From Leptolyngbya sp. FACHB-261 (GTDB taxonomy: Bacteria > Cyanobacteriota > Cyanobacteriia > FACHB-261), in contig NZ_JACJPL010000015.1 of assembly GCF_014696065.1 (NCBI RefSeq), positions 186,001 through 250,000 of the forward strand: DNA of 64,000 nucleotides. The letters run 5' to 3'. The position numbers were made by a program, and so were the translations under genes. The notes beneath the pieces were generated by a model, which saw nothing but the letters and a program-made list of their open reading frames with translations, had not been told where the DNA came from and ran no database searches. Positions 1 through 64,000 of this stretch are shown one piece after another. The first letter of the stretch is position 1. Each line of letters starts with the position of its first letter.

Positions 1-275
1 CAAGCAGCGGGGAGGAGGCACTGGCAAAAATCAGTGCCCATAAGCCAGACATTATCGTCCTAGACGTTGTCCTACCAGGGCGTAGTGGCTTTGAGCTGTG
101 CCGCGATTTTAAAGCGGAAGCTGGCACCAGTAGCATTCCGATAGTAATGTGCTCAACCAAGGACGGCGAGATGGATAAATTCTGGGGCAAGAAGCAAGGC
201 GCAGATGCCTATTTAGCTAAGCCGATCGACCAGGAGGAGTTGGTTCGCACTGTCAAGCAATTAGTTAAGAACTAA
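1..275 (+). CDS. Response regulator receiver protein, 3' part (PilH/PixH/CheY-like)
   Basis: The gene begins before the window; the last 90 codons or so are present and end in TAA at 273-275. The visible part is a CheY-like receiver domain: the phosphorylation-site region reads IIVLDVVLPGRSG, followed by the conserved Ser/Thr region (IVMCSTK) and the conserved Lys in the AYLAKP motif. There is no output domain after the receiver, so it is a single-domain regulator, like PilH or PixH in cyanobacterial type IV pilus chemotaxis operons. It lies 53 bp upstream of a CheW gene in the same direction and is probably the second gene of the usual order G-H-I-J-L. Whether it belongs to the Pil or the Pix paralogue group cannot be decided from this fragment. 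Confidence 0.9.
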   Translation, partial: SSGEEALAKISAHKPDIIVLDVVLPGRSGFELCRDFKAEAGTSSIPIVMCSTKDGEMDKFWGKKQGADAYLAKPIDQEELVRTVKQLVKN

Positions 276-328
276 GAATTGAGAGCTAAGAGCAAAGAAC
301 CAGCTTGGTGCATTAGTGGAGGCAGATA

Positions 329-910
329 GTGTTATCTGAGTTTGTGAATAAAATAGCCTTGCCTGCTTCAATGGCCGCACAGGCTACAGAATCATCAGAA
401 GCAGAAGAACAGTTTTTGCGATTCCAGCTTCTCCCTGATACTACTGCTCTCTTGCCAGTACATCAAACAACAGAGGTACTAGCGGTTACCAGTAGTCAAG
501 TTATTCCTATTCCTCACATGCCAGCTTATATCTTGGGGATTTATAACTGGCGAGGTGAAATTCTATGGATGCTGGATCTAGGACACTTACTGGGGCTAGC
601 CCCTAAACATCAGAGGCTAAGCACATCTCTGGATTATCCAGTTCTTGTGATTCACGACTCACGGCGGGCGCGAGGTCGGAAGAGAACCAGCGGTCAGGCT
701 ACCGGCGAGAAACTGCTGGGTCTGGTTGTAGATCAAGTTGAAGACATGGAATGGCTCAATCCAGAACTAATCCAGTCTCCTCCAGTCTCTGCTGTAACTC
801 CCGAGCTAGCACCATTTTTAAGTGGATATTTTGTGCAGCCTAATGGTGAATTTTTAATGGCTTTAGATGGCGACTCTATTATCGCCAGGATGACTAAACC
901 AGAGGTTTGA
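329..910 (+). CDS. CheW-like adaptor protein (PilI/PixI-like)
   Basis: A 193-residue protein whose residues from about 28 to 185 form a CheW domain. Typical CheW features are the IPHMPAYILGIYNWRGEILWMLDL stretch (positions about 61-84) and the later LLGLVVDQVEDM segment. CheW proteins couple chemoreceptors to the CheA kinase at the membrane. The start is GTG at 329, chosen because a strong GGAGG ribosome site ends 6 bases before it. The gene lies between a CheY-like regulator and a chemoreceptor, the order expected for pilI or pixI. A basic, probably flexible insert (about residues 112-123) follows the domain centre. The function as adaptor is secure from family membership; the exact paralogue is inferred from gene order. 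Confidence 0.9.
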   Translation: MLSEFVNKIALPASMAAQATESSEAEEQFLRFQLLPDTTALLPVHQTTEVLAVTSSQVIPIPHMPAYILGIYNWRGEILWMLDLGHLLGLAPKHQRLSTSLDYPVLVIHDSRRARGRKRTSGQATGEKLLGLVVDQVEDMEWLNPELIQSPPVSAVTPELAPFLSGYFVQPNGEFLMALDGDSIIARMTKPEV

Positions 911-996
911 AGCCATGCTTTAGCATCCGAGAAGATTTATAGACTTCCACCTTCCAGCAATTTGCAAAGACTTGCTCATTCTAAGAGGCTTCTCCC

Positions 997-3900
997 ATGA
1001 CTCAAACTCCTCCTAAGCCTGGCGATTATGCCGCCACGAATGGACATAATCCTAAGCCCTCCAAGGATCTTCACGCCTTTGAGCGCAGTGCTCATTTGTC
1101 TTCCAAAAATCTCGCTAACTCATCTGCCTTGGACAACGCAGGGCCTATACCTAAACGACAAAAAGCTCAAACGGGATCTGCGTGGAAACAGCTTTATCAG
1201 AGCTGGGGAAACCTTAGAATTCGCTGGAAGCTAACGGTTCTTTTGGTTGTTACAGCTGCTATACCAACGGCAGTCGTGACCGAAGGAATTATTGAAACTG
1301 CTCAAAAAGATTTGTCGCTTAGCTTACAGCAACGACTAGCAACCGGCATGGGCCAGCTAGAGGAGAACATTACTGAAGATACGGTACAAGCAAGTAAGAT
1401 CGAGGCAAACACGATAGGCCACCTTGTAGAGACGTCTAGGGTTGATTTGAGCAATCCTCAGTCAGTAGCAGCCTATCGTGGTCTACTGCAATCCTTCCTG
1501 ACCGATCCGGACATTTTGGAAGCTGGATCTAAACAGAGCTTTTTATTACTTACTGATGCTCAGGGTAAAGTAGTTGCCCAGAGCGCTGAAATTCTGGCAG
1601 ACGATTTTTCAAACTATCCACCTCTGCCGACTGAAGAGAATCCCATTGCTCGTCTTAAATACCGTCCGACATCCATCGCAATAGGAACCTACTTAGGTGA
1701 TATCCCGATTGTTAAAAATGCTATCAGTGGCGGGCGCTTGCTGGGTGGCACGGAACTGTTGAAGGGAGACACCCTCAAACGTTTAGGTTTAGAGCAGCAA
1801 GCTAACATCGGTCTGCGTCCCCAAAACACTCAAGGTCTTCCTGAGGCTAAGAAGCCCTCGCCAGAAGGGCTTTATGACATTGATCAGGGCAGAGCTGGTT
1901 TAGTTTCGATGGCCGTTCACCCCCTGGAAGTTAACAATCGCTTCGTAGGAACTGCGATTGTAGGGACATTGTTGAACCGTAATTACCAAGCGGTTGACGA
2001 GGTTGCACAGAGCAATAACATATCTGTGGTCACGTTGTTTGCTCAAGATTGGCGCGTTAGCACGAACGTTCCTTACTCTGACAACAAAACTCGGGCAATT
2101 GGAACACGAGCTTCTCGAGAAGTAGCAGAAACTGTTCTCAACCAGGGCAAAGAGTTTCTTGGTCAGGCCAACATTGTTGGCAGCAATTATTTAACTGTTT
2201 ACCGTCCTATATACGACCATCAGAAGGAACTGAATTCCCAGGCAAAACCTGTGGGAATGCTGTTCGTCGGTGATCCTGAGGATAAGGTGCAAAGTGTTCT
2301 GCAGAGGCAAAGATTATTTGGATATGGTCTTGGGATAGGTTCGCTATTATTGGCCGGTCTGTTTGCCCTTCCGGTAGCGGGGACTTTCTCCAATCCTATT
2401 CGACGTTTAGCTCGTTTCACACAGCGTGTCGGCACGGGAGAACGAGGAATACAGTTAGAGGCTACGGATCGACAAGATGAGATCGGCATTTTGTCTCAAG
2501 AACTCAACCAAATGGCAATTAACATTGAGGCCAGCCTGGAAGCCCGTCGACAAGAGGCTGAACGGGCGAGCTTTTTTGCAAACATTGCCACCTCTCGTGC
2601 CAGTAACTCTCAAGAGCTAGAGGAGGTATTTAACAATGCTCTTAAGGGAGCCCGAGAAACTCTAGAAGCGGACCGAGTAGTCGTTTATCGCTTCTACCCT
2701 GATTGGAGCGGTTACATTACTGCTGAATCCGTTGCAGGCAGTTGGCCACGTGCCTTGGCAGACACAATAGAAGACTCTTGTATTGGTGAGCACCTTATCG
2801 AAGCGTACAAAAAGGGACGCGTTGTTCCAACCAATAACGTCTTTGAAGCAGGTTTCCACCCTGAGCATTTGAAGTTGATGGAACGGCTTGAGATTAAGGC
2901 TAATCTCGTAACGCCGATTCTCAGAAACAACCAGCTCTTCGGTTTACTTATTGCTCATCACTGTGCAGAACCTCATGATTGGCAACAACCTGAAATTAGC
3001 TTTTTAACACAATTAGCTGCTCAGCTTGGTCTCATTCTGGACCGCGTGACTTTTCTGGAACAGGCGGAGCAGGCACGCCAAGAGGCTGAGGGACTAGCGA
3101 AAGATCAACGCTTGCAGAAAGAGGGTCTGCAAAAGCGAGCCCTAGAACTACTGATGGAGGTTGATCCTATCAGTAAGGGGGATCTCACGATCCGGGCTAA
3201 TGTAACGGAGGATGAGATTGGTACGCTTGCTGACTCTTATAACGCTACGGTTGGTAGCTTAAGAAAGATTGTGACTCAGGTGCAATCTGCAGCTCAGCAT
3301 GTGTCAGACACAGTCAGTAACAGCGGAGATTCTGTTCAAGGATTATCAGTAGAAGCCTTGGAGCAAGCAGAGCAAATCTCAGCAGCACTAGTTCGGATTC
3401 AAGAGATGTCGAACTCAATTCGAGCTGTTGCTGCTAACGCTGAGCAGGCAGGGGTTATGGTCCAACAAGCGAGCCACACTGTAGAAGAAGGGGATATTGC
3501 GATGAACCGCACTGTAGACGGAATTCTAGCAATTCGGGAAACTGTGGCGGAAACATCTAAGAAAGTGAAACGGCTAGGGGAATCCTCACAGAAGATCTCT
3601 AAGGTCGTGAATCTGATCGGTACTTTTGCTGCTCAGACGAACCTGCTAGCGCTAAATGCTTCGATTGAAGCAGCCCGAGCCGGGGAGGAAGGGCGAGGCT
3701 TTGCAGTGGTTGCAGATGAGGTACGCTCACTAGCTCGCCAGTCAGCTGAAGCGACAGCTGAGATTGAAAAACTGGTGGCAGATATTCAGGCAGAAACTAA
3801 CGAAGTAGTTGTGGCGATGGAGTCAGGTACCGAGCAGGTAGTCATGGGTACCAAACTGGTGGATGAGACTCGCATGAGCCTGAACAAGATTACTGCTGCT

Positions 3901-4113
3901 AGCGCCCAAATTAGTTCACTCGTTGATGCGATTACGCAAGCTGCCGTTGCGCAGTCTCAAACTTCTGATGCTGTCGCTCAAACGATGACTAATGTAGCAG
4001 CTATTGCTGATAAAACCTCAACAGAGGCTATTCAGGTTTCGTCCTCTTTCAAAGAGCTACTGACGGTGGCTCAAGGGCTACAATCAAGCGTTGGCCAATT
4101 CAAGGTCAGCTAA
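997..4113 (+). CDS. Methyl-accepting chemotaxis protein with HAMP-GAF-HAMP (PilJ-like)
   Basis: A 1,038-residue membrane chemoreceptor. A soluble proline-rich N-terminus is followed by a membrane helix (about 75-95), a large periplasmic sensor region (to about 440), a second helix (about 443-466), a HAMP domain, a GAF domain (about 545-690), a second HAMP-like segment (about 721-765) and the MCP signalling domain with the conserved hairpin tip [19 protein letters not shown] near residue 891. The GAF domain resembles cyanobacteriochrome GAFs, but the usual bilin-binding Cys before the conserved His is Glu623 (E623-H624). A DxCF-like motif survives as D593-S594-C595-I596. It therefore probably does not bind bilin in the normal way, which fits PilJ better than PixJ. 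The ATG has AGAGG upstream. It lies between CheW and CheA genes and should signal to that kinase to control pilus motility. Confidence 0.9.
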
Positions 4114-4217
4114 CGATCAAGCCAGCCAGCAGTAAATTCGGCTGTACTGCTGGCTACAATCGGCTCCGCTTCTTGCTTGCTTCTCGTTTCTTCTATTCCC
4201 ACTATCGGGTCAGAAAT

Positions 4218-7200
4218 ATGGTGCTTAGTCCTGAAATTCGCGACCAGGCTTATCAGTTCTTCATTCAAGAAGCGCCAGAATTATTGCAGGTAATTGAGGC
4301 GGAGTTATTGACTCTAAAACAGGAGCGTAGCACCGCAAAAGTGCATAACTTAATGCGGGCCGCTCACTCGATTAAGGGAGGAGCTGCCAGTGTCGGTCTT
4401 GACACAATCAAAACCATAGCTCACCGCCTTGAAGATGTTTTCAAAGCCCTTTACAGTGAAGAGCTACAGATTGATGTAGAGATGGAGCGCCTGTTGTTGC
4501 AGGCATACGATTGTTTGCGCCTGCCTCTCATACAACAAATTACAATTGGACAGCTTGCATCAGGGCCTGCTCTGATGCAAGCTGATTCTGTCTTTGTCCA
4601 ACTAGAAGTGCTACTAAAAGGTTTTCTAGGGGGAGCGGCTAACTTACCCAGTTCGATTGAGTTAGGGGTAGACATTACCCTATCTATTTTTGAGGTGGAT
4701 GTGGCTCAGGGCTTAGAGTGCTTGGCAGCAGCCATCGCTCAAGGCCAAAACTTGGCAGTGGCTGAAGAACTTCGGAGCCAAGCTGAGGTATTTGTTGGGC
4801 TAGCTGAGCTACTTAATCTACCTGGTTTTAGCAACATTGCCCAAGCTGCAACTACCGCTCTCGACGTTCATCCTGAGCAATCGCTTGCCATTGCTCAACT
4901 CGCCTTAAATGATTTTCAAGCTGCCCGGCAAGCCGTAATCGCAGGTGATCGGACGCAGGGTGGTGCTCCTTCAATAGAGCTAATAAGTCTCACGAGTTCT
5001 GCAATTGTGAGTCCACTTGTTGTTAGTACGGATGAGATATATAGTGCTGATATTACATCTGGCCTGGAGCACGCAGAAGCAGGATTACTGTTATCTCCTA
5101 GCCTGGATGAAGTTTTTGGTGACTTAACTTGGGCATCTGAAGGTTCTGCGACTAGAGCTGATACAGACCTGGGCCTAGAGCTTGCAGAAGTAGAGGTATC
5201 GCTAACACCCAGCCTAGATGAAGTCTTTGATAGTTTAGCGTTGGCTCCTTTCGGCCAAGAAGAACCAACTATCTTTCCAAGCCCCTCTCTCGATGACATT
5301 TCCTGCCAAAGCTTTAGTTCATTCTCTCAAACTGCTGAGATAGACAGCGCTTCACTGACGCTGTCTCAGGGGTCCATAGATCAAGAGCTGGAACCTGAGC
5401 CTTTTACTATTGAGGCAATGGTACATTCTATTGAACAGAGTTTCGACCAGTTGTCTCCCCTATCAGAAACGATTGCTCCCCTGGTTGCTGCGCCCATTGT
5501 CAAGATAAGCCAGCGTAGCGCAGTGCCTGTTCAAGCATCAGTTATTAATACAAAACAGGATCATCTCCAGAAAGGCAGTGAGGCTAATCCCAATCTTTCC
5601 GTCCGTGTAGACTTAGAACGGCTAGAGAGAATGAATAACCAGGTGGGAGAACTAGCGATTAACCGCAATAGTCTCTCACTACAGAATGAACAACTTCAAG
5701 GAGCTGTTCAGAAGCTATTACAGCGGTTCGACCGCTTTCAAATATTAGGCAAGCAGCTCCATCATCAATCAGACCAGCTTCTAATTGCTCCTGAAAGATA
5801 CAGTTATGATAGAGCCTCTGCAAGTTGGCCCTTGGGAGGAGTTAAGAGTGAGTACACTAGCAAAGCTCTGGAATTGTTGTCATTCCGTCAGTCTGGCTTT
5901 GATTCTCTAGAAATGGACAGCTACGGGGAATTGCACTCGTTGATGCAAACCATTCTAGAAGAGATGGTGCAACTCGAAGAAACAGTTGGTGACATTGCGT
6001 TGTTCGCACGGCAATCCAGCCAAAGTTTAGAGCAACAACGCCAGATGCTGACCCATTTACGCAGTGACTTGATGTGGGCTCGAATGCTGCCATTAGGAGA
6101 AGTGCTTAATCGCTTTCCTCGCATTTTGCACGATCTCAGCACCACTTATCATAAACCAGCTCATTTGAAGTTGAGCGGCACCCGAGTCTTAGTAGATAAG
6201 GCGGTCCTCGAAAAACTCTATGACCCTCTGCTCCATCTATTGCGCAATGCTTTTGATCATGGGATCGAGCCTGTAGAAACTAGGCGTCGACAAGGAAAAC
6301 CAGAGCAAGGCCAGATTGAAATCCGCGCTCATCACCAGGGTAGCCAAACGATTGTTGAGATCCGTGATGACGGCCAGGGTCTGAACCTAGAGCGAATCCG
6401 TCAACGGGTTCTTGAGCTGGGTTTGCTATCTGTACAACAGTTAGAAACAACTCCAATAACTCAACTCTGGGACTTGCTTTTTGAAGCAGGATTTTCAACC
6501 GCTAGCCAGGTAAGTGAATTGTCGGGGCGAGGGATGGGCTTGGAGGTAGTACGCTCACAATTACACTCCCTTAAGGGGACAGTGACAGTCAGCTCAGAGG
6601 TTGGACAAGGCACTACTTTTACTCTTCGCTTGCCCCTAACGCTAACCATTGCCAGACTTCTGGTTTGCTCAGTGGGTGCTGCCGCCTTCGCTTTTCTCTC
6701 CGACAATATTGAGGAAATTCTGATTCCGAAGCCTGAGCTAATTAAACGCTCCGGAACCCAGAGATTTCTTTACTGGCGTGAACAAATCATCTCTATTCAT
6801 TCTCTATCTCATTTCTTAGAATACGCCTGCCCATTTCCCGAAACAGCTACTAGCCAAGCACTCATGGCAGTTCCTGCTCCTAAGGAGTGGCATTCGCCTG
6901 TGTTAGTGCTTCGTCAAGGCAAGCAAATCATCGCACTCGAAATCGAGCGTTTAATCACAGAGCAGGAGCTAGTTATTAAGCCCTTTGGCAATGTTTTGGC
7001 AGCTCCAAGCTACCTTTATGGCTGTACTATCTTGGGCGATGGCAGTCTGATTCCAGTAGTTGATGGTACAGCTTTGCTGACTGAACTCACTGATCAAGGT
7101 TCAGCCGTGAGCTTATCCACACAGACAGCAATTTCTTCTGTTAGAAATGGTCTAGTGCTCAGCAAGAGCACCACCTCGACCAAGGCATTAACCACACCAA

Positions 7201-7610
7201 CCCTGCTAGTTGTTGATGACTCTATTGGCTTACGGCAAACCCTGGCATTGACTCTGCAGAAAGCAGGTTACCGTGTTCTACAAGCGAGGGACGGGCGAGA
7301 AGCCCTCGACCAGCTTCGACAAGAAACAGCCATTCGGTTGGTCATTTGCGATGTGGAAATGCCCAATATGAACGGATTCGAGTTTCTCAGCCATCGACGA
7401 CAGGACCAATTACTGACTAGCATTCCTGTCGTGATGCTAACTTCTCGTAACAGCGACAAGCACCGAAAGTTGGCAATGCACTTGGGAGCAACAGATTACT
7501 TCACTAAACCATATCTGGAACAGGACTTTCTGGTAGCCCTCAAAACGATTATTGAACAGAGTGTGCCTACGACGTTACCTAGTCTAGCTACCTCAACTAG
7601 AAACCTCTAA
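4218..7610 (+). CDS. Hybrid CheA histidine kinase with receiver domain (PilL/PixL-like)
   Basis: About 1,130 residues. An N-terminal Hpt domain carries the phospho-accepting His50 in AAHSIKGGAASVG. A long acidic linker (about 200-480) is followed by a dimerisation region, an HATPase domain (about 661-807; N box LRNAFDHGIEP, G boxes DDGQGLN and GRGMGLEVV), a CheW-like regulatory domain (about 811-964) and a C-terminal receiver (about 994-1118, predicted phospho-Asp1045 in CDVEMPN). Such hybrid CheA proteins drive type IV pilus phototaxis or chemotaxis in cyanobacteria. The open frame extends upstream to a TTG at 4173, but the ATG at 4218 begins a normal Hpt sequence and is preferred; no clear ribosome site is seen. 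The linker holds three copies of an S/TPSLDE/D motif (about residues 291, 329, 354). It is followed 16 bp later by a second CheW gene. Confidence 0.9.
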   Translation: MVLSPEIRDQAYQFFIQEAPELLQVIEAELLTLKQERSTAKVHNLMRAAHSIKGGAASVGLDTIKTIAHRLEDVFKALYSEELQIDVEMERLLLQAYDCLRLPLIQQITIGQLASGPALMQADSVFVQLEVLLKGFLGGAANLPSSIELGVDITLSIFEVDVAQGLECLAAAIAQGQNLAVAEELRSQAEVFVGLAELLNLPGFSNIAQAATTALDVHPEQSLAIAQLALNDFQAARQAVIAGDRTQGGAPSIELISLTSSAIVSPLVVSTDEIYSADITSGLEHAEAGLLLSPSLDEVFGDLTWASEGSATRADTDLGLELAEVEVSLTPSLDEVFDSLALAPFGQEEPTIFPSPSLDDISCQSFSSFSQTAEIDSASLTLSQGSIDQELEPEPFTIEAMVHSIEQSFDQLSPLSETIAPLVAAPIVKISQRSAVPVQASVINTKQDHLQKGSEANPNLSVRVDLERLERMNNQVGELAINRNSLSLQNEQLQGAVQKLLQRFDRFQILGKQLHHQSDQLLIAPERYSYDRASASWPLGGVKSEYTSKALELLSFRQSGFDSLEMDSYGELHSLMQTILEEMVQLEETVGDIALFARQSSQSLEQQRQMLTHLRSDLMWARMLPLGEVLNRFPRILHDLSTTYHKPAHLKLSGTRVLVDKAVLEKLYDPLLHLLRNAFDHGIEPVETRRRQGKPEQGQIEIRAHHQGSQTIVEIRDDGQGLNLERIRQRVLELGLLSVQQLETTPITQLWDLLFEAGFSTASQVSELSGRGMGLEVVRSQLHSLKGTVTVSSEVGQGTTFTLRLPLTLTIARLLVCSVGAAAFAFLSDNIEEILIPKPELIKRSGTQRFLYWREQIISIHSLSHFLEYACPFPETATSQALMAVPAPKEWHSPVLVLRQGKQIIALEIERLITEQELVIKPFGNVLAAPSYLYGCTILGDGSLIPVVDGTALLTELTDQGSAVSLSTQTAISSVRNGLVLSKSTTSTKALTTPTLLVVDDSIGLRQTLALTLQKAGYRVLQARDGREALDQLRQETAIRLVICDVEMPNMNGFEFLSHRRQDQLLTSIPVVMLTSRNSDKHRKLAMHLGATDYFTKPYLEQDFLVALKTIIEQSVPTTLPSLATSTRNL

Positions 7611-7626
7611 AAATAGACAAACCAAT

Positions 7627-8121
7627 ATGAGCAATAACACTTTGACTGAGCAACACAGCTTGAGAGTCTCATCCAGGGGACAAGCCGAGCCAATGCTTAA
7701 AGTAACCGCTTTTAGCATTGGCAATCTTAACTTAGCCTTGCCTATTGTTTCAATTTATAAGGTACTCAATCACACACAGGTTCATGGCAGCGGCCTCAAC
7801 AGTGTAGGCATCGCTTACATAGAGGAGCGTGAGCTAACAGTAGTAGATTTGCATCGGCGGTTACTTGGCACTGGAGCTCCAACCCAAGCTAGGTACCTCA
7901 TCGTTATTCAAAACCAAATTCAGGAACTTTACGGTATTCCGGTTTTGGAAATTCCTGTTCTTATGGAAGTTCCCCTATCACGAATCCGGGTTCTACCAGA
8001 ATCCTACCGTCGGGCTGACACACTCAGCATCGCTAGCCACGTTGCTTTAATTCACCAGATGGATGCAGCCCTGACCCTTTTCTTGCTTGATGTTGAGCAA
8101 ATTTTGCCCCAAGCCTTCTAG
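7627..8121 (+). CDS. Second CheW-like protein
   Basis: A 164-residue protein with one divergent CheW domain over most of its length (about residues 22-162): FSIGNLNLALPIVSIYKVL at the start, and ERELTVVDLHRRLLG where CheW proteins carry their conserved central strand. It follows the CheA gene by 16 bp and is almost certainly in the same operon. A second adaptor could link the kinase to other receptors or modulate the CheW-like domain of the kinase; which one is not visible in the sequence. No clear ribosome site precedes the ATG, which suggests translation coupled to the upstream gene. It is more divergent than the first CheW of this cluster. Confidence 0.85.
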   Translation: MSNNTLTEQHSLRVSSRGQAEPMLKVTAFSIGNLNLALPIVSIYKVLNHTQVHGSGLNSVGIAYIEERELTVVDLHRRLLGTGAPTQARYLIVIQNQIQELYGIPVLEIPVLMEVPLSRIRVLPESYRRADTLSIASHVALIHQMDAALTLFLLDVEQILPQAF

Positions 8122-8160
8122 CAGGATAGACAGAACCAGGAAGAGACCCTGAGGCTAAGC

Positions 8161-8355
8161 TTAAGCTTGCAGGTCCTGCTTTAATTGCTCAGCGATACTG
8201 CCCAGCCCAGCAAGGAACTTGAGAATGTCGTGCTTACCTTTAAAGCGATAGCGCCCTCCTAGCATTGAAAGAAGCATTACATAATCATCTGTACTCTCAT
8301 CTTGAAACAAGGTGATCTGGTAGGACGGATCTGAGACACGCTTAAGCTGTTGCAT
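8161..8355 (-). CDS. Small conserved-type hypothetical protein, 64 residues
   Basis: Not recognised. A 64-residue soluble protein, well ordered in appearance, with a segment SYQITLFQDESTDDYVMLLSML that looks like beta strands, then a basic loop (RYRFKGKHD) and a C-terminal helix. The start is supported by an AAAGAGGG ribosome site just before the ATG. It is convergent with the chemotaxis operon, leaving 39 bp between the two stop codons, and it does not overlap other genes. There are no Cys residues, signal peptide or membrane segment. The ribosome site and ordinary codon use make it a probable real gene; no function is proposed. Confidence 0.6.
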   Translation of the reverse strand: MQQLKRVSDPSYQITLFQDESTDDYVMLLSMLGGRYRFKGKHDILKFLAGLGSIAEQLKQDLQA

Positions 8356-8457
8356 AACCCTCTTTAATAAGCGAATTTTTTACCAAGAAATCATATTGAA
8401 ACAGCCGAATGCATCCCTAAAAAGTTATAGAACCTCCAATTTGAATTAAAACTAGCT

Positions 8458-9714
8458 CTAAGGTCTAAGGGGACTTCGGCTCACTTGGATTTGTCCATCA
8501 GGAGCCAGCCGCAGGTAAAGTACCTCAATCGCACCACCGGCTGAGTTGTCCAATGTAGTCGGTAGAGGCGTTAGAGGCAGGCTATCCCGATAGGTACGAG
8601 CTATTGGGGTCAGTGGTGTGACCTCTTGCACAGCTCCGCTGGCGCTTACCGAAACTCGGTAGTCCAGCGGTCCGTTAGCCTCAGCAGGAGGTGTCCAGCG
8701 GTCTTGGAGTTGCTCCTGGAGCCGAGCAACCGAATCGATGATCAGGTTACGCTCAGGCGCAGCTCTGAGGGTATAGCCGCTGCTAGTTGTACCACTGCTT
8801 GCGTTGTCAGGCGCAGACTCAATACTAGGCTGTTGAGCTTGGGCTTGGGCTTGAGGGGCTGGAGACGGGCTAGGAGCCCCTGGCAAGGATGAGGCAGGTG
8901 GCGGCGGGGGGAGAGCCTCCGCTGCTGGGGAGGGCGGAGTAACTTTCAGAGTAGGTAGTGGCGGCGATGCTGCCGAAACGTCTGGTGTTTCTACCGTGAA
9001 AGGATCAAACGGTGTTGCTGCCACTGTAGGACCAGGCAGAATCGTCGGTATTGGCCCAGGCTGGTTGGCTTGAGGCTCGCCAGGCTGCAGGGCGACACGC
9101 TGATTGTCAGCCTGGGCAGTAGGAGCACTAGCTGTTGAGGATGAAGTCGGGGTCTGCAAAACACGAACTGCTGTTAAGGTTGCTCCCACTGTAAAGATAA
9201 CTAGGGCAGCACTACGTAGAGCTGGAGAGTTGAGCAGAGGCCCTCTAAACTGAGCTGTAAGCGCTGTCAGTGGCGTGAGATCGGGGAGAGCCATAACCTC
9301 AGTGGAGCACTGCTCTAGGCAAGCTGCCAAGTCAAATAGTTGCAGGGTACTTAGGGTCACCGGACTGAGCAAGCCTGCCTCTGACTGCTCAGCTTGTAAA
9401 CTGCCAAACTGCAAACGATGGCACAGCGTCCCAACCGAGGTCAGGGAGATGCTATACGGGTTAGGCGGTGGTGTAGGAATAGAGGTCAACTTGCCGCGGA
9501 CATAAGCATCAACTACTTCAGTCAGAACCTCTAGCTGACTGCGACCACCAATCACTGTGATGCCAGTTTCTAGAAAGCTCAGCCGGAAACGCAAGTTTTT
9601 TAGCAATGGGCGCCCAGTCCATCGAGACAGAGGGGAAGCCTCAGCCCAGACATCTAGAACGCAGGATGGGCTTGTTGTCGAGGGGTGAACGTAGCGGCGC
9701 AAGGTAGAAGTCAT
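8458..9714 (-). CDS. DUF4335 family protein, membrane-anchored, proline-rich
   Basis: A 418-residue protein that matches the cyanobacterial DUF4335 family in its N-terminal part (about residues 1-180). A single hydrophobic segment (about residues 190-212, ALVIFTVGATLTAVRVL) is followed by a long Ser/Thr/Pro-rich region and a C-terminal globular piece. The open frame extends further upstream, but the ATG at 9714 has an AGGAG site 6 bases before it and begins the family-like sequence MTSTLRRYVHP. It lies 25 bp downstream of a DUF3038 gene; the two families are commonly neighbours in cyanobacteria. Function unknown. The hydrophobic segment and Pro-rich tail suggest a membrane or envelope location, which is inference. 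Confidence 0.8.
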   Translation of the reverse strand: MTSTLRRYVHPSTTSPSCVLDVWAEASPLSRWTGRPLLKNLRFRLSFLETGITVIGGRSQLEVLTEVVDAYVRGKLTSIPTPPPNPYSISLTSVGTLCHRLQFGSLQAEQSEAGLLSPVTLSTLQLFDLAACLEQCSTEVMALPDLTPLTALTAQFRGPLLNSPALRSAALVIFTVGATLTAVRVLQTPTSSSTASAPTAQADNQRVALQPGEPQANQPGPIPTILPGPTVAATPFDPFTVETPDVSAASPPLPTLKVTPPSPAAEALPPPPPASSLPGAPSPSPAPQAQAQAQQPSIESAPDNASSGTTSSGYTLRAAPERNLIIDSVARLQEQLQDRWTPPAEANGPLDYRVSVSASGAVQEVTPLTPIARTYRDSLPLTPLPTTLDNSAGGAIEVLYLRLAPDGQIQVSRSPLRP

Positions 9715-9739
9715 GATGGCTCCTGAAGACTGACGATGG

Positions 9740-10369
9740 TCAGAGGGGGCGCTGGATGCTACGGTCGAGCAGAGCCATCCAGAGGCGGCGGGGGCCTCCA
9801 GGTCCGCTATAGAACAGCAGGTCAATCAGTAGCTTGAGCGACAGATGGGTGAGCTGGTCCGGGGTGATTGCTTCGCCATCGGCTAGATACTCGGCCATTC
9901 GTTCTTGGTAGGTGTTCTGAAAACGGTCCAGATAGTCCCCTAGCAAGGCAGCTTGATGGGGTGGGCGCCCCTGTTCAGTGAGCTTTTCTAACAAGGCCAC
10001 TGCCTGACGAATACGCACTTGATGCTCTGATGCCAGATAGCAACTGATCAGCACCAAGGCGCGGGCTTCCTCAATGTCTAGCTTCTTGCGCCCACCACTG
10101 CCCTTACGTAAGGGACTGGAGGCTCGCATTCGCCAGAGCGAGACGCGATCGGTAAAACCCTCTAGCTTTAGTTCAGCTGCGGCTTGGAGCATGGCATCGG
10201 AGCCTACCCCTGCTAGCGCTTCGAGGGCCATCAACACCAGATCAAGCTGGGCTTTGATGTTATCGAGCTGAGCTGGATTGGGTGTAGCTGAGATGGCAGG
10301 AGCCCACTCTTGCCACTGGGCAGAGCGTGGGGTCAGAGTTGTCAAGGGCCGATTGGACCTGGAACGCAT
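9740..10369 (-). CDS. DUF3038 family protein
   Basis: A 209-residue protein recognised as the cyanobacterial DUF3038 family by its helical core beginning PAQLDNIKAQLDLVLMALEAL and by its position directly before a DUF4335 gene. It is soluble and mostly alpha-helical, with no signal peptide. The frame is open upstream to a GTG at 10504. The ATG at 10369 gives a length closer to what I expect for the family and is preferred, but neither start has a good ribosome site, so the N-terminus is uncertain. It is transcribed away from the UPF0145 gene. The biochemical role is unknown; the conserved pairing with DUF4335 suggests that the two proteins act together. Confidence 0.78.
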   Translation of the reverse strand: MRSRSNRPLTTLTPRSAQWQEWAPAISATPNPAQLDNIKAQLDLVLMALEALAGVGSDAMLQAAAELKLEGFTDRVSLWRMRASSPLRKGSGGRKKLDIEEARALVLISCYLASEHQVRIRQAVALLEKLTEQGRPPHQAALLGDYLDRFQNTYQERMAEYLADGEAITPDQLTHLSLKLLIDLLFYSGPGGPRRLWMALLDRSIQRPL

Positions 10370-10610
10370 GTCTTCAACTAGGATGGGCGATTCAAGCTGG
10401 TGTTGTAGTCGCGTTGCAAAAATCGTAACCGTCCCTGAGACTGAGGTCACTCGCCCCCCAGGGTGCTGAGCTACCCCAGACAGGATACGCCAACAATGCG
10501 CCACCTGTTGTAGTGCTGATTTCTCCAGTCCTAACTGTGGTCAAGGTGCGCTTAGATCGCTATCCTCGACTACTGGGGCTAAAGCAGCACATTTTATGCA
10601 AGGTTAGACC

Positions 10611-10940
10611 ATGATTGTGACCACCACCGATGTGATCCAAGGAGCCAGTATTGACAGTTATTTGGGAATTGTCACTGCTGAGGTAGTCTATGGTAGCAAT
10701 GCCCTACGTGACTTTTTCGCGGGTATACGAGACATTATCGGCGGGCGGACAGGTAGCTACGAACGAGTTTTTGAGCAGGGTCAACGGGATGCCCTGGCCG
10801 AGCTTCAACAGCGCGCTCAGCGCTTAGGAGCTGATGCAGTCGTGGGTGTTGAACTAGACACAGGGACAATCAACCTAGACCAGAGTGGCGTTCTGCTACT
10901 GATCACGGCTACAGGAACCGCAGTCAAATTGCGGCAGTAA
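10611..10940 (+). CDS. UPF0145 (YbjQ-like) domain protein
   Basis: A 109-residue protein that matches the YbjQ/UPF0145 family over its full length. Family features are MIVTTTDVIQG at the start, the central AEVVYGSNALRDFFAGIRDIIGGRTGSYE (positions about 24-52), and the LGADAVVGVELD segment. The family forms compact oligomers of unknown function and is sometimes called a heavy-metal-binding domain, for which there is no direct evidence here (no Cys and no His). The ATG is preceded by AAGG at a suitable distance. It stands alone on the plus strand, divergent from the DUF3038 gene and convergent with recG. Confidence 0.9.
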   Translation: MIVTTTDVIQGASIDSYLGIVTAEVVYGSNALRDFFAGIRDIIGGRTGSYERVFEQGQRDALAELQQRAQRLGADAVVGVELDTGTINLDQSGVLLLITATGTAVKLRQ

Positions 10941-11003
10941 GTGGCAATCAGCAGCAAGTAGCAGCCGCTCGAGAGCAGCAAGAAGCAAGATTAATATAAA
11001 TTT

Positions 11004-13460
11004 CTAAGTCAAGATCGCGCCGCCTAGTAGCTTGCGATAGCGACGCTCGAGCTCAATTGCCAGAGCAGGCCAGCGGCTCAAGCTAGGGTCAATTTGCAGC
11101 GTCTTTTCGGCAGCTTCACGGGCCTGCTCCAGTACGTCTTGATCTTCAACTAGATTAGCTAGGGCAAAATCAGGCAAACCTGACTGGCGCATTCCTAGGA
11201 CCTCCCCCGGCCCCCGGAAGCGCAAATCCATTTCTGCAATGAAGAAGCCGTCGTTGGACTGCTCTAGCACTCGCAAGCGCTGTTGAGCGGTTTCGCTCTT
11301 GGAGCTACTTACGAGTAGGCAGAAAGACTGGGCTGCTCCCCGTCCCACCCGTCCCCGCAACTGGTGTAGCTGTGATAGGCCAAAGCGTTCAGCATGTTCG
11401 ATCACCATGACCGTTGCATTAGGAACATCGACGCCCACCTCCACAACCGTAGTAGAGACCAAAATCTGGGTGTGTCCATCCCGAAAGCGGCTGATCGCGT
11501 CGTCTTTCTCAGCAGAGGACATCCGCCCATGCAATAGCCCTACGCTGAACTCTGGAAACACTTCTTGAAAGTGCTGGTATTCCTCGACGGCTGACTTCAG
11601 ATCTAGCTTTTCAGACTCTTCCACCAGGGGCAGCACTACATAGACCTGGCGTCCCTGCTGGATTTGCTCACGCATCAAGTCATGAACCTCCCGCCATTTG
11701 CTTGCACTAGCCACTAGTGCTCGGGTCTGAATGGCCTGCCGTCCCGGTGGCAACTCGTCAATCTGGCTCACGTCCAAGTCACCGTGCATAGTCAAGGCCA
11801 GGGTGCGTGGAATCGGCGTCGCCGTCATAGTTAGGACATGAGGAGACGAGCCCTTTTGTTGCAGTTTCGCCCTTTGTTCCACACCGAAGCGGTGTTGCTC
11901 GTCGATGACCACCAATCCCAACCGATTGAAACGCACCCGATCTTGGATCAGCGCGTGGGTACCCACTAGAAGGGGCAACTCGCCTGTTTCAAGCTGGTTA
12001 TGGATCTCACGACGGCGAGCCGCCTTTGTAGACCCTGTCAGCAGTTCTACAGGCAGATGCAGCAGATTGAACCAACTCACCAGCTTACGGTAGTGCTGCT
12101 CCGCCAACACCTCAGTGGGAGCCATCAGAGCTGTCTGGTAACCAGCCTGGATTGCAGCCAATAACGCCACCACAGCTACTACCGTTTTGCCAGAACCGAC
12201 ATCTCCCTGCACCAGCCGGTTCATCGGTGCTGTCTTTTGCAGGTCATTCAAAATATCATTCACTACCCGCCGTTGTGCCCCTGTCAGTTCGAAGGGCAGC
12301 ACAGTGTAAAACTGCTCGATGAGTGTGCCTGTAGCGGCTAGAGGCACACTCATCTGTTCAGCTCTCTGGCGCTGACGGCGACGTAGCAAGCCCAATTGCA
12401 GAAAGAAGAACTCCTCAAACACGAGCCGCCGTCGAGCCTGCGCTAATGCATCTCCGTGAGGCGGAAAGTGAATGTGGGCAATTGCCTCGGGCAGGCAAAC
12501 TAAGTTATATTTCTGCCGCATCGACTCGGGTAGAGTATCTTGCAGAGTGACCGCCGCAGGCAAAGCAGCCACTACAGCGCGGCGCACCAAATCTGCCGTT
12601 ACCCCTTCGGTCAAGGCGTATATTGGCACAACCCGTCCAACCTTCTGCGACTCGATCTCATCACGAGCATGGTCCAAAACTTCTAGCTCAGGATTGTCGA
12701 GGGTCAGGCCGTATTTACTCTCTTTCACCAAGCCGGAGGCGGCCACAACTGTACCTGGTGGGTAAAGCTTTTTCTGCGCTTCCTGAAAGGCTCGATTGCT
12801 CTGACGTCCAGCGATGAAGCGACCCAGCTTAATCGAGCCGGTACTGTCCTTCAGGAGCAGATCTAGAATCGTCAGCTTCGAGTTACGGGGACTGGCGAAG
12901 CAGTTACAACGCTGAACTCGGCCTACTAGAGTCACCGTTTCACCTGCTTCCAGATCAGCTATGTTGACCTGGCGAGCATAATCGATGTGGTCACGAGGGT
13001 AGTATTCCAGCACATCGCGGACGGTGTATAGGCCAAGCCGAGCCAACTTTTCACCGCTCTTGGGACCAATTGTTTTGAGAAACTGCAACGACTCATCCAG
13101 CTCAGGCACCTCTTGAGCCCCAGCTTGAGTACGAGTGCGGGGTTGGCGCACTCTAGGTTCTGGTGGCCGCTGACTCGTTTCCAGGGAAGCTTGAGCTTCC
13201 CGTAGGAAGCGTCGGGTTTCAGCCACTAAGTGCTGCCGTTTAGCCAAACCCAGATCTGGGTAGGTGTTGAATTTTTCGGCTAGTTCTCGCCAGCGTCGAC
13301 GCCCATCGGCACCCAGGACCGGGGGTACTGGCTGACTCAAATTGAGCGCTAAAAACTCGGAAAAACGGTACTGCTTGCCCGGTAGATCAGCAAAGCCCCG
13401 TTCTGCTTCAACAGCTAAAGCTCTGTGCAATCGCGGGAAGTCGAGCCCCTGCTGCTCCAT
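11004..13460 (-). CDS. recG: ATP-dependent DNA helicase RecG
   Basis: RecG remodels stalled replication forks and recombination intermediates. The 818-residue protein has the N-terminal wedge/OB domain (for example VTLVGRVQRC) and two helicase lobes with Walker A GDVGSGKTVV, the DEQH box VIDEQHRFG, motif III MTATPIPRTL and the C-terminal QLRGRVGRG motif. A cyanobacterial N-terminal extension of about 140 residues precedes the wedge. The frame is open to a TTG at 13517, but this would overlap the upstream gene; the ATG at 13460 lies 4 bp after that gene's stop and is preferred. The close spacing suggests an operon with the upstream coiled-coil gene. Confidence 0.95.
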   Translation of the reverse strand: MEQQGLDFPRLHRALAVEAERGFADLPGKQYRFSEFLALNLSQPVPPVLGADGRRRWRELAEKFNTYPDLGLAKRQHLVAETRRFLREAQASLETSQRPPEPRVRQPRTRTQAGAQEVPELDESLQFLKTIGPKSGEKLARLGLYTVRDVLEYYPRDHIDYARQVNIADLEAGETVTLVGRVQRCNCFASPRNSKLTILDLLLKDSTGSIKLGRFIAGRQSNRAFQEAQKKLYPPGTVVAASGLVKESKYGLTLDNPELEVLDHARDEIESQKVGRVVPIYALTEGVTADLVRRAVVAALPAAVTLQDTLPESMRQKYNLVCLPEAIAHIHFPPHGDALAQARRRLVFEEFFFLQLGLLRRRQRQRAEQMSVPLAATGTLIEQFYTVLPFELTGAQRRVVNDILNDLQKTAPMNRLVQGDVGSGKTVVAVVALLAAIQAGYQTALMAPTEVLAEQHYRKLVSWFNLLHLPVELLTGSTKAARRREIHNQLETGELPLLVGTHALIQDRVRFNRLGLVVIDEQHRFGVEQRAKLQQKGSSPHVLTMTATPIPRTLALTMHGDLDVSQIDELPPGRQAIQTRALVASASKWREVHDLMREQIQQGRQVYVVLPLVEESEKLDLKSAVEEYQHFQEVFPEFSVGLLHGRMSSAEKDDAISRFRDGHTQILVSTTVVEVGVDVPNATVMVIEHAERFGLSQLHQLRGRVGRGAAQSFCLLVSSSKSETAQQRLRVLEQSNDGFFIAEMDLRFRGPGEVLGMRQSGLPDFALANLVEDQDVLEQAREAAEKTLQIDPSLSRWPALAIELERRYRKLLGGAILT

Positions 13461-13464
13461 AGGC

Positions 13465-14094
13465 TTAGACGCTTTCGTCGGACCAAGTAGAGCGCCAGGC
13501 TGCCTCGGCAGCGGCAACTGTCTGCTCTTCCTGCTTCTGCACTAGCTCGCGTTGTAGACGAGCCAGCCTTGCACTCAGAATTCGCAACTGAGAGCGCCAG
13601 CCCATCACCGAACGATCAGCAAACTCAATCTCGCTCAAGCGCAGGTGTACACCCGGAGCATCCTCCTCAGCAGCCGAGCTCGTTGCCTCTGGCAAAACAG
13701 AAACTTCATGCAACCGCTCACTGATCGCATCTCCTAAGCTTTTGAGCTCACGAGCAATGATCGTGTCTAGCTCCTCCTGAAAACCATTGAGTTCTAACGA
13801 AGCGGCTTGCATGGCTTGAATCAGTTCCTCAGGCATCTGACGCTGGCGCTCGGTAATTAGCTTGCGCAGGTCTTGCTGAAGTTGCTGCCGTTCGTACACA
13901 CTGAGCGCTAGAAAGCGGCTCGGAAAAGCACGCGTACAAAGCTGATAGGTGGACAGGAGCGCCTGTTTAGCTACTGTCTCCGCCAGTACAGTGATATAGC
14001 TGCCGCTGGTTTCTTGAATCTCGCTAGCAACTGAGAGGATCTCGGTCTGAAGTTGCGCAATATCTTTTTGAAGCCGCTCGACCGTGCCAATCAT
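13465..14094 (-). CDS. Conserved hypothetical coiled-coil protein upstream of recG
   Basis: A 209-residue, mostly helical soluble protein. The N-terminal 30 residues (heptad-like, ERLQKDIAQLQTEILSVA) and the C-terminal 50 residues are predicted coiled coils by eye; the middle is an amphipathic helical region rich in Gln, Glu and Leu. No catalytic motif, signal peptide or membrane segment is visible. It is the first gene of a probable two-gene unit with recG (4 bp between stop and start), so a role in DNA maintenance is possible, but that rests only on position. The upstream side is closed by the rpsB-tsf terminator. Confidence 0.75.
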   Translation of the reverse strand: MIGTVERLQKDIAQLQTEILSVASEIQETSGSYITVLAETVAKQALLSTYQLCTRAFPSRFLALSVYERQQLQQDLRKLITERQRQMPEELIQAMQAASLELNGFQEELDTIIARELKSLGDAISERLHEVSVLPEATSSAAEEDAPGVHLRLSEIEFADRSVMGWRSQLRILSARLARLQRELVQKQEEQTVAAAEAAWRSTWSDESV

Positions 14095-14133
14095 GGATTT
14101 TGTATAACAGGTCTCTCAGCTATCATAATTCCC

Positions 14134-14160
14134 AAAAAAGGGCAGGTCACGGACCCGCCC
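14134..14160 (-). terminator. Rho-independent terminator of rpsB-tsf
   Basis: On the minus strand a 9-bp stem with one mismatch (arms 14152-14160 and 14140-14148, loop of 3) is followed directly by six T residues (14139-14134). It lies 66 bp downstream of the tsf stop and 40 bp before the next minus-strand gene, so it should end the ribosomal transcript. Confidence 0.85.
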
Positions 14161-14225
14161 CCTCTAGCTAAAACCCTGTTGCTAGCCAGCTGAGAAAACT
14201 AGCTAACCGGGCAACAGCAGTAAGC

Positions 14226-14882
14226 TCACTTCTGGCCCATCTGAGCGGCAACTTCTTCAGCAAAGTTTGTTTCTTGCTTGTCGATGCCTTCGCCCAGTGT
14301 GAAGCGCACGAAGCGACGGATCTGAATGTTCTCACCCAGAGTCGCAATCGTGTTTTTAATCAGCTCATCCATCGTGATCGCCTGGTCACGAATGTAGGGC
14401 TGATCCAGAAGAGTCATTTCTTTAAGCCGCTTTTCAATGCGACCGGAGATGATCTTCTCTTTGATCTCAGCGGGTTTCTTGGCAAGGTCATCTTTGCCGG
14501 CTTCGATCTGGCGCTCACGCTCTACGATTTCTTGAGGAATATCTTCAATGCGAATATAGTCCACCGGAGAAGCAGCAATCTGCATAGCTACGTTGCGAGC
14601 CAGTTCTTTAAACTCTTCGCGACGAGCGACGAAGTCAGTCTCGCAGTTCACTTCCACCAGCACACCGACGCGGCCACCGGTGTGGATGTAGGAAGAGATA
14701 ATGCCCTCAGCAGCTACACGGCCAGCCTTCTTCTCAGCCGAGGCTTTGCCCTTCTTGCGCAACCACTCAACGGCTTTGGCTTCGTCCCCATCTGTTTCAG
14801 ATAAGGCCTTCTTGCAGTCCATCATGCCTGCGCCAGTTTTCTCGCGCAGTTGTTTAACTAGTTGTGCCGATATTTCTGCCAT
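14226..14882 (-). CDS. tsf: Translation elongation factor Ts
   Basis: EF-Ts regenerates EF-Tu-GTP from EF-Tu-GDP. The 218-residue protein has the N-terminal UBA-like domain ([19 protein letters not shown]) and the core signature [11 protein letters not shown]. It is shorter than the E. coli protein of about 280 residues because the second core subdomain is reduced, which is normal for cyanobacteria and plastids. It lies 24 bp downstream of rpsB on the same strand, the standard rpsB-tsf operon, and a strong terminator follows it. Identification is secure. Confidence 0.97.
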
Positions 14883-14906
14883 GGTTTACGTCCTTAACAG
14901 TCCCGT

Positions 14907-15698
14907 TTACTCTGCTGCTGCTGGTTGCTCAGCCTCTTCAGGAATTTCTGGCACGTCGTCTACGTAGTCTCCTTCAGCACCAGCGTAGTCTTCGTAAGCC
15001 TCTTCATCTTCGAGTTGACCATGGCGACCTTCATAAATCGCGTCAGCTAGCTTACCCACGATCAGTTTAATGGAGCGGATCGCGTCATCATTGCCGGGGA
15101 TTGGCACATCTACGACGTCAGGGTCGCAATTGGTGTCCAACATCGACACGATGGGGATGTTGAGCTTCTGGCACTCTTGCACGGCGTTGTACTCACGCTT
15201 GGTATCGACAACCACGACGATGTCGGGAACCTTGCGCATAGTACGAATGCCACCAAGATACTTGCGCAGCTTTTCCATTTCGCGACGCAGAGATGAGGCT
15301 TCCTTCTTAGGCAGCAGATCCAGGGCTCCGCTTTCTTCACGACGCTCTAGGTCCTTGAGGCGGTCTACCCGGGTCTTAATCGTGGCCCAGTTGGTGAGCA
15401 TGCCACCCAACCAGCGCTGGTTGACGTAGTGGCTACCGCAGCGCAGGGCTTCTTGAGCCACAATGCCTGCTGCTTGCCGCTTGGTGCCGACGAACAAGAC
15501 CTTTTTGCCTTGCTCAGAAGCGGTGCGCATGAAGTTGTATGCCTGGTCGATGTAGCCTGCAGTCTGAACCAGGTCGATGATGTGAACCCCGTTGCGCTCG
15601 GTGTAGATGTACGGTGACATCTTGGGGTTCCAGTGACGGGTCTGGTGACCAAAGTGAACCCCAGACTCAAGCATTTGAGCCAGGCTAAGAACAGGCAT
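14907..15698 (-). CDS. rpsB: 30S ribosomal protein S2
   Basis: S2 is a small-subunit ribosomal protein. The 263-residue sequence begins [19 protein letters not shown] and contains the family motifs [20 protein letters not shown] and [12 protein letters not shown]. The C-terminus has an acidic tail (about residues 228-263, [13 protein letters not shown]), common in cyanobacteria. The ATG at 15698 has a good AGGAG site; the open frame upstream is not coding. The region above it (about 15700-15990) is the probable promoter and leader, where S2 feedback control acts in other bacteria, but no specific leader structure was confirmed here. Confidence 0.97.
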
Positions 15699-16041
15699 GT
15701 TTTTTCTCCTATCGGGTTTAACCTCCATCCGGCTGCACCTGCTCCATTGCTGGCAGCAAGCACCCGATTTGACCGAAGCCAAGCCTCAGCAACCCCGGAT
15801 GTGTGGAATTTAGACAACCCTCTAAGGCTATCACGTAGAGGTCTACACCTGTGGAGTGTGCTGTTGGCGAGATTTCCCAACTTACAAGCTAGTGATCTAG
15901 ATACCGGCTTGAATCTAGGGTTGATATTACAGATATCCATACTTTGCAGCAAACTCTACATGGGCAGCCATGAACAACGCCCCTATAGAGTTTGCTAAAC
16001 CTCAGCGTGGGAATGCCGGAATTGCAATTAACTAGGAGGCT

Positions 16042-16353
16042 TTACCAAGCCTCGCAGCTCTGCTCCTCCCAGTCCAGAATGGACTGCGCGTCTGTTGGCA
16101 CCCCCAGACGCGCTAGATTGGCTAAACAGTATTGCAATTGGTTTTTAAGCCTCCGATACTCCTCGATCAATTCCTGTAACTCGCTTGCTAGTTCAAAGAC
16201 TAGGCCGACACTCGGACACAGAAGCTGCCCTTGACATTTACAGCATTTAAACTGCGATTTTTCTTTGATTTGGACCTCTCCTGTGGGCGGTAGTAAGGCC
16301 AACGGGATTTGGAAGCTGGAGAAACTCCTTTGACTTAGGCTAGACTTGTCCAT
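16042..16353 (-). CDS. Small cysteine-containing hypothetical protein
   Basis: Not recognised. A 103-residue protein with a Cys cluster C37-C38-K-C40-x5-C46 that could form half of a zinc site, followed by a long amphipathic helix (about 50-80, VFELASELQELIEEYRRLKNQ) and an acidic C-terminus with one more Cys pair partner (C at about 72 and 99). The ATG at 16353 has a strong GGAGGAG site 8 bases upstream, better than the upstream in-frame start. Its 5' side is an unusual hairpin-rich segment. The Cys cluster plus helix would fit a small regulatory or oligomerising protein; this is inference. It does not look like a TnpB or other transposase fragment. Confidence 0.6.
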   Translation of the reverse strand: MDKSSLSQRSFSSFQIPLALLPPTGEVQIKEKSQFKCCKCQGQLLCPSVGLVFELASELQELIEEYRRLKNQLQYCLANLARLGVPTDAQSILDWEEQSCEAW

Positions 16354-16592
16354 GCGAAATACTCCTCCATTGTGGGGGGATTTGGGCAACTTGATTAGGT
16401 GGGGAGCAACCCCACTCGGCGAGCCAAATTTTGAGGGCGTTACCTGTGGTGCGGGTAGCGCCTATTTGGTATTCGCTGTGCAAATATTAGCCTTAAAATC
16501 CACTGCATGGCAATAAATACGTCTGGACCCCTTGATTTGACGTGAAGTCTACGTCCATTGTCCCCGCTCCGCTGTAAAGCCTCCAGAAGGGC

Positions 16593-16622
16593 CTGTCTCC
16601 TTCTAAATACCGAAGGAGACAG
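16593..16622. repeat. 11-bp perfect inverted repeat (hairpin)
   Basis: Arms CTGTCTCCTTC (16593-16603) and GAAGGAGACAG (16612-16622) are perfectly complementary around an 8-base loop. There is no T run on either side, so it is not a classic terminator. It lies 49 bp from the larger structured element. Confidence 0.6.
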
Positions 16623-16670
16623 AGGAGCTAAACCGTCGACTTTATAAGTTCTTCGTTTTTCGGAAAGGGG

Positions 16671-16767
16671 GGGAAGGACCTCAGACTGCAATAAATAAGT
16701 CTGTTTTCAATCCCTCATAGGGATTATGCCCTCCCATGATTTGGGGCAAGTCGAGTAGGTCCTTCCC
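16671..16767. other. Candidate structured RNA: four-way junction
   Basis: An 11-bp perfect outer stem (16671-16681 with 16757-16767) encloses three hairpins in series: 16682-16687 with 16698-16703 (6 bp), 16709-16715 with 16719-16725 (7 bp, 3-base loop) and 16727-16731 with 16744-16748 (5 bp). Unpaired linkers are short (0, 5, 1 and 8 bases). This is a cloverleaf-like fold, but without tRNA consensus bases. It could form on either strand, as an independent RNA, the leader of chlD or the leader of the small minus-strand gene. Which strand is transcribed cannot be seen. Confidence 0.45.
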
Positions 16768-16943
16768 GTGTAAAGGATATCAGAAGCACTTCATTAGGGG
16801 TTATGAATAGGGTGTCTAGGGCGACAGGGCAAAGGACAGCCATAGCCCAGTCACTACTTGCGAATCCTTATACAGACGTCAGTTAAGGATGGAGAACTGG
16901 TAGGTTTGTAGAGCTGAGGTTCCCCCCACGCCTGCCGAGAATC

Positions 16944-18986
16944 ATGTCTGCCTCCTCTGTGGCTACTGCCCCCTTCCCGCTCACTGCCGTTGTTGGCCAA
17001 GAAGCGATTAAACTCGCCCTATTGCTAGCTGCCGTCGATCCTGGCCTTGGTGGAGTAGTGATTGCAGGACGACGAGGCACTGCCAAGTCAGTTTTGGCTC
17101 GCGGCCTTCACGCACTACTGCCTTCCATTGAGGTCATTAAAGGTTCTCCAAGCAACTGCGACCCAAGCCGTCCTGCCGATTGGGATGACTGGTGCCTAGA
17201 GGAAATGCGGAGTGGTCGCATGCCCCTGATCGGCGGCCAGCCCATGCCCTTCACTCAAGTCATTCCAGCCCCCTTTGTGCAGATTCCTTTGGGAATCACT
17301 GAAGACCGGCTCCTAGGCTCGGTTGATGTAGGGCGTTCCGTCAAGGCAGGAGCATCAGTTTTTCAACCGGGCCTGCTGGCTGAAGCTAACCGAGGCGTGC
17401 TCTATATCGATGAAATCAACCTGCTAGATGACCAGATTTCCAACCTGTTACTAGGTGCGATTTCTGAGGGCTGTAATCGGATTGAGCGAGAAGGAATTAG
17501 CTGTCAGCATGCCTGCCGTCCTTTGCTCATTGCCACCTATAACCCTGAAGAAGGGGACTTGCGTGAGCATCTGCTCGACCGAATTGCCATTGCCCTGTCT
17601 GCGGATGCAGTCTTGGGACTAGACCAACGGGTGCAGGCTGTGGAACAAGCCAATGCCTATGCCGATACACCCGATCACTTCCTGGCGCAGTACACCAGCG
17701 ATCTCGAAGACCTGCAAACTCAGATCACCTTGGCACGTGAGTGGCTCAAGGATGTATCCATCAGCTCTGAGCAAATTACTTATTTGGTAGCAGAAGCCGT
17801 GCGGGGCGGGGTGCAAGGTCACCGAGCTGAGCTTTTTGCTGTGCGTGTTGCCAAGGCCCATTCTGCTTTGGATGGCCGCAACCAAGTTAATGCAGATGAT
17901 TTACGTCGCGCCGTGGAGCTGGTGATTATTCCGCGCTCGACCGTTGTAGAGCAACAACCGCCGCCACCACCACCCCCGCCGCCACCCCCTGAGAACACAG
18001 AGCAACCCGAAGACTCAGATCAGGAACAGGAAAACGAGGAAGACAAAGAAGACTCAGAAGAACCGGAAGATCAGCAACCACCTAGCAGCATCCCTGAAGA
18101 GTTTGTCTTCGATGCAGAGGGGGTAATTCTCGATCCTGAGCTGTTTTACTTCGCTCAAAATGCTCGTCGTCGCGGCAAATCCGGAGCCCGAAATTTAGTG
18201 TTCTCCCAGGATCGGGGGCGCTACATTCGTCCGGTACTACCCCGTGGCGAGGTGCGTCGGATCGCAGTTGACGCCACCTTACGCAGCGCTGCACCCTATC
18301 AAAAATCGCGTCGCAGTCGCAATCCGGGTCGACGGGTGATTGTTGAAAGCTCAGATATACGCGAGAAGCGCCTAGCCCGTAAAGCGGGTGCCCTAGTGAT
18401 CTTTGTCGTTGATGCCTCTGGTTCAATGGCTCTAAATCGGATGCAATCCGCCAAAGGTGCTGTGTTGCGCCTCTTAACCGATGCCTATCAGAACCGCGAC
18501 CAGGTGGCGCTGATCCCCTTCCGAGGCGAACGGGCTGAAGTCTTGCTGCCGCCTACCCGTTCGATCGAAGCGGCCCGACGACGCCTTGATTTGCTGCCCT
18601 GTGGTGGGGGTTCGCCCTTAGCCCATGGACTCACGCAAGCAGTGCGCGTTGCGGTCAATGCCCAAAGTTCTGGCGATGTTGGCCAGGTGATGATCGTGGC
18701 GATCACCGATGGCCGGGGCAACATCTCTTTGTCTCGCTCGCTAGGCGAGCAGCCACCCCCCGAAGGCAAACCAGATATTAAAGGTGAGCTATTGGACATT
18801 TCGGGGCGCATCCGTGCCTTAGGCCTACAATTGCTGGTGATTGACACTGAAAGTAAGTTCATTTCGACGGGATTCGCCAAAGAATTGGCAGAACGAGCTG
18901 GTGGTAAGTACCACCGGCTCCCCCGAGCCACCGATCAAGCCATCGCCAGCATGACGCGCAACGCCATTGCCGATATGCGCAAGTGA
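16944..18986 (+). CDS. chlD: Magnesium chelatase subunit D
   Basis: ChlD works with ChlI and ChlH to insert Mg2+ into protoporphyrin IX, the first committed step of chlorophyll synthesis. The 680-residue protein has the N-terminal AAA+ domain (about 10-330; Walker A-like GRRGTAKSV, acidic [11 protein letters not shown]), a run of prolines starting near residue 339, an acidic Glu/Asp-rich linker (about 350-385) and a C-terminal von Willebrand A domain with the MIDAS motif DASGS near residue 490. This layout and length are standard. It starts at ATG 16944 and is followed 24 bp later by an amidohydrolase, so read-through into two metabolic genes is likely. The name is secure. Confidence 0.96.
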
Positions 18987-19010
18987 TCTCAGACCAGAAG
19001 TAAGACCCGA

Positions 19011-20399
19011 ATGAATACGCTGATCGAGCACGGCTGGCTGGTTTGTGTGAATGCTACGCAGGACATTTACAGAGACAGTTACGTCTGGATCGAGGACGGC
19101 CGAATTATAGACTTAGGCCCAATGGCCCAAATGCCTGCGGGGCTACGGGAGCAGGCCGACCAAATTCTGGATGCCACAGGTCAGGCGGTGATGCCAGGTA
19201 TGGTCAACGCCCACACACACCTATTTCAAACGTTTCTGCGTGGTGTGCGCGACGACCTACCTCTAGAAACCTGGCTGGATCGGGTGATCTGGCGTAACGC
19301 CGCTTTGCTGACTGAAGAAGACTTCTATCTAGCAGCTAGTTTGGGCTGTGTCGAGAACCTCAAGTCCGGCGCAACTTTCGTTGTCGAAAACCACTACGTT
19401 CAGACCAGCAAGCGCAACTGTGATCACGTGTTTGAGGGAATGCAGCGTACTGGGATCAAAGGCTGCCTGGCACGAGGGGGCATGGACCGCGATGACCGAG
19501 TTCGAGCGTCACTGCCTGATTTTGATGTCAGTCCCTTTCTCGAAAGCCATGAAGTTGCCTTCGCTGAGCTGGAGCGGTTGCGGCAAAGCTGGCACGGACG
19601 TGATGACAAGTACTATCTAGCGGTTGCCCCGATCACCACCTGGTTATGTTCGCCAGAGTTCTGTCATGGGCTGGCTGACTATGCCCGCGAGCATGAGCTG
19701 TGCATCCATATTCACACTGCTGAGACTCGTCCGACCCAAGAGTGGGTGCAGGCTGATCACAGGATGCGAGAAGCCTTCTACATCGACAAAATGGGCTTGC
19801 TAGGGCCTCGGACCCAACTGGTGCACTCGGTCTGGCTAGATGAGAGCGAGTTAGAACTCGTCGCCGCACGGCAGGCAAATTTGGTCCATTGCCCGGTCAG
19901 CAATATGTATCTGGCCTCTGGAGTCGCGCCAATTATCAAGGCATTACTGCTGGGGCTGAATGTTGCCTTGGGCACGGATGGTCCTGCTAGCAACAACGCT
20001 CAGGACAATCTGGAAACGCTCAAAGCCACTGCTTGTTTGCACAAAGTCCATCACCTGAATGCAGCAGTCCTATCCCCCATGCAGATCTTAGAAATGGCCT
20101 GTATGGGAGGGGCACGAGCTATGCATCTAGACGAGCAAATTGGCTCTTTGGAAGTGGGAAAGTGCGCTGACTTGGTTCTGGTTAACCTTCAGCGTGCTCA
20201 CATTGCACCAGTGCATCGGGCTGAATCAGCGCTAGTGTTCAACTGCAATGGCAATGATGTTGAAACTGTGCTTGTGAATGGGGAGATTGTGGTTAAGCAG
20301 GGGCAGTGTGTCCACGTTGATGAAGCCAAGCTAGTGGCGCAGGCGCAAGCTCGTATCGAAGAACTGCGAGCCACCATTTGCCAAAACGCAGGAGTGTAG
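19011..20399 (+). CDS. Amidohydrolase, ATZ/TRZ type (probable deaminase)
   Basis: A 462-residue metal-dependent hydrolase of the amidohydrolase superfamily. Metal ligands are visible: the HxH of NAHTHLFQTF, the His in HIHTAE, the His in QLVHSVWLDE and the Asp in GTDGPASNN. The closest subgroup by motif is the ATZ/TRZ/S-adenosylhomocysteine-methylthioadenosine deaminase group; guanine or 8-oxoguanine deaminase relatives are also possible, and the substrate cannot be fixed from sequence alone. It lies 24 bp after chlD and 3 bp before an FAD oxidoreductase gene, so the three genes are probably co-transcribed. The tight coupling with the oxidase suggests that the two enzymes act on one small nitrogen compound, which is inference. 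Confidence 0.85.
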   Translation: MNTLIEHGWLVCVNATQDIYRDSYVWIEDGRIIDLGPMAQMPAGLREQADQILDATGQAVMPGMVNAHTHLFQTFLRGVRDDLPLETWLDRVIWRNAALLTEEDFYLAASLGCVENLKSGATFVVENHYVQTSKRNCDHVFEGMQRTGIKGCLARGGMDRDDRVRASLPDFDVSPFLESHEVAFAELERLRQSWHGRDDKYYLAVAPITTWLCSPEFCHGLADYAREHELCIHIHTAETRPTQEWVQADHRMREAFYIDKMGLLGPRTQLVHSVWLDESELELVAARQANLVHCPVSNMYLASGVAPIIKALLLGLNVALGTDGPASNNAQDNLETLKATACLHKVHHLNAAVLSPMQILEMACMGGARAMHLDEQIGSLEVGKCADLVLVNLQRAHIAPVHRAESALVFNCNGNDVETVLVNGEIVVKQGQCVHVDEAKLVAQAQARIEELRATICQNAGV

Positions 20400-20402
20400 A
20401 AG

Positions 20403-21530
20403 ATGACTCACACAGCAGATGCAGTTGTCATTGGTGGGGGCATCACCGGCATTAGTGTTGCCCTACATCTAGCCAAAGCTGGCTTAAGCGTCACCTTGCT
20501 GGAAAAAGGGCATTTGGGCGGTGGGCCAACTGGGCGCTCCCTTGCAGTAATCTCGCAGCACTACACCGACCCGACCCTGGTGAAGTTGGCACGGACCAGT
20601 CTAGAGATTTTCAGCCACTTTTCCGAGCACTACAAGGGTTCAGCCGGTTTCGTCAAAACTGGGCTTGTGGTGTTAGTACCGCCCGCACAGACGCAGAGTC
20701 TACACCAAACTGTTGAAATGCAGCAGGGTTTGGGTGTACAGGTCAGCGTGTTTAACGCCACAGGGCTTGCCAGTCTGGATGCCCGCCTCTGCACTGACGA
20801 TGTTGGCCTCGCCAGCTATCAACCGGGTGCCGGTTATGCAGACCCTGTGCAAACAATGGCGACACTGACTGCTAGAGCTAGAGAAGCAGGCGTTGATTTG
20901 CGTGAGCAAACATCTGCTGTAGGGTTAAAAACCGGAAGCAGTACACATACCGTTGAGACTTCTGGTCTTGATGGTGAGCTCGAGATTTCAACCCCGGTCG
21001 TCATCGACTGTGCAGGTCCCTGGGCAGCACAAGTGGCCCAATGGGTTGGTCTAACTCTGCCTTTAGTGTCCTGCCGTCAGGTGATGGCTGTTCTACAACG
21101 CCCCTCGGACTTTGGCGTGCCACACTTGAGCGTGAATGACTTCGTTCACGGCACCTCGTTTCGGACCCAAGGTTCTGACACCTTTGTCGGCTGGTTTGAT
21201 CGTGGCCAGACCCAAGATCCGATTGACCCAGATCAGTTCGATGACAGCGTCCCTGGTGAGCGTTTGGCTCCCCTCCAACAGAAATGGCAGAAGCGCTACC
21301 CTAGTAGCCAGCCAGCCATCTTGCGGGGAGGCTGGAGTGGTCTGTACGATGTCACTCCAGATTGGATGCCGATTATTGACCAAATCGGCCCTGAAGGCTT
21401 TTATGTCTGCTGTGGTCACAGTGGGCATGGGTTCAAGTTTGGCCCTTACTTAGGACAATTGATGACCCAGTGGATCACACAGGCACCGCCAACCGAACTC
21501 AAACCGCTAGGTTTGAGCCGCTTTGCTTAA
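20403..21530 (+). CDS. FAD-dependent oxidoreductase, DAO family
   Basis: A 375-residue flavoprotein of the D-amino acid oxidase/glycine oxidase/sarcosine oxidase fold. The N-terminal dinucleotide motif is VVIGGGITGISVALHLAKAG, followed by a GRSLAVIS segment, and the C-terminal part has the family motif YDVTPDWMPIID and CGHSGHGFKFGP near the flavin. Such enzymes oxidise C-N bonds of amino acids or secondary amines, giving an imine and reduced flavin. The start is 3 bp after the upstream deaminase-like gene, pointing to translational coupling. Substrate unknown. There is no signal peptide, so it is cytoplasmic. A hairpin at 21612-21644 may end the transcript. Confidence 0.88.
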   Translation: MTHTADAVVIGGGITGISVALHLAKAGLSVTLLEKGHLGGGPTGRSLAVISQHYTDPTLVKLARTSLEIFSHFSEHYKGSAGFVKTGLVVLVPPAQTQSLHQTVEMQQGLGVQVSVFNATGLASLDARLCTDDVGLASYQPGAGYADPVQTMATLTARAREAGVDLREQTSAVGLKTGSSTHTVETSGLDGELEISTPVVIDCAGPWAAQVAQWVGLTLPLVSCRQVMAVLQRPSDFGVPHLSVNDFVHGTSFRTQGSDTFVGWFDRGQTQDPIDPDQFDDSVPGERLAPLQQKWQKRYPSSQPAILRGGWSGLYDVTPDWMPIIDQIGPEGFYVCCGHSGHGFKFGPYLGQLMTQWITQAPPTELKPLGLSRFA

Positions 21531-21994
21531 GCAATTTAAGCAGCTTTGCGCAAGCTAAATTAACCTTACGCAAGAACGCCGGTAATTCACAGGTTTGAGC
21601 CAGAAACCAGCAACTCACAATCCGTAGAACCTGGGTTGTGAGTTAGAAGCTTTAAGTAATTAACTATACCTATGCCCATCTAGAATTTGAGGGAAGGCTA
21701 AAACATCAGTTTTAAGGTTGTCGGAGTCATAGCATTAAGTTTTTCGGGTGGAGAACAGCTAGCGACTTCTACAACATTCTGCGCCTACAGATTGGTTCGC
21801 CAAGTATATAAGTATCTGGTTTACCTAGCATTAACCATCATGTTTGCAACTGGTAGCTAATGTCCTGAGCTAGGTAACCCACAGAACTAGTTAGTTTCCG
21901 CTGCCCCAAGTGTCAATCATCAAGGCGCACTCCTGCCGAGTGCACCAATTAGCTCGGCCATCTACCTACCTTGCTCGAGAACCTTGTGAGTATT
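21531..21994. other. Intergenic region with one hairpin
   Basis: About 460 bp without a supported gene between the FAD oxidoreductase and the STAS gene. It contains the hairpin at 21612-21644, which may terminate the upstream operon, and must hold the promoter of the STAS gene. The rest shows nothing recognisable. Confidence 0.5.
21612..21644 (+). terminator. Possible hairpin terminator without T run
   Basis: A 12-bp stem with one G-T wobble (21612-21623 with 21633-21644) and a 9-base loop, 82 bp downstream of the FAD oxidoreductase stop. No T tract follows, so termination is only possible; it may instead protect the RNA end. Confidence 0.4.
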
Positions 21995-22297
21995 ATGCCG
22001 ACTTCCGTTAATTCAGAGCTAACACAATCGACGGTTGTCCTAAGAGTTCCAGGGCGACTTGATGTTATTACAGCCAAATTTCTAGGCCGCGATCTCAAGG
22101 CTAATGTACAGAAAGGCACCTACGTAAAAATCGATTTGTCGCAAACCACATTCATCGATTCGACAGGAATAAATACTATTCTTGAGGGCTTGATTCAGGC
22201 CAAGAAACGCCAAGCCAAAATTGCGCTCAAAGGTTTAACTCCTCAAGTTCGAGTTGCACTTGAGCTAGCGGGGGTCTTAGCGCATTTTCGTCAATAG
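21995..22297 (+). CDS. STAS domain protein (anti-sigma factor antagonist type)
   Basis: A 100-residue single-domain STAS protein of the SpoIIAA kind: VVLRVPGRLDVITA at the start, then KIDLSQTTFIDSTGINTIL, in which the Ser after D is the residue phosphorylated by anti-sigma kinases in homologues. Such proteins act in partner-switching control of sigma factors or of response regulators. The frame is open to TTG at 21971 and GTG at 21986; ATG 21995 is preferred, though the ribosome site is weak. No kinase or phosphatase partner lies next to it, so its pathway is unknown. A clean terminator follows, so it is a single-gene transcript. Confidence 0.85.
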   Translation: MPTSVNSELTQSTVVLRVPGRLDVITAKFLGRDLKANVQKGTYVKIDLSQTTFIDSTGINTILEGLIQAKKRQAKIALKGLTPQVRVALELAGVLAHFRQ

Positions 22298-22351
22298 CTT
22301 TTGCTAGCTTGAACTTTGCTTGAAGACTGCCATTTTAAAGACTGCTATGAG

Positions 22352-22380
22352 GGTCCTGAGCTAAAGTCAGGGCCTTTTTT
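22352..22380 (+). terminator. Rho-independent terminator after the STAS gene
   Basis: An 8-bp stem with one G-T wobble (arms GGTCCTGA and TCAGGGCC) and a 7-base loop is followed by six T residues. It lies about 55 bp after the STAS gene stop. Confidence 0.85.
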
Positions 22381-22488
22381 CTGAGCACCGTTTTACAGAT
22401 TTAGTTCAAAGTTTAGAAAATTCTACCTAGAGGTGCAGGTCAAAAGTTGCAATTCGCTCAAAAATGACCTGAATGCTATCGGAACCCT

Positions 22489-22926
22489 ATGTCAAACTCC
22501 GATTCCCAGCTCCTGACAGCTCAAAATGATTCGAGCCCTACGCTAATCATTGAGGGATTGACAGACCAGCTTGCCATCCTACGTTACTTCGAGACGATCA
22601 ACGCAGGTGATTTCGAGGCGACCGGGCTGCTATTTGCCAGTGAAGGTGCAATGTATCCTCCCTTCGAATCGCCAGTTGTTGGGCCAACCGCAATCAGTAC
22701 TTTCCTTCAAGCAGAAGCTCAGGGCATGCAGCTTCAGCCGAAACAGGGCTTAGTCGAGTCCCTAGCTGATGATCAAACTCAGGTCCGGGTCTCTGGCAAA
22801 GTGCAAACCGCTTTGTTTGGGGTGAATGTTTCCTGGCAGTTTGTGCTGAACGCTGAGGGACTGATCGTCTCTGCCGTTGTCAAATTGCTAGCCTCTCCAG
22901 AGCAACTGTTGCAGCTAAAAGGCTGA
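22489..22926 (+). CDS. Orange carotenoid protein C-terminal-domain homologue (CTDH)
   Basis: A 145-residue NTF2-fold protein that aligns with the C-terminal domain of orange carotenoid protein: RYFETINAGDFEATGLLFA, then PPFESPVVG, then KVQTALFGVNVSWQF and the end motif KLLASPEQLL. In OCP this domain holds the keto end of the carotenoid by Tyr201 and Trp288. The matching residues here appear to be Tyr33 and Trp116, while OCP Trp277 is replaced by Leu109, and three residues before Trp116 are missing. CTDH proteins dimerise around carotenoid and deliver it to helical carotenoid proteins or membranes. No Cys is present, so this belongs to the group without the redox-sensitive disulfide. No partner HCP or OCP is in the window. 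Carotenoid binding is inferred. Confidence 0.8.
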   Translation: MSNSDSQLLTAQNDSSPTLIIEGLTDQLAILRYFETINAGDFEATGLLFASEGAMYPPFESPVVGPTAISTFLQAEAQGMQLQPKQGLVESLADDQTQVRVSGKVQTALFGVNVSWQFVLNAEGLIVSAVVKLLASPEQLLQLKG

Positions 22927-22932
22927 GCGATC

Positions 22933-23487
22933 TTACTCTGGCAACTCAAGTGTCTGGTTTCGGCCCAGGATAGTGGGTCGACCAGCTTGAATACGCACGG
23001 TTTGATTAAGAGAACGACGACCTGGTGCTGCTAGCTCCAAGGTATAAAGCCCAGCCGGAATGCTAGCAGAAGGCAGGGCCGGCACCCAAAGCCAACCAGC
23101 GTTGAGGGTATCTTTACGCACCAGTAAGGTTCGAGTCTTGCGGGGATCGGCGTAAAGCGTCGCTTGAAAACCAGGGGGATTGACTACCACCGCCAGCCCT
23201 CGATCAATTTGTGCCCAGTTCACCTTCGGCCTCGGCACATTGGCCTTAGGGGCAGTATTAGAGCTCGGAGCAGCGGGCCTAGACGCTTTGCCCAGACTGT
23301 TGATCCCCACGAGCAGACCCAGGATAATCACGCTTGTAACAGCAGCAAACTGAAGCCGTCCTGCTAGCCTAGCGCCTCGCTCCTGGGTAGCCTCGCGACT
23401 AAAAGAGGCAGGGTAGCGTTGCTCCAGGCCATTTTCTGCATCAGGAGGAAGATCAGGCGAGGGTCGACGAGAGCGGCGTTGGGTCAT
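22933..23487 (-). CDS. Membrane-anchored hypothetical protein
   Basis: A 184-residue protein with a basic cytoplasmic N-terminus (TQRRSRRP), one membrane helix (about 45-64, FAAVTSVIILGLLVGINSL), a Pro/Ala-rich linker and a C-terminal domain of about 110 residues that looks all-beta (for example LNAGWLWVPALPSASIPAGLY). That pattern, with the final PAGLYTLELAAPG part, resembles a PEGA/Ig-like module outside the membrane, but the family is not certain. The ATG at 23487 is preferred to an upstream start that would add a non-coding-looking stretch. It is convergent with the CTDH gene, with only 6 bp between their stops, and divergent from hrcA. Confidence 0.6.
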   Translation of the reverse strand: MTQRRSRRPSPDLPPDAENGLEQRYPASFSREATQERGARLAGRLQFAAVTSVIILGLLVGINSLGKASRPAAPSSNTAPKANVPRPKVNWAQIDRGLAVVVNPPGFQATLYADPRKTRTLLVRKDTLNAGWLWVPALPSASIPAGLYTLELAAPGRRSLNQTVRIQAGRPTILGRNQTLELPE

Positions 23488-23671
23488 AGCAGTAAAACAG
23501 GCACTAAAACAGTAGTAAAACAGGGGATCAGCAAAAGGCGACCAAACAAGGGTCAAAGAGAACGATGTTATGATCAACACATTTCAAACCGCCACTTCTA
23601 TTCATACTGGAAGCCAATCGGTCTAGTACAAACTCCCTTTCCCTCTCGTTGATCCTGATTCATGTCCATAT

Positions 23672-24853
23672 ATGAAGGTCAAGTTGACCAGTCGCCAACA
23701 GCGCATTCTTTGGGCAACCATTCAACGTTACGTGGCAACTGCTGAACCTGTAGGGTCTAAAGTCCTCGTCGATGAATACGATTTTGGGGTCAGTCCAGCG
23801 ACAGTTCGCAACACCATGTCGGTGCTGGAGAGGTCAGGCTTGCTCTACCAGCCCCATACTTCAGCGGGACGGGTTCCCTCTGACTCAGGCTACAGAGTCT
23901 ATGTAGACGAGCTGATTACGCCGCGCGGCACCTTGGTACAGGATCTGGAGTCTTACTTGGCTCAGCGCCTAGGCTCCACCAATGGTCCGCTATCTGAATT
24001 CGATCGCAGTCCTAACCTGGAAGCTCTGTTGCGAGGGGCAGCTCAGTTGCTGGCCACCGTTAGTGGCTGTATTGCCTTGATCACTATCCCTCAACCGCAC
24101 ACAGTTGCCATTCGGCACTTGCAATTGGTGCTGGTGGCTGAGCGTCGTGTGATGGTGGTGGTAGTTCTCGACTCCTACCAGACTTACTCAGTTTTGTTGG
24201 ATCTGCCGACGGATTTCTGCGACGAAGCCAGTTCAACCCAAGACAATTCAGATCTGGACCTTGAGCACGAACTGCAAATTCTGACTAATTTCTTGAATAC
24301 TCATCTACGTGGGTGTTCTTTGAGCGAGCTAGTCGCTTTGGATCGCTTTGATCTCAGCCAAGAGTTCCATCGCTATTCAGAATTTCTGCGGCATCTGCTG
24401 GCCTTGTTAATTCGCCACGGTAACACCCCCCGTGTAGGCCGCATTTTGATTAGCGGGGTTGCTGAAGTCTTGCGGCAGCCTGAGTTTTCAGAACGACAAC
24501 AGGTCCAAGCCCTAGTTCAGCTCTTGGAAGAAGAGCAAGAGCAACTCTGGCCCTTGATCTGCGAGTGGTCTGATAGCCTGGGCCTGCCGCAGATCGACAC
24601 TTCTGAGCCTAATGGCGTGGAACTGAACCAGCGCCAGGGCATGATGCCACGGGTTTCTGTGCGTATCGGCTCGGAGAACCCGCTAGAGCCCATTCAGAAC
24701 TGTACACTCATCTGTTCTGCCTACTGTCTAGACCGCGTTCCAGTCGGCAGCGTTGGGGTCTTAGGTCCGACACGTCTACCCTATGAGCGGGCCATTGCCT
24801 CAGTGCAGGTTACGGCTAACTATCTATCCAACGCGATTGGTCAATCGGCCTAA
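23672..24853 (+). CDS. hrcA: Heat-inducible transcription repressor HrcA
   Basis: HrcA represses chaperone genes by binding CIRCE elements. The 393-residue protein starts with the winged-helix domain (SRQQRILWATIQRYVATAEPVGS and the recognition part PATVRNTMSVLE, LLYQPHTSAGRVPSDSGYR) and continues with the HrcA dimerisation and GAF-like domains, ending GPTRLPYERAIASVQ. It is longer than most HrcA proteins (about 340-350) because of inserts between residues about 180 and 320, which is common in cyanobacteria. No chaperone gene and no clear CIRCE site (TTAGCACTC-N9-GAGTGCTAA) was found in the window, so its targets lie elsewhere. It stands alone, divergent from the membrane-anchored gene. Confidence 0.93.
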   Translation: MKVKLTSRQQRILWATIQRYVATAEPVGSKVLVDEYDFGVSPATVRNTMSVLERSGLLYQPHTSAGRVPSDSGYRVYVDELITPRGTLVQDLESYLAQRLGSTNGPLSEFDRSPNLEALLRGAAQLLATVSGCIALITIPQPHTVAIRHLQLVLVAERRVMVVVVLDSYQTYSVLLDLPTDFCDEASSTQDNSDLDLEHELQILTNFLNTHLRGCSLSELVALDRFDLSQEFHRYSEFLRHLLALLIRHGNTPRVGRILISGVAEVLRQPEFSERQQVQALVQLLEEEQEQLWPLICEWSDSLGLPQIDTSEPNGVELNQRQGMMPRVSVRIGSENPLEPIQNCTLICSAYCLDRVPVGSVGVLGPTRLPYERAIASVQVTANYLSNAIGQSA

Positions 24854-25155
24854 TCTGTCTATTTTTAGGCTTCGATCCCGTTGAAATCCCTATTTCTGGA
24901 TGTAGCCCACTTCCAGGGTTAGTGAGTAAGCTGGAGGGGTAATTTCTTGATACAGCTCCCGTTGCCCGTCCTCCTGGAGCTACCGAGTTAACGCTAAACC
25001 CAAAGCTTCGCCTGTCTCTGTAAGTTCAAGCTTCACGAGGCTGGCTACTCCTTAAGAGGCAGCCTTAATCTCTGGTTTTCGCCACACTGCTGGTAGCTCA
25101 GCGGGTCCGGTGCGGTAGCTTTTTAACTTTTTGCCAGTGACTTCAGGATGCCTGC
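24854..25155. other. Intergenic region, nothing recognised
   Basis: About 300 bp between hrcA and a membrane-anchored gene. No supported gene, terminator with T run or known RNA is visible. A short GGTAGCTCAGC piece near 25094 resembles a tRNA D arm but lacks the other arms. Confidence 0.4.
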
Positions 25156-25755
25156 ATGAATGCGACCAAAACCTACCCTGCGTTGATCGTTGCCTTGGTC
25201 GCTCTGTGTGGAGTTGCTGCGCTTGGTATACCTCAGGTCAACCGCTTACTCAGTTCAGGCCCTGAATCAGCCAATGCTCCTGGAGCACCCGCCGCAGGCG
25301 GGACGGCGACGGAGCTACCCACTACCGCCTATGTCGTCCCTGACGAACCAGCCCGCCGGATGAATACTCCAACTTCCATTGATGCAGCTTTACCGTCGCC
25401 CTCTATCGCTAAAAGCCCGGTTCAGGGGGGACAGGGAACTTTGCGCGTCGGCAATCAAACCGGCCATCCTGTACGCATAGTGCTGATGTTACGGTCCCAG
25501 AAAACTCAGCAGAGTAAAGCAGGGCAAAACCAAGAATCAGTGCATTGGGACTTTGCCCCCGGTGAGGGGGGCGTGCAGGGTTTGAAGCTCTCGCTACCAG
25601 AAGAGGCAGATTTGAAGGTTGCAGCAGGAGATGTCGTTGTGGCCTTTGCCATTGATGGCACCCGGCGCTACTGGGGGCCTAACGTGGTTGGTGAGACACC
25701 GGCTCCGTTTTGGAATTCTCAAACCCGCGAGTGGAGCATGGTGTTGCAGCCTTAG
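25156..25755 (+). CDS. Membrane-anchored or exported hypothetical protein
   Basis: A 199-residue protein with an N-terminal membrane helix or uncleaved signal (about 8-29, ALIVALVALCGVAALGIPQV), a Pro/Ala/Thr-rich linker and a C-terminal domain (about 95-199) with GTLRVGNQTGHPVRIVLMLR and HWDFAPGEGGVQGL, which looks like a beta-sandwich. It resembles the general layout of the minus-strand protein at 22933-23487, but no sequence homology is claimed. The ATG at 25156 has AGGA 8 bases upstream. It is convergent with the amino-acid permease gene. Function unknown; the globular domain would lie outside the cytoplasm. Confidence 0.62.
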   Translation: MNATKTYPALIVALVALCGVAALGIPQVNRLLSSGPESANAPGAPAAGGTATELPTTAYVVPDEPARRMNTPTSIDAALPSPSIAKSPVQGGQGTLRVGNQTGHPVRIVLMLRSQKTQQSKAGQNQESVHWDFAPGEGGVQGLKLSLPEEADLKVAAGDVVVAFAIDGTRRYWGPNVVGETPAPFWNSQTREWSMVLQP

Positions 25756-25835
25756 CCTTCGGCTAAACCTAACTGAGCTTAGAGCTTGCTGCACTAGGTA
25801 GGCCAAGTACAGACCTACCTCAGGCACAGAGCTAG

Positions 25836-26570
25836 CTATAGAGGCTCACCCAGCGCTGAGTCTCTGTTAGGAGGGGAACTTGGTGAGACAGCAACTCGCT
25901 TTGCAGGATCCATCCGACGCTCCAGAAAGCTGAAAGCTTGTGAGGAAACCAGCGTCAATGCCAGGTAGATCAGAGCGACAGCCGTGTAGATCTCGAAGGA
26001 GCGGTAGTTGCTAGCAACGATTAGTTGTCCCCGCCGGAACAGCTCCTCATAGCCGATAACTGCCACCAAGCTAGTATCTTTCAGCAGCGTAATGAACTCA
26101 TTGCCTAGAGGAGGAATCATGCGACGCATCGCCTGGGGAAAGACGATGTAACGCATCGTTTGCACTGACCCCATACCCAAAGACTGGGCAGCTTCTGTTT
26201 GACCGGGTTCGATTGATTGGATACCAGCTCGCACAATCTCGGCAATGTAAGCAGCACTGTTAAGAGTCAGAGCGACCACTGCAGCAACTAGCCGGTCGAA
26301 GCGCAAGGTTAAACCAAACCCTTGAGTCAGGGCAGGTAGACCAAAGTAGATCATAAAGATCTGTACAAGCAGCGGCGTGCCTCGAAAAAAGTCGACATAG
26401 GCTCGCATCAACCAGCGGACCGGCGCAATTGGAGACAGACGGGCAATACCAATCAAAGAACCGGCAACCATGCCTAACAGGACTGCCATCGCAGTAATCT
26501 GCAAGGTGATCCCAGCACCGAGCAGTAAGGCAGGCAGGGCCTGCTGAATAATCTTGAGAGACTCGAACAC
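25836..26570 (-). CDS. Amino-acid ABC transporter permease (HisM/GlnP type)
   Basis: A 244-residue inner-membrane permease with five or six hydrophobic helices and the ABC permease coupling motif EAAQSLGMGSVQTMRYIVFPQAM (around residues 133-155), where the EAA loop contacts the ATPase. It belongs to the polar amino acid uptake family. The start is a GTG at 26570, 22 bp downstream of the gene for the binding protein, so the two are one operon. The ATPase is encoded 1.1 kb away on the opposite strand. The substrate is a polar amino acid, not defined further. Confidence 0.9.
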   Translation of the reverse strand: MFESLKIIQQALPALLLGAGITLQITAMAVLLGMVAGSLIGIARLSPIAPVRWLMRAYVDFFRGTPLLVQIFMIYFGLPALTQGFGLTLRFDRLVAAVVALTLNSAAYIAEIVRAGIQSIEPGQTEAAQSLGMGSVQTMRYIVFPQAMRRMIPPLGNEFITLLKDTSLVAVIGYEELFRRGQLIVASNYRSFEIYTAVALIYLALTLVSSQAFSFLERRMDPAKRVAVSPSSPPNRDSALGEPL

Positions 26571-26592
26571 AGAAGCTTACTCCGCAGCGGGA

Positions 26593-27492
26593 TCAAGTAG
26601 CAGCCGGGGTTGGAGCCGGCACCGTTTCTGGTAACTGAGGGGGATCAGCATCAAACCACTTTCTGTAGATCTCGGCATAGGTGCCATCTTCAATCACTTT
26701 GCCTAACCCTGTATTTATCGCCTCTAGATTCTGAGAATTCTTGGGTAGAGCGATCCCATAAAACTCTTCGGTGAGCAGTTCCCCAACAACCTTGAGGTTT
26801 TTGAGGTTGCCACTCTTGATTGCGTAGAGGGTCACGGGTGCATCGTTGATCACGGCGTCAACATTTCCATTCGCTAGCTCCTGCAAGGCTAGAGGGGCAG
26901 AGTCGAAGGTGCGCACTTGAGCTCCTGAGATCTTGCCCGCTTCAGTAGCGCCGGTGGTCCCAATCTGAGCCGCAATTTTTTTGCCCTGCAAGCTATCGAA
27001 CGAAGTAATGGCGGTATCGTCGGCACGAACTGCGATTGCCAAACCGGCCTTGAAGTAGGGCCGCGAGAAAGACACCGTCTTGGCACGCTCCTCCGTAATC
27101 GTGATCGCGCTGACTGCCGCATCTACTGTGCCCGCTTGTAACGCTGGGATGATCCCATCAAACGGCAAGCTCTGGAAATTGACGGTGAGCCCTGAGGCTT
27201 CGCCGATTGCCCGCAGTAAGTCAATATCGAAGCCTTCGAGGTCGCTGCCACCTGCAACTTGAGACTCAAAAGGCGGAAAGGCTGGTTCTGTTGCAACGGT
27301 GATGGTACCAGTCGCGGCAGGCGTTGCGCCTGTGGTCGCAGTCCCTGTCGTGGCGGTGGCGCCAGTCTCACCACCCGTTCCGCCACCATTACCACCAGCA
27401 TTGCAGGCGGCTAGAACCAAGGTGCCACCTAACCCAACCAGGAACTGTCTCAAAAAGCGCGAACGGCTTAGTTTTCGTTTTGCTACAGACAC
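26593..27492 (-). CDS. Amino-acid ABC transporter substrate-binding lipoprotein
   Basis: A 299-residue binding protein of the polar amino acid family (SBP family 3): ITVATEPAFPPFESQ at the ligand site, LEGFDIDLLRAIGEASG, and GKKIAAQIGTTGATEAG. The N-terminus has a Ser/Arg-rich leader with a twin Arg-free signal and the lipobox LAAC, so it is a lipoprotein with the mature end at Cys30, followed by a Gly/Thr-rich tether. The frame is open to TTG at 27516; the GTG at 27492 is preferred because AAGGAG lies 6 bases before it. The permease follows after 22 bp. The ATPase gene is divergent, and the two units share the 200-bp region between them. Confidence 0.9.
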   Translation of the reverse strand: MSVAKRKLSRSRFLRQFLVGLGGTLVLAACNAGGNGGGTGGETGATATTGTATTGATPAATGTITVATEPAFPPFESQVAGGSDLEGFDIDLLRAIGEASGLTVNFQSLPFDGIIPALQAGTVDAAVSAITITEERAKTVSFSRPYFKAGLAIAVRADDTAITSFDSLQGKKIAAQIGTTGATEAGKISGAQVRTFDSAPLALQELANGNVDAVINDAPVTLYAIKSGNLKNLKVVGELLTEEFYGIALPKNSQNLEAINTGLGKVIEDGTYAEIYRKWFDADPPQLPETVPAPTPAAT

Positions 27493-27692
27493 TGAAGACT
27501 CCTTTACCACACTCAATAATCTAAATAATCAGTCGAACGCGTCTGAATCTTAAGGGGTCCGGCGGTTGTGAGCATCAGTGTAGGAGAAGACTTCAGCTCT
27601 AGACTGTAATTATCACTGCTGTTCGCTAGCCCTACATCAGGTAAAACAACTACCGGGTTGGTTGAGAGCGCCGCACTAGCAGGAATCGAAGT

Positions 27693-28442
27693 ATGGACAG
27701 TTCTATTGCCTCAATTGTTTTCAGAGATGTTGAGAAGAACTTCGGCGAACTAAAGGTTCTCAAAGGCATCACCGGTCATATTGGTACGGGCGAGGTTGTA
27801 GCCATTATTGGTCCCTCGGGTTGTGGCAAGAGTACGCTGCTACGTTGCTTTAATCGCTTAGAGAAAATCAGTGGCGGTCAAATTTTAGTGAACGGAATTG
27901 ACCTATCCAAACCTAGAGTTAACGTTACTCAGTTGCGCTCAGAAGTGGGCATGGTCTTCCAGCAGTTCAATCTCTTTCCTCACATGACGGTGCTGGATAA
28001 TCTGACCATTGCTCCGCGCAAAGTTTTGGGGCGATCACGACGGGCCACAGTGGAATTGGCGAAGCTGTATTTGGAAAAAGTTGGACTGAGTGAGAAGGCG
28101 GATGCCTTTCCAGAACAGCTCTCTGGTGGCCAAAAACAACGTGTCGCCATCGCTCGGAGTTTGTGTATGGAACCGAAGGTCATTTTGTTTGATGAGCCAA
28201 CCAGCGCGCTTGATCCAGAACTCGTAGGTGAAGTATTGGCGGTAATGCAAAATTTGGCAGAGGAAGGCATGACTATGGTAGTCGTGACCCACGAAATCGC
28301 CTTTGCCCGAGAAGTAGCCAATCGGGTCATGTTCCTGGACCAAGGCCGAGTCGTTGAGGAAGGTCCTGCTCGCCAGGTAATCACAAATCCGCGCAGCGAA
28401 CGTCTCTGCACTTTCTTGAGTCGGATGAGCTTTGCTGCTTAA
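27693..28442 (+). CDS. Amino-acid ABC transporter ATP-binding protein (GlnQ type)
   Basis: A 249-residue ATPase with Walker [11 protein letters not shown] loop [14 protein letters not shown], signature LSGGQKQR and Walker [15 protein letters not shown], typical of polar amino acid importers. It powers the permease encoded at 25836-26570, whose binding protein gene is divergent from it. The name GlnQ describes the subfamily, not a proven glutamine substrate. The ATG at 27693 has no strong ribosome site. The 200-bp divergent region probably contains both promoters, so one regulator could act on both units. Confidence 0.93.
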
Positions 28443-28653
28443 TAAGCATCTGTCTAATTAGTGGTTTTTCTGAGAATCTTTCTGGTAAACCTCAGCAAAC
28501 CAGCTATTAAGAAAGCCTAAACATCAAACATAAGTGGACATAAGGGGAATTGCTGGTTCGGCGGTTCCCCAAATCTGCTTTGAGAGAGATTAGAGCGGTT
28601 ATAAATATTTGTAAAAAAGATTAGTCAGCTCTTGAAAAGAAAGAGGCATAGCA

Positions 28654-29178
28654 GTGGGCATTAGACAGCCAACAGCGCAAGACGAAGAGATGATGAGCAA
28701 GGCGCTAGAAGAAGCCCGGCAGGCCATTGCCAAAGGTGAAGCCGGAGTCGGAGCACTACTTCTGTGGCGAGACGAAATTTTAGCGCTGGATCACAACGCT
28801 TTCGAGGCCACCAAGGACACGACTCAACACGCTGAAATGGTCGTTTTGCATCAAGCAGCTGAGCGCCTAAACCAGATGAGTGAAGCAGAGAAAGCTGAAC
28901 TCACCATCTACAGCACGCTTGAACCTTGCTTGATGTGTTTGTCAGCGATTTCCTTTGCAGGAATTAAGCGAGTGGTGTACTCGGCTTTATCTGAAGACGC
29001 CAATGGGGAGCAGTGGGTCGTGAAGGGACTGACCGCGGACCAGGTCAATGATTCCTTGGAGCGCGGCCCTATGGAGCTGATTCCAGGAGTCAAGCGAGAA
29101 GAAGGTCGAGAACTCCTAGTTCTGATGGGCATTGAATCCGAGTCTGTGCAAAAGGGGCAAGCTGACGCGATCGCCTGA
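28654..29178 (+). CDS. Nucleoside/nucleobase deaminase, CDA superfamily
   Basis: A 174-residue zinc deaminase with the two motif parts of the family: HAEM, the His ligand and catalytic Glu, and PCLMC, the two Cys ligands. It resembles TadA-type tRNA adenosine deaminases and guanine deaminases; the motif PCLMC with an M between the Cys pair is usual in TadA, and the extended C-terminus (about 115-174) is longer than in a minimal TadA. The role could be tRNA wobble A-to-I editing or base salvage. GTG start at 28654, with AAAGAGG upstream. Two hairpins follow, the second with a T run, so it is a single-gene transcript. Confidence 0.82.
   Translation: MGIRQPTAQDEEMMSKALEEARQAIAKGEAGVGALLLWRDEILALDHNAFEATKDTTQHAEMVVLHQAAERLNQMSEAEKAELTIYSTLEPCLMCLSAISFAGIKRVVYSALSEDANGEQWVVKGLTADQVNDSLERGPMELIPGVKREEGRELLVLMGIESESVQKGQADAIA
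29167..29174. repeat. HIP1 octamer GCGATCGC
   Basis: One copy of the highly iterated palindrome HIP1, inside the last codons of the deaminase gene. It is the only copy I found by eye in the 64 kb. Confidence 0.8.
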
Positions 29179-29248
29179 TCTGATGAGCCCTGCGAAAGAG
29201 GAGAACTGCAAGGGCTCGTTCTATCGTAAGAAAAGTTAATCATTAACT

Positions 29249-29281
29249 GAGAAGCTTGGCTTTCCAGGCTTTCTCGTTTTT
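29249..29281 (+). terminator. Rho-independent terminator after the deaminase gene
   Basis: A stem of about 11 pairs with one bulge (29249-29259 with 29264-29275) and a 4-base loop, followed by GTTTTTCT. A second hairpin without T run lies just before it at 29185-29217 (7-bp stem, arms GAGCCCT and AGGGCTC). Confidence 0.75.
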
Positions 29282-29391
29282 CTAGCTATGGGTCACTTCT
29301 AATTGGAATCTCCACTCAACTAAATTTCTGCCTATATTTCTAGGCTATTTCTGTCTGTTTTTGACCCACTAAATCTACAGGAGTTCTATTT

Positions 29392-30414
29392 ATGAAACTC
29401 AAGCCAATTAGTCAACAAGTCGTTGCCATTATTGGGGCCTCGAGTGGTATTGGCCGTGAAACTGCCCTTCGCTTCGCTAAAAAGGGTGCCAAAGTTGTTG
29501 TTTCAGCTCGCAGTCAAGACGGCTTAAACTCTCTGGTCGAAGAGATCCAATTGGCAGGGGGAGAGGCGTTTGCTGTACCAGCAGATGTCTCTGATTTCGA
29601 GCAAGTCAAGGCAGTTGCGGATAAAACAGTTCAAATTTACGGACGCTTGGATACCTGGGTTCATGCGGCAGCTACCGCCATTTTTGCCCGCTTTGAGGAG
29701 ATAACGCCAGAAGAATTCAAGCGAGTCGTTGATGTCAGTTTGATGGGTCAGGTTTACGGCGCGATGGCAGCACTGCCTCACCTTAAGCGCGAGGGACGTG
29801 GTGCTCTAATTCACATCTCTTCTGTAGAAGCGCGGCGCTCACTGCCCCTACAAAGCCCCTATTCCTGCTCCAAACATGGCGTTGAAGGCTTTCTGGATTC
29901 ACTACGGGTTGAATTGATGCATGAAGGGTCACAGGTTAGCGTTACCAACGTGATGCCTGGAGTGATCAATACGCCCTTCTATAACAAGTCCCTGACCAAG
30001 CTGGGTGTGAAGCCGATGGCGATTCCGCCCTTCTACGAGCCTTCCCTGGTGGCTGATGCCATCTTGCATGTCGCTGAGCATCCCACTCGTGACATTGTGG
30101 TTGGCGAGGTCGGTAAGCTTGTAGACCTGCTCCAGCGCGTCTCGCCAGGTTTGATGGATAGCCTGCTGGCGGTCGTTGGCTTTAAGGGTCAGAAGACGGA
30201 TGAACCGAAGACTGAGCATGGACCCAACAACCTCTACGAACCGATTCCAGGCGAGATAGGGTACGACCGGGTCAAGGGTGACTTTGAGCCGCTGACTATC
30301 CCCAGCATCTCTAATCTGCTGGATCAAAACCCGCTCCTAACGTGGGGTGCCTTAGCAGTAGCAGTCTTAGGTGCCGCGGCTGCTCTTGGGGGCATCGGAC
30401 AGCAAGAACTGTAA
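29392..30414 (+). CDS. Short-chain dehydrogenase/reductase with C-terminal membrane helix
   Basis: A 340-residue SDR. The Rossmann motif IGASSGIG lies near residue 14, and the catalytic Ser (HISSVEA) and YxxxK (YSCSK) are present. The last 20-25 residues (TWGALAVAVLGAAAALGGIG) are hydrophobic and probably anchor the protein in a membrane. The region about 230-310 is an extension beyond the minimal SDR of 250 residues. The substrate is unknown. The start has GGAG upstream. It is followed by a strong hairpin and then a helicase gene in the same direction. Confidence 0.88.
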   Translation: MKLKPISQQVVAIIGASSGIGRETALRFAKKGAKVVVSARSQDGLNSLVEEIQLAGGEAFAVPADVSDFEQVKAVADKTVQIYGRLDTWVHAAATAIFARFEEITPEEFKRVVDVSLMGQVYGAMAALPHLKREGRGALIHISSVEARRSLPLQSPYSCSKHGVEGFLDSLRVELMHEGSQVSVTNVMPGVINTPFYNKSLTKLGVKPMAIPPFYEPSLVADAILHVAEHPTRDIVVGEVGKLVDLLQRVSPGLMDSLLAVVGFKGQKTDEPKTEHGPNNLYEPIPGEIGYDRVKGDFEPLTIPSISNLLDQNPLLTWGALAVAVLGAAAALGGIGQQEL

Positions 30415-30467
30415 GAGCCAGTTGAAGTGGCTGATTAAACTTGGCTATTTAAATCGGCCACCTAAAT

Positions 30468-30491
30468 CGACTAGTTAACCGACTAGTTAAA
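30468..30491. repeat. 12-bp tandem duplication
   Basis: Two adjacent copies of CGACTAGTTAAC/A (30468-30479 and 30480-30491; 11 of 12 bases identical) in the gap between the SDR and the helicase gene. Confidence 0.7.
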
Positions 30492-30496
30492 CCGGT

Positions 30497-30539
30497 CCAT
30501 GCGCATTCCACTGCTGAAACCTGTCAGTGGAACGCATGG
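30497..30539 (+). promoter_or_regulatory. Long hairpin just upstream of the RecQ-type helicase start
   Basis: Arms CCATGCG-ca-TTCCACTG (30497-30513) and CAGTGGAACGCATGG (30525-30539) form 15 pairs with a 2-base bulge and an 11-base loop. It ends 14 bp before the preferred ATG at 30554 and has no T run. It could terminate the SDR transcript or shape the helicase leader; which one is unknown. Confidence 0.5.
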
Positions 30540-30553
30540 GTCAAAGGGGGGAT

Positions 30554-32191
30554 ATGAACAGGCGCAACAACAAGCAGTCACTGGACCAGATTGCCCGTGA
30601 CCGCCTTGGTTATTCAGAATTACGCTCGGGACAAAAGGCTGTCATCCAGGCAGTTTTGGATGGGCACGATACTTTGGCAGTCATGCCAACTGGCTCGGGC
30701 AAGTCTGCTATCTACCAAATCGCGGCTTTTTTGTTAGCAGGCCCCACCGTTGTCATCTCGCCACTGTTGGCCTTGCAGCGAGACCAAGTTGAGTCGATTG
30801 CCGACCAAGATGTTGGCGGTGCAGCGGTGGTGAACTCGACTATCGGAGCCTCTGATCGGCAGGAGGCATTTGAGGATCTTGAAACTGGCGATCTGGAGTT
30901 CTTGTTTCTCGCCCCAGAGCAGTTCAACAATCCAGAAACCCTAGAGCGCCTTCAGGCAGCCAAACCCTCGCTGTTTGTAGTGGACGAAGCTCACTGTATC
31001 AGCGAGTGGGGCCATGATTTTCGGCCTGATTATTTGCGGCTGGGTACCGTGATTGAAGCGCTAGATCACCCGCGGATTTTGGCGCTGACAGCTACTGCGG
31101 CTCCGCCCGTCCGGCAGGAAATCACCGAACGTCTGATCATGCACCAGCCCAGGGTAGTGGTGCAAGGCTTTGACCGACCGAATATTTGGCTTGCTGTTGA
31201 ACGGTTTGAAGATGAGCGCGAGAAGCAGGAGGCCCTATTAGCGCGGGTGGCTGCTGCCGAGAAACCAGGGATTGTCTACGCTGCCACCCGTAAGCACGCT
31301 GAAGAGCTAGCTGCAGTTCTAAGCGAGCAAGGCGTTCGAGCGGTTGCCTACCACGCAGGGCTAAAGGTCAAAGACCGGGAAGCGGCTCAGACTCAATTCA
31401 TGGCAGACGAGGCAGATGTGATTGTAGCCACGACAGCTTTCGGTATGGGGGTGGATAAGCCGAATGTTCGCTTCGTTTTTCACTATGAAATCAGCGATTC
31501 GGTGGACTCGTACTACCAGGAAATTGGCCGCGCCGGACGGGATGGTGAACCAGCAAGAGCCATTTTGTTTTATCGGTCTGAAGACCTCAAGCTGCGTCGC
31601 TTTTTTGCCAGCGGTGGGCAAGTGAAAGCGGACCAGGTTGAGCAGGTCATCACCGCAGTTCAAGAGCAGCAAGAGCCGGTAGCGATTGAAGAGTTGCAAG
31701 AGATCACCGAGCTGTCTAAAACTAAAGTAAGTACAGCGCTCAGTCGCTTGGAGGCGGTGGGGGCGGTTGAGCTATCCCCAACCGGCGAGGTAGAGTCCAC
31801 CGAGCAGACAACTGATGTGAATAAAGCTGCGCAAGCTGCTATTCACGCTCAAGAACGTCGGCAGCAATTTGAGAAATCACGCATTGAAATGATGCGAGGT
31901 TATGCTGAGGTACGTGATTGTCGACGCAAATATTTGCTCAATTATTTTGGCGAGAACTTAGATGAGTCTTGTGGCTTCTGCGATAACTGCAAAGCTGGTA
32001 TTACAGTTGAAACAGAACAGAATAACCAGCCGTTTGAATTGAACACGAAAGTCGTTCATCGCTCCTGGGGCAAAGGTTTAGTAATGCGCTATGAGGGTGA
32101 CAAAATGGTCATCTTGTTTGACAAAGTTGGATACAAAACTCTGGCAGTTGATCTTGTCGTTCAGCAGTCACTGCTTAAGAGCTTAAGCTAA
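30554..32191 (+). CDS. RecQ family ATP-dependent DNA helicase (short form)
   Basis: A 545-residue helicase of superfamily 2, RecQ type: LGYSELRSGQKAVIQAVLDG, Walker A MPTGSGKS, DEAH box FVVDEAHCISEWGHDF, motif III LALTATA and motif VI YYQEIGRAGRDG. A zinc-binding segment with four Cys follows (CRRKYLLNYFG and SCGFCDNC, about residues 450-475). The C-terminus is a small beta domain (VVHRSWGKGLVMRYEGDK) rather than an HRDC domain. RecQ helicases act in recombination and fork repair. The frame is open from GTG 30527; ATG 30554 is preferred for the G-rich AAAGGGGGG stretch before it. A long hairpin overlaps its leader. Confidence 0.9.
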   Translation: MNRRNNKQSLDQIARDRLGYSELRSGQKAVIQAVLDGHDTLAVMPTGSGKSAIYQIAAFLLAGPTVVISPLLALQRDQVESIADQDVGGAAVVNSTIGASDRQEAFEDLETGDLEFLFLAPEQFNNPETLERLQAAKPSLFVVDEAHCISEWGHDFRPDYLRLGTVIEALDHPRILALTATAAPPVRQEITERLIMHQPRVVVQGFDRPNIWLAVERFEDEREKQEALLARVAAAEKPGIVYAATRKHAEELAAVLSEQGVRAVAYHAGLKVKDREAAQTQFMADEADVIVATTAFGMGVDKPNVRFVFHYEISDSVDSYYQEIGRAGRDGEPARAILFYRSEDLKLRRFFASGGQVKADQVEQVITAVQEQQEPVAIEELQEITELSKTKVSTALSRLEAVGAVELSPTGEVESTEQTTDVNKAAQAAIHAQERRQQFEKSRIEMMRGYAEVRDCRRKYLLNYFGENLDESCGFCDNCKAGITVETEQNNQPFELNTKVVHRSWGKGLVMRYEGDKMVILFDKVGYKTLAVDLVVQQSLLKSLS

Positions 32192-32262
32192 TTTTACGGG
32201 TTATACTCACGCACATGGATGCTCTTTTCGACCTCAATTGAAAAGAACTGCTGGCATCTAAT

Positions 32263-32292
32263 GTTTTGCTGACTGAGGTTTTGCCGACTGAG
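32263..32292 (+). repeat. 15-bp tandem duplication at the start of the DUF421 pseudogene
   Basis: GTTTTGCTGACTGAG followed directly by GTTTTGCCGACTGAG (14 of 15 bases identical). As a multiple of three it does not shift the frame. Confidence 0.7.
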
Positions 32293-32466
32293 CTGTTTTT
32301 GCGCGGTTCACTAGTATATTTAATGTTCTTCTTGGTTCTGCGGTTTATTCCCAATCGTCAAGTTGGTGCAGTCGGCATCGCTGACCTATTGGTGGTTATT
32401 CTGTTTGCCAATGCAGCCCAGAACGCAATGGTTAGCGATTACAGCTCAATTACTGATGGCACCTTT

Positions 32467-32486
32467 ACTAGTCGTCACTAGTCGCC
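32467..32486 (+). repeat. 10-bp tandem duplication in the DUF421 pseudogene
   Basis: ACTAGTCGTC followed by ACTAGTCGCC (9 of 10 bases identical). It lies at the first frame change of the pseudogene. Confidence 0.7.
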
Positions 32487-32599
32487 ACAATTATTTTCTG
32501 AAACTACACCCTCAATTGGTTGGGCTATCGCTTTCCCAGATTTCAACGACTTCTAAACCCATCGCCTCTACCATTAGTTAGACGCAGTCAGCTTTTGCG

Positions 32600-32619
32600 A
32601 CGCAATATGACGCAATATG
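32600..32619 (+). repeat. 10-bp perfect tandem duplication in the DUF421 pseudogene
   Basis: ACGCAATATG twice in a row with no mismatch. Removing one copy joins the RRNM and RRELTTEDKLM parts into one frame, so this duplication alone explains the last frameshift. Confidence 0.9.
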
Positions 32620-32968
32620 CGGCGGGAGCTGACCACAGAAGATAAATTAATGAGCCAAGTTCGGCAACAGGAAATTGAACGGTTGAGTGAGGTCAAAGCA
32701 GCTTATATGGAGAGTGATGAACGCACCAGTGTGATTAGCTATGACACTCAAAGCCGCCCGGTCAGCCAACGTCGCTTAGGCTAAGGATTCTAACTCCAAA
32801 ACAGAGCTCTCCAGGATTTGGCTTACTTTTCGTTTTCAGCTATTGCTTGCTCTCTCCAGCTCTACTTCTAGACAGGTTGTAAGTCGGGATCACTTCAGCC
32901 TGTGGAAGGATCCGCTAGCCAGTGCTTGTTGTGACAATGAGGCTGATGTGATAAGTACCTAGTTTTTT

Positions 32969-33469
32969 ATGACTGACATTCAAAGCCCAATTCGGGATGC
33001 TAAAGATGCGGTTAAAAACGCCGTTCATAACGTCGTCCCTACCCCTCCCCAACAGCCCCAAAAATCCCAATCTGATGTTCACGAACTCAAGGGTCGTCTA
33101 GAGTGGGGCGAGCCTGCACTGACTATTCTTGATGTCAGTGACCGTGAAACTTATAACAAAGCCCACATCTTGGGTGCAATGACAATGCCCCTCGATAGTT
33201 TGGTGGAAAAGGCCCGTCCTACCATCGATTCCACCCGCGATATCTACGTCTACGGTCCCACTGAGGAAACAACCACCAACGCAGCGAACCAACTTCGTGC
33301 TGCTGGCTTCGAATGTGTTTACGAGCTAAAGGGCGGTTTGGCTGCTTGGAAGGCAGTTGCTGGTCCGACTGAAGGCGTGGATGAAGCAACTGATCAACCT
33401 CCCAGCTCTGCCTACAACGTTGTGTCTCAGCTGAAGCACCATCAGGACACACAAAACGCAGCTCGCTAA
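32969..33469 (+). CDS. Rhodanese-like domain protein without catalytic Cys
   Basis: A 166-residue protein with one rhodanese-like domain (about 36-130): LTILDVSDRETYNKAHILGAM, the CH2A-like segment, and the end AGFECVYELKGGLAAWKAVAG. Active rhodaneses carry a Cys in the loop after the central strand (usual form vvyC...). Here that position is Gly96 in DIYVYGPTEETT, so no persulfide chemistry is expected. The domain may have kept a binding or scaffolding role. An N-terminal extension of about 35 residues is Pro/Gln-rich, and the C-terminal tail is acidic and polar. It lies alone between the DUF421 pseudogene and valS. Confidence 0.85.
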   Translation: MTDIQSPIRDAKDAVKNAVHNVVPTPPQQPQKSQSDVHELKGRLEWGEPALTILDVSDRETYNKAHILGAMTMPLDSLVEKARPTIDSTRDIYVYGPTEETTTNAANQLRAAGFECVYELKGGLAAWKAVAGPTEGVDEATDQPPSSAYNVVSQLKHHQDTQNAAR

Positions 33470-33592
33470 CTGAGCTCTTGAGGTGAGGTAAAGGGGTAGC
33501 TCCAAGCTTGCTAAAGGTAAGCAGCCTTGAAAACGCGGAGGGGGTCGCTGTGTCAGAATGGTTGAAATCAAAGCCCTGAGCCCTGTTTGACC

Positions 33593-36364
33593 ATGACGGT
33601 GACCCCCGAACCCAACCAGCTTGCCAGCTTGTACGAACCCTTTAATACCGAAGCCAAATGGCAGGCTTACTGGGAGGAACGGGGCGTCTTTAAAGCCGAC
33701 CCCAATCACCCTGGTGAGCCCTATTGCATTGTTATTCCACCGCCCAATGTGACAGGCAGCCTACACATGGGTCATGCGTTCGAAGACACCATCATTGATG
33801 TGTTGGTGCGTTATCAGCGCATGAAAGGCAAAGATACCCTCTGGTTACCTGGAACTGACCACGCCAGCATTGCAGTATCAGCACTGTTGGATGTGCAGTT
33901 CAAAAAAGAAGGCACCAACCGCTTTGAATTGGGCCGCGAAAAGTATTTAGAACGGGCCTGGCAGTGGAAAGAAGAGTCAGGCGACACGATTACCAATCAG
34001 ATCCGCAAGCTCGGTGCTTCGGTGGATTGGTCGCGGGAACGCTTCACCATGGACGCAGGGCTCTCGGAAGCGGTGCTGGAAGCGTTCATCCGGCTCCACG
34101 ATGATGGCCTGATCTACCGTGGCGAGTACTTGGTGAACTGGTGTCCAGCCACGCAGTCAGCAGTATCTGACTTGGAGGTGGAGTCTCGGGAAATCAAAGG
34201 TCACCTGTGGCATCTGCGTTACCCCCTCAGCGATGGCTCTGGCTTCATCGAAGTGGCAACCACCCGTCCGGAGACAATGCTGGGCGATACAGCTGTGGCG
34301 GTCAACCCTAACGACGAGCGTTACAAAGCTCTGATTGGCAAGACTGTAACCCTGCCGCTAATGAACCGTGAGATTCCGATTATTGGTGATGACTACACTG
34401 ATATGGAATTTGGTTCTGGTGCAGTGAAAATTACGCCTGCCCACGACCTTAACGACTTTGAGGTGGGCAAGCGCCACAACCTGCCCTTCATCAACATCCT
34501 GAATAAAGACGGCAGCCTCAACGAAAATGCTGGTGCTTTTGTTGGCCAGGATCGCTTTGAGGCCCGCAAGAACGTAGTCAAGCAGCTCGAAGAAGCAGGT
34601 TTTCTGGTCAAAATCGAAGACCATACCCACAACGTGCCCTACTCCGATCGAGGCAAGGTGCCGGTGGAGCCGTTCCTTTCCACCCAGTGGTTCGTCAAGA
34701 TCCGGCCGCTGGCTGACCGAGCGCTCCAAGAGCTAGACGAGCATCATTCGCCTCTGTTTGTGCCGGAGCGCTGGACCAAGGTCTATCGCGATTGGCTGGT
34801 GAAGCTCAAAGACTGGTGCATCTCGCGCCAGCTCTGGTGGGGCCATCAAATTCCCGCCTGGTACGCTGTGAGCGAAACCGAGGGGCAAATCACTGACAAC
34901 ACGCCTTTTGTGGTTGCTCGTAATGATGCAGAAGCACAGACCAAAGCCCAAGCTCAATTCGGCCCCGATGTAGTTTTGGAGCGCGATCCAGATGTGCTGG
35001 ATACCTGGTTCTCCTCGGGGATTTGGCCTTGCTCAACTTTGGGCTGGCCCGACGAGCAAACCCAAGATTTCCAAAAGTACTACCCAACTACAGTGCTAGT
35101 GACTGGGTTCGACATCATCTTCTTCTGGGTGGCCCGGATGACGATGATGTGTACGCATTTCACTGGCAAGATGCCCTTCGGCACCGTCTACATTCACGGG
35201 CTGGTGCGCGATGAAAACAACCAGAAAATGTCGAAGTCGAAAAACAACGGCATCGACCCGCTAGTGCTGATCCGCAAGTACGGTACGGATGCGGTGCGCT
35301 ATACCCTGGTGCGCGAGGTCGTTGGCGCGGGTCAAGATATCCGGCTGGAATACAACCGCAAGACCGATGAGTCAGCTTCTGTAGAGGCTTCACGCAATTT
35401 TGCCAATAAGCTCTGGAATGCGTCGCGCTTCGTGCTGATGAACTTGGCAGCGGATAGGGCACAGGTTGAGACGGATAGTCGCGAGTTTCCATCGATTGCG
35501 TCTGCGGATGTATCGGTTGTCGATCTGGAACTGGCTGACCGCTGGATTCTGTCGCGCTTCAATCGCGTAGCGCAGCAAACCAACCAGTGCATTGATGTTT
35601 ACGGTTTGGGCGAAGCAGCCAAGTTACTCTACGAATTTATTTGGGGCGATTTCTGCGATTGGTACATTGAACTTGTGAAGCCCCGGCTCAACGGCGAGTC
35701 GCAGCCTTCGCGGCAGACAGCCCAAGCGGTGCTTTACCATGTGCTGGATGGCATTTTGCGGCTGCTACATCCTTACATGCCACACATCACTGAAGAGATC
35801 TGGCATACCTTGACCCAAGTGGGCGAAGACCAGAGTTTAGCGCTGCAAGCCTATCCCCAAGGGGACGATAAGCTCATCGACCCAGCTTTGGAAGGTCAGT
35901 TTGATTTGCTCATTGGCACAATTCGTACTCTGCGTAATTTGCGGGCAGATTCTGATATCAGACCCTCGCAGAAAATCAGTGTCATTCTGCAAACCGAAAG
36001 CACTGGGGAACGGGCCACTCTGTCTGCGGGTCAGCAATACATCCGGGATTTAGCCAAAGCAGAATCCTTGGAAATTGTGAGCAGTCTGGCAGAAGACCTG
36101 CAACAGACCGCAGCAGGTGTGGTCGGCACGATCCAAGTGTTGGTTCCCTTAGCGGGTCTAGTTGATCTAGCGGCCCTAAAAGCCAAACTCGAAAAGAAAC
36201 TTGCCAAACTCGAAGGCAACATGAAAGGGCTAGAAGGTCGTCTAGCTAGCCCTAACTACATAGCGAAAGCTGCTCCGGAACAAGTACAAAAGACCCGCGA
36301 TGAAGTAGCCGAAATGCAAAAGCAAGCAGAAATCTTGCGGGAGCGAATTGCGAAGCTAGGCTAA
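33593..36364 (+). CDS. valS: Valyl-tRNA synthetase
   Basis: Charges tRNA-Val with valine. The 923-residue class I synthetase has the HIGH-type motif [14 protein letters not shown], an editing (CP1) domain with [10 protein letters not shown] and NPNDERY, the KMSKS motif [13 protein letters not shown], an anticodon-binding domain, and a C-terminal coiled-coil arm ([18 protein letters not shown]). Length and order are standard for bacterial ValS. The frame is open two codons upstream to TTG; the ATG at 33593 is preferred. There is nothing unusual. Confidence 0.97.
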
Positions 36365-36416
36365 CTGAGTCAGTGCCGTCATCACTCTATTTTCAGTTCA
36401 GTTCCTGGGAGGCATT

Positions 36417-37002
36417 ATGGCTCTGGCAAGACCCAAGACGCTGACCTTTGAAGAGTACCTGAATTTCGATGACGGCCCTGATAATCGCTATGAGTTGGTG
36501 CATGGTGAGTTGATCAGGGTTCCGCTCCCCTCACTACCGCGCTCCAATCGAATTGACTTTCTCCATGATGCTTTTAGGGCTGAAATTCAACGCGAGCAGT
36601 TGCCCTGGCTCGTGGAACGAGATGTGGGGGTTCGCACTTGGATCGGGAACTCTCGTACACCAGACTTATGTATAGTAATCATTGAGCAATTGGCAGAAAT
36701 TGTGCAAGCTCCTAGCGCTGTTCTTCAATCACCACCCTTACTAGTAGTAGAGGGTAGTTAGTCCCAGCACAAAAAGTACTGACTACCGAGCCAAACGATC
36801 TGAGTACGCGGCGATAGGCATTCCTGAATACTGGATCGTTGATCCGATTGATCAGAGAGTTTCTGTTCTAATCCTAAATGAAGGCTTTTACGACTCAGCA
36901 GAATTCAAGGGAGAAGAACGAGTGGTATCCCAAACATTTCCTGAACTTGAGTTGACAGTAGCTCAGATTTTCAGTTCAATGGTTAAAAATTGCAAAAGGT
37001 AA
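36417..37002 (+). pseudogene. Uma2 family endonuclease (DUF820), one frameshift
   Basis: The first 114 codons encode a normal Uma2 N-terminal half (LTFEEYLNFDDGPDNRYELV and DVGVRTWIGNSRTPDLCI) and stop at a TAG after LLVVEGS. Reading in the next frame from there gives VSPSTKSTDYRAKRSEY and GIPEYWIVDPIDQRV, the conserved second half of the fold (KRSEYAAIGIPEYW contains the catalytic Lys region), up to TAA at 37002. The expected motif is EVVSPST, and a single extra G in the GGG at 36752-36754 accounts for the shift. The start has GGGAGG upstream. The gene is otherwise undamaged, so the lesion is recent or a sequence error. Uma2 genes are abundant and often inactive in cyanobacteria. Confidence 0.85.
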
Positions 37003-37142
37003 AATTCTCTACCTTGTCACAGGGCAAGGGAACTGGATCTTGAGAGAATAATAAAGCCAGCAGAAATTGCTTCATTTTTACCCCGAATCAATGCAAGCAC
37101 TGGCTTAGGCTACTTACCAAATCAACTCCTTAGGACAAAAGC

Positions 37143-37739
37143 ATGATGAAGCTAAATCACTCGATTAATCTAGAGGAGGACTATCACTCTGAGTTTAAGG
37201 AGATTAAGGGAGCCAACCCAATTAATACCATAAAAAATTTAGTGGATGAGTATGCAGTAGCTTACCTCAACAGTGAGGGGGGAAGCATATTTTTTGGAAT
37301 CCAGGACTCTGACCAGCACGTTGTAGGAGTCCGATTAGATGTTCCACAGAGGGATAAGCTCAGGAAAGAAGTCAGTAATAAACTAGCAAACATCCAGCCT
37401 AAAATAGACCCGACTGTGTACAGGTTGGAATTTCATGCTGTCTATGGAAGTGACGAGCAACCTATTCTCAACTTATATGTTGTTCAAGTCAAAGTTCCCC
37501 CCTCGAATTCTATAAGACTACACTTCACGGAGAGCAATGAAGCTTTTGTCAAGACAAACGGTGTAAAGCAGAAACTAACAGGTCCACAAGTCCAAGACTG
37601 GATTATGCGTCGTTTGGAATCTGCTAGAGAAGATCTCAGAAGTGAAGTAGAAAGAGCTATGGGCTCTGAGCTTTCAAGAATTCAGATAGATATATTGGAC
37701 ACCATAGCGGCGTCTCAACTCCGCTCTGCCGGCATATGA
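37143..37739 (+). CDS. AlbA_2 (Schlafen-type) domain protein
   Basis: A 198-residue protein with an AlbA_2/Schlafen-like domain (about 10-150): the N-terminal YHSEFKEIKG and the core AYLNSEGGSIFFGIQDSDQHVVGV, which match the family's E-F-K and N-x-x-GG-x-I-x-x-G-I/V-x-D patterns. Family members are ATP-binding or nucleic-acid-processing proteins, found in transcription regulators, in some antiviral systems and next to HTH proteins. The C-terminal 40 residues are helical and polar with no recognised partner domain. The start has AGGA upstream. It is convergent with an XRE-type gene and lies beside the broken Uma2 gene in an AT-richer patch. Possible defence or regulation role; this is inference. 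Confidence 0.78.
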   Translation: MMKLNHSINLEEDYHSEFKEIKGANPINTIKNLVDEYAVAYLNSEGGSIFFGIQDSDQHVVGVRLDVPQRDKLRKEVSNKLANIQPKIDPTVYRLEFHAVYGSDEQPILNLYVVQVKVPPSNSIRLHFTESNEAFVKTNGVKQKLTGPQVQDWIMRRLESAREDLRSEVERAMGSELSRIQIDILDTIAASQLRSAGI

Positions 37740-37757
37740 GAAGTAGGAGCGCTACAC

Positions 37758-37973
37758 TCAGTTTCTCTCATCCTCTAACCACATCAGGAAGTCTCCCGGC
37801 TGGCATTTGTAGACCTCACAAATAGCAGTAATGATCTCAGCACCTGGAATGTAGGTGGGATCGTTATACAGGTTGTAAGCGGTGTTCCGGCTGAGGCCAG
37901 TATCCTTCCAGAAGCGATACGGGGTGATACCTCTTCCGTCCACGAGGTCTTTGATCTTGTTCCTCAGCGGCAT
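37758..37973 (-). CDS. XRE-family transcriptional regulator
   Basis: A 71-residue Cro/CI-type helix-turn-helix protein: RNKIKDLVDGRGITPYRFWKDTGLSRNTAYNLYN, with the two HTH helices TPYRFWKDTG and SRNTAYNLYN, and a typical C-terminal EIITAICEVYKCQPGDFLMW. It is a single domain with no sensor part. It is convergent with the AlbA_2 gene, leaving 18 bp between the stops, so the two are not co-transcribed. Such small regulators often control a neighbouring gene or act as antitoxins; here the partner is not evident. Confidence 0.87.
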   Translation of the reverse strand: MPLRNKIKDLVDGRGITPYRFWKDTGLSRNTAYNLYNDPTYIPGAEIITAICEVYKCQPGDFLMWLEDERN

Positions 37974-38202
37974 GACAGAGATATTCCCAATGCATTAACT
38001 ATGCTTTCTCCAGTGGGTATATTTGAGTCACCCCTACAGCAGGCACCAAGTCCACGCTCAGGGGAGACTCACGCATAGGTATTCAAATGCTCTCACAGCC
38101 CGGGATTTGCCTCAAGCCTGAGGCAGTAGCTTATTGTGCTCGCTTGTACGGGTTTACTGCATTCAGCATCAGCCAACCCCAGCAGGCCTACCAGGAGGTT
38201 GT

Positions 38203-38454
38203 ATGAACAATAACTTCAACTGGCGCGTGCTGGCCTGCCAGATGCTCTACGCCAACTTGGAAGAGGTGGTAGCCCGGATTCTAGTGACTTTGGAATTGCC
38301 AACAGAGCCAACGCTTGCCCAGCTAGATGAGAAACTTCTTGAGTGGCTAATGTTTCTGATTCGTCAAGGTCACGTTAACAGCACTGCCCAGTGCTACGCG
38401 ATGTACTTCACAGCACGGGCAGTACTCATGGCCAAACAAGAGATGCAGAATTGA
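38203..38454 (+). CDS. Small hypothetical protein, 83 residues
   Basis: Not recognised. An 83-residue soluble, mostly helical protein beginning MNNNFNWRVLACQMLYANLEEV and containing QLDEKLLEWLMFLIRQGHV. The start is well supported by an AGGAGG site 5 bases before the ATG; an upstream in-frame start adds a non-coding-looking stretch. There is a Cys at 12 and another at 63. It stands alone downstream of the XRE gene, divergent from it, and with no neighbour in the same direction. The good ribosome site is the main evidence that it is real. Confidence 0.55.
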   Translation: MNNNFNWRVLACQMLYANLEEVVARILVTLELPTEPTLAQLDEKLLEWLMFLIRQGHVNSTAQCYAMYFTARAVLMAKQEMQN

Positions 38455-38572
38455 GCAGTGAAACCCTTTGTTGGCTGCGATCTTCAAGCTCTTAGCTTCA
38501 AACTCTTGCCTCTAAAAGCTAAGGCCAACTTAGATCTTCACTGCTACCAATGCTGCTGTGTCTGTTTCTTGG

Positions 38573-39226
38573 CTAAGTAGAAGTCTCAGTGAAGACTACT
38601 TCGTACAAAGACATTTGAAACTCGTTGTCAGCTAGCCGTAGCATTTCTAGCAGAGGGCCAGCAAAGGGAGGGTTTTCGTTCATTGCAACATAATCTTTAT
38701 GATTACTCCACAGCCCGTAATTCACTACCATTGCACCATCAAGGCTGCGGTGGAAATGAGTTGTAACTAGCCCGGCTTGTCCAGCCACTAAATCCACTGC
38801 TTCCTGAGTTGCCTTTAGAAAACGCGGTTGATCCTTCGGATTTCTCAGCTTAAAAATACCGAAGTTGATTAGCCCTTTTATGTCTGTGGAGATCTGCATT
38901 TTACTGTTGGTAGGCTCACTGACCAAAATCTCGTAGAGGCGAGAATTGGATGCCGGAAAAGTAGAAAGCTGGTTGGAAAGTGACGGGATTTCAGCATTAT
39001 TGACATAGGCTTCGTAATCACTTGGGCTTGCCCACTGCACATAGTTCACAACCCGCATTCCATCTCGGCTGCGATGAATGGCAGCTGCAACAAATCCAGG
39101 CTGCTGCTTAAACACTGTTTGAATATAGTTTATTAAGCCATCGATCAACGATTGCTGTTGCTGTGGCTCAGTGGGGAATATATCAATTTCTGCTGATATG
39201 GAATTGTCCTTGGTAACTGTTAGCAT
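38573..39226 (-). CDS. Tandem ABM (antibiotic biosynthesis monooxygenase) domain protein
   Basis: A 217-residue protein with two ABM-fold repeats. The first (about 9-100) contains PGFVAAAIHRSRDGMRVVNYVQW and the second (about 115-215) AGLVTTHFHRSLDGAMVVNYGLW; the internal similarity is clear (HRSRDGMRVVNY and HRSLDGAMVVNY). Such proteins form a dimeric-barrel-like fold with one chain contributing both halves and are monooxygenases or heme-degrading relatives; substrate unknown. The ATG has AAAGG upstream. No regulator or biosynthetic cluster is adjacent. Confidence 0.82.
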   Translation of the reverse strand: MLTVTKDNSISAEIDIFPTEPQQQQSLIDGLINYIQTVFKQQPGFVAAAIHRSRDGMRVVNYVQWASPSDYEAYVNNAEIPSLSNQLSTFPASNSRLYEILVSEPTNSKMQISTDIKGLINFGIFKLRNPKDQPRFLKATQEAVDLVAGQAGLVTTHFHRSLDGAMVVNYGLWSNHKDYVAMNENPPFAGPLLEMLRLADNEFQMSLYEVVFTETST

Positions 39227-39631
39227 TTCGGCACCTTTTCAAGTTTCCAAACTACCCTTTCAGAAGTGCGATGATAGACAATCTTCGAGCAGTTGTCTAG
39301 AAGCTTCTTGCTTTTCTAGAAGTGATTTTAATCAAGTGTTTAAAGCGATGTGCAAGTTGATTCTGATCAATAAAATTAACTCCACAACCGCCGTAACCAG
39401 TTTTGCGTTTTTGTCATCAGAAAGCATGATAGAAGCAAGTCTTTCTTCGTAGGCTTCACAGATGAAGCTCTCTCAATCTGGCATCGGGATTGTCCTAACT
39501 CAATACTAATTTGCTGTCATACCAAAATCTCGCTTGTCTCTGACAGTGCCAAGTCCCTCCTTGGGATGGAGGTTCAGCCAGATTGCTTGCACAACATTGT
39601 GAAGCGTAAAGGGCAAAAACAGAAGGCACCT
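39227..39631. other. Intergenic region, nothing recognised
   Basis: About 400 bp between the divergent ABM and SDR genes. It must contain both promoters. No terminator, RNA or gene was recognised; short open frames here have no ribosome site. Confidence 0.4.
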
Positions 39632-40414
39632 ATGCAGCTTCAGGACAAAGTGGCATTGGTTACAGGAGCGGGTTCTGGCATCGGCGAAGCGACAGCACGA
39701 TTGTTTGCCAAGGAAGGCGCAAAAGTCGCAGCTCTAGGGCGCGACGAGGATGAGCTGAAACCTGTCGTCTCAGAGATTCAACAAGCCCAGGGTGAAGCAA
39801 TTCCGGTCACAGCGGATATCTCACAACCAGACCAAATGCAGAAAGCCATTCAGCAGATTGTCGATAAATGGGGACGCATCGATATTGTCTTTGCCAATGC
39901 CGGAATCAATGGTGTCTGGGCACCGCTTGAGGAATTGGAGCCAGAAGAATGGGACAAGACTCTCGGCATCAATCTCAAAGGCACTTTCTTAACGGTGAAA
40001 TATGCAGTGCCTTACCTCAAAAAGCAGGGAGGCTCAGTCATTGTGACCTCCTCCGTTAATGGCACACGCATGTTTAGCAATACGGGTGCAACCGCCTACG
40101 CTTGCTCTAAGGCAGCACAAGTTGCCTTTACCAAAATGACGGCGTTGGAATTAGCCAAGCACCGAGTGCGAGTGAATGTCATTTGTCCCGGTGCAATTGA
40201 AACAGAAATCAACCAGAGCACCGAACGGCGCGATTTGGAAGAAATTAAGGAACCCGTTGAGTACCCAGAAGGAGAAATTCCGCTAACGGATGGTCAATCA
40301 GGAAGCTCCGAGCAGGTCGCGCAGCTGGTGCTCTTCCTAGCCTCTGATGCTGCCAGCCACATCACTGGCAGTGAAATGTGGATTGATGGCGGCCAGTCGC
40401 TCCTACAAGGCTGA
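39632..40414 (+). CDS. Short-chain dehydrogenase/reductase
   Basis: A 260-residue classical SDR: VTGAGSGIGEATARLF near the start, NAG in ANAGINGV, the catalytic Ser in VTSSVNG, YACSK for Tyr and Lys, and the C-terminal SDAASHITGSEMWIDGG. Length and motifs are standard. It is probably NAD(P)-dependent; an acidic residue after the second strand was not used to decide between NAD and NADP. The open frame extends upstream by 22 codons, but the ATG at 39632 begins the normal SDR sequence and has AAGG upstream. The convergent neighbour is an aldo/keto reductase. Confidence 0.9.
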   Translation: MQLQDKVALVTGAGSGIGEATARLFAKEGAKVAALGRDEDELKPVVSEIQQAQGEAIPVTADISQPDQMQKAIQQIVDKWGRIDIVFANAGINGVWAPLEELEPEEWDKTLGINLKGTFLTVKYAVPYLKKQGGSVIVTSSVNGTRMFSNTGATAYACSKAAQVAFTKMTALELAKHRVRVNVICPGAIETEINQSTERRDLEEIKEPVEYPEGEIPLTDGQSGSSEQVAQLVLFLASDAASHITGSEMWIDGGQSLLQG

Positions 40415-40459
40415 GCAGTGGCCACCACAACCCTAGGAGGTTAGGTCAAATAGGGCAGC

Positions 40460-41344
40460 TCATGCCGCGGCTCCCTGCTTAACCTGCTGGTCAATTTGCT
40501 GCACCTCAGCTTCCGAGAGCTGAAGGTCGAGCGCCCGTACCGAATCTTCAATACTGCTCACTTTGCTAGCTCCAGGAATCGGCAGTACACAGGGTGATTT
40601 AGCCCGCAACCAGGCCAGCACGATGTTATAAATTGACCCGCCTTTTTCTTGAGCTAGACGAGTGAGCACTGGAAACGAATCTAAGCTTCCCACGCGGCTA
40701 CTCCCTCCCAAAGGGCTCCAAGGCAAAAAGGTTAGTCCTTCCTGTTCGCAGTATTGCAAAACACCATCAGACTCAGGCTGACGGTACCAGGGATTGTATT
40801 GATTCTGCACTGAAACGATTTCAACAACCTTCCTGGCCTGTCTGATTTGTTCAACCGAGAAGTTAGAAACTCCAACAAAGCGAATTAGACCGGAATCAAC
40901 CGCTTCTTTGGCAGGAGCAAGAGACTCTTCAATGCTGTAGTTATGATCGGGGGCATGATACTGCCAGAGATCAATCGGTCGCTGGCCACCCAAAGCTTCG
41001 AAACTCTCACGAATAGTTTGGCGTAAGTGCTTAGGATCGCCGTTTCGGGTCCAGGAGCCATTAGGGCGCATCAAGCCACCTTTGGTTGCAACGACAACAG
41101 AGCCGGTATCACCCTCATACTGTTGCAGCGCTTTGTGGATCAGGCGTTCATTGTGGTGCTTATCGGTTTCGTCTTTGCAGTAAGAATCAGCCGTGTCAAT
41201 CAAGGTGATCCCTAGATCTAGAGCACGATGGATCACTGCAATTGCCTGGGCCTCCGGTGGCCTACCAGCTATAGACATAGGCATACCGCCTAAGCCAATC
41301 GCGCTGACCTGAAGTTGGGTCGGACCCAGTTGTGTTGTTCTCAT
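40460..41344 (-). CDS. Aldo/keto reductase
   Basis: A 294-residue NADPH-dependent reductase of the AKR superfamily. The catalytic set is visible: Asp in LIDTADSY with the Tyr, Lys in VVATKGG and His in LWQYHAPDH. The C-terminal coenzyme region is LPIPGASKVSSIEDSV. The natural carbonyl substrate is unknown. It is convergent with the SDR gene and upstream of a lipoprotein gene on the same strand, but 45 bp apart and probably not functionally linked. The start ATG has no strong ribosome site. Confidence 0.9.
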   Translation of the reverse strand: MRTTQLGPTQLQVSAIGLGGMPMSIAGRPPEAQAIAVIHRALDLGITLIDTADSYCKDETDKHHNERLIHKALQQYEGDTGSVVVATKGGLMRPNGSWTRNGDPKHLRQTIRESFEALGGQRPIDLWQYHAPDHNYSIEESLAPAKEAVDSGLIRFVGVSNFSVEQIRQARKVVEIVSVQNQYNPWYRQPESDGVLQYCEQEGLTFLPWSPLGGSSRVGSLDSFPVLTRLAQEKGGSIYNIVLAWLRAKSPCVLPIPGASKVSSIEDSVRALDLQLSEAEVQQIDQQVKQGAAA

Positions 41345-41389
41345 AATTTGCCCTACTGAGCTATTTAAAGATGGATGAGCTAGCGCATT

Positions 41390-42127
41390 TCACTGATTAA
41401 CCACAATTGAATCGCGGCTCTTTAAAAGGTCAGCGCGTGCAGCCTGATCCATCTCGACTGTAGAGTTGAAATTGAAGCCCAACATCTTACCGTCGAACGA
41501 TGTGAAATACATATCATTACGAACGTCAGTATCAATGGCCCGACTAGTGGCTTCTAATCGAACCCAACGCGTATTATTAATGTCCACTAATTCTCTCGTT
41601 CTCCATTGCAAGCCCGGAATTACACGTTCTAAGAGTGGCTCCATCGCTGCTTTGAGTTTAGGTAGTTCTGTTGGAGAAACCCGCGATTGAGAGAAAGTCA
41701 CTGCAATCGAAACACTTTGGCGCTCGTTAGCATAAACATATTGAGGTGGATTACCTCTAGGAAACTTGAAGGCAATCTCTTCTGAAGTCATCGCCGTAAA
41801 ACCTGGCGGTGGCACGAAAGAGATTCGTCCGTTGGCTAACTCAACCCGTCCATCCCTACTAACAGTCGGTGTCGTGTTGTGGGGTTGGGTGGTTGCAGAA
41901 GATTCAGACTGCTGAGCCTGTGCGACAGGGGAGGCAGCACTTATTGCCAGCGTATTTGCAGTTGATTCCCGGTCTGCTGATTCTGGGTCTGATTGTGACT
42001 GTGCTGAGGAGTCTACCGTTGCTGGGGTTGAGGCTTGGGAAGATTGTGAGCTTCGGCATCCACCAATTGCGACTACCACAGCAGCTACCGAGAACAGGGC
42101 AAATTGAGATAGCTTCTGCCTAGACAT
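41390..42127 (-). CDS. Hypothetical lipoprotein
   Basis: A 245-residue exported protein. The N-terminus is a lipoprotein signal (FALFSVAAVVVAIGGC, Cys24 as the lipid site), followed by a Ser/Gln/Ala/Thr-rich low-complexity tether of about 70 residues. The C-terminal domain (about 95-245) contains GRISFVPPPGFTAMTSEEIAFKF and has no recognised enzyme motif; it resembles the DcrB-like group in general appearance only. It is the downstream neighbour of the 128-residue gene on the same strand, with 160 bp and a terminator between. Function unknown, located at the membrane surface. Confidence 0.75.
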   Translation of the reverse strand: MSRQKLSQFALFSVAAVVVAIGGCRSSQSSQASTPATVDSSAQSQSDPESADRESTANTLAISAASPVAQAQQSESSATTQPHNTTPTVSRDGRVELANGRISFVPPPGFTAMTSEEIAFKFPRGNPPQYVYANERQSVSIAVTFSQSRVSPTELPKLKAAMEPLLERVIPGLQWRTRELVDINNTRWVRLEATSRAIDTDVRNDMYFTSFDGKMLGFNFNSTVEMDQAARADLLKSRDSIVVNQ

Positions 42128-42213
42128 TACCTATTCCTTGACTTTCTGTTAAGGGTCGCTCCCAGAATGGCAATCTTTTTAAGGCTCCGCAAGTTTTCAC
42201 CATAAGCAGGCTT

Positions 42214-42248
42214 AAAAAATGAGAGCCGCCATTAAGGCAACTCTCATT
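42214..42248 (-). terminator. Rho-independent terminator after the 128-residue gene
   Basis: On the minus strand the arms AATGAGAG (42248-42241 region) and CTCTCATT pair over 8 bp with an inner GCC/GGC part, followed by a T run (A residues 42214-42219 on the plus strand). It lies about 40 bp after the gene end. Confidence 0.8.
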
Positions 42249-42290
42249 CAAAACTGACGTATTAAACGTATCGAAATTTCGGGTTAGAGC

Positions 42291-42677
42291 TTAGCTTGCT
42301 GCCTTGTGCTCGTGGTAATTGGAAATACTTTCATACACTTCGTCCGGGAACTGCAAATCTCGATAGACATTGCAGGCATCCGGGTCCTCAGAGTTGGGAC
42401 AAATAGGAAACTCTTGCTGGCGCTGGTATTCTAAAATGCGTTCGCGCCGGGGAGGATTATAGTCGTGCCCCTTTACTTGTTCGACCAAAGCACGAGCCTT
42501 TTCTTCGCTGAAATCTTGGTCTTTTTGAAGCTGCTCAACCAACTCGTCTTCAGTCATAAAATGACGCGCGACCATCGCAAAGACTAACCGACCATAGTGG
42601 CCAATATCTTGCCCTGCATCGAGAGCGTCGAGCAGATGGGTCATCATTTCACTTTTGCGCAGTGCTTCAATCGTCAT
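42291..42677 (-). CDS. Conserved-type hypothetical protein, 128 residues
   Basis: Not recognised by a name. A 128-residue soluble helical protein: ALRKSEMMTHLLDALDAGQDIGHYGRL, then MVARHFMTEDELVEQLQKD, and a C-terminal part with two Cys (CPNSEDPDACNVYRDLQFPDEVYE). The spacing of the two Cys (about 9 residues) and two His nearby could bind a metal; this is weak inference. It has a clear terminator after it and its own intergenic region before it, so it is a separate unit. The gene looks real from its regular helical sequence and clean flanks. Confidence 0.65.
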   Translation of the reverse strand: MTIEALRKSEMMTHLLDALDAGQDIGHYGRLVFAMVARHFMTEDELVEQLQKDQDFSEEKARALVEQVKGHDYNPPRRERILEYQRQQEFPICPNSEDPDACNVYRDLQFPDEVYESISNYHEHKAAS

Positions 42678-42807
42678 ACTCGCTTTATCCCTTTGTTAGA
42701 CCCGTCTTAGTAGTTCATTTGTTCTACTTTTCTAATAAGCCATGATTTGGCTGCACCTTCCTCCGTCGAAGGGTATATTGATGCATTGATGAGTCCAATT
42801 GCCGGTG

Positions 42808-43977
42808 ATGAAGGCTGAGTTTTATTACAACCGACGCAAATACAGTTGTAGCCTCGCCGGAGAAGCGGACAGTAGAGAGTTAAGAATCAGAAATTCTGAA
42901 GGTAAGGTACTGGCAATTGCTCAAGGGGCAAAAACTGGTCTTCTAGGGGTATGTCGCCAAGAGGCAGAGACAGTCGACGTTTCGCAGCCCCGCTTTTACA
43001 ACTTGATTAAAGTTGCACTCAGTGCCTTAGAAGTCGAAGAAAAAAGGCAGTTAGTTCAAGATCAAGAGCAGATTATTTCCGATAAAGATCAGATCATTCA
43101 GCAAAAGGATGAGCAGATCGCGATCATTAAACAGCAGCTTGGAATTCTCAACCAGAAGCTTAACCAACTCTCAGGAGAGCAACAACAACAACTCCAGGAT
43201 CTTCAGCTCGCTGTTGCCGACCAAGAGTCTCAAATCCGAGAACGGGAGGCTCATCTAGCGCAATTGCAAGCTCAACTTAAACAGCCCCTGCCTCAGTTCG
43301 ACCCTGCCAAGCTTGAAAGAATTGTTAGAACAAAGTTAGGGGAACTCACCTGGAACAGCATCAGCTCATCCAGCCAGCAGGACCTATGCACAGCCTACGA
43401 ACACTACAAACTGATCGGGGCTAAGAATTTCATTGATGATTACACCGAAGCAGGTCTTAGGCTTGGCTTTGTAATCGAAACTGAAATTGTCAGCCCTTTC
43501 TTTGCCAAGCTCTACCAGTTTTTAGCAACGGGTGGGGGCAACGCTAGCTACGGCAACTCTTTTTTTGAGCTAGGGGGTCTAACCTTGAAGCCGAATCAAG
43601 AATACACGTTAGGCATGCTGCCTCGCCTCCTATCTAACCAATGGGAAACTTATCGCAGTGATGCCCTTGAGCAGTGCAGCCCGCCGGACAAAAATAAGCT
43701 GCATCGCACCATTGTTCTGCGAGACGCCCTTAACCACGCTGATTCCCAACAAATCAAACGATTTCTACGGCAGTGGCAACACCCGCTTGCTCAGTGGCTA
43801 GGTCTAGGCGAAGTTGCCGCTTCTACCCTTGACCAGATCACGAAGCTGCGCAACCGAGCGGCTCATCCCGTTCCTCTATACCTCTGGCAGTTCAAAAAAC
43901 TGTGGTTTCTAGTGGTTGGAGGCAAGACTCGACGCGGGCTGCTCGGCGACATCTACGACCGCCAGAGTTTGTCTTAG
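42808..43977 (+). CDS. Coiled-coil protein with HEPN-like C-terminal region
   Basis: Not recognised as a named family. A 389-residue protein: an N-terminal part of about 70 residues (KAEFYYNRRKYSCSLAGEAD), a long coiled coil (about 70-160) with repeating Asp/Glu-Gln-Ile units such as DQEQIISDKDQIIQQKDEQI, and a C-terminal helical domain (about 170-389). Near its end is LRNRAAHPVPLYLWQF, with R348-x4-H353 matching the Rx4-6H motif of HEPN ribonuclease domains. HEPN proteins cut RNA in toxin, CRISPR and defence systems, but several are inactive. The frame is open upstream to a TTG; ATG 42808 is preferred without a strong ribosome site. It stands alone beside marC, with no antitoxin visible. The RNase role is inference. 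Confidence 0.65.
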   Translation: MKAEFYYNRRKYSCSLAGEADSRELRIRNSEGKVLAIAQGAKTGLLGVCRQEAETVDVSQPRFYNLIKVALSALEVEEKRQLVQDQEQIISDKDQIIQQKDEQIAIIKQQLGILNQKLNQLSGEQQQQLQDLQLAVADQESQIREREAHLAQLQAQLKQPLPQFDPAKLERIVRTKLGELTWNSISSSSQQDLCTAYEHYKLIGAKNFIDDYTEAGLRLGFVIETEIVSPFFAKLYQFLATGGGNASYGNSFFELGGLTLKPNQEYTLGMLPRLLSNQWETYRSDALEQCSPPDKNKLHRTIVLRDALNHADSQQIKRFLRQWQHPLAQWLGLGEVAASTLDQITKLRNRAAHPVPLYLWQFKKLWFLVVGGKTRRGLLGDIYDRQSLS

Positions 43978-43996
43978 AGAGTCAGGTCAAGAGACA

Positions 43997-44593
43997 TCAG
44001 GGGGTCAAAAACAGTTCACGGATGCCAGCACTACCAATCTCCACAGCTAGAGCCGCTAGCAGAAAGCCAAGTAGCTTGGTCGCAATCACTGCCCCCTCAG
44101 CCCCAATCCACTTATCAATTAGACCAGCTTGACGCACAATAAACCAAGTTACTACCATCGCTGCAACGATGCCAACCGCCACACTAATGTGAGCGGAGGG
44201 CGACTCAGACATCAATAGCATCACGGTCGTTAAGGTACCAGGACCGGCCAGCAGTGGTAGAGCCAGTGGCGTAATCGCAACATCCCGCTCTTGATCTACC
44301 ATCGGCGTATCTAGCTCTCCCTCCAGCATCTGCAGTGCGATCAACAGTAAGAGCAGGCCACCAGCCACTCTCAAAGAGCCAATACTAATGCTCAAATAAT
44401 CCAGAATTGACTGACCCGCGAATGCAAAGCCCAACAGGACGCCAGTTGCGACAACGCTGGCCCGATCCACAACGCTGTCTCGCTGTTCTGGAGCCATGCC
44501 CTTAGTTAGGATCAGAAAGATTGGGGCGTTACCCAAAGCATCTGCCAAGACAAATACGGCTAGGAAGGTTTTAACCAGAACGGCAGTATCCAC
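43997..44593 (-). CDS. MarC family integral membrane protein
   Basis: A 198-residue membrane protein with about six hydrophobic helices that matches the MarC/NAAT family: FLAVFVLADALGNAPIFLILT at the start and the inner segment PLALPLLAGPGTLTTVML. Members include the MarC protein of unknown role and some neutral amino acid transporters. The GTG start at 44593 is the only reasonable one. It is convergent with the coiled-coil gene, with 19 bp between the ends. The transported compound, if any, is unknown. Confidence 0.88.
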   Translation of the reverse strand: MDTAVLVKTFLAVFVLADALGNAPIFLILTKGMAPEQRDSVVDRASVVATGVLLGFAFAGQSILDYLSISIGSLRVAGGLLLLLIALQMLEGELDTPMVDQERDVAITPLALPLLAGPGTLTTVMLLMSESPSAHISVAVGIVAAMVVTWFIVRQAGLIDKWIGAEGAVIATKLLGFLLAALAVEIGSAGIRELFLTP

Positions 44594-45012
44594 AAGTAAA
44601 CCAAATGTAATGGGAGGGCTTTCTCAACAGTAGCTTATCTAGTCAGAATTGAAGATTGCTGTTTGAAACTGACCCATTTGACTGCTGCCAGAGAGCCAAT
44701 TTGAGAGCTAGCTTACAATCAACCGTTGTACAATCTGATACTTCTAGATAATTTCTGAGCGGAGTTGCAACCTAGCTCTGTGCTTGAGTGGTGCTGGCAA
44801 CCTGCCCCAAGTTTCCTATGGGCTCCTACGTATAATTTCAACTGGCTTCTTGAGATTTAGCTTGAGATTTAGCGACCAGCCTAATCATACAAGCTTGTAA
44901 AACCTCGCTAATCTCTCTTATTGCTGAGTACAGCCTACCTGAAGAGTGATGAAAACTACTATTTCCCTCCCCACTATGAAGACAGGATTTAGAACATGGA
45001 GGATCGGATAGT
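44594..45012. other. Intergenic region with a 12-bp tandem duplication
   Basis: About 420 bp between marC and the stress-protein gene, with the promoters of both. It contains a perfect 12-bp tandem repeat (CTTGAGATTTAG at 44849-44860 and 44861-44872). No gene or RNA recognised. Confidence 0.5.
44849..44872. repeat. 12-bp perfect tandem duplication
   Basis: CTTGAGATTTAG twice in a row with no mismatch, in the intergenic region upstream of the stress-protein gene. Confidence 0.85.
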
Positions 45013-45594
45013 ATGGCAATAAATTACGACAACAGACGAGCAATTGGCATTTTCCCTACGCGTGACAAAGCAGAGCTAGCGATTAACCAGCTACGAGCTT
45101 CCGGTTTCCCAATGGATAACCTATCCATCGTTGCCCGAGACACCGAAGAAGGTCGGGTCGGCGGTGCGGATGTCACCACAACTGGCGCTGCTGCTGGCGC
45201 CTCGGCTGGCACGGTTGCCGGTGGTCTGGCTGGCTTATTACTCGGTATTGGTTCGCTGGCTATTCCAGGGGTTGGTCCTGTGATCACTGCCGGAGCTTTG
45301 GGTAGTGCCCTAGCAACCGCTGCTGCTGGTGCTGGCGTGGGTGCCGCTACGGGCGGTTTACTGGGTGCCTTGGCCGGTCTAGGCGTTCCCGAGAGTCGGG
45401 CCCAGGTCTACCACGATCGCATTCAGCGGGGCGACTTTTTGGTGATCCTTGAGGGTTCCAAGGCCGACGTTGTACGAGCCGAGACGATCTTGCATGACAG
45501 TGGCATCGAAGAGTTCGCTAGTTATGATGTTTCTGATACGCGCTTCGGCCATGTCTACCACGATGATCCCGATATTCGTGTGAAGCAAGATTAA
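45013..45594 (+). CDS. General stress protein 17M-like protein with Gly/Ala-rich core
   Basis: A 193-residue protein. The N-terminal domain (about 1-50) is of the general stress protein 17M-like kind: RRAIGIFPTRDKAELAINQLRASGF followed by MDNLSIVARD. A long Gly/Ala-rich central segment (about 55-125) with AAAGASAGTVAGGLAGLLLG and AGALGSALATAAAG looks like glycine-zipper membrane-associated helices. The C-terminal ferredoxin-like part (VILEGSKADVVRAETIL) resembles the N-terminal fold. Such proteins are common in cyanobacteria and are often induced by stress, but the function is unknown. The ATG has GGAGG upstream. A perfect palindrome of 29 bp follows the gene and may end the transcript. Confidence 0.82.
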   Translation: MAINYDNRRAIGIFPTRDKAELAINQLRASGFPMDNLSIVARDTEEGRVGGADVTTTGAAAGASAGTVAGGLAGLLLGIGSLAIPGVGPVITAGALGSALATAAAGAGVGAATGGLLGALAGLGVPESRAQVYHDRIQRGDFLVILEGSKADVVRAETILHDSGIEEFASYDVSDTRFGHVYHDDPDIRVKQD

Positions 45595-45617
45595 CGTTAA
45601 TTGTTCAACCCCTGATT

Positions 45618-45646
45618 GAGCCCTGCTCTAGCGTAGAGCAGGGCTC
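45618..45646 (+). terminator. Perfect 13-bp hairpin, probable transcript end
   Basis: GAGCCCTGCTCTA and TAGAGCAGGGCTC pair without mismatch around GCG, 24 bp after the stress-protein gene stop. No T run follows directly, so it may stabilise the RNA end as well as terminate. Confidence 0.55.
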
Positions 45647-45660
45647 TATGGAGCCAGTTT

Positions 45661-45719
45661 TATACTCAGACATACAACCTAGCAATACAAGTTATTGTTA
45701 GGTTGTATGTCTGAGTATA
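45661..45719. repeat. 59-bp nearly perfect palindrome (27-pair hairpin)
   Basis: A 21-bp perfect stem (45661-45681 with 45699-45719) continues after one G-T pair (45682 with 45698) into a 5-bp inner stem (45683-45687 with 45693-45697) with a 5-base loop. There is no T run and no coding sequence on it. It is far longer and more perfect than a normal terminator, so it may be a MITE-type or other mobile-element remnant or a stable RNA end. No second copy is in the window. Confidence 0.85.
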
Positions 45720-46017
45720 TACTGCTAAAACAGTAGGCAGTAGCATCTACTCGTAAGCCTTGGTACGAGAGACGGCTTAATTTCTCAAGACTGGACTTTC
45801 TCAAAGTTGGGCTCATTGACCAGCTTCCGTATTAATTCATACCGTTTTAGGTAGGGTAGTCTTGCAATTTTTAACAAGCTCTAGACTTGTCGCGGTTTGT
45901 TAGCTCAAGGTCTGAGCAGTTCAGACTTAAGCTGATGTATTGCATTGCGTGAACAATCGACCAAAACCCTCAAGACTGAAGGCACTCTAAAGCAAAACCC
46001 ATCTTGAAAAGACTGTC
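45720..46017. other. Intergenic region after the palindrome, nothing recognised
   Basis: About 300 bp up to the PAS gene. It must hold the promoter of that gene; no RNA, gene or repeat was recognised. Confidence 0.4.
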
Positions 46018-46485
46018 ATGGCATCTACTTTAGAATTAGACTGCTTTGCCCATGCTTTAGAAAGAGCAACTCAACAGGCTGCCCTGACTGAGCTAGCTAG
46101 AGAGAGTTCGGTCAGAAGCCAGCAGGCACTACGATGGGCGTTAAGGTTCTCCCGTTGTGCTATTTATCCAGTGACCTGGACATCACCTGATGCCCGCTTC
46201 ATTTATGTCAACGATGCAACTTGTGCGCATCTGGGTTACAGCCGCCGAGAACTGCTCTCAATGTCGGTACCCGATATTGCACAGGGTTTAACTTTAGAGG
46301 TGTGGCAGGATTACTGGCAGGGCCTCAAGCAACAGGGCTGTCTAACTGTTGGAGCCTTGCATCGGTGCAAAGATGGCAGCCTAGTTTCAGTTGAAAATTC
46401 TGTCTGTTATCTAGAGTTCAGGGGTAGAGAATATACAGTTGCCTGTTCTCGGGAATTGAGCCAGCAGAGGCGAGGGCTGTTGTAA
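46018..46485 (+). CDS. Stand-alone PAS domain protein
   Basis: A 155-residue protein with a single PAS domain (about 44-148): RFIYVNDATCAHLGYSRRELLSMSVPDI, then the later strands DGSLVSVENSVCYLEFRGREYTVACSRE. There is no kinase, GGDEF or other output domain. Most such PAS sequences are parts of sensor kinases, so this could be a cut-off sensor, or a small partner protein acting in trans. The natural stop and the lack of coding sequence after it favour a complete short protein. There is no cofactor-binding Cys in the flavin position. The neighbour is an ABC-F gene on the other strand. Confidence 0.75.
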   Translation: MASTLELDCFAHALERATQQAALTELARESSVRSQQALRWALRFSRCAIYPVTWTSPDARFIYVNDATCAHLGYSRRELLSMSVPDIAQGLTLEVWQDYWQGLKQQGCLTVGALHRCKDGSLVSVENSVCYLEFRGREYTVACSRELSQQRRGLL

Positions 46486-46498
46486 CCTCTCGCCTATT

Positions 46499-46528
46499 GC
46501 AAGCCCATCTAGCGCAAGTCCACCTAAC
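46499..46528. repeat. 15-bp degenerate tandem duplication
   Basis: GCAAGCCCATCTAGC followed by GCAAGTCCACCTAAC (12 of 15 bases identical) in the gap between the PAS and ABC-F genes. Confidence 0.5.
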
Positions 46529-46563
46529 GTAAGGATAAAGCTAACCCAACACCAGTTCTAGCC

Positions 46564-48282
46564 TTAGGTCCTAGCGTTGGTCTTGCGAGCTTTTTCCTTC
46601 TCTTTTTGCTTGGCCCGTTTCTCTGCAGCTTTAGCCTCATTGGCTGCTCGCTCAGCTTCTAGCTTGGCCTTTAGTTTCTCTTCTTCAATCTTGTCCAAAT
46701 AGTAAGCATAGCCACCCTCATAAACTCGCAGTTCCCCGTCGCGCAACTCCACAATTTTGTTCGCAACTTGCGAGATAAAGTAACGGTCGTGAGAGACAAC
46801 TAGCACAGTGCCATCATAATTTTGAATGGCATCTTCAAGCATTTCCTTAGCTGGAATATCCAGGTGGTTAGTAGGCTCATCGAGGATCAACAGGTTCACC
46901 GGAGCCAACAACATTTTTGCTAGTGCTAAACGCGCTTTTTCGCCGCCGCTCAGCGCTGCTACCTTCTTAAATACAGTGTCGCCACTGAATAAGAAGCGAC
47001 CCAATAAAGTCCGAACTTCCTCATTGCTCCATTGGGGCACGGCATCATGAATTGTCTCCATGACGGTGCGATTTAGGTCTAGAGCTTCGGCTTGGTTCTG
47101 CTCGAAGTAGCCCGGAACAACATTGTGGTTACCCAATTCCACTTTGCCTTCTGAAGGAGCTTCCAAGCCCATAATCAGACGCAACAATGTAGACTTACCG
47201 GCTCCATTAGGCCCTAGGAAGGCAATACGATCACCCCGCTCAATCAGCAGATCCGTTCCTAAGAACAGCACTTTATCGCCAGCCAAATGGGTCAAGTCTT
47301 TGATCTCAACCACTTCACGCCCACTACGAGGTGCTGTGGGAAAACGAAAGTGCAGCGTGCGCAAATCCCCTACGGGTGACTCGATGCGCTCAATCTTATC
47401 TAGTTGCTTTTCGCGGCTTTTGGCTTGAGTGCTACGGGTGGCGCTTGCCCGAAAGCGCTCTACAAATGCCTGTTGTTTTTCCAGTTCCTTCTGTTGACGC
47501 TCGTAAGCGCTCTGTTGAGCTTCGCGACCTTCTAGCTTCTGTTGTATATAGCTGGAATAATTGCCCAAGTAAGTGGTAGAAACACCACGCTCAGTTTCGA
47601 CAATTTGCGTACACAGGCGATCTAGAAATTCGCGGTCATGGGAAACGATCACCATTGGTGTCGTTAACCCTTTCAGATAGGTTTCTAACCACTCGATTGT
47701 TTCTAGATCCAAGTGGTTTGTCGGCTCGTCCAGCAGCAGCAGGTCGGGCGATTGCAATAGAATTTTGCCCAAACTCATGCGCATCTGCCAGCCACCACTG
47801 AAGCTGCTGACCAGCCGTTCAGCGTCTTCGGGTTCAAAGTCCAGGTCCGGCAGCAGCTTTTCGATGCGTGCATCCAATCCATAGCCATCCCGGGCCTCGA
47901 ATTCGCGCTGCAAGCGATCCATCTTGTGAATCAGGCGATCAAGTTGGGTCGCGTCTGCCTGCTCCATATCGCGATGCACCTTCGCCAGTTCCATCTGGAT
48001 CCGGTTAGCTTCTGTGAACACCGTCCACAATTCTTCCCGCACAGTTCGCTGTGGATCAACCTCAAACTCTTGGCTGAGGTAAGCGATGTGTAGAGACGCA
48101 GGCCGGATGATTTCACCAGAGGTTGGCTCCGTCTCACCCGCAATGATCTTGAGCTGGGTTGATTTACCCGCTCCATTGACCCCCACCAGGCCAATACGGT
48201 CTCCCGGCTTGACTTCCCAGTTCACGTCCTTGAGGACTTCACCTGTGGGGTAAATTTTGCTGATGTGTTCGAGTCGCAGCAT
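46564..48282 (-). CDS. ABC-F family ATPase
   Basis: A 572-residue soluble ABC-F protein, two nucleotide-binding domains in one chain with no membrane part. Walker A motifs are GVNGAGKST and GPNGAGKST, the signatures are FSGGWQMRM and LSGGEKARL, and the Walker B motifs are LLLLDEPTNHLD and LLILDEPTNHLD. A linker of about 80 residues lies between (near 225-305), as in Uup, EttA and YheS. The C-terminus is Lys/Glu-rich (EKLKAKLEAERAANEAKAAEK), probably a coiled coil that binds RNA or DNA. These proteins act on the ribosome, in translation control or antibiotic protection; the subgroup is not fixed. It is divergent from the SDR gene. Confidence 0.93.
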   Translation of the reverse strand: MLRLEHISKIYPTGEVLKDVNWEVKPGDRIGLVGVNGAGKSTQLKIIAGETEPTSGEIIRPASLHIAYLSQEFEVDPQRTVREELWTVFTEANRIQMELAKVHRDMEQADATQLDRLIHKMDRLQREFEARDGYGLDARIEKLLPDLDFEPEDAERLVSSFSGGWQMRMSLGKILLQSPDLLLLDEPTNHLDLETIEWLETYLKGLTTPMVIVSHDREFLDRLCTQIVETERGVSTTYLGNYSSYIQQKLEGREAQQSAYERQQKELEKQQAFVERFRASATRSTQAKSREKQLDKIERIESPVGDLRTLHFRFPTAPRSGREVVEIKDLTHLAGDKVLFLGTDLLIERGDRIAFLGPNGAGKSTLLRLIMGLEAPSEGKVELGNHNVVPGYFEQNQAEALDLNRTVMETIHDAVPQWSNEEVRTLLGRFLFSGDTVFKKVAALSGGEKARLALAKMLLAPVNLLILDEPTNHLDIPAKEMLEDAIQNYDGTVLVVSHDRYFISQVANKIVELRDGELRVYEGGYAYYLDKIEEEKLKAKLEAERAANEAKAAEKRAKQKEKEKARKTNART

Positions 48283-48480
48283 TAGGAAGGCTCCTACAAA
48301 GGCAGGGGTCAGGTCAGGACGGGGCCAGCGGACGTTGTTTGTAACGAATTACTTAGTTCAATCTTCGCACGGCAACAGCAGGGCTGCCTCCCTAGGTTCA
48401 TGTATCCGATCGCTCGACTCGATACATTAGTGGGTATTCTCAATTCACAGACAAGTAAAGATTTGCAACGAACCGCTGCT

Positions 48481-49362
48481 ATGCGCTCTACGTCCGAACA
48501 GGTGATCTTAATTACGGGAGCCTCATCAGGCATCGGTGCTGCCCTGGCCGAGGCACTTGCTCGCCAGTTTCTAGGCGTGCGTTTAGTGCTGAGTGGTCGC
48601 AACCCGCAAAGGTTAGAAGCAGTCGCCGAGCATTGCTCCAAGGCAGGAGCCAAAGTCCTCAGCGTGGCGACGGACATTACCGATGCACAGCAGGCAAACG
48701 GCTTAGCCCAAAAAGCCCTGAGCCACTTCGGACGGGTGGATGTGCTGGTCAACAACGCAGGCTACGGTCAGATGGGGCCTGTGGAGTTAGTGAGTGATGC
48801 TGCTGTACGGCGGCAGATGGATGTGAATTTCTTCGGTCCCCTAACCCTGATTCGAGCTCTGGTCCCTGCCATGCGAGCGGCTGGGGGCGGTCGCATCGTC
48901 AACTTGAGTTCGCTGGCGGGACAAGTCGCCTCTCCTTTCTCTGGGATCTACAGTGCCAGCAAGTACGCTCTAGAGGCGATTAGCGATGCTTTGCGCATGG
49001 AACTCGCTCCCTTTGGCATCTCTGTGGTGTTGATTGAGCCTGGGCCAGTGAGCACGGAGTTCTTCAAAGTCGCGCAGCAGCAAGCCGAGGGCACGATTGC
49101 CGATCCTAAGCAAACCGTCTATGCCCCTGCCTTTGAGAAGCTAGAGGGAATAGTGGACCAGGTTGATAAGGTAGCCTGGCCTCTAGAACGAGCAACTCAA
49201 GTAATAGTCAAGGCCGTCACTGACCGCCGTCCTCGCGCTCGTTACGTAGCGGCTCCCGGGGGAGCACTACTCCTGCCATTGCTCAATTTGTTGCCTGCTG
49301 CGGTCAAGGATCGGCTCCAGAGCAAGTTTTATGGCCTGGACCGCATTGCTGGACCTGTATGA
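48481..49362 (+). CDS. Short-chain dehydrogenase/reductase
   Basis: A 293-residue SDR: ILITGASSGIGAALAEALAR near the start, NNAG in VNNAGYGQMG, the catalytic Ser in VNLSSLAG and YSASK for Tyr and Lys. The C-terminal 50 residues (LLPLLNLLPAAVKDRL) are a hydrophobic tail, as in retinol-dehydrogenase-like and membrane-associated SDRs. The frame is open upstream to 48400, but ATG 48481 gives the typical SDR start. Substrate unknown. It is divergent from the ABC-F gene. Confidence 0.9.
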   Translation: MRSTSEQVILITGASSGIGAALAEALARQFLGVRLVLSGRNPQRLEAVAEHCSKAGAKVLSVATDITDAQQANGLAQKALSHFGRVDVLVNNAGYGQMGPVELVSDAAVRRQMDVNFFGPLTLIRALVPAMRAAGGGRIVNLSSLAGQVASPFSGIYSASKYALEAISDALRMELAPFGISVVLIEPGPVSTEFFKVAQQQAEGTIADPKQTVYAPAFEKLEGIVDQVDKVAWPLERATQVIVKAVTDRRPRARYVAAPGGALLLPLLNLLPAAVKDRLQSKFYGLDRIAGPV

Positions 49363-50083
49363 CCTGTGCAAGACACGAGCCTGCAAGACATAAGTACGAC
49401 TCAGGCACAAAAGGCAGTTTCTTTAAGCTGATCTGTGTCTAAACTCCATGTCTAGTCCTATGCCTTTAGATGGGGACAACTGCGGCTAACACTAGGGTAG
49501 AACCTAGGAGCAATGTATCTCCCCAACCCCAATCACTCTTCAAGCGCAGATGGAGGGGAGGGAACTTGCTATCCATGAAGCACAAAGCCACTAGAGCCGT
49601 ATCTTGCTCTTATAAAACTTATCTAATTCAATGAATTCCGTCACCGCATCTGTTGGGTGAGCTGATGCGATGGGGCACTTTGGATCAGTAGGATTGGGCT
49701 CTTCGCACTTTGAGCCAGTCGTAGCACTTCGCAAAGACCGTTAACGTCATTGGTTACGAGCTTGCTTACGACATCACCCAACACGAAGCCAATCTAGTTT
49801 ATTAAGGACGGCCGGGGGCACTAATGAGTCTTTTTCTGATGTCTTTAGTTCTTTGGTTAGACAGCGCTGGCTTAATCAAACCGCAGAGCAGACAAACTAG
49901 ATCGTTGGTGCAGATTTATTTACCGAGGAGCTTAATGGACAGAGCATCCGGTCGATGAAGGCAGCCAGCACTGCTTATATTGAGAATTCCATTTGACAGC
50001 TGTCGAAATTGCCCGGTATGCCTGGAAAACGCAGGTCAAGTTGAGCCTAAGCAACGACACGGAATTTGATGAATTGTAAATCA
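49363..50083. other. Gene-free stretch with coding-sequence remains
   Basis: About 720 bp without an intact gene. The first part (49363-49740) shows nothing recognised apart from short repeats; from about 49746 protein-like pieces occur in three frames, described as a separate pseudogene. Confidence 0.5.
49746..50079 (+). pseudogene. Decayed coding sequence, family not recognised
   Basis: Protein-like text appears in turn in three frames: VIGYELAYDITQHEANLVY, then a TAA, in the first frame; DLFTEELNGQSIRSMKAAST and AYIEN in the second (from about 49910); and VEIARYAWKTQVKLSLSNDTEFDEL, ending at the TAA 50077-50079, in the third (from about 49995). The order and lack of overlap suggest one gene broken by at least two frameshifts and one stop. 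The family is not recognised, so this rests on the protein-like look of the pieces. Confidence 0.45.
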
Positions 50084-51043
50084 TCAACAGCCCCGATGCG
50101 TGACAGTACAGGTTTGCGTAACGAACGCTTGCACAGCTTGTCGGTATCGAGCACCATTAACCTGAGCATTATTGTTGTGATCGCCACCAGGGATGAGCAC
50201 TAATTCTTTTGTCGTTGGCGCTGCGGCGAAGAGGCGTTGGCTCATCTGAAAAGGCACTGTATGATCAGCCGTTCCGTGTAACAGTAGGATGGGCAATTTC
50301 AACAATGAAATCTTGTCCAGAGAGGCGAAGCGTTGGGTCAGGAGCAAATCTGTAGGCACGAACCAAAAGCGGGAATTTCGTCTTGCCATCTCACTCATGG
50401 AAGTGAAAGTGCTCTCGACCATCAGACCGGCAGCTTCAGGATGATGAATTGCTAGGTTAATAGCAATTGCGCCTCCTAGCGAATGACCGTAGATGAAAAT
50501 CTGCTGCGGCTTGATTTGCTGCTGAATCAAATAGTTCCAAGCAATCTCGGCATCTTGATAAACTTGAGTTTCAGAGGGAAATTTGCCGCCGCTGTGACCA
50601 TAACCTCGGTAGTCAATTAGAAGAACTGAGAATCCCAGTTGGTGAAGTCTACGAGCGTGCTCAACATTAGCTCCGATATTAGCACCGGTACCATGTAGAT
50701 ATAGCAATACTTTGGAGTCAGGCTGAGCTGCCGGAATCCACCAACCGTGGAGATGATTGGCTACCCCATCAGAGTTGGTGACTGGCAGATAAACATCTTG
50801 ATACTTAAGTTGGTAGACAGCAGGTGTGGTTTGAATTATTCTTTCCGGCTGAAAAATGAAATGACGTTGCTGAGACCACAAGATCAAACAAACCAAGAGG
50901 TATAACAAAACTGAGCCGACACTACCCGCAAGCAGAAGTCTGAAGAATAAATTAGGCCACACCTCCATAGGTTTGGGAGCCCCAAAAAGATTATCCCGTC
51001 TAGAGCGATTGCGATAGCCATTGCGTTGAGTCGTTGAATTCAT
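50084..51043 (-). CDS. Alpha/beta hydrolase, membrane-anchored
   Basis: A 319-residue serine hydrolase. After an N-terminal membrane helix (about 32-55, LFFRLLLAGSVGSVLLYLLV) comes an alpha/beta hydrolase domain with the nucleophile elbow GHSLGG, the Asp in LHGTADHTVPF and the His in GGDHNNN. It resembles the BEM46/YfhR-like group with the preceding LHGTGANIG oxyanion region. The active site probably faces the periplasm or membrane surface. Substrate unknown. It stands alone on the minus strand. Confidence 0.87.
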   Translation of the reverse strand: MNSTTQRNGYRNRSRRDNLFGAPKPMEVWPNLFFRLLLAGSVGSVLLYLLVCLILWSQQRHFIFQPERIIQTTPAVYQLKYQDVYLPVTNSDGVANHLHGWWIPAAQPDSKVLLYLHGTGANIGANVEHARRLHQLGFSVLLIDYRGYGHSGGKFPSETQVYQDAEIAWNYLIQQQIKPQQIFIYGHSLGGAIAINLAIHHPEAAGLMVESTFTSMSEMARRNSRFWFVPTDLLLTQRFASLDKISLLKLPILLLHGTADHTVPFQMSQRLFAAAPTTKELVLIPGGDHNNNAQVNGARYRQAVQAFVTQTCTVTHRGC

Positions 51044-51210
51044 TGAAATCTCACAATGGGACAGTTTACATTAACGTTGATATTGGGTGATGTCCCTAAA
51101 AGATTAAAAAGCATGAGAAAGCTCAGAGAGTGTTGAATTATCTCCCTGAGCAAGTACATTTCCAAGCCAACTGAGAGCCATTCAGATTTCTATGGCTCTA
51201 GACCATGGAC

Positions 51211-51867
51211 CTAAACTTTCAGAACCCACTGGCTACGAGTATCGGCGCTAATAAATGAGGCAGGCACATATTCGATGCCCACGCCCAGAGATTTGAAGGC
51301 AGCACGAATTGCGGTTGCATGGGTTGATTCAACTGCGCCAATGCTTGCACCTGCCGTGATCAGTGCAGGCGTCTTCAACTTAGAAATTTCACTGCCATAA
51401 GCAATGGCGGCATCTGTTTCTAACGCTAAAGCCAGCTTGGCAATGTTCACGTCAGAATCAAGATTGCCTTCGCCCGCTCGGATGTAAGACGAGACGTCAT
51501 AGCTTGAGCGTGCCATAACCGGTGCGCCCCCTAAGCTGCGGACCGCTGCACTCAAGGTATCTCGGTGTTGCATGTGATCAGCTTGGTTGCGCAACGCCAA
51601 GGCTAGAACAGCTTTACCAACATCCGTATTGCTGAGCTTGCCTGCGGCAAAACTGTAGGCCCAAATTGCTTGATGTTCATAAAACAGAGCTTTATTAAGA
51701 ATGGCAGCGTCGCTAGCTTCATGGGCCGCGTTAGCTGGAGAGGCAGTGATAGCGGCCAAGCCTGCGGTCCCTGCCACACCCACTAATGCTCCGCCCGCTA
51801 ACATGCCATTTTTTAGCAAGCTACGGCGTGAAGAGGTGTTAGGCCGACGCACAATCGGATCCTGCAT
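51211..51867 (-). CDS. Ferritin-like domain protein with Tat signal
   Basis: A 218-residue exported protein. The N-terminus has a Tat-type signal (TSSRRSLLKNGMLAGGALVG, twin Arg) ending near ASPANAA. The rest is a four-helix ferritin-like domain: ILNKALFYEHQAIWAYSFA and LRNQADHMQHRDTLSAAV, then ALALETDAAIAYGSEISK and SIGAVESTHATAIRAAF, with Glu and His in the usual metal-ligand positions (E-x-x-H pairs EHQ and ESTH). It may bind a di-metal centre in the periplasm. The ATG has GGAG upstream. Function unknown; the family is ferritin-like/DUF4439-like. Confidence 0.85.
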   Translation of the reverse strand: MQDPIVRRPNTSSRRSLLKNGMLAGGALVGVAGTAGLAAITASPANAAHEASDAAILNKALFYEHQAIWAYSFAAGKLSNTDVGKAVLALALRNQADHMQHRDTLSAAVRSLGGAPVMARSSYDVSSYIRAGEGNLDSDVNIAKLALALETDAAIAYGSEISKLKTPALITAGASIGAVESTHATAIRAAFKSLGVGIEYVPASFISADTRSQWVLKV

Positions 51868-52083
51868 GCTGCTGTCTCCTGGTTTAGTTATTGACAGCTT
51901 GCCTGCTCGCCCTAGTCATTTCCCAGACCAAAAGGTGCTCGCCTCAGCGCCATTTTTAGCTCACTTTTTGAGCAACTCTGTCTGCAGCCAGCAACACAAG
52001 TCTCAGAATGGTATGGACGGCTTCAGGTTCAACCTCCACTTCGGGGTAGCTTCGTTCATGCTCTCCCCTTACAAGTTCTAGCC

Positions 52084-53229
52084 ATGAGCCTGTATGAATT
52101 CAGCTTTCCAACCACAGTTCGCTTTGGCGTCGGTGCGCGACGAGAGATTCGGCAAGCCCTCAAAACTCGGGGAGTGAAACGGCCTTTAGTGGTCACTGAC
52201 CGGGGTGTGAACAGCCAGCCCTTCTTTGCGGAGATCCTGAGCAATCTACAGGGCCCCGACTTGAGCGTTAGCAGCTTTAGTGAGTTGGAGGGCAACCCTG
52301 TTAAGTCTCAAGTGAACGCTGGCGTTGAAGCCTTTCGACAACATGACGCTGATGCAGTCATTGCCGTGGGTGGTGGTGCGGCGATGGATGTCGCGAAGGC
52401 AGTAGTTTTGATGGCCTCGCACCCCGGCGACCTATTTGACTATGAGGATGGCAGAGAGGACGGTGGACGCCCTATCGACCAGGAATTACCTTTTTTCGTG
52501 ACCGTGCCCACTACCGCAGGAACAGGTAGCGAAGTGGGCCGCAGTGCCGTGATCTCTGACGACGAATCCCACGCTAAAAAGATCATTTTCTCGCCCCACT
52601 TGCTGGCGCAACTGGTCTTTGCCGATCCGGAACTGCTGCTAAGTCTACCCCCCAAGCTGACAGCGGCAACAGGCATTGATGCCCTCACTCACTGTGTCGA
52701 GGCTTACCTCGCCAAGGGCTTTCAACCAATGTGCGATGGCATTGCCTTTGATGGCGTGCGTCTGATTGCGCGGAGCTTAGCGCGCAGTGTGCAGCATGGA
52801 GATGACCTCAGTGCCCGTAGTGAGATGCTGGCGGCAGCCATGATGGGGGCCGTTGCCTTTCAAAAAGGCTTGGGGGTCACGCACTCTTGTGCCCATGCCC
52901 TGTCTACGGTTTATGATCTGCACCACGGTTTGGCTAACAGCCTGATGCTGCCCTATGCCATGCGCTTCAACCAATTGGCGGTGCCCCAACGGCTAGCCCA
53001 TCTTGCGGTAGCTACAGAGGCGGCAGAGCCAACTGCCGCAGGCTTTATTCAATGGCTCGAAGCACTCAGAGCTGAGATTGGCCTGCCAGCTCGGCTCTCG
53101 CAAGTCGGCGTCAGTGCTGACAAATTAGATCAGTTAACAGCAGTGGCATTTGCCGATGGTTGCCACTCGCGCAATCCCCGTCCCTGCACAGCTGAAGATA
53201 TCCGCAGTATTTACGCAGAAGCCCTGTAG
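52084..53229 (+). CDS. Iron-containing alcohol dehydrogenase
   Basis: A 381-residue type III (Fe-ADH) oxidoreductase. The NAD(P) region is IAVGGGAAMDVAKAVVLMA, followed by TVPTTAGTGSEVGRSAVI, and the metal region is TGIDALTHCVEAYLAKG (Asp and His ligands) with GVTHSCAHALSTVYDLHHG (His ligands). It reduces or oxidises a short alcohol/aldehyde pair. An aldehyde dehydrogenase gene follows 700 bp downstream in the same direction, which would make an alcohol-to-acid route possible; this is inference. No strong ribosome site is visible. Confidence 0.92.
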   Translation: MSLYEFSFPTTVRFGVGARREIRQALKTRGVKRPLVVTDRGVNSQPFFAEILSNLQGPDLSVSSFSELEGNPVKSQVNAGVEAFRQHDADAVIAVGGGAAMDVAKAVVLMASHPGDLFDYEDGREDGGRPIDQELPFFVTVPTTAGTGSEVGRSAVISDDESHAKKIIFSPHLLAQLVFADPELLLSLPPKLTAATGIDALTHCVEAYLAKGFQPMCDGIAFDGVRLIARSLARSVQHGDDLSARSEMLAAAMMGAVAFQKGLGVTHSCAHALSTVYDLHHGLANSLMLPYAMRFNQLAVPQRLAHLAVATEAAEPTAAGFIQWLEALRAEIGLPARLSQVGVSADKLDQLTAVAFADGCHSRNPRPCTAEDIRSIYAEAL

Positions 53230-53250
53230 GTATCTTATTGGTATCTTTTT
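53229..53250. repeat. 11-bp tandem duplication at the ADH stop
   Basis: GGTATCTTATT followed by GGTATCTTTTT (10 of 11 bases identical), beginning in the stop region of the alcohol dehydrogenase gene. Confidence 0.6.
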
Positions 53251-53559
53251 CCCAGCTGTTGTCTGTTATTGCGATTGAGCTGGGTAAGATACCGCTACAC
53301 TGCCCAAGTTGATTCCCTAATCAATTTAGCGACTACGTACTTCTCAGTATCCAGACCGGCTTAGTATCAAGACAAGGTTAAGTTAGCCGTTCCATTGAGT
53401 GTAGGAACTGTAAAAAGGTTTAACTGCACCTCGCTAACTAGGTGTCAACTGAGGTTACCGCGTACTTTTTTAATAGCTTTTGCGGTGAACAGACCGTGGG
53501 AGAGCTTCATATGCTAACTGGTATCCCCAACAAGCCAGTCGTTCTCCCTGGAGTTAGCC
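53230..53559. other. Intergenic region, nothing recognised
   Basis: About 330 bp between the alcohol dehydrogenase gene and a small gene. It starts with the tandem repeat listed separately; no other feature recognised. Confidence 0.4.
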
Positions 53560-53727
53560 ATGACCCCCAACCGCAATCTGCCCGAGTCCAGGCTGAGAGA
53601 AGGTTCTTCTAAATTGGGAGCCAACACTATTTGTTTTGTGTATCCGGATGGTCGCGTTTTAGTTCACGAAGTTTCACGGATTTCTCCAACGCAAAAACAG
53701 GACAAGGGAGCGATTGCCTCAGCTTAA
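53560..53727 (+). CDS. Small hypothetical protein, 55 residues
   Basis: Not recognised. A 55-residue reading frame with a very good start: GGAG lies 6 bases before the ATG at 53560. The sequence begins MTPNRNLPESRLREG and has a beta-like centre (TICFVYPDGRVLVHEV); it ends in a short polar tail. One Cys is present. It is too short to judge by coding statistics alone, so the ribosome site is the main support. It sits between an alcohol and an aldehyde dehydrogenase, in the same direction, and could be co-expressed with them. Confidence 0.45.
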   Translation: MTPNRNLPESRLREGSSKLGANTICFVYPDGRVLVHEVSRISPTQKQDKGAIASA

Positions 53728-53930
53728 ATTAGAAGCACAGACTCAGTTGTTTCACTGATCCAGCTGTCTCATTCCTGCACTGGACATAACATCATATAGG
53801 TTGCGAACGGGTTGGTTGAAAGTTTAGAAGCTCACTCAGAAGCTTAAACTTCCCTCACAAGAGCTAGGAGCAGTGCCTGGAGGCGCAATACTAAAACCTA
53901 GCCCTCCAGGAAAACTTCGGGGAAACTTCC

Positions 53931-55307
53931 ATGCTCACTGTGATCAATCCCGCTAGCGAGAAGGTGTTGGTGCAGTTACCCGAAGACGACGCAGTTTCAG
54001 TGGCTAACAAAGTCGTTCAGGCTAAAGCAGCTCAGCCTATATGGGCAGCTTGTTCCTACAGAGAGCGAGCTCAGGCTATTGAGCGATTTAGCCAATTACT
54101 GAGTGAGCAAGCCGGTGACCTGGCAGCAACCTTAACCGCAGAGACGGGCAAGCCAATCACACAAGCCCGTGCTGAAGTTCGCACCACAGCTAGTCGCGTC
54201 GCTTTTTTCTTGGAGCAAGCTGAGCGCGTCTTAGCTCCCGAGACGGTCCTAGCCGATGCTGAGCTGGGATTGCAAGAGCAGATCACTCACGAGCCGCTGG
54301 GGATAATCGCCAATATTTCAGCCTGGAACTATCCCTACTTTGTCGGCAGTAACGTCTTCATTCCCGCCCTGCTGGCAGGCAATGCTGTTCTCTATAAACC
54401 ATCTGAATATGCCTCACTAACTGGACGCTCGATTGCTGCGCTAATGCAAGCGGCAGGTGTGCCGGAGGGTATTTTTCAGACCGTGCTTGGCGATGGCAAG
54501 GTTGGAGCGCTGCTGCTTGACCACCCACTGAATGGGGTGTTTTTCACCGGCTCCTACACGACAGGCAGCAAAATCGCTGTCGCCGCAGCGAAGCACCTGA
54601 TGAAGGTGCAACTGGAATTGGGGGGTAAGGATGCAGCCTACATTTGCGATGACGTCAGTGTTCAGACAGTGGCTGGGGCCGTTGCCGATGGCGCCTTCTA
54701 CAATACCGGCCAAAGTTGCTGCGCCCTGGAGCGCATCTACGTGCATGAAGCCGTCTATGAGGCATTCGTTGAGGCATTTCTGACTACGGTGCAGGGTTTT
54801 CAAGTTGGCGACCCCAATCACGACGAGACCTACATCGGTCCGCTGGCACGTTCAGCTCAGTTGACGGTTCTAGAGGCGCAAGTGAGCGATGCTCTAGCCC
54901 AAGGAGCAACACTGCTATGTGGCGGCAAGCGTTTGCCACGAACCGGCTTCTTCTTCGCGCCTACGGTGCTGGTTGCGGTGAACCACTCGATGAGCGTGAT
55001 GCGCGATGAGAGCTTTGGACCGGTGATTGGCATCCAGAAGGTCAAGGACGATGCTGAAGCCGCTCAGTTGATGGCAGATACGCCCTACGGCCTAACGGCA
55101 AGTGTCTATACCGCTGAGCGAACTAGAGCAGAACGAATTTTAAGCCAACTCAATACCGGCACAGCCTACTGGAACTGTTGCGACCGGGTTAGCCCCCGCT
55201 TGCCTTGGTCCGGTCGGGGTCATTCGGGCCAAGGTCTCACTCTCTCCACCTATGGCATTCAGACCTTTACGCAACCCAAGGCTTGGCATTTCAAGGCTTG
55301 GCTTTGA
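53931..55307 (+). CDS. NAD-dependent aldehyde dehydrogenase
   Basis: A 458-residue enzyme of the ALDH superfamily. Motifs: ISAWNYPYFVGSNVFIPALLAG, the NAD-binding FTGSYTTGSKIA, the catalytic Glu in LELGGKDAAY and the catalytic Cys in NTGQSCCALERIYV. It oxidises an aldehyde to a carboxylic acid with NAD(P). It lacks the extra Gly-loop of some groups and fits the succinate-semialdehyde/general ALDH class; the natural aldehyde is unknown. It is 204 bp after the small gene at 53560 and 700 bp after an alcohol dehydrogenase, and convergent with the STAND gene. Confidence 0.93.
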   Translation: MLTVINPASEKVLVQLPEDDAVSVANKVVQAKAAQPIWAACSYRERAQAIERFSQLLSEQAGDLAATLTAETGKPITQARAEVRTTASRVAFFLEQAERVLAPETVLADAELGLQEQITHEPLGIIANISAWNYPYFVGSNVFIPALLAGNAVLYKPSEYASLTGRSIAALMQAAGVPEGIFQTVLGDGKVGALLLDHPLNGVFFTGSYTTGSKIAVAAAKHLMKVQLELGGKDAAYICDDVSVQTVAGAVADGAFYNTGQSCCALERIYVHEAVYEAFVEAFLTTVQGFQVGDPNHDETYIGPLARSAQLTVLEAQVSDALAQGATLLCGGKRLPRTGFFFAPTVLVAVNHSMSVMRDESFGPVIGIQKVKDDAEAAQLMADTPYGLTASVYTAERTRAERILSQLNTGTAYWNCCDRVSPRLPWSGRGHSGQGLTLSTYGIQTFTQPKAWHFKAWL

Positions 55308-55372
55308 GCAGGTCATGAGGCAGTCGAGCCTGGGCGCACCTCTCTAGCTCAGCTGCCCCACGACCTGCTCTA

Positions 55373-55392
55373 TCTGGATCTCTCTGGATCTA
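55373..55392. repeat. 10-bp tandem duplication between convergent genes
   Basis: TCTGGATCTC followed by TCTGGATCTA (9 of 10 bases identical), between the aldehyde dehydrogenase and STAND genes. Confidence 0.6.
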
Positions 55393-55395
55393 GCT

Positions 55396-57465
55396 CTAGC
55401 CAATCTCCTGGTGCCAGAGCAAGTCTGCAACCTGGGACATGCCAGTCTTGAGGTGGCGACGGAAGGTGCTGAAAGGCAAGTCGAGTAGCTCAGCTGCCTG
55501 CTCCTGGGTGGGGGCAGGCTGAAGATAGGCTCGGTGCAATGCCCGGTAACATTTGGCCTCTCGGGGCGAGCTTTGCAAGGACTCACAGGCCGACTGAATC
55601 AGTTGGCGCAAGACCGCAATGCGCTCAGCTACATCCGTCTGAGCCGGAACTTGCTCCATCACCAACCGCGACTGCAACAGAGGATTGTTGCGCAAAGCAT
55701 CGGCCCGGGCAAAATTGCGCAGGGCTTCGCGCACAGCCTCCACAAAAGCAGGCTGACTGAGCACCATCAGAGGCATACTTACCTCTGGAGTCGCGGTCGC
55801 TTGCACCGAGGCAGCAATCTCCCGTTGCGCCAATAACGCCTGCCAGGCCATCGGTGGCACCGCACGCCAGTCGTGGCCATACATGCCGTAATGCCGCTCA
55901 CCCACGCTAAAGTCTGCTTCTGGCAGACGAGCCAGGTCAGCGTAGTTGAACATCGCAGCCCAGAAATCGGGTTCTGCACAGGAGAAAAAGGTAAAGGCTA
56001 GCCCTGCAGTCGTGCGGTGATATTGCACGAAATGAATGAAAATCAAGCTTTGAATCGGGGAAACAGCCTGATAGGTATCGGCAGCCAACCAGAAGCGCAG
56101 CAGAGTTGCGCCTTCGCCAGCTCGCAAGGGGGTGTGGTTTTGCAGATAGTCCCAGGCAGTTTGAGCCGCGGGATCGACACTGCGCTCCTCAGGCGTGGTC
56201 TGGTTCAGGGCCAGCATCATGACGAAGCCAACCGGGGCAGTGCCTTCGCCGTCTCGAAATACCAGCACACTGTAGGGTTGCCGAGCCAGCCAATGGGCAG
56301 CCAGCTGAGCTGATGCCTCCCCCTCATGGGCTGCTACCATGCTGACTAGAATTGGTGGGTCACCTTCACGCAGGCGGTCGGTCAGCAGCGTGCTGCTTTC
56401 ATGCCAGGTGAAGCGCGGACGCACCGCAGGGTTATCGCGGTGCAGGAAGATGTAATCGAACAGGGTGCTGTGCTGCTCTTGTCCCCGCGTTTGCTCTAGG
56501 CGGCTGGTGTAATAGGTGCGAGCCCGCAGGTGCAACTCGGTGTACCAGTCAGGATTGCGCCAGCGCAGATCAGCGATCAGCACTTCGCGGGCTAGATCGT
56601 GGGGGAATAGCCCTGAGCGTCCAGCCTCAATGAACGATAGACTTCGCAACCACTGGAATAGCTCGTGAACTTCTGGCAGCCCCAGCATCTCTGCTAGCAA
56701 GGTTTCAGTAGTCAGTCGGGCCAGAGCGCAGGCTTCTAAGGCAATGCGATGAGCGGGACTGGGCAATTCCAGCACAAAGCGGGCCAGGAGAGTTCTGACC
56801 ACATCCGGCGCAGCTTCCGGCTGAAAGTGCAAGTCCTGGCCCTGAGCAAATACGTCAGCCACCAGCGACAGTGCTAGGGGATGGCCGTGCGTAAATTCCA
56901 AAACCCCTTGGTGCTCAGCCGATGGCACCTCGCGTCGAGTCAGGTAAGCCCGGCTCTCTTCGGGGCTCAAATTGCGCAGGGGCACAACTTGCACAATGGC
57001 TTGCCAACCCGGATCACTCCGCCAAGCCGAAGTCGGCGCGTGGCGACCGGCTAGGACAATCAGTGCCTGGGCAGGCAGTTGAGGCAGAAATTCATCGCGC
57101 AACCAGTCGTCGAGGCGGTCGATGAGTTCGTAGGTATCAACAAGAATGACCTGTCGGCTTGAGCCAGTGAGCTCAGGTGGGGCTGAACTCATGACAGCTT
57201 TTACTGCCTTCAAGAAGGAGTCAGGTGAAGCTTCTAGGTTACGGGCGTCTACATAAAAGGCGGGAACCTGAGCCTGCTCGCACAGGCGCACAAACTCACG
57301 CAGCAATGTCGTCTTACCGACACCACCAGGGCCGAAGACATGCAATACATGAAAAGGTAGCTCTGCTGCCACCAAGGCTGATTGGAATAACTGCCGCTCT
57401 AGGGCACGCCCGACGAATCGCTGATGGCGTTCTGCCCGTAGACGCTCTGCCAGGGACAAGGACAT
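55396..57465 (-). CDS. STAND-type ATPase with C-terminal HTH
   Basis: A 689-residue protein. A P-loop domain (about 1-290; Walker A GPGGVGKTTL, Walker B VILVDTYE) is followed by a helical region, a middle domain of about 160 residues (around 360-520) that resembles a GNAT-like fold (SVLVFRDGEGTAPVGFVMML), and a C-terminal helix-turn-helix (AAELLDLPFSTFRRHLKTGMSQV, about 655-680) of the sigma-70 region 4/LuxR-like kind. This is the layout of a STAND signal-transduction ATPase acting as a transcription regulator. The ATG at 57465 is preferred because AAGG lies 6 bases before it. It follows the sugar transporter genes on the same strand and is the best candidate to control them; neither that nor the GNAT assignment is proven. 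Confidence 0.72.
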   Translation of the reverse strand: MSLSLAERLRAERHQRFVGRALERQLFQSALVAAELPFHVLHVFGPGGVGKTTLLREFVRLCEQAQVPAFYVDARNLEASPDSFLKAVKAVMSSAPPELTGSSRQVILVDTYELIDRLDDWLRDEFLPQLPAQALIVLAGRHAPTSAWRSDPGWQAIVQVVPLRNLSPEESRAYLTRREVPSAEHQGVLEFTHGHPLALSLVADVFAQGQDLHFQPEAAPDVVRTLLARFVLELPSPAHRIALEACALARLTTETLLAEMLGLPEVHELFQWLRSLSFIEAGRSGLFPHDLAREVLIADLRWRNPDWYTELHLRARTYYTSRLEQTRGQEQHSTLFDYIFLHRDNPAVRPRFTWHESSTLLTDRLREGDPPILVSMVAAHEGEASAQLAAHWLARQPYSVLVFRDGEGTAPVGFVMMLALNQTTPEERSVDPAAQTAWDYLQNHTPLRAGEGATLLRFWLAADTYQAVSPIQSLIFIHFVQYHRTTAGLAFTFFSCAEPDFWAAMFNYADLARLPEADFSVGERHYGMYGHDWRAVPPMAWQALLAQREIAASVQATATPEVSMPLMVLSQPAFVEAVREALRNFARADALRNNPLLQSRLVMEQVPAQTDVAERIAVLRQLIQSACESLQSSPREAKCYRALHRAYLQPAPTQEQAAELLDLPFSTFRRHLKTGMSQVADLLWHQEIG

Positions 57466-57653
57466 GGGCATCCTTCAGTGTGAGGAACTCAGGTACGAGG
57501 AACTTAGGTGTGACAACGAGGCCACCATACCTATGCATCCCCTAGACTAGCTTCCACCTACGGATTTGCTGGCTTCCTTCAGCTTCTATTCCAAATACTG
57601 AATATTTGCTACTACGTAGCCGATACCTGATAGCCAATACTGAGATGAGTTGC

Positions 57654-58754
57654 TCAGGCAGCGCCAACCTGTGCGCTGACCTCGCTGCCAACCCGTACCC
57701 CTGACTCACTATCAAACCAGTGTATGTGTTCAGAGGGCAAGGCAACGGTTGCAGTTTCTACACTCCAGTCTCGATCGGCGGGGAGTAGAAAACGCAGGCT
57801 ATGGTCGCTCTGCCGATCTTGCTGGAATTTGAGCGTAATCAGGTTATGCATGCCCAGAGGTTCCACCAGTTGCACCGTGCCATGCACGGTTAGGGTATCG
57901 CCAGGATCGGCTAGGCGCACGTGCTCGGGTCGGATACCCAGGACGATTTGCTGAGCCCGATGCTGGCCGGGCAGTGGGATGCGGCGTTCGCCTAGCAGCG
58001 CGTAATTGCCTTCACAGGGAATGGTCAGGAAGTTCATCTGAGGACTGCCGACGAAACCAGCGACAAAGCGGCTAGCCGGATGGGAGTAAATGCGCTTGGG
58101 CGGGTCGAGTTGCTGCAAGTAACCGTCGTTGAACACTGCGACCTTAGTTGAGAGGGTCATGGCCTCGGTCTGGTCGTGGGTTACATAGACAACCGGCGCT
58201 TTCTGCGCTTCGAACAGTTGCTTGAGTTCAGCCCGCACATGTTCCCGCAATAAAGCATCGAGATTGCTCAACGGCTCATCAAGCAAAAAGATATCGGGCT
58301 TGCGCACCAGGGTGCGTCCCAGAGCGACGCGTTGACGTTGGCCGCCAGAGAGCTGACCGGGTTTGCGCTTGAGCAGTTCGTTGAGACCGAGCAACCCAGC
58401 CACTTCGTCCACCCGTTGATGAATCTCGCCACGAGTCATGCCACGCAGCTTGAGCCCAGCTGCGATGTTCTCGTAAACGGTCATGTGCGGATAGAGCGCA
58501 TAACTCTGGAAGACCATGGCAATGTTGCGGTGACCAGGATCAACGTTATTGACGTTGCGACCGCCAATCAACACGTTGCCCGCGGTTGGTTGCTCTAGTC
58601 CGGCAATTAGGCGCAGAGTTGTGGATTTGCCACAGCCGGAGGGCCCCAGTAGGGTCAAGAATTCGCCATCTTCGACGCTGAGGCTGACGTCTTTAACTGG
58701 AATCGTGGTTGGGTTATATGCTTTTCTGACGCTTTGTAGTTCGAGTTTAGCCAT
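57654..58754 (-). CDS. Sugar ABC transporter ATP-binding protein (MalK/UgpC/GgtA type)
   Basis: A 366-residue ATPase: Walker [10 protein letters not shown], signature LSGGQRQRVALGRTLVRKPDI, Walker B IFLLDEPLSNLDA, H loop YVTHDQTEAM, and the C-terminal regulatory OB domain found in sugar importers (GIRPEHVRLADPGDT). It powers the permease pair encoded next to it. The frame is open upstream, but ATG 58754 begins the usual MAKLELQ sequence. Spacing to the upstream permease gene is 7 bp, so one operon. The substrate class is oligosaccharide or glucosylglycerol, which ABC importers of this group (GgtABCD) take up in cyanobacteria; not proven here. Confidence 0.93.
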   Translation of the reverse strand: MAKLELQSVRKAYNPTTIPVKDVSLSVEDGEFLTLLGPSGCGKSTTLRLIAGLEQPTAGNVLIGGRNVNNVDPGHRNIAMVFQSYALYPHMTVYENIAAGLKLRGMTRGEIHQRVDEVAGLLGLNELLKRKPGQLSGGQRQRVALGRTLVRKPDIFLLDEPLSNLDALLREHVRAELKQLFEAQKAPVVYVTHDQTEAMTLSTKVAVFNDGYLQQLDPPKRIYSHPASRFVAGFVGSPQMNFLTIPCEGNYALLGERRIPLPGQHRAQQIVLGIRPEHVRLADPGDTLTVHGTVQLVEPLGMHNLITLKFQQDRQSDHSLRFLLPADRDWSVETATVALPSEHIHWFDSESGVRVGSEVSAQVGAA

Positions 58755-58761
58755 GATCTTT

Positions 58762-59634
58762 TTAACCTTTGACGGCTCCAGAAGTAAGACCTTGAACAAT
58801 TTGGCGTTGGAAAAATAGCACAAGCAAGACGAGCGGCAAAGTTCCGACCACCGTGGCTGCGGCCAGAGGACCATAGGGGATTTCAAAGGTTGAAGCGCCC
58901 CCCAACTGGGCAGCGCCTACCGGAATCGTTTTGAGCTCTTCGCGGGTCATAAAAGTGAGGGCGAAGATGAATTCATTCCAGGCGGAGATAAAGGTGAGAA
59001 TTCCTGTGGTTGCTAAGGCAGGTAGGGTCATCGGCAACACGATCTGAGTCAGCATTTGCCAGGTGTTGTAACCATCAACTTTGGCTGCATCTTCGAGATC
59101 TTTAGGCAACTGTTGAAAGAAGCTACGCATCACCAGAATTGTCAGAGGCAAATTAATCGCTGTGTAGGGAATGATCAGCGCCAGATAATTATTGGCTAGG
59201 CCCAAACGCTGCACAATTTCCAGTAGCCCCAAAAATACCAAGACATAGGGAAATAGGGTAACGACCAGGACGATCGCCAACAGGATTCTTTCCCCTTTCA
59301 AACGCAAACGGGCCAAAGCATAGGCCGCTGGCGACCCTAAACCCAAACACAGAATAGTTGAGATTAGAGAAACCAGGGCGCTGTTGAACATGTAGCTGAG
59401 AAAAGGCCGACGCCGAAACAGCTCTGTATAGTGCTGAAATGTATATTCCCTAGGAACGTAGACATTGGGAATAGCGGCGATATCTCGGTTAGTTTTAATT
59501 GAGGTTAGCAATTGCCAGAGAACCGGTCCCAGACAGAAAGCGACAACCAGTACAACACCCACACCGAGGATGATGTTGCGAATGGGCAAACCCTTAGCTT
59601 GGTTGCTGGACACAGGCTCATGAACAGTGGTCAT
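58762..59634 (-). CDS. Sugar ABC transporter permease (MalG/GgtD type)
   Basis: A 290-residue membrane permease with six hydrophobic helices and the coupling motif EDAAKVDGYNTWQMLTQIVLPM. It belongs to the MalG-like half of a sugar importer. The start ATG at 59634 follows the upstream permease gene by 12 bp. It works with the permease at 59647-60564 to make the membrane channel. The order binding protein-permease-permease-ATPase is the usual one. Solute is a sugar or sugar derivative. Confidence 0.93.
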   Translation of the reverse strand: MTTVHEPVSSNQAKGLPIRNIILGVGVVLVVAFCLGPVLWQLLTSIKTNRDIAAIPNVYVPREYTFQHYTELFRRRPFLSYMFNSALVSLISTILCLGLGSPAAYALARLRLKGERILLAIVLVVTLFPYVLVFLGLLEIVQRLGLANNYLALIIPYTAINLPLTILVMRSFFQQLPKDLEDAAKVDGYNTWQMLTQIVLPMTLPALATTGILTFISAWNEFIFALTFMTREELKTIPVGAAQLGGASTFEIPYGPLAAATVVGTLPLVLLVLFFQRQIVQGLTSGAVKG

Positions 59635-59646
59635 GGGTCACAACTC

Positions 59647-60564
59647 CTAGGTAGCGCCTGCTGCTCGGGCTCGGGCTCGGGACAGGGCAAACGTGGCCAG
59701 CGCCACAACGGCGACCAGTAGCACAAAGGTTACGACGACCAGGGCAGCACCATAGCCAAAGTCGAGATAGCGCATGACCGTGGCGTAGATGTATAGAGAA
59801 ATAGTCTCTGTGGCACCGCCCGGTCCACCGCCAGTCATCACCGCAATCAAGTCGAAGACGCCAAAGGCTTGGGCAAAGCGAAACAGCACAGCAATCAAGA
59901 TTTGCGGCATGAGCAGCGGCAAAGTGATGTTCCGAAAGCGTTGCCAACGACTCGCCCCATCAATGGCATAAGCCTCATACAAATCTTGAGGAATTGATTG
60001 TAAACCAGCCAACAACAAAATGCTGATGAAGGGCGTCGTTTTCCACACATCTGCCGCAATTACCGCCAGCATTGCCAGGTTTGGGTCGCCCAGCCAGTTG
60101 ATGCCTGCACCTGCTGGAATCGCACCGACCCGTCTGAGTAAATCGTTGACCACCCCGTATTGGTCATTGAAGATCCAGACCCAGGCTAAACCGATCAGGG
60201 CTGTAGGCAAAGCCCAGGGCAAAATAGCAATCGTGCGCACAATGCCTCGACCTTTAAAAGACTGATCGAGCACCAAGGCAATGCCTAAACCCAACAGCAT
60301 TTCCAGTATGACTGAGCCCAAGGTGAAGATTGTGGTGTTCCCCAGCGTTTGCCAAAAGCGCCCATCGGTTCCCAAACGGCTATAGTTATTGAGGCCCGAA
60401 TAAACAGGCTCTAGTTTGGTTGCCAGGTTCTCGGTAAATTGGCTCAGCCAAAAGGCCCGACCAATCGGATAGGCAAAGACCAACAGCAACAAAATCAGCG
60501 CAGGTAAAACAAGAACCCAGCCTATAATTTGTTCACGTGTGCGAATCGTGGTTTCAAATTTCAT
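59647..60564 (-). CDS. Sugar ABC transporter permease (MalF/GgtC type)
   Basis: A 305-residue membrane permease with the coupling motif YEAYAIDGASRWQRFRNITLPLL and helices across the length. It is the MalF-like partner of the next gene. Its start (60564) overlaps the stop of the binding-protein gene by 4 bases (ATGA), so translation is coupled. The N-terminus is short, lacking the extra MalF periplasmic domain. The name GgtC would be by family only. Confidence 0.93.
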   Translation of the reverse strand: MKFETTIRTREQIIGWVLVLPALILLLLVFAYPIGRAFWLSQFTENLATKLEPVYSGLNNYSRLGTDGRFWQTLGNTTIFTLGSVILEMLLGLGIALVLDQSFKGRGIVRTIAILPWALPTALIGLAWVWIFNDQYGVVNDLLRRVGAIPAGAGINWLGDPNLAMLAVIAADVWKTTPFISILLLAGLQSIPQDLYEAYAIDGASRWQRFRNITLPLLMPQILIAVLFRFAQAFGVFDLIAVMTGGGPGGATETISLYIYATVMRYLDFGYGAALVVVTFVLLVAVVALATFALSRARARAAGAT

Positions 60565-61883
60565 CCGGCAACTCCCTGAAAATTGCCAACCAGAGCTCTA
60601 GTTTCACGAGCCGCCCGCTGCATTGCTTCTTGTGAACTCAGCCTGCCACTAAAAGCAGCACTCAAATAGCGCTGCAAGATGTCAGACGCCTGCGCATATT
60701 GAGCGATTGGAGGACGCAATACTGCCTTGTCAGCCACCTGCAGTAAGTCAGGGAAGTAGCTGTATTTCTCAACGATTTGGGGGTCCGTAAACAGAGGTCG
60801 GCGGCTAGGCAAATAGCCAGTTTTAAGCGTGAAGTTCTTCTGGGTTTGCGCACTCGTGATGTACTGAATTGCTTTCCAGGCTTCCTTGGGGTGAGCACTA
60901 CTCTTCGAAATCCCAAATCCCCAACCACCTTTGCAAGCGCCACTGCGACCACCGGGTGCAGCCACCATTGGCTTGATTGCAAATTTGCCCCGGATTGGGG
61001 AATCTCCAGCATTGGCGAGAGGCACTGCATAGGGCCAGTTACGCATGAAGCCTGCCGCGCCACTTCTGAAGAAGCGCCAGACATCATCTTCGATGTAAGT
61101 CACCACGCCAGGTGGCGAAATGCGCTCCGTAATCGTTTCACGCAGAAAATCGACTGCTTTGATCGCCTCCGGTCGATCTAATCCGATCTCGTTGTTGTCG
61201 GGATTCACCCAGAAGCCCCCGAACCCTTCTAAAACCTCCACAAACATGGCCGCCGCACCTTCGTATTGGCGACCCTGCCAGAGATAGCCCCAGGGCGCAG
61301 CGCCTGTGGCCTGGATTTTTTTGGAAGTGGCGATCAAATCGGCGAAGGTATTGGGCGGCTGAGCACCAACTTGCTCCAGTAGGTCAGTTCGGTAGAAGAG
61401 CATGGCCGCATCAGTGCGGAAGGGCAGGCGATAGAGCCCGCCTTCGTAGCGTCCAGCTTCTACATCTGCCGGGAAGAAATCAGCTAAGTCTTGTGGCGAA
61501 ACCTGGTTAGACAAATCCTGTAACCAGCCAGCAGCGGCAAACTTAGGAGTCCAAACGACGTCCATGTAGACCAGATCGTAAGGAGATTTGCCCAGCAAAA
61601 AAGTGGAGGTGTAGAGGTTTTCTACCGAATCTGTGGCGTTTGGACCTTCGACTAAATTGAGGCGGATACCAAGATTTGCTGCTTCAAAGTCCTGAATGAT
61701 ATCGGTCCATTGTGAAGTTTCTAGCGCCTGAATTAACAGGTTCAGGGTAACAACGGGCCTCTGCGTCAGGGCAGGCAGAGCTATTAGTAAAGCACTCAGC
61801 AGAAACACAAGCAGTAGCTTAAACCTCCCAAGGAGGCTCCAGAATCTACTGAGCGGCTGCCTAAGTTTTATAAGCCAGCTCAT
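60561..61883 (-). CDS. Sugar ABC transporter substrate-binding protein
   Basis: A 440-residue extracellular solute-binding protein of family 1. The N-terminal 40 residues hold a signal/anchor helix (LLLVFLLSALLIALPALT) with no Cys lipobox. The mature part starts VVTLNLLIQALETSQWTDIIQDF, and conserved ligand-side segments are DLVYMDVVWTPKFAAAGWL and GGWGFGISKSSAHPKEAW. It captures a sugar outside the membrane and hands it to the two permeases. It is the first gene of the transport operon after the GH13 gene and 354 bp from it. Sugar specificity unknown. Confidence 0.92.
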   Translation of the reverse strand: MSWLIKLRQPLSRFWSLLGRFKLLLVFLLSALLIALPALTQRPVVTLNLLIQALETSQWTDIIQDFEAANLGIRLNLVEGPNATDSVENLYTSTFLLGKSPYDLVYMDVVWTPKFAAAGWLQDLSNQVSPQDLADFFPADVEAGRYEGGLYRLPFRTDAAMLFYRTDLLEQVGAQPPNTFADLIATSKKIQATGAAPWGYLWQGRQYEGAAAMFVEVLEGFGGFWVNPDNNEIGLDRPEAIKAVDFLRETITERISPPGVVTYIEDDVWRFFRSGAAGFMRNWPYAVPLANAGDSPIRGKFAIKPMVAAPGGRSGACKGGWGFGISKSSAHPKEAWKAIQYITSAQTQKNFTLKTGYLPSRRPLFTDPQIVEKYSYFPDLLQVADKAVLRPPIAQYAQASDILQRYLSAAFSGRLSSQEAMQRAARETRALVGNFQGVAG

Positions 61884-62236
61884 GGTATTAAAGGTGAGAG
61901 TTTTGGAATCTAAATTCGTTAGCTAAAGGCTATCACGGGATTTCGAGCTTTCTAGGCTACAAATTAATGACTGTAATTTAACTTAATACCTTCTTAGCTG
62001 GTTTAATGTTTAGCCTCTCTTAAGATATAGGAGCTTTTTAAGCGAGCTTACTGGAGATGTTGGATGTCATTAGAGCATCCACCTAGGGAGAGGTATTCAA
62101 TGTTACCGTTTCCTATGGTTTTGCTCCCAAATATTTGACTTTAAGACATTTAGACATTTTCTTAAGTTAGCCTAATCCAGGTTTTTAGATTGGGCTTTTG
62201 AATTGAAGTTCCAAGGAATTGAAAGTTCAAAATGCT
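61884..62236. other. Intergenic region with one hairpin
   Basis: About 350 bp between the binding-protein gene and the GH13 gene, both on the minus strand, so it should hold the promoter of the transport operon. A 9-bp stem with one G-T wobble occurs at 62169-62196, and a degenerate tandem repeat of about 16 bp (62200-62231). Neither has a clear T run on the minus strand. Confidence 0.45.
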
Positions 62237-63862
62237 TCACTTGATCCGAAACCAGCGATAGCCATAGCCAGCTAAAGCAATAGCCGCTAAATTATGATTC
62301 AGCGGCTCATATTGTTGGTCTCCCAGAAGATCGGTCACGTAAATAGCGTCTAAATCTTTTGTAGTTAAGGTCACAATACAAGCCTGAGCAGATAGGTTGT
62401 GCACCGCTATCGCCACTCTTCGCTCATATTGGCAGCAATGGGCAAAGACAGAGGCTGAGCCAGTTTCCAGGATCTGAAGCGTTCCCCAGCCAAATTCTGG
62501 GCATTCCCGACGCGTTCGGATCAAGCGCTCCATCCAATTGAGCACCGAGAGCGGATCGCGATGCTGGGCAACGACGTTTACCTGGGCATAGCCATACTCA
62601 GGGCTCGAGATTACAGGGCGAATTAGCTTAGCAGCGTCAGCATTGGAGAAACCGCCATTAGCCTCCGGCGACCACTGCATAGGCGTGCGCACACTCATTC
62701 GCTCGGGCAACCCCAGGTCATCGCCCATGCCAATCTCCTCGCCGTAGTACAGGACTGGCGTTCCCGGCAGGCTGAACAATAGGCTGTAGGCCAGTTCCAG
62801 ACGGCGACGGTCTCCAGCCAACATCGGCGGCAGGCGGCGACGCACCCCCCGCTCGTAGATCTGTGCGTCTGGATCAGGAGCGAAAGCCTCGAACACCACT
62901 TGACGCTGTGCTGGGCTGAGCATGCCCAGGTTGAGTTCGTCGTGGTGGCGCACGAAGTTGGCCCATTGTCCGACCGGCGAAATCGGCGGCAGTGCTTGCA
63001 AGCAGTGGTGCAGTGGCTCCGCTTGCTCACTAGCCATCGCTAGAAACAAGGCCTGGTTGAGCAGAAAGTTAAATAGCAGGTGCATTTCGTCGCCCTCACC
63101 GAAGTAGGGAGCAACCTCATGCGGTTCAACATCGGCCTCAGCTAGCAGGACCGCATCGCCGCGCCGCGACGAGAGGAACTGGCGCATCTGCCGCAGAAAG
63201 CGGTGAGGGTCGTTGAGGATGGTAGGTTGATTGCCCTTAGGTCGAATCAGGAAGGGCGCAGCATCAACACGAAAACCAGAGACACCCAACTCCAACCAAA
63301 AACCCATAATTTTACGAATCTCTTCTTGCACTGCTGGATTAGCAATATTGAGATCGGGCTGATGGTAGTAAAAGCGGTGCAAATAGTAAGCTTTAGCCTG
63401 TTCGTCGTAATTCCAAATCCGCTCCTGCACGCCAGGATAAATCACACCTTCATGGGCATTAGCGGGCAACGTTTCGGACCAGACATAGTAATCGCGGTAC
63501 TTCGAGTTTCGGTCAGCGCGGGCGCTTTGAAACCAGGGATGTTGATCTGAGGTGTGATTAACCACGAGATCAATCAGCACTCGCATGCCCTGTTCTCGCG
63601 CTTGATGCGTAAACTCAACAAAATCTCCCAATGTGCCCAGGCGAGGGTCAACACTGTAGTAATCCATCACGTCGTAGCCGTTATCTCGGTTGGGTGAAGG
63701 ATAAAACGGCTGCAACCAAATACAGGTTACGCCCAGACCCGCTAAGTAATCTAAGCGCTGAGTCAGACCTGCGAAGTCACCGACGCCATCGCCGTCACTA
63801 TCTAAATAGGTCTTAACGTCAAGCGCGTAAATAATTGCGTTTTTGTACCAGAGGTTTCTCAT
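62237..63862 (-). CDS. GH13 family glycoside hydrolase, trehalose-synthase-like
   Basis: A 541-residue alpha-amylase-family (GH13) enzyme. The start (MRNLWYKNAIIYALDVKTY) and regions I-IV are clear: region I VLIDLVVNHTSD, region II GFRVDAAPFL (nucleophile Asp), region III LLAEADVEP (acid/base Glu) and region IV FVRHHDELN (transition-state Asp). The pattern DGDGVGDFAGLTQRLDYLAGLG resembles maltose-trehalose synthase (TreS) and related transferases more than amylases. The length fits TreS without its kinase domain. The start has a GAGAGGA ribosome site. It lies upstream of the sugar importer, suggesting linked use of an alpha-glucoside. The precise reaction is not fixed. Confidence 0.88.
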   Translation of the reverse strand: MRNLWYKNAIIYALDVKTYLDSDGDGVGDFAGLTQRLDYLAGLGVTCIWLQPFYPSPNRDNGYDVMDYYSVDPRLGTLGDFVEFTHQAREQGMRVLIDLVVNHTSDQHPWFQSARADRNSKYRDYYVWSETLPANAHEGVIYPGVQERIWNYDEQAKAYYLHRFYYHQPDLNIANPAVQEEIRKIMGFWLELGVSGFRVDAAPFLIRPKGNQPTILNDPHRFLRQMRQFLSSRRGDAVLLAEADVEPHEVAPYFGEGDEMHLLFNFLLNQALFLAMASEQAEPLHHCLQALPPISPVGQWANFVRHHDELNLGMLSPAQRQVVFEAFAPDPDAQIYERGVRRRLPPMLAGDRRRLELAYSLLFSLPGTPVLYYGEEIGMGDDLGLPERMSVRTPMQWSPEANGGFSNADAAKLIRPVISSPEYGYAQVNVVAQHRDPLSVLNWMERLIRTRRECPEFGWGTLQILETGSASVFAHCCQYERRVAIAVHNLSAQACIVTLTTKDLDAIYVTDLLGDQQYEPLNHNLAAIALAGYGYRWFRIK

Positions 63863-64000
63863 GCTTTCCTCTCAATGCTTTCCATTATGAAATCTACCTC
63901 TTACGCAGCATCGTGCGGGAGAAGGATAGCTTTTATGTCGATCCTCCCTTTGAAGCCTTTTAAATTCTATTAGCTGATCTGCCTCAGGAGAGATGGTTTG

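Follow-up and report, generated by a model that had tools for sequence, protein, structure and literature searches.

A solitary CRISPR repeat near chlD in Leptolyngbya sp. FACHB-261 as a probable Cre-type guide of the type I-D system

Described solitary-repeat guides and the locus near chlD

The closest described counterparts of the element analysed here are the CreA guides of CreTA modules, known from type I-B and type I-F systems (PMC8501985, PMC10097628), of haloarchaea and Acinetobacter, respectively. They combine a degenerate solitary repeat and an 8-nt handle with a guide that shows a partial, PAM-adjacent match to the promoter of the adjacent gene. Published CreA guides pair at positions 1-5 and 7-11 behind the 8-nt handle (PMC8501985), because position 6 is not needed by type I seeds (PMC10212523). 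A second repeat, giving a 3' handle, is a usual but not obligatory feature of CreA, and a one-repeat CreA has been described in H. hispanica (PMC8501985). The CreR guides, reported for types I-B, I-E and V-A (summarised in PMC13131331), are also solitary-repeat guides, with limited complementarity to a nearby promoter. In CrePA the toxin is a protein (PMC12737573); a CreA-like guide faces a protein-coding gene, and CreP typically carries a KilA-N domain. The scaRNA of Francisella Cas9, which contains a degenerate repeat, represses a chromosomal gene through a 15-bp match, and Racr is a virus-encoded repeat mimic, a solitary CRISPR repeat outside an array for which a nearby target is not needed. 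As regards type I-D, the interference PAM is GTN or GTH (PMC10212523) and Cascade carries an 8-nt handle (PMC9123187). A type I-D Cre guide was not found in the literature searched, including two reviews expected to mention one; subscription papers were mostly outside this search, so novelty is unproven.

The element lies in a stretch of 64,000 nucleotides (the window, C15:186001-250000), at least 186 kb from both contig ends. It is located between rpsB/tsf/recG and chlD, and the neighbours with family matches (recG, tsf, rpsB, chlD and hrcA) are housekeeping genes. The type I-D locus of this genome, single and complete, is present on another contig (C26, 2.7-13.1 kb; cas1d, cas4, cas6, cas3', csc1, csc2, cas10d), and the genome contains one csc2 and one cas6. 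The hallmarks of a Cre guide were found here: a host-related degenerate repeat outside the arrays, a partial, PAM-adjacent seed match (at a promoter that is predicted) and, in the same genome, a cognate Cascade with Cas6 (cas10d, csc2, csc1, cas3', cas6). The likeness to CreA of CreTA includes the degenerate solitary repeat, the 8-nt handle and the partial match to the promoter of the adjacent gene. The differences from CreTA are the subtype, the GTN PAM, the position far from cas genes, a match that extends to nt 16, a long outer stem that closes the guide, and a target that is a 103-aa ORF of only possible toxicity; moreover, the second repeat is not recognisable. Like CreR, the element joins a solitary repeat to limited complementarity with a nearby promoter, but this promoter is not a cas promoter and the element and the cas genes lie on different contigs. 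As in CrePA, the guide faces a protein-coding gene, whereas the protein lacks the family match that KilA-N gives to CreP. The scaRNA, despite its degenerate repeat, belongs to the class 2 Cas9 machinery, unrelated to type I-D. The element is classed as a Cre-type guide, not as a proven CreTA or CreR, because the second repeat is unrecognisable and a link to the cas locus is missing.

The predicted minus-strand RNA and its target

The first-pass annotation had described an 11-bp perfect stem around three hairpins in the 97 bases at 16671-16767, and this architecture (16671-16681 paired with 16757-16767) is indeed present. The minus-strand fold reaches -41.1 kcal/mol (z = -5.0) and the plus-strand fold -41.7 kcal/mol (z = -5.1), with no dinucleotide shuffle as low on either strand. 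As the first-pass annotation had stated, it is not a terminator: the stem is without a T run and no intrinsic terminator was called at 16671-16767. In the whole window no Rfam family exceeded its gathering threshold. The two strands could not be separated in that first description; the minus strand is the informative one, and its middle hairpin corresponds to the stem of the CRISPR repeat found in this genome's arrays. The suggestion of an independent RNA is supported in the form of a CRISPR-type guide read on the minus strand.

The repeat half preserved in the element, psiR1 (AATCCCTATGAGGGATTGAAA), is identical at 21 of 21 bases to the repeat variant ...AATCCCTATGAGGGATTGAAA(C) of the C26 arrays (Table 1). 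It is the sole repeat copy with 0-1 mismatches outside the array-bearing contigs C26 and C31 of the 6.95-Mb assembly, and the only exact CCCTnnnAGGGATTGAAA repeat in the assembly with a non-C end. The handle of psiR1 ends in A; in many elements of the cas loci surveyed below, the last handle base is A or T. This 3' half is common among the array repeats of cyanobacterial type I-D systems, in which a CCCGG variant also occurs. The best candidate for a second repeat, psiR2 (CGAAGAACtTA near 16645-16655), is at chance level, and the locus, having a single repeat, falls short of a CRISPR array (at least 2 repeats, spaced by ~70-75 bp). Array finders skip such CRISPR regulators because of the single repeat, while a plain fold anomaly can flag them.

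Several features of the arrays deserve a separate record. Two families of repeats, GTCGCAAAAACAGC... and GTCGC[AG]AAGAACCT..., are present in the arrays of C26 and C31; they share their 3' half, and the genome has a single cas6 and a single csc2. Degenerate repeats were also found near arrays, and two orphan mini-arrays of 1-2 degenerate repeats lie away from the main arrays (C26:40344, L007 1494-1580; C26:23938-24032, L080 3938-4033).

Table 1. Features of the candidate guide RNA and of its predicted target (window coordinates)
Feature	Sequence	Position	Strand	Basis
Candidate extended -10	TGATATCCT	16774..16782	-	sequence and position; would put the RNA start at ~16767
Leader arm of outer stem	GGGAAGGACCT	16757..16767	-	fold; leader/tail pairing recurs in I-D solitary-repeat guides
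psiR1, degenerate solitary CRISPR repeat (3' half)	AATCCCTATGAGGGATTGAAAA	16704..16725	-	21/21 identity to array repeat variant
Predicted 8-nt 5' handle	AUUGAAAA	16711-16704	-	Cas6 cut predicted between 16712 and 16711
psiS, spacer-like guide (seed nt 1-16, plus tail)	CAGACTTATTTATTGC (nt 1-16)	16669..16703	-	35-nt length estimated from array spacers
Tail arm of outer stem (psiS nt 23-33)	AGGTCCTTCCC	16671..16681	-	fold
PAM (type I-D GTN)	GTC	16526..16528	-	sequence; PAM rule from PMC10212523
Protospacer core	CAGACGTATTTATTGC	16510..16525	-	psiS 1-5 and 7-16 match, sole mismatch at position 6
Predicted promoter covered by protospacer	TTGCCA-18-TAATAT	16484..16513	-	only sigma-70-like match in 16340-16945
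Shine-Dalgarno of 103-aa ORF	GGAGGAG	16368-16362	-	
Target ORF, 103 aa, Cys cluster CCKCQGQLLC, long C-terminal helix		16042..16353	-	

The candidate -10 was not among the promoters called by the consensus scan. It ends 7 bases ahead of the leader arm, and the outer stem may therefore begin at the 5' end of the RNA. Within psiS, nt 1-6 can also pair with nt 17-22, and in this way all of the guide bases without a match in the target (17-33) are engaged, either in the outer stem or in pairing with the seed.

The 6.95-Mb genome contains a single further occurrence of bases 1-5 and 7-16 of psiS, at 16525-16510 on the same strand, and in the whole window the guide and its target are the only 16-mers that match in this way within 500 bp on one strand. 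The match ends after base 16, as expected for a regulatory guide with partial complementarity. The PAM offset requires the 8-nt handle, so that the sole mismatch falls at position 6. The predicted promoter carries little weight on its own, as 0.8 such promoters are expected by chance, and its -10 is weak. The earlier view that the structure might be a leader of the Cys-cluster gene on the minus strand is retained only in part: the gene is linked to the element through its predicted promoter, which is the target of the guide 178 bp downstream, but the leader role is not supported.

Relatives of the 103-aa ORF were absent from 390 cyanobacterial genomes, Pfam, NCBIfam, PHROGs, PADLOC, plasmids and viral contigs. 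Its codon score is low for the genome, with the small fault that the training set contained one frame-shifted gene. AlphaFold2, run on the single sequence, gave a model with a pLDDT of 67 that consists of helices only, in which the long helix is confident and the N-terminus poor; Foldseek returned no significant match for this model. A further 11-bp perfect hairpin (CTGTCTCCTTC/GAAGGAGACAG, 16593-16622), without a T run, lies between guide and target and may serve as the end or a stabiliser of the guide transcript.

The element is probably a repeat-derived CRISPR guide of the Cre type, transcribed on the minus strand from ~16767 to 16669, which loads the type I-D Cascade and represses the promoter of the 103-aa ORF. 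What can be read directly from the DNA is the repeat, the match of the guide to its target next to a PAM, the overlap with the promoter motif, the presence of cas genes and the fact that the rule described below holds at other loci. That the RNA is transcribed, processed by Cas6 and loaded into Cascade, that it represses the promoter, and that the ORF acts as a toxin or another conditional effector is inferred. Leftward transcription would give an RNA in which the repeat hairpin is exposed and the guide is closed between the leader and tail arms. Cas6 of the single type I-D system would cut at the base of the repeat hairpin and leave the 8-nt handle. The guide-loaded Cascade would then recognise the site with its GTC at 16528-16510, forming 15 of 16 pairs and leaving base 6 unpaired, and would sit there without cutting because only 15-16 bases pair. 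The bound complex would thus block the promoter without cleavage and keep the ORF off for as long as Cascade works; once Cascade is lost or inhibited, the ORF would be switched on.

Solitary-repeat guides in cyanobacterial type I-D loci

The search rule was set on the window element first and then applied to independent loci. It comprised a solitary repeat, an 8-nt handle, a seed at positions 1-5 and 7-11 with base 6 free, and a GTN PAM, with matches sought within 1.5 kb. Among 390 cyanobacterial genomes csc2 was found in 121, and the sample consisted of 60 cyanobacterial type I-D cas loci, 40 of which contained solitary degenerate repeats (60 in total). At the offset set by the 8-nt handle, 17 of the 60 loci had seed matches (1-5 and 7-11), 19 in total; some of these loci are related to each other, so that the 17 are not fully independent events. 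All 19 matches were preceded by GT, and position 6 was mismatched in 15. Twelve wrong offsets used as a control also gave 19 matches, but GT preceded only one of them; shuffled guides gave 7 matches in 20 rounds, none with GT.

In the mapped cas loci the elements lie mostly between cas3' or the WYL regulator and cas10d, the position expected of CreR-type autorepressors or CreTA modules. Solitary-repeat guides with GTN-flanked seed matches are widespread in these ~60 genomes (L118-L177; for example L133 5102(-), L140 4498(-), L143 4198(-), L156 5297(-) and L174 14169(+)) and are probably undescribed type I-D CreR or CreTA elements; for those of the I-D cas loci CreR is the most fitting name. 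Among the seed-matched elements of this survey, that of the window alone has its target downstream along the guide strand, and it alone is known to lie outside a cas locus.

The leader/tail stem was examined as a recurring feature in 41 solitary-repeat elements. The leader pairs with its own guide tail at a mean of -19.8 kcal/mol, compared with -15.5 kcal/mol for the tails of other elements (z = -7.0), and none of 20,000 permutations was as good. The longest Watson-Crick leader/tail helices differ in sequence and keep their complementarity (p = 0.0008), as can be seen in the window (GGGAAGGACCT), L156 (TGGAGAAGGGG), L157 (AGGAGAAAGGG), L145 (GTGGGAAAGG) and L133 (AAGCCTTGA). The stem is not universal, being absent for example in L154 and L166. 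Covariation among homologues, which had been put forward as a check of the structure, is seen at the level of the element class, while a direct homologue of the locus was not present in the collections searched. The exact element pattern had no match in GTDB contigs. A DNA search of 59 relatives, none closer than class, returned only CRISPR repeats of other genomes and one unrelated weak match; the nearest ChlD is 73% identical, and neither RpsB nor the orphan protein occurs beside chlD in 64 ChlD loci. As the locus itself had no homologue, joint conservation of guide and target was not seen. When repeats whose handle ends in a base other than C were sought by pattern across the class, several solitary repeats were found, none with the geometry of the window element.

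Other observations from the survey concern particular guides. One guide, AAATACGTCTGAACTTACTGG or near variants, recurs in L119, L122, L129, L136, L143, L147, L148, L185, L204 and L206. Its upstream match (AAATAAGTCTGAACTTA in L143) resembles half of a palindromic operator (TTATTTAACnnGTnAAATA), which may be a site used by both the guide and a transcription factor. In the window, minus-strand positions 16525-16515 and 16703-16693 (CAGACGTATTT and CAGACTTATTT) are the exact reverse complements of the start of this recurrent guide (AAATACGTCTG) and of its L143 target (AAATAAGTCTG), a likeness for which an evolutionary link and coincidence are both possible. The solitary repeat of L203 (G269:C373) adjoins a helicase-like ORF (possibly cas3') and an ORF resembling a nucleotidyltransferase; at a distance of 139 bp it has a 16-nt seed match flanked by GTT, and the survey gave no csc2 match in this genome. 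Beside the WYL gene of the Leptolyngbya cas locus itself (C26, L079 14150-14620), tandem repeats ATAGAAAAGATG and TAGAGAAGTGAGATTAGATCG resemble the L133 guide (TATAGAAAAGATGTGA) and are perhaps relics of a lost CreR.

Alternative readings and meaning for type I-D regulation

A module of the CreTA or CrePA kind proper is a toxin-specific form of the explanation given above, not an alternative to it. The guide would be the antitoxin and the downstream transcript or the 103-aa protein the toxin, which would addict the cell to its type I-D system or kill it under anti-CRISPRs. We regard this as a real possibility, if one below even likelihood. The guide adjoins its target gene, as in CreTA, and lacks a match to the cas promoter, and the small size, the lack of relatives and the strong Shine-Dalgarno of the gene would fit a toxin. 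However, toxicity of the ORF is a supposition; family searches found neither a KilA-N domain nor another toxin family in it, and the module lies away from the cas genes, in contrast to the cas-linked cases described.

A decayed remnant of a CRISPR mini-array, now functionless, is unlikely. Only half of one repeat is preserved, the second repeat is not significant, and degenerate repeats occur near the arrays of this genome. Such decay would nevertheless leave unexplained the seed-limited match to a nearby PAM-flanked site that is unique in the genome, and the 11-bp outer stem is intact and common to functional-looking elements.

That the guide regulates cas genes as a CreR-type autorepressor is very unlikely, even though elements of the same build stand beside cas10d in many cyanobacteria. 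No seed match was present in the cas locus of this genome, its cas promoter or its surroundings (L079, L080, L083, L084), so the guide is not the CreR of its own system; its sole good match adjoins it. A solitary-repeat guide element was not seen within that cas locus either.

It is equally improbable that the structure acts on the plus strand, as a structured chlD leader or another non-coding RNA. The plus-strand fold is as good as that of the minus strand, but any inverted repeat would show this symmetry. It is the minus strand that carries the handle, the guide, the PAM and the promoter targeted, and the consensus scan found no plus-strand promoter in 16340-16945. The earlier proposal of a chlD leader is unsupported, because every informative feature is on the opposite strand.

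Least probable of all is a Racr-like anti-CRISPR RNA, in which a solitary repeat brought by a mobile element would titrate Cas proteins. The repeat is identical to that of the host, but the neighbours with family matches are housekeeping genes, and titration does not call for a matching target such as the one found here.

Summarizing, the Cre-type guide is the preferred reading of the minus-strand RNA. A more specific proposal, to which we give not quite even credence, is that this is a stand-alone type I-D guide, unlinked to cas genes and locked by its leader/tail stem, that controls an orphan effector, and that the locked guide is general in an undescribed family of cyanobacterial I-D Cre RNAs. 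If true, CRISPR RNA-guided self-regulation would extend to type I-D, a system common in cyanobacteria, and a guide would control a gene away from the cas locus. The rule of the survey, together with the leader/tail stem, offers a way to locate such guides and their targets, possibly including new toxins, in many cyanobacteria.
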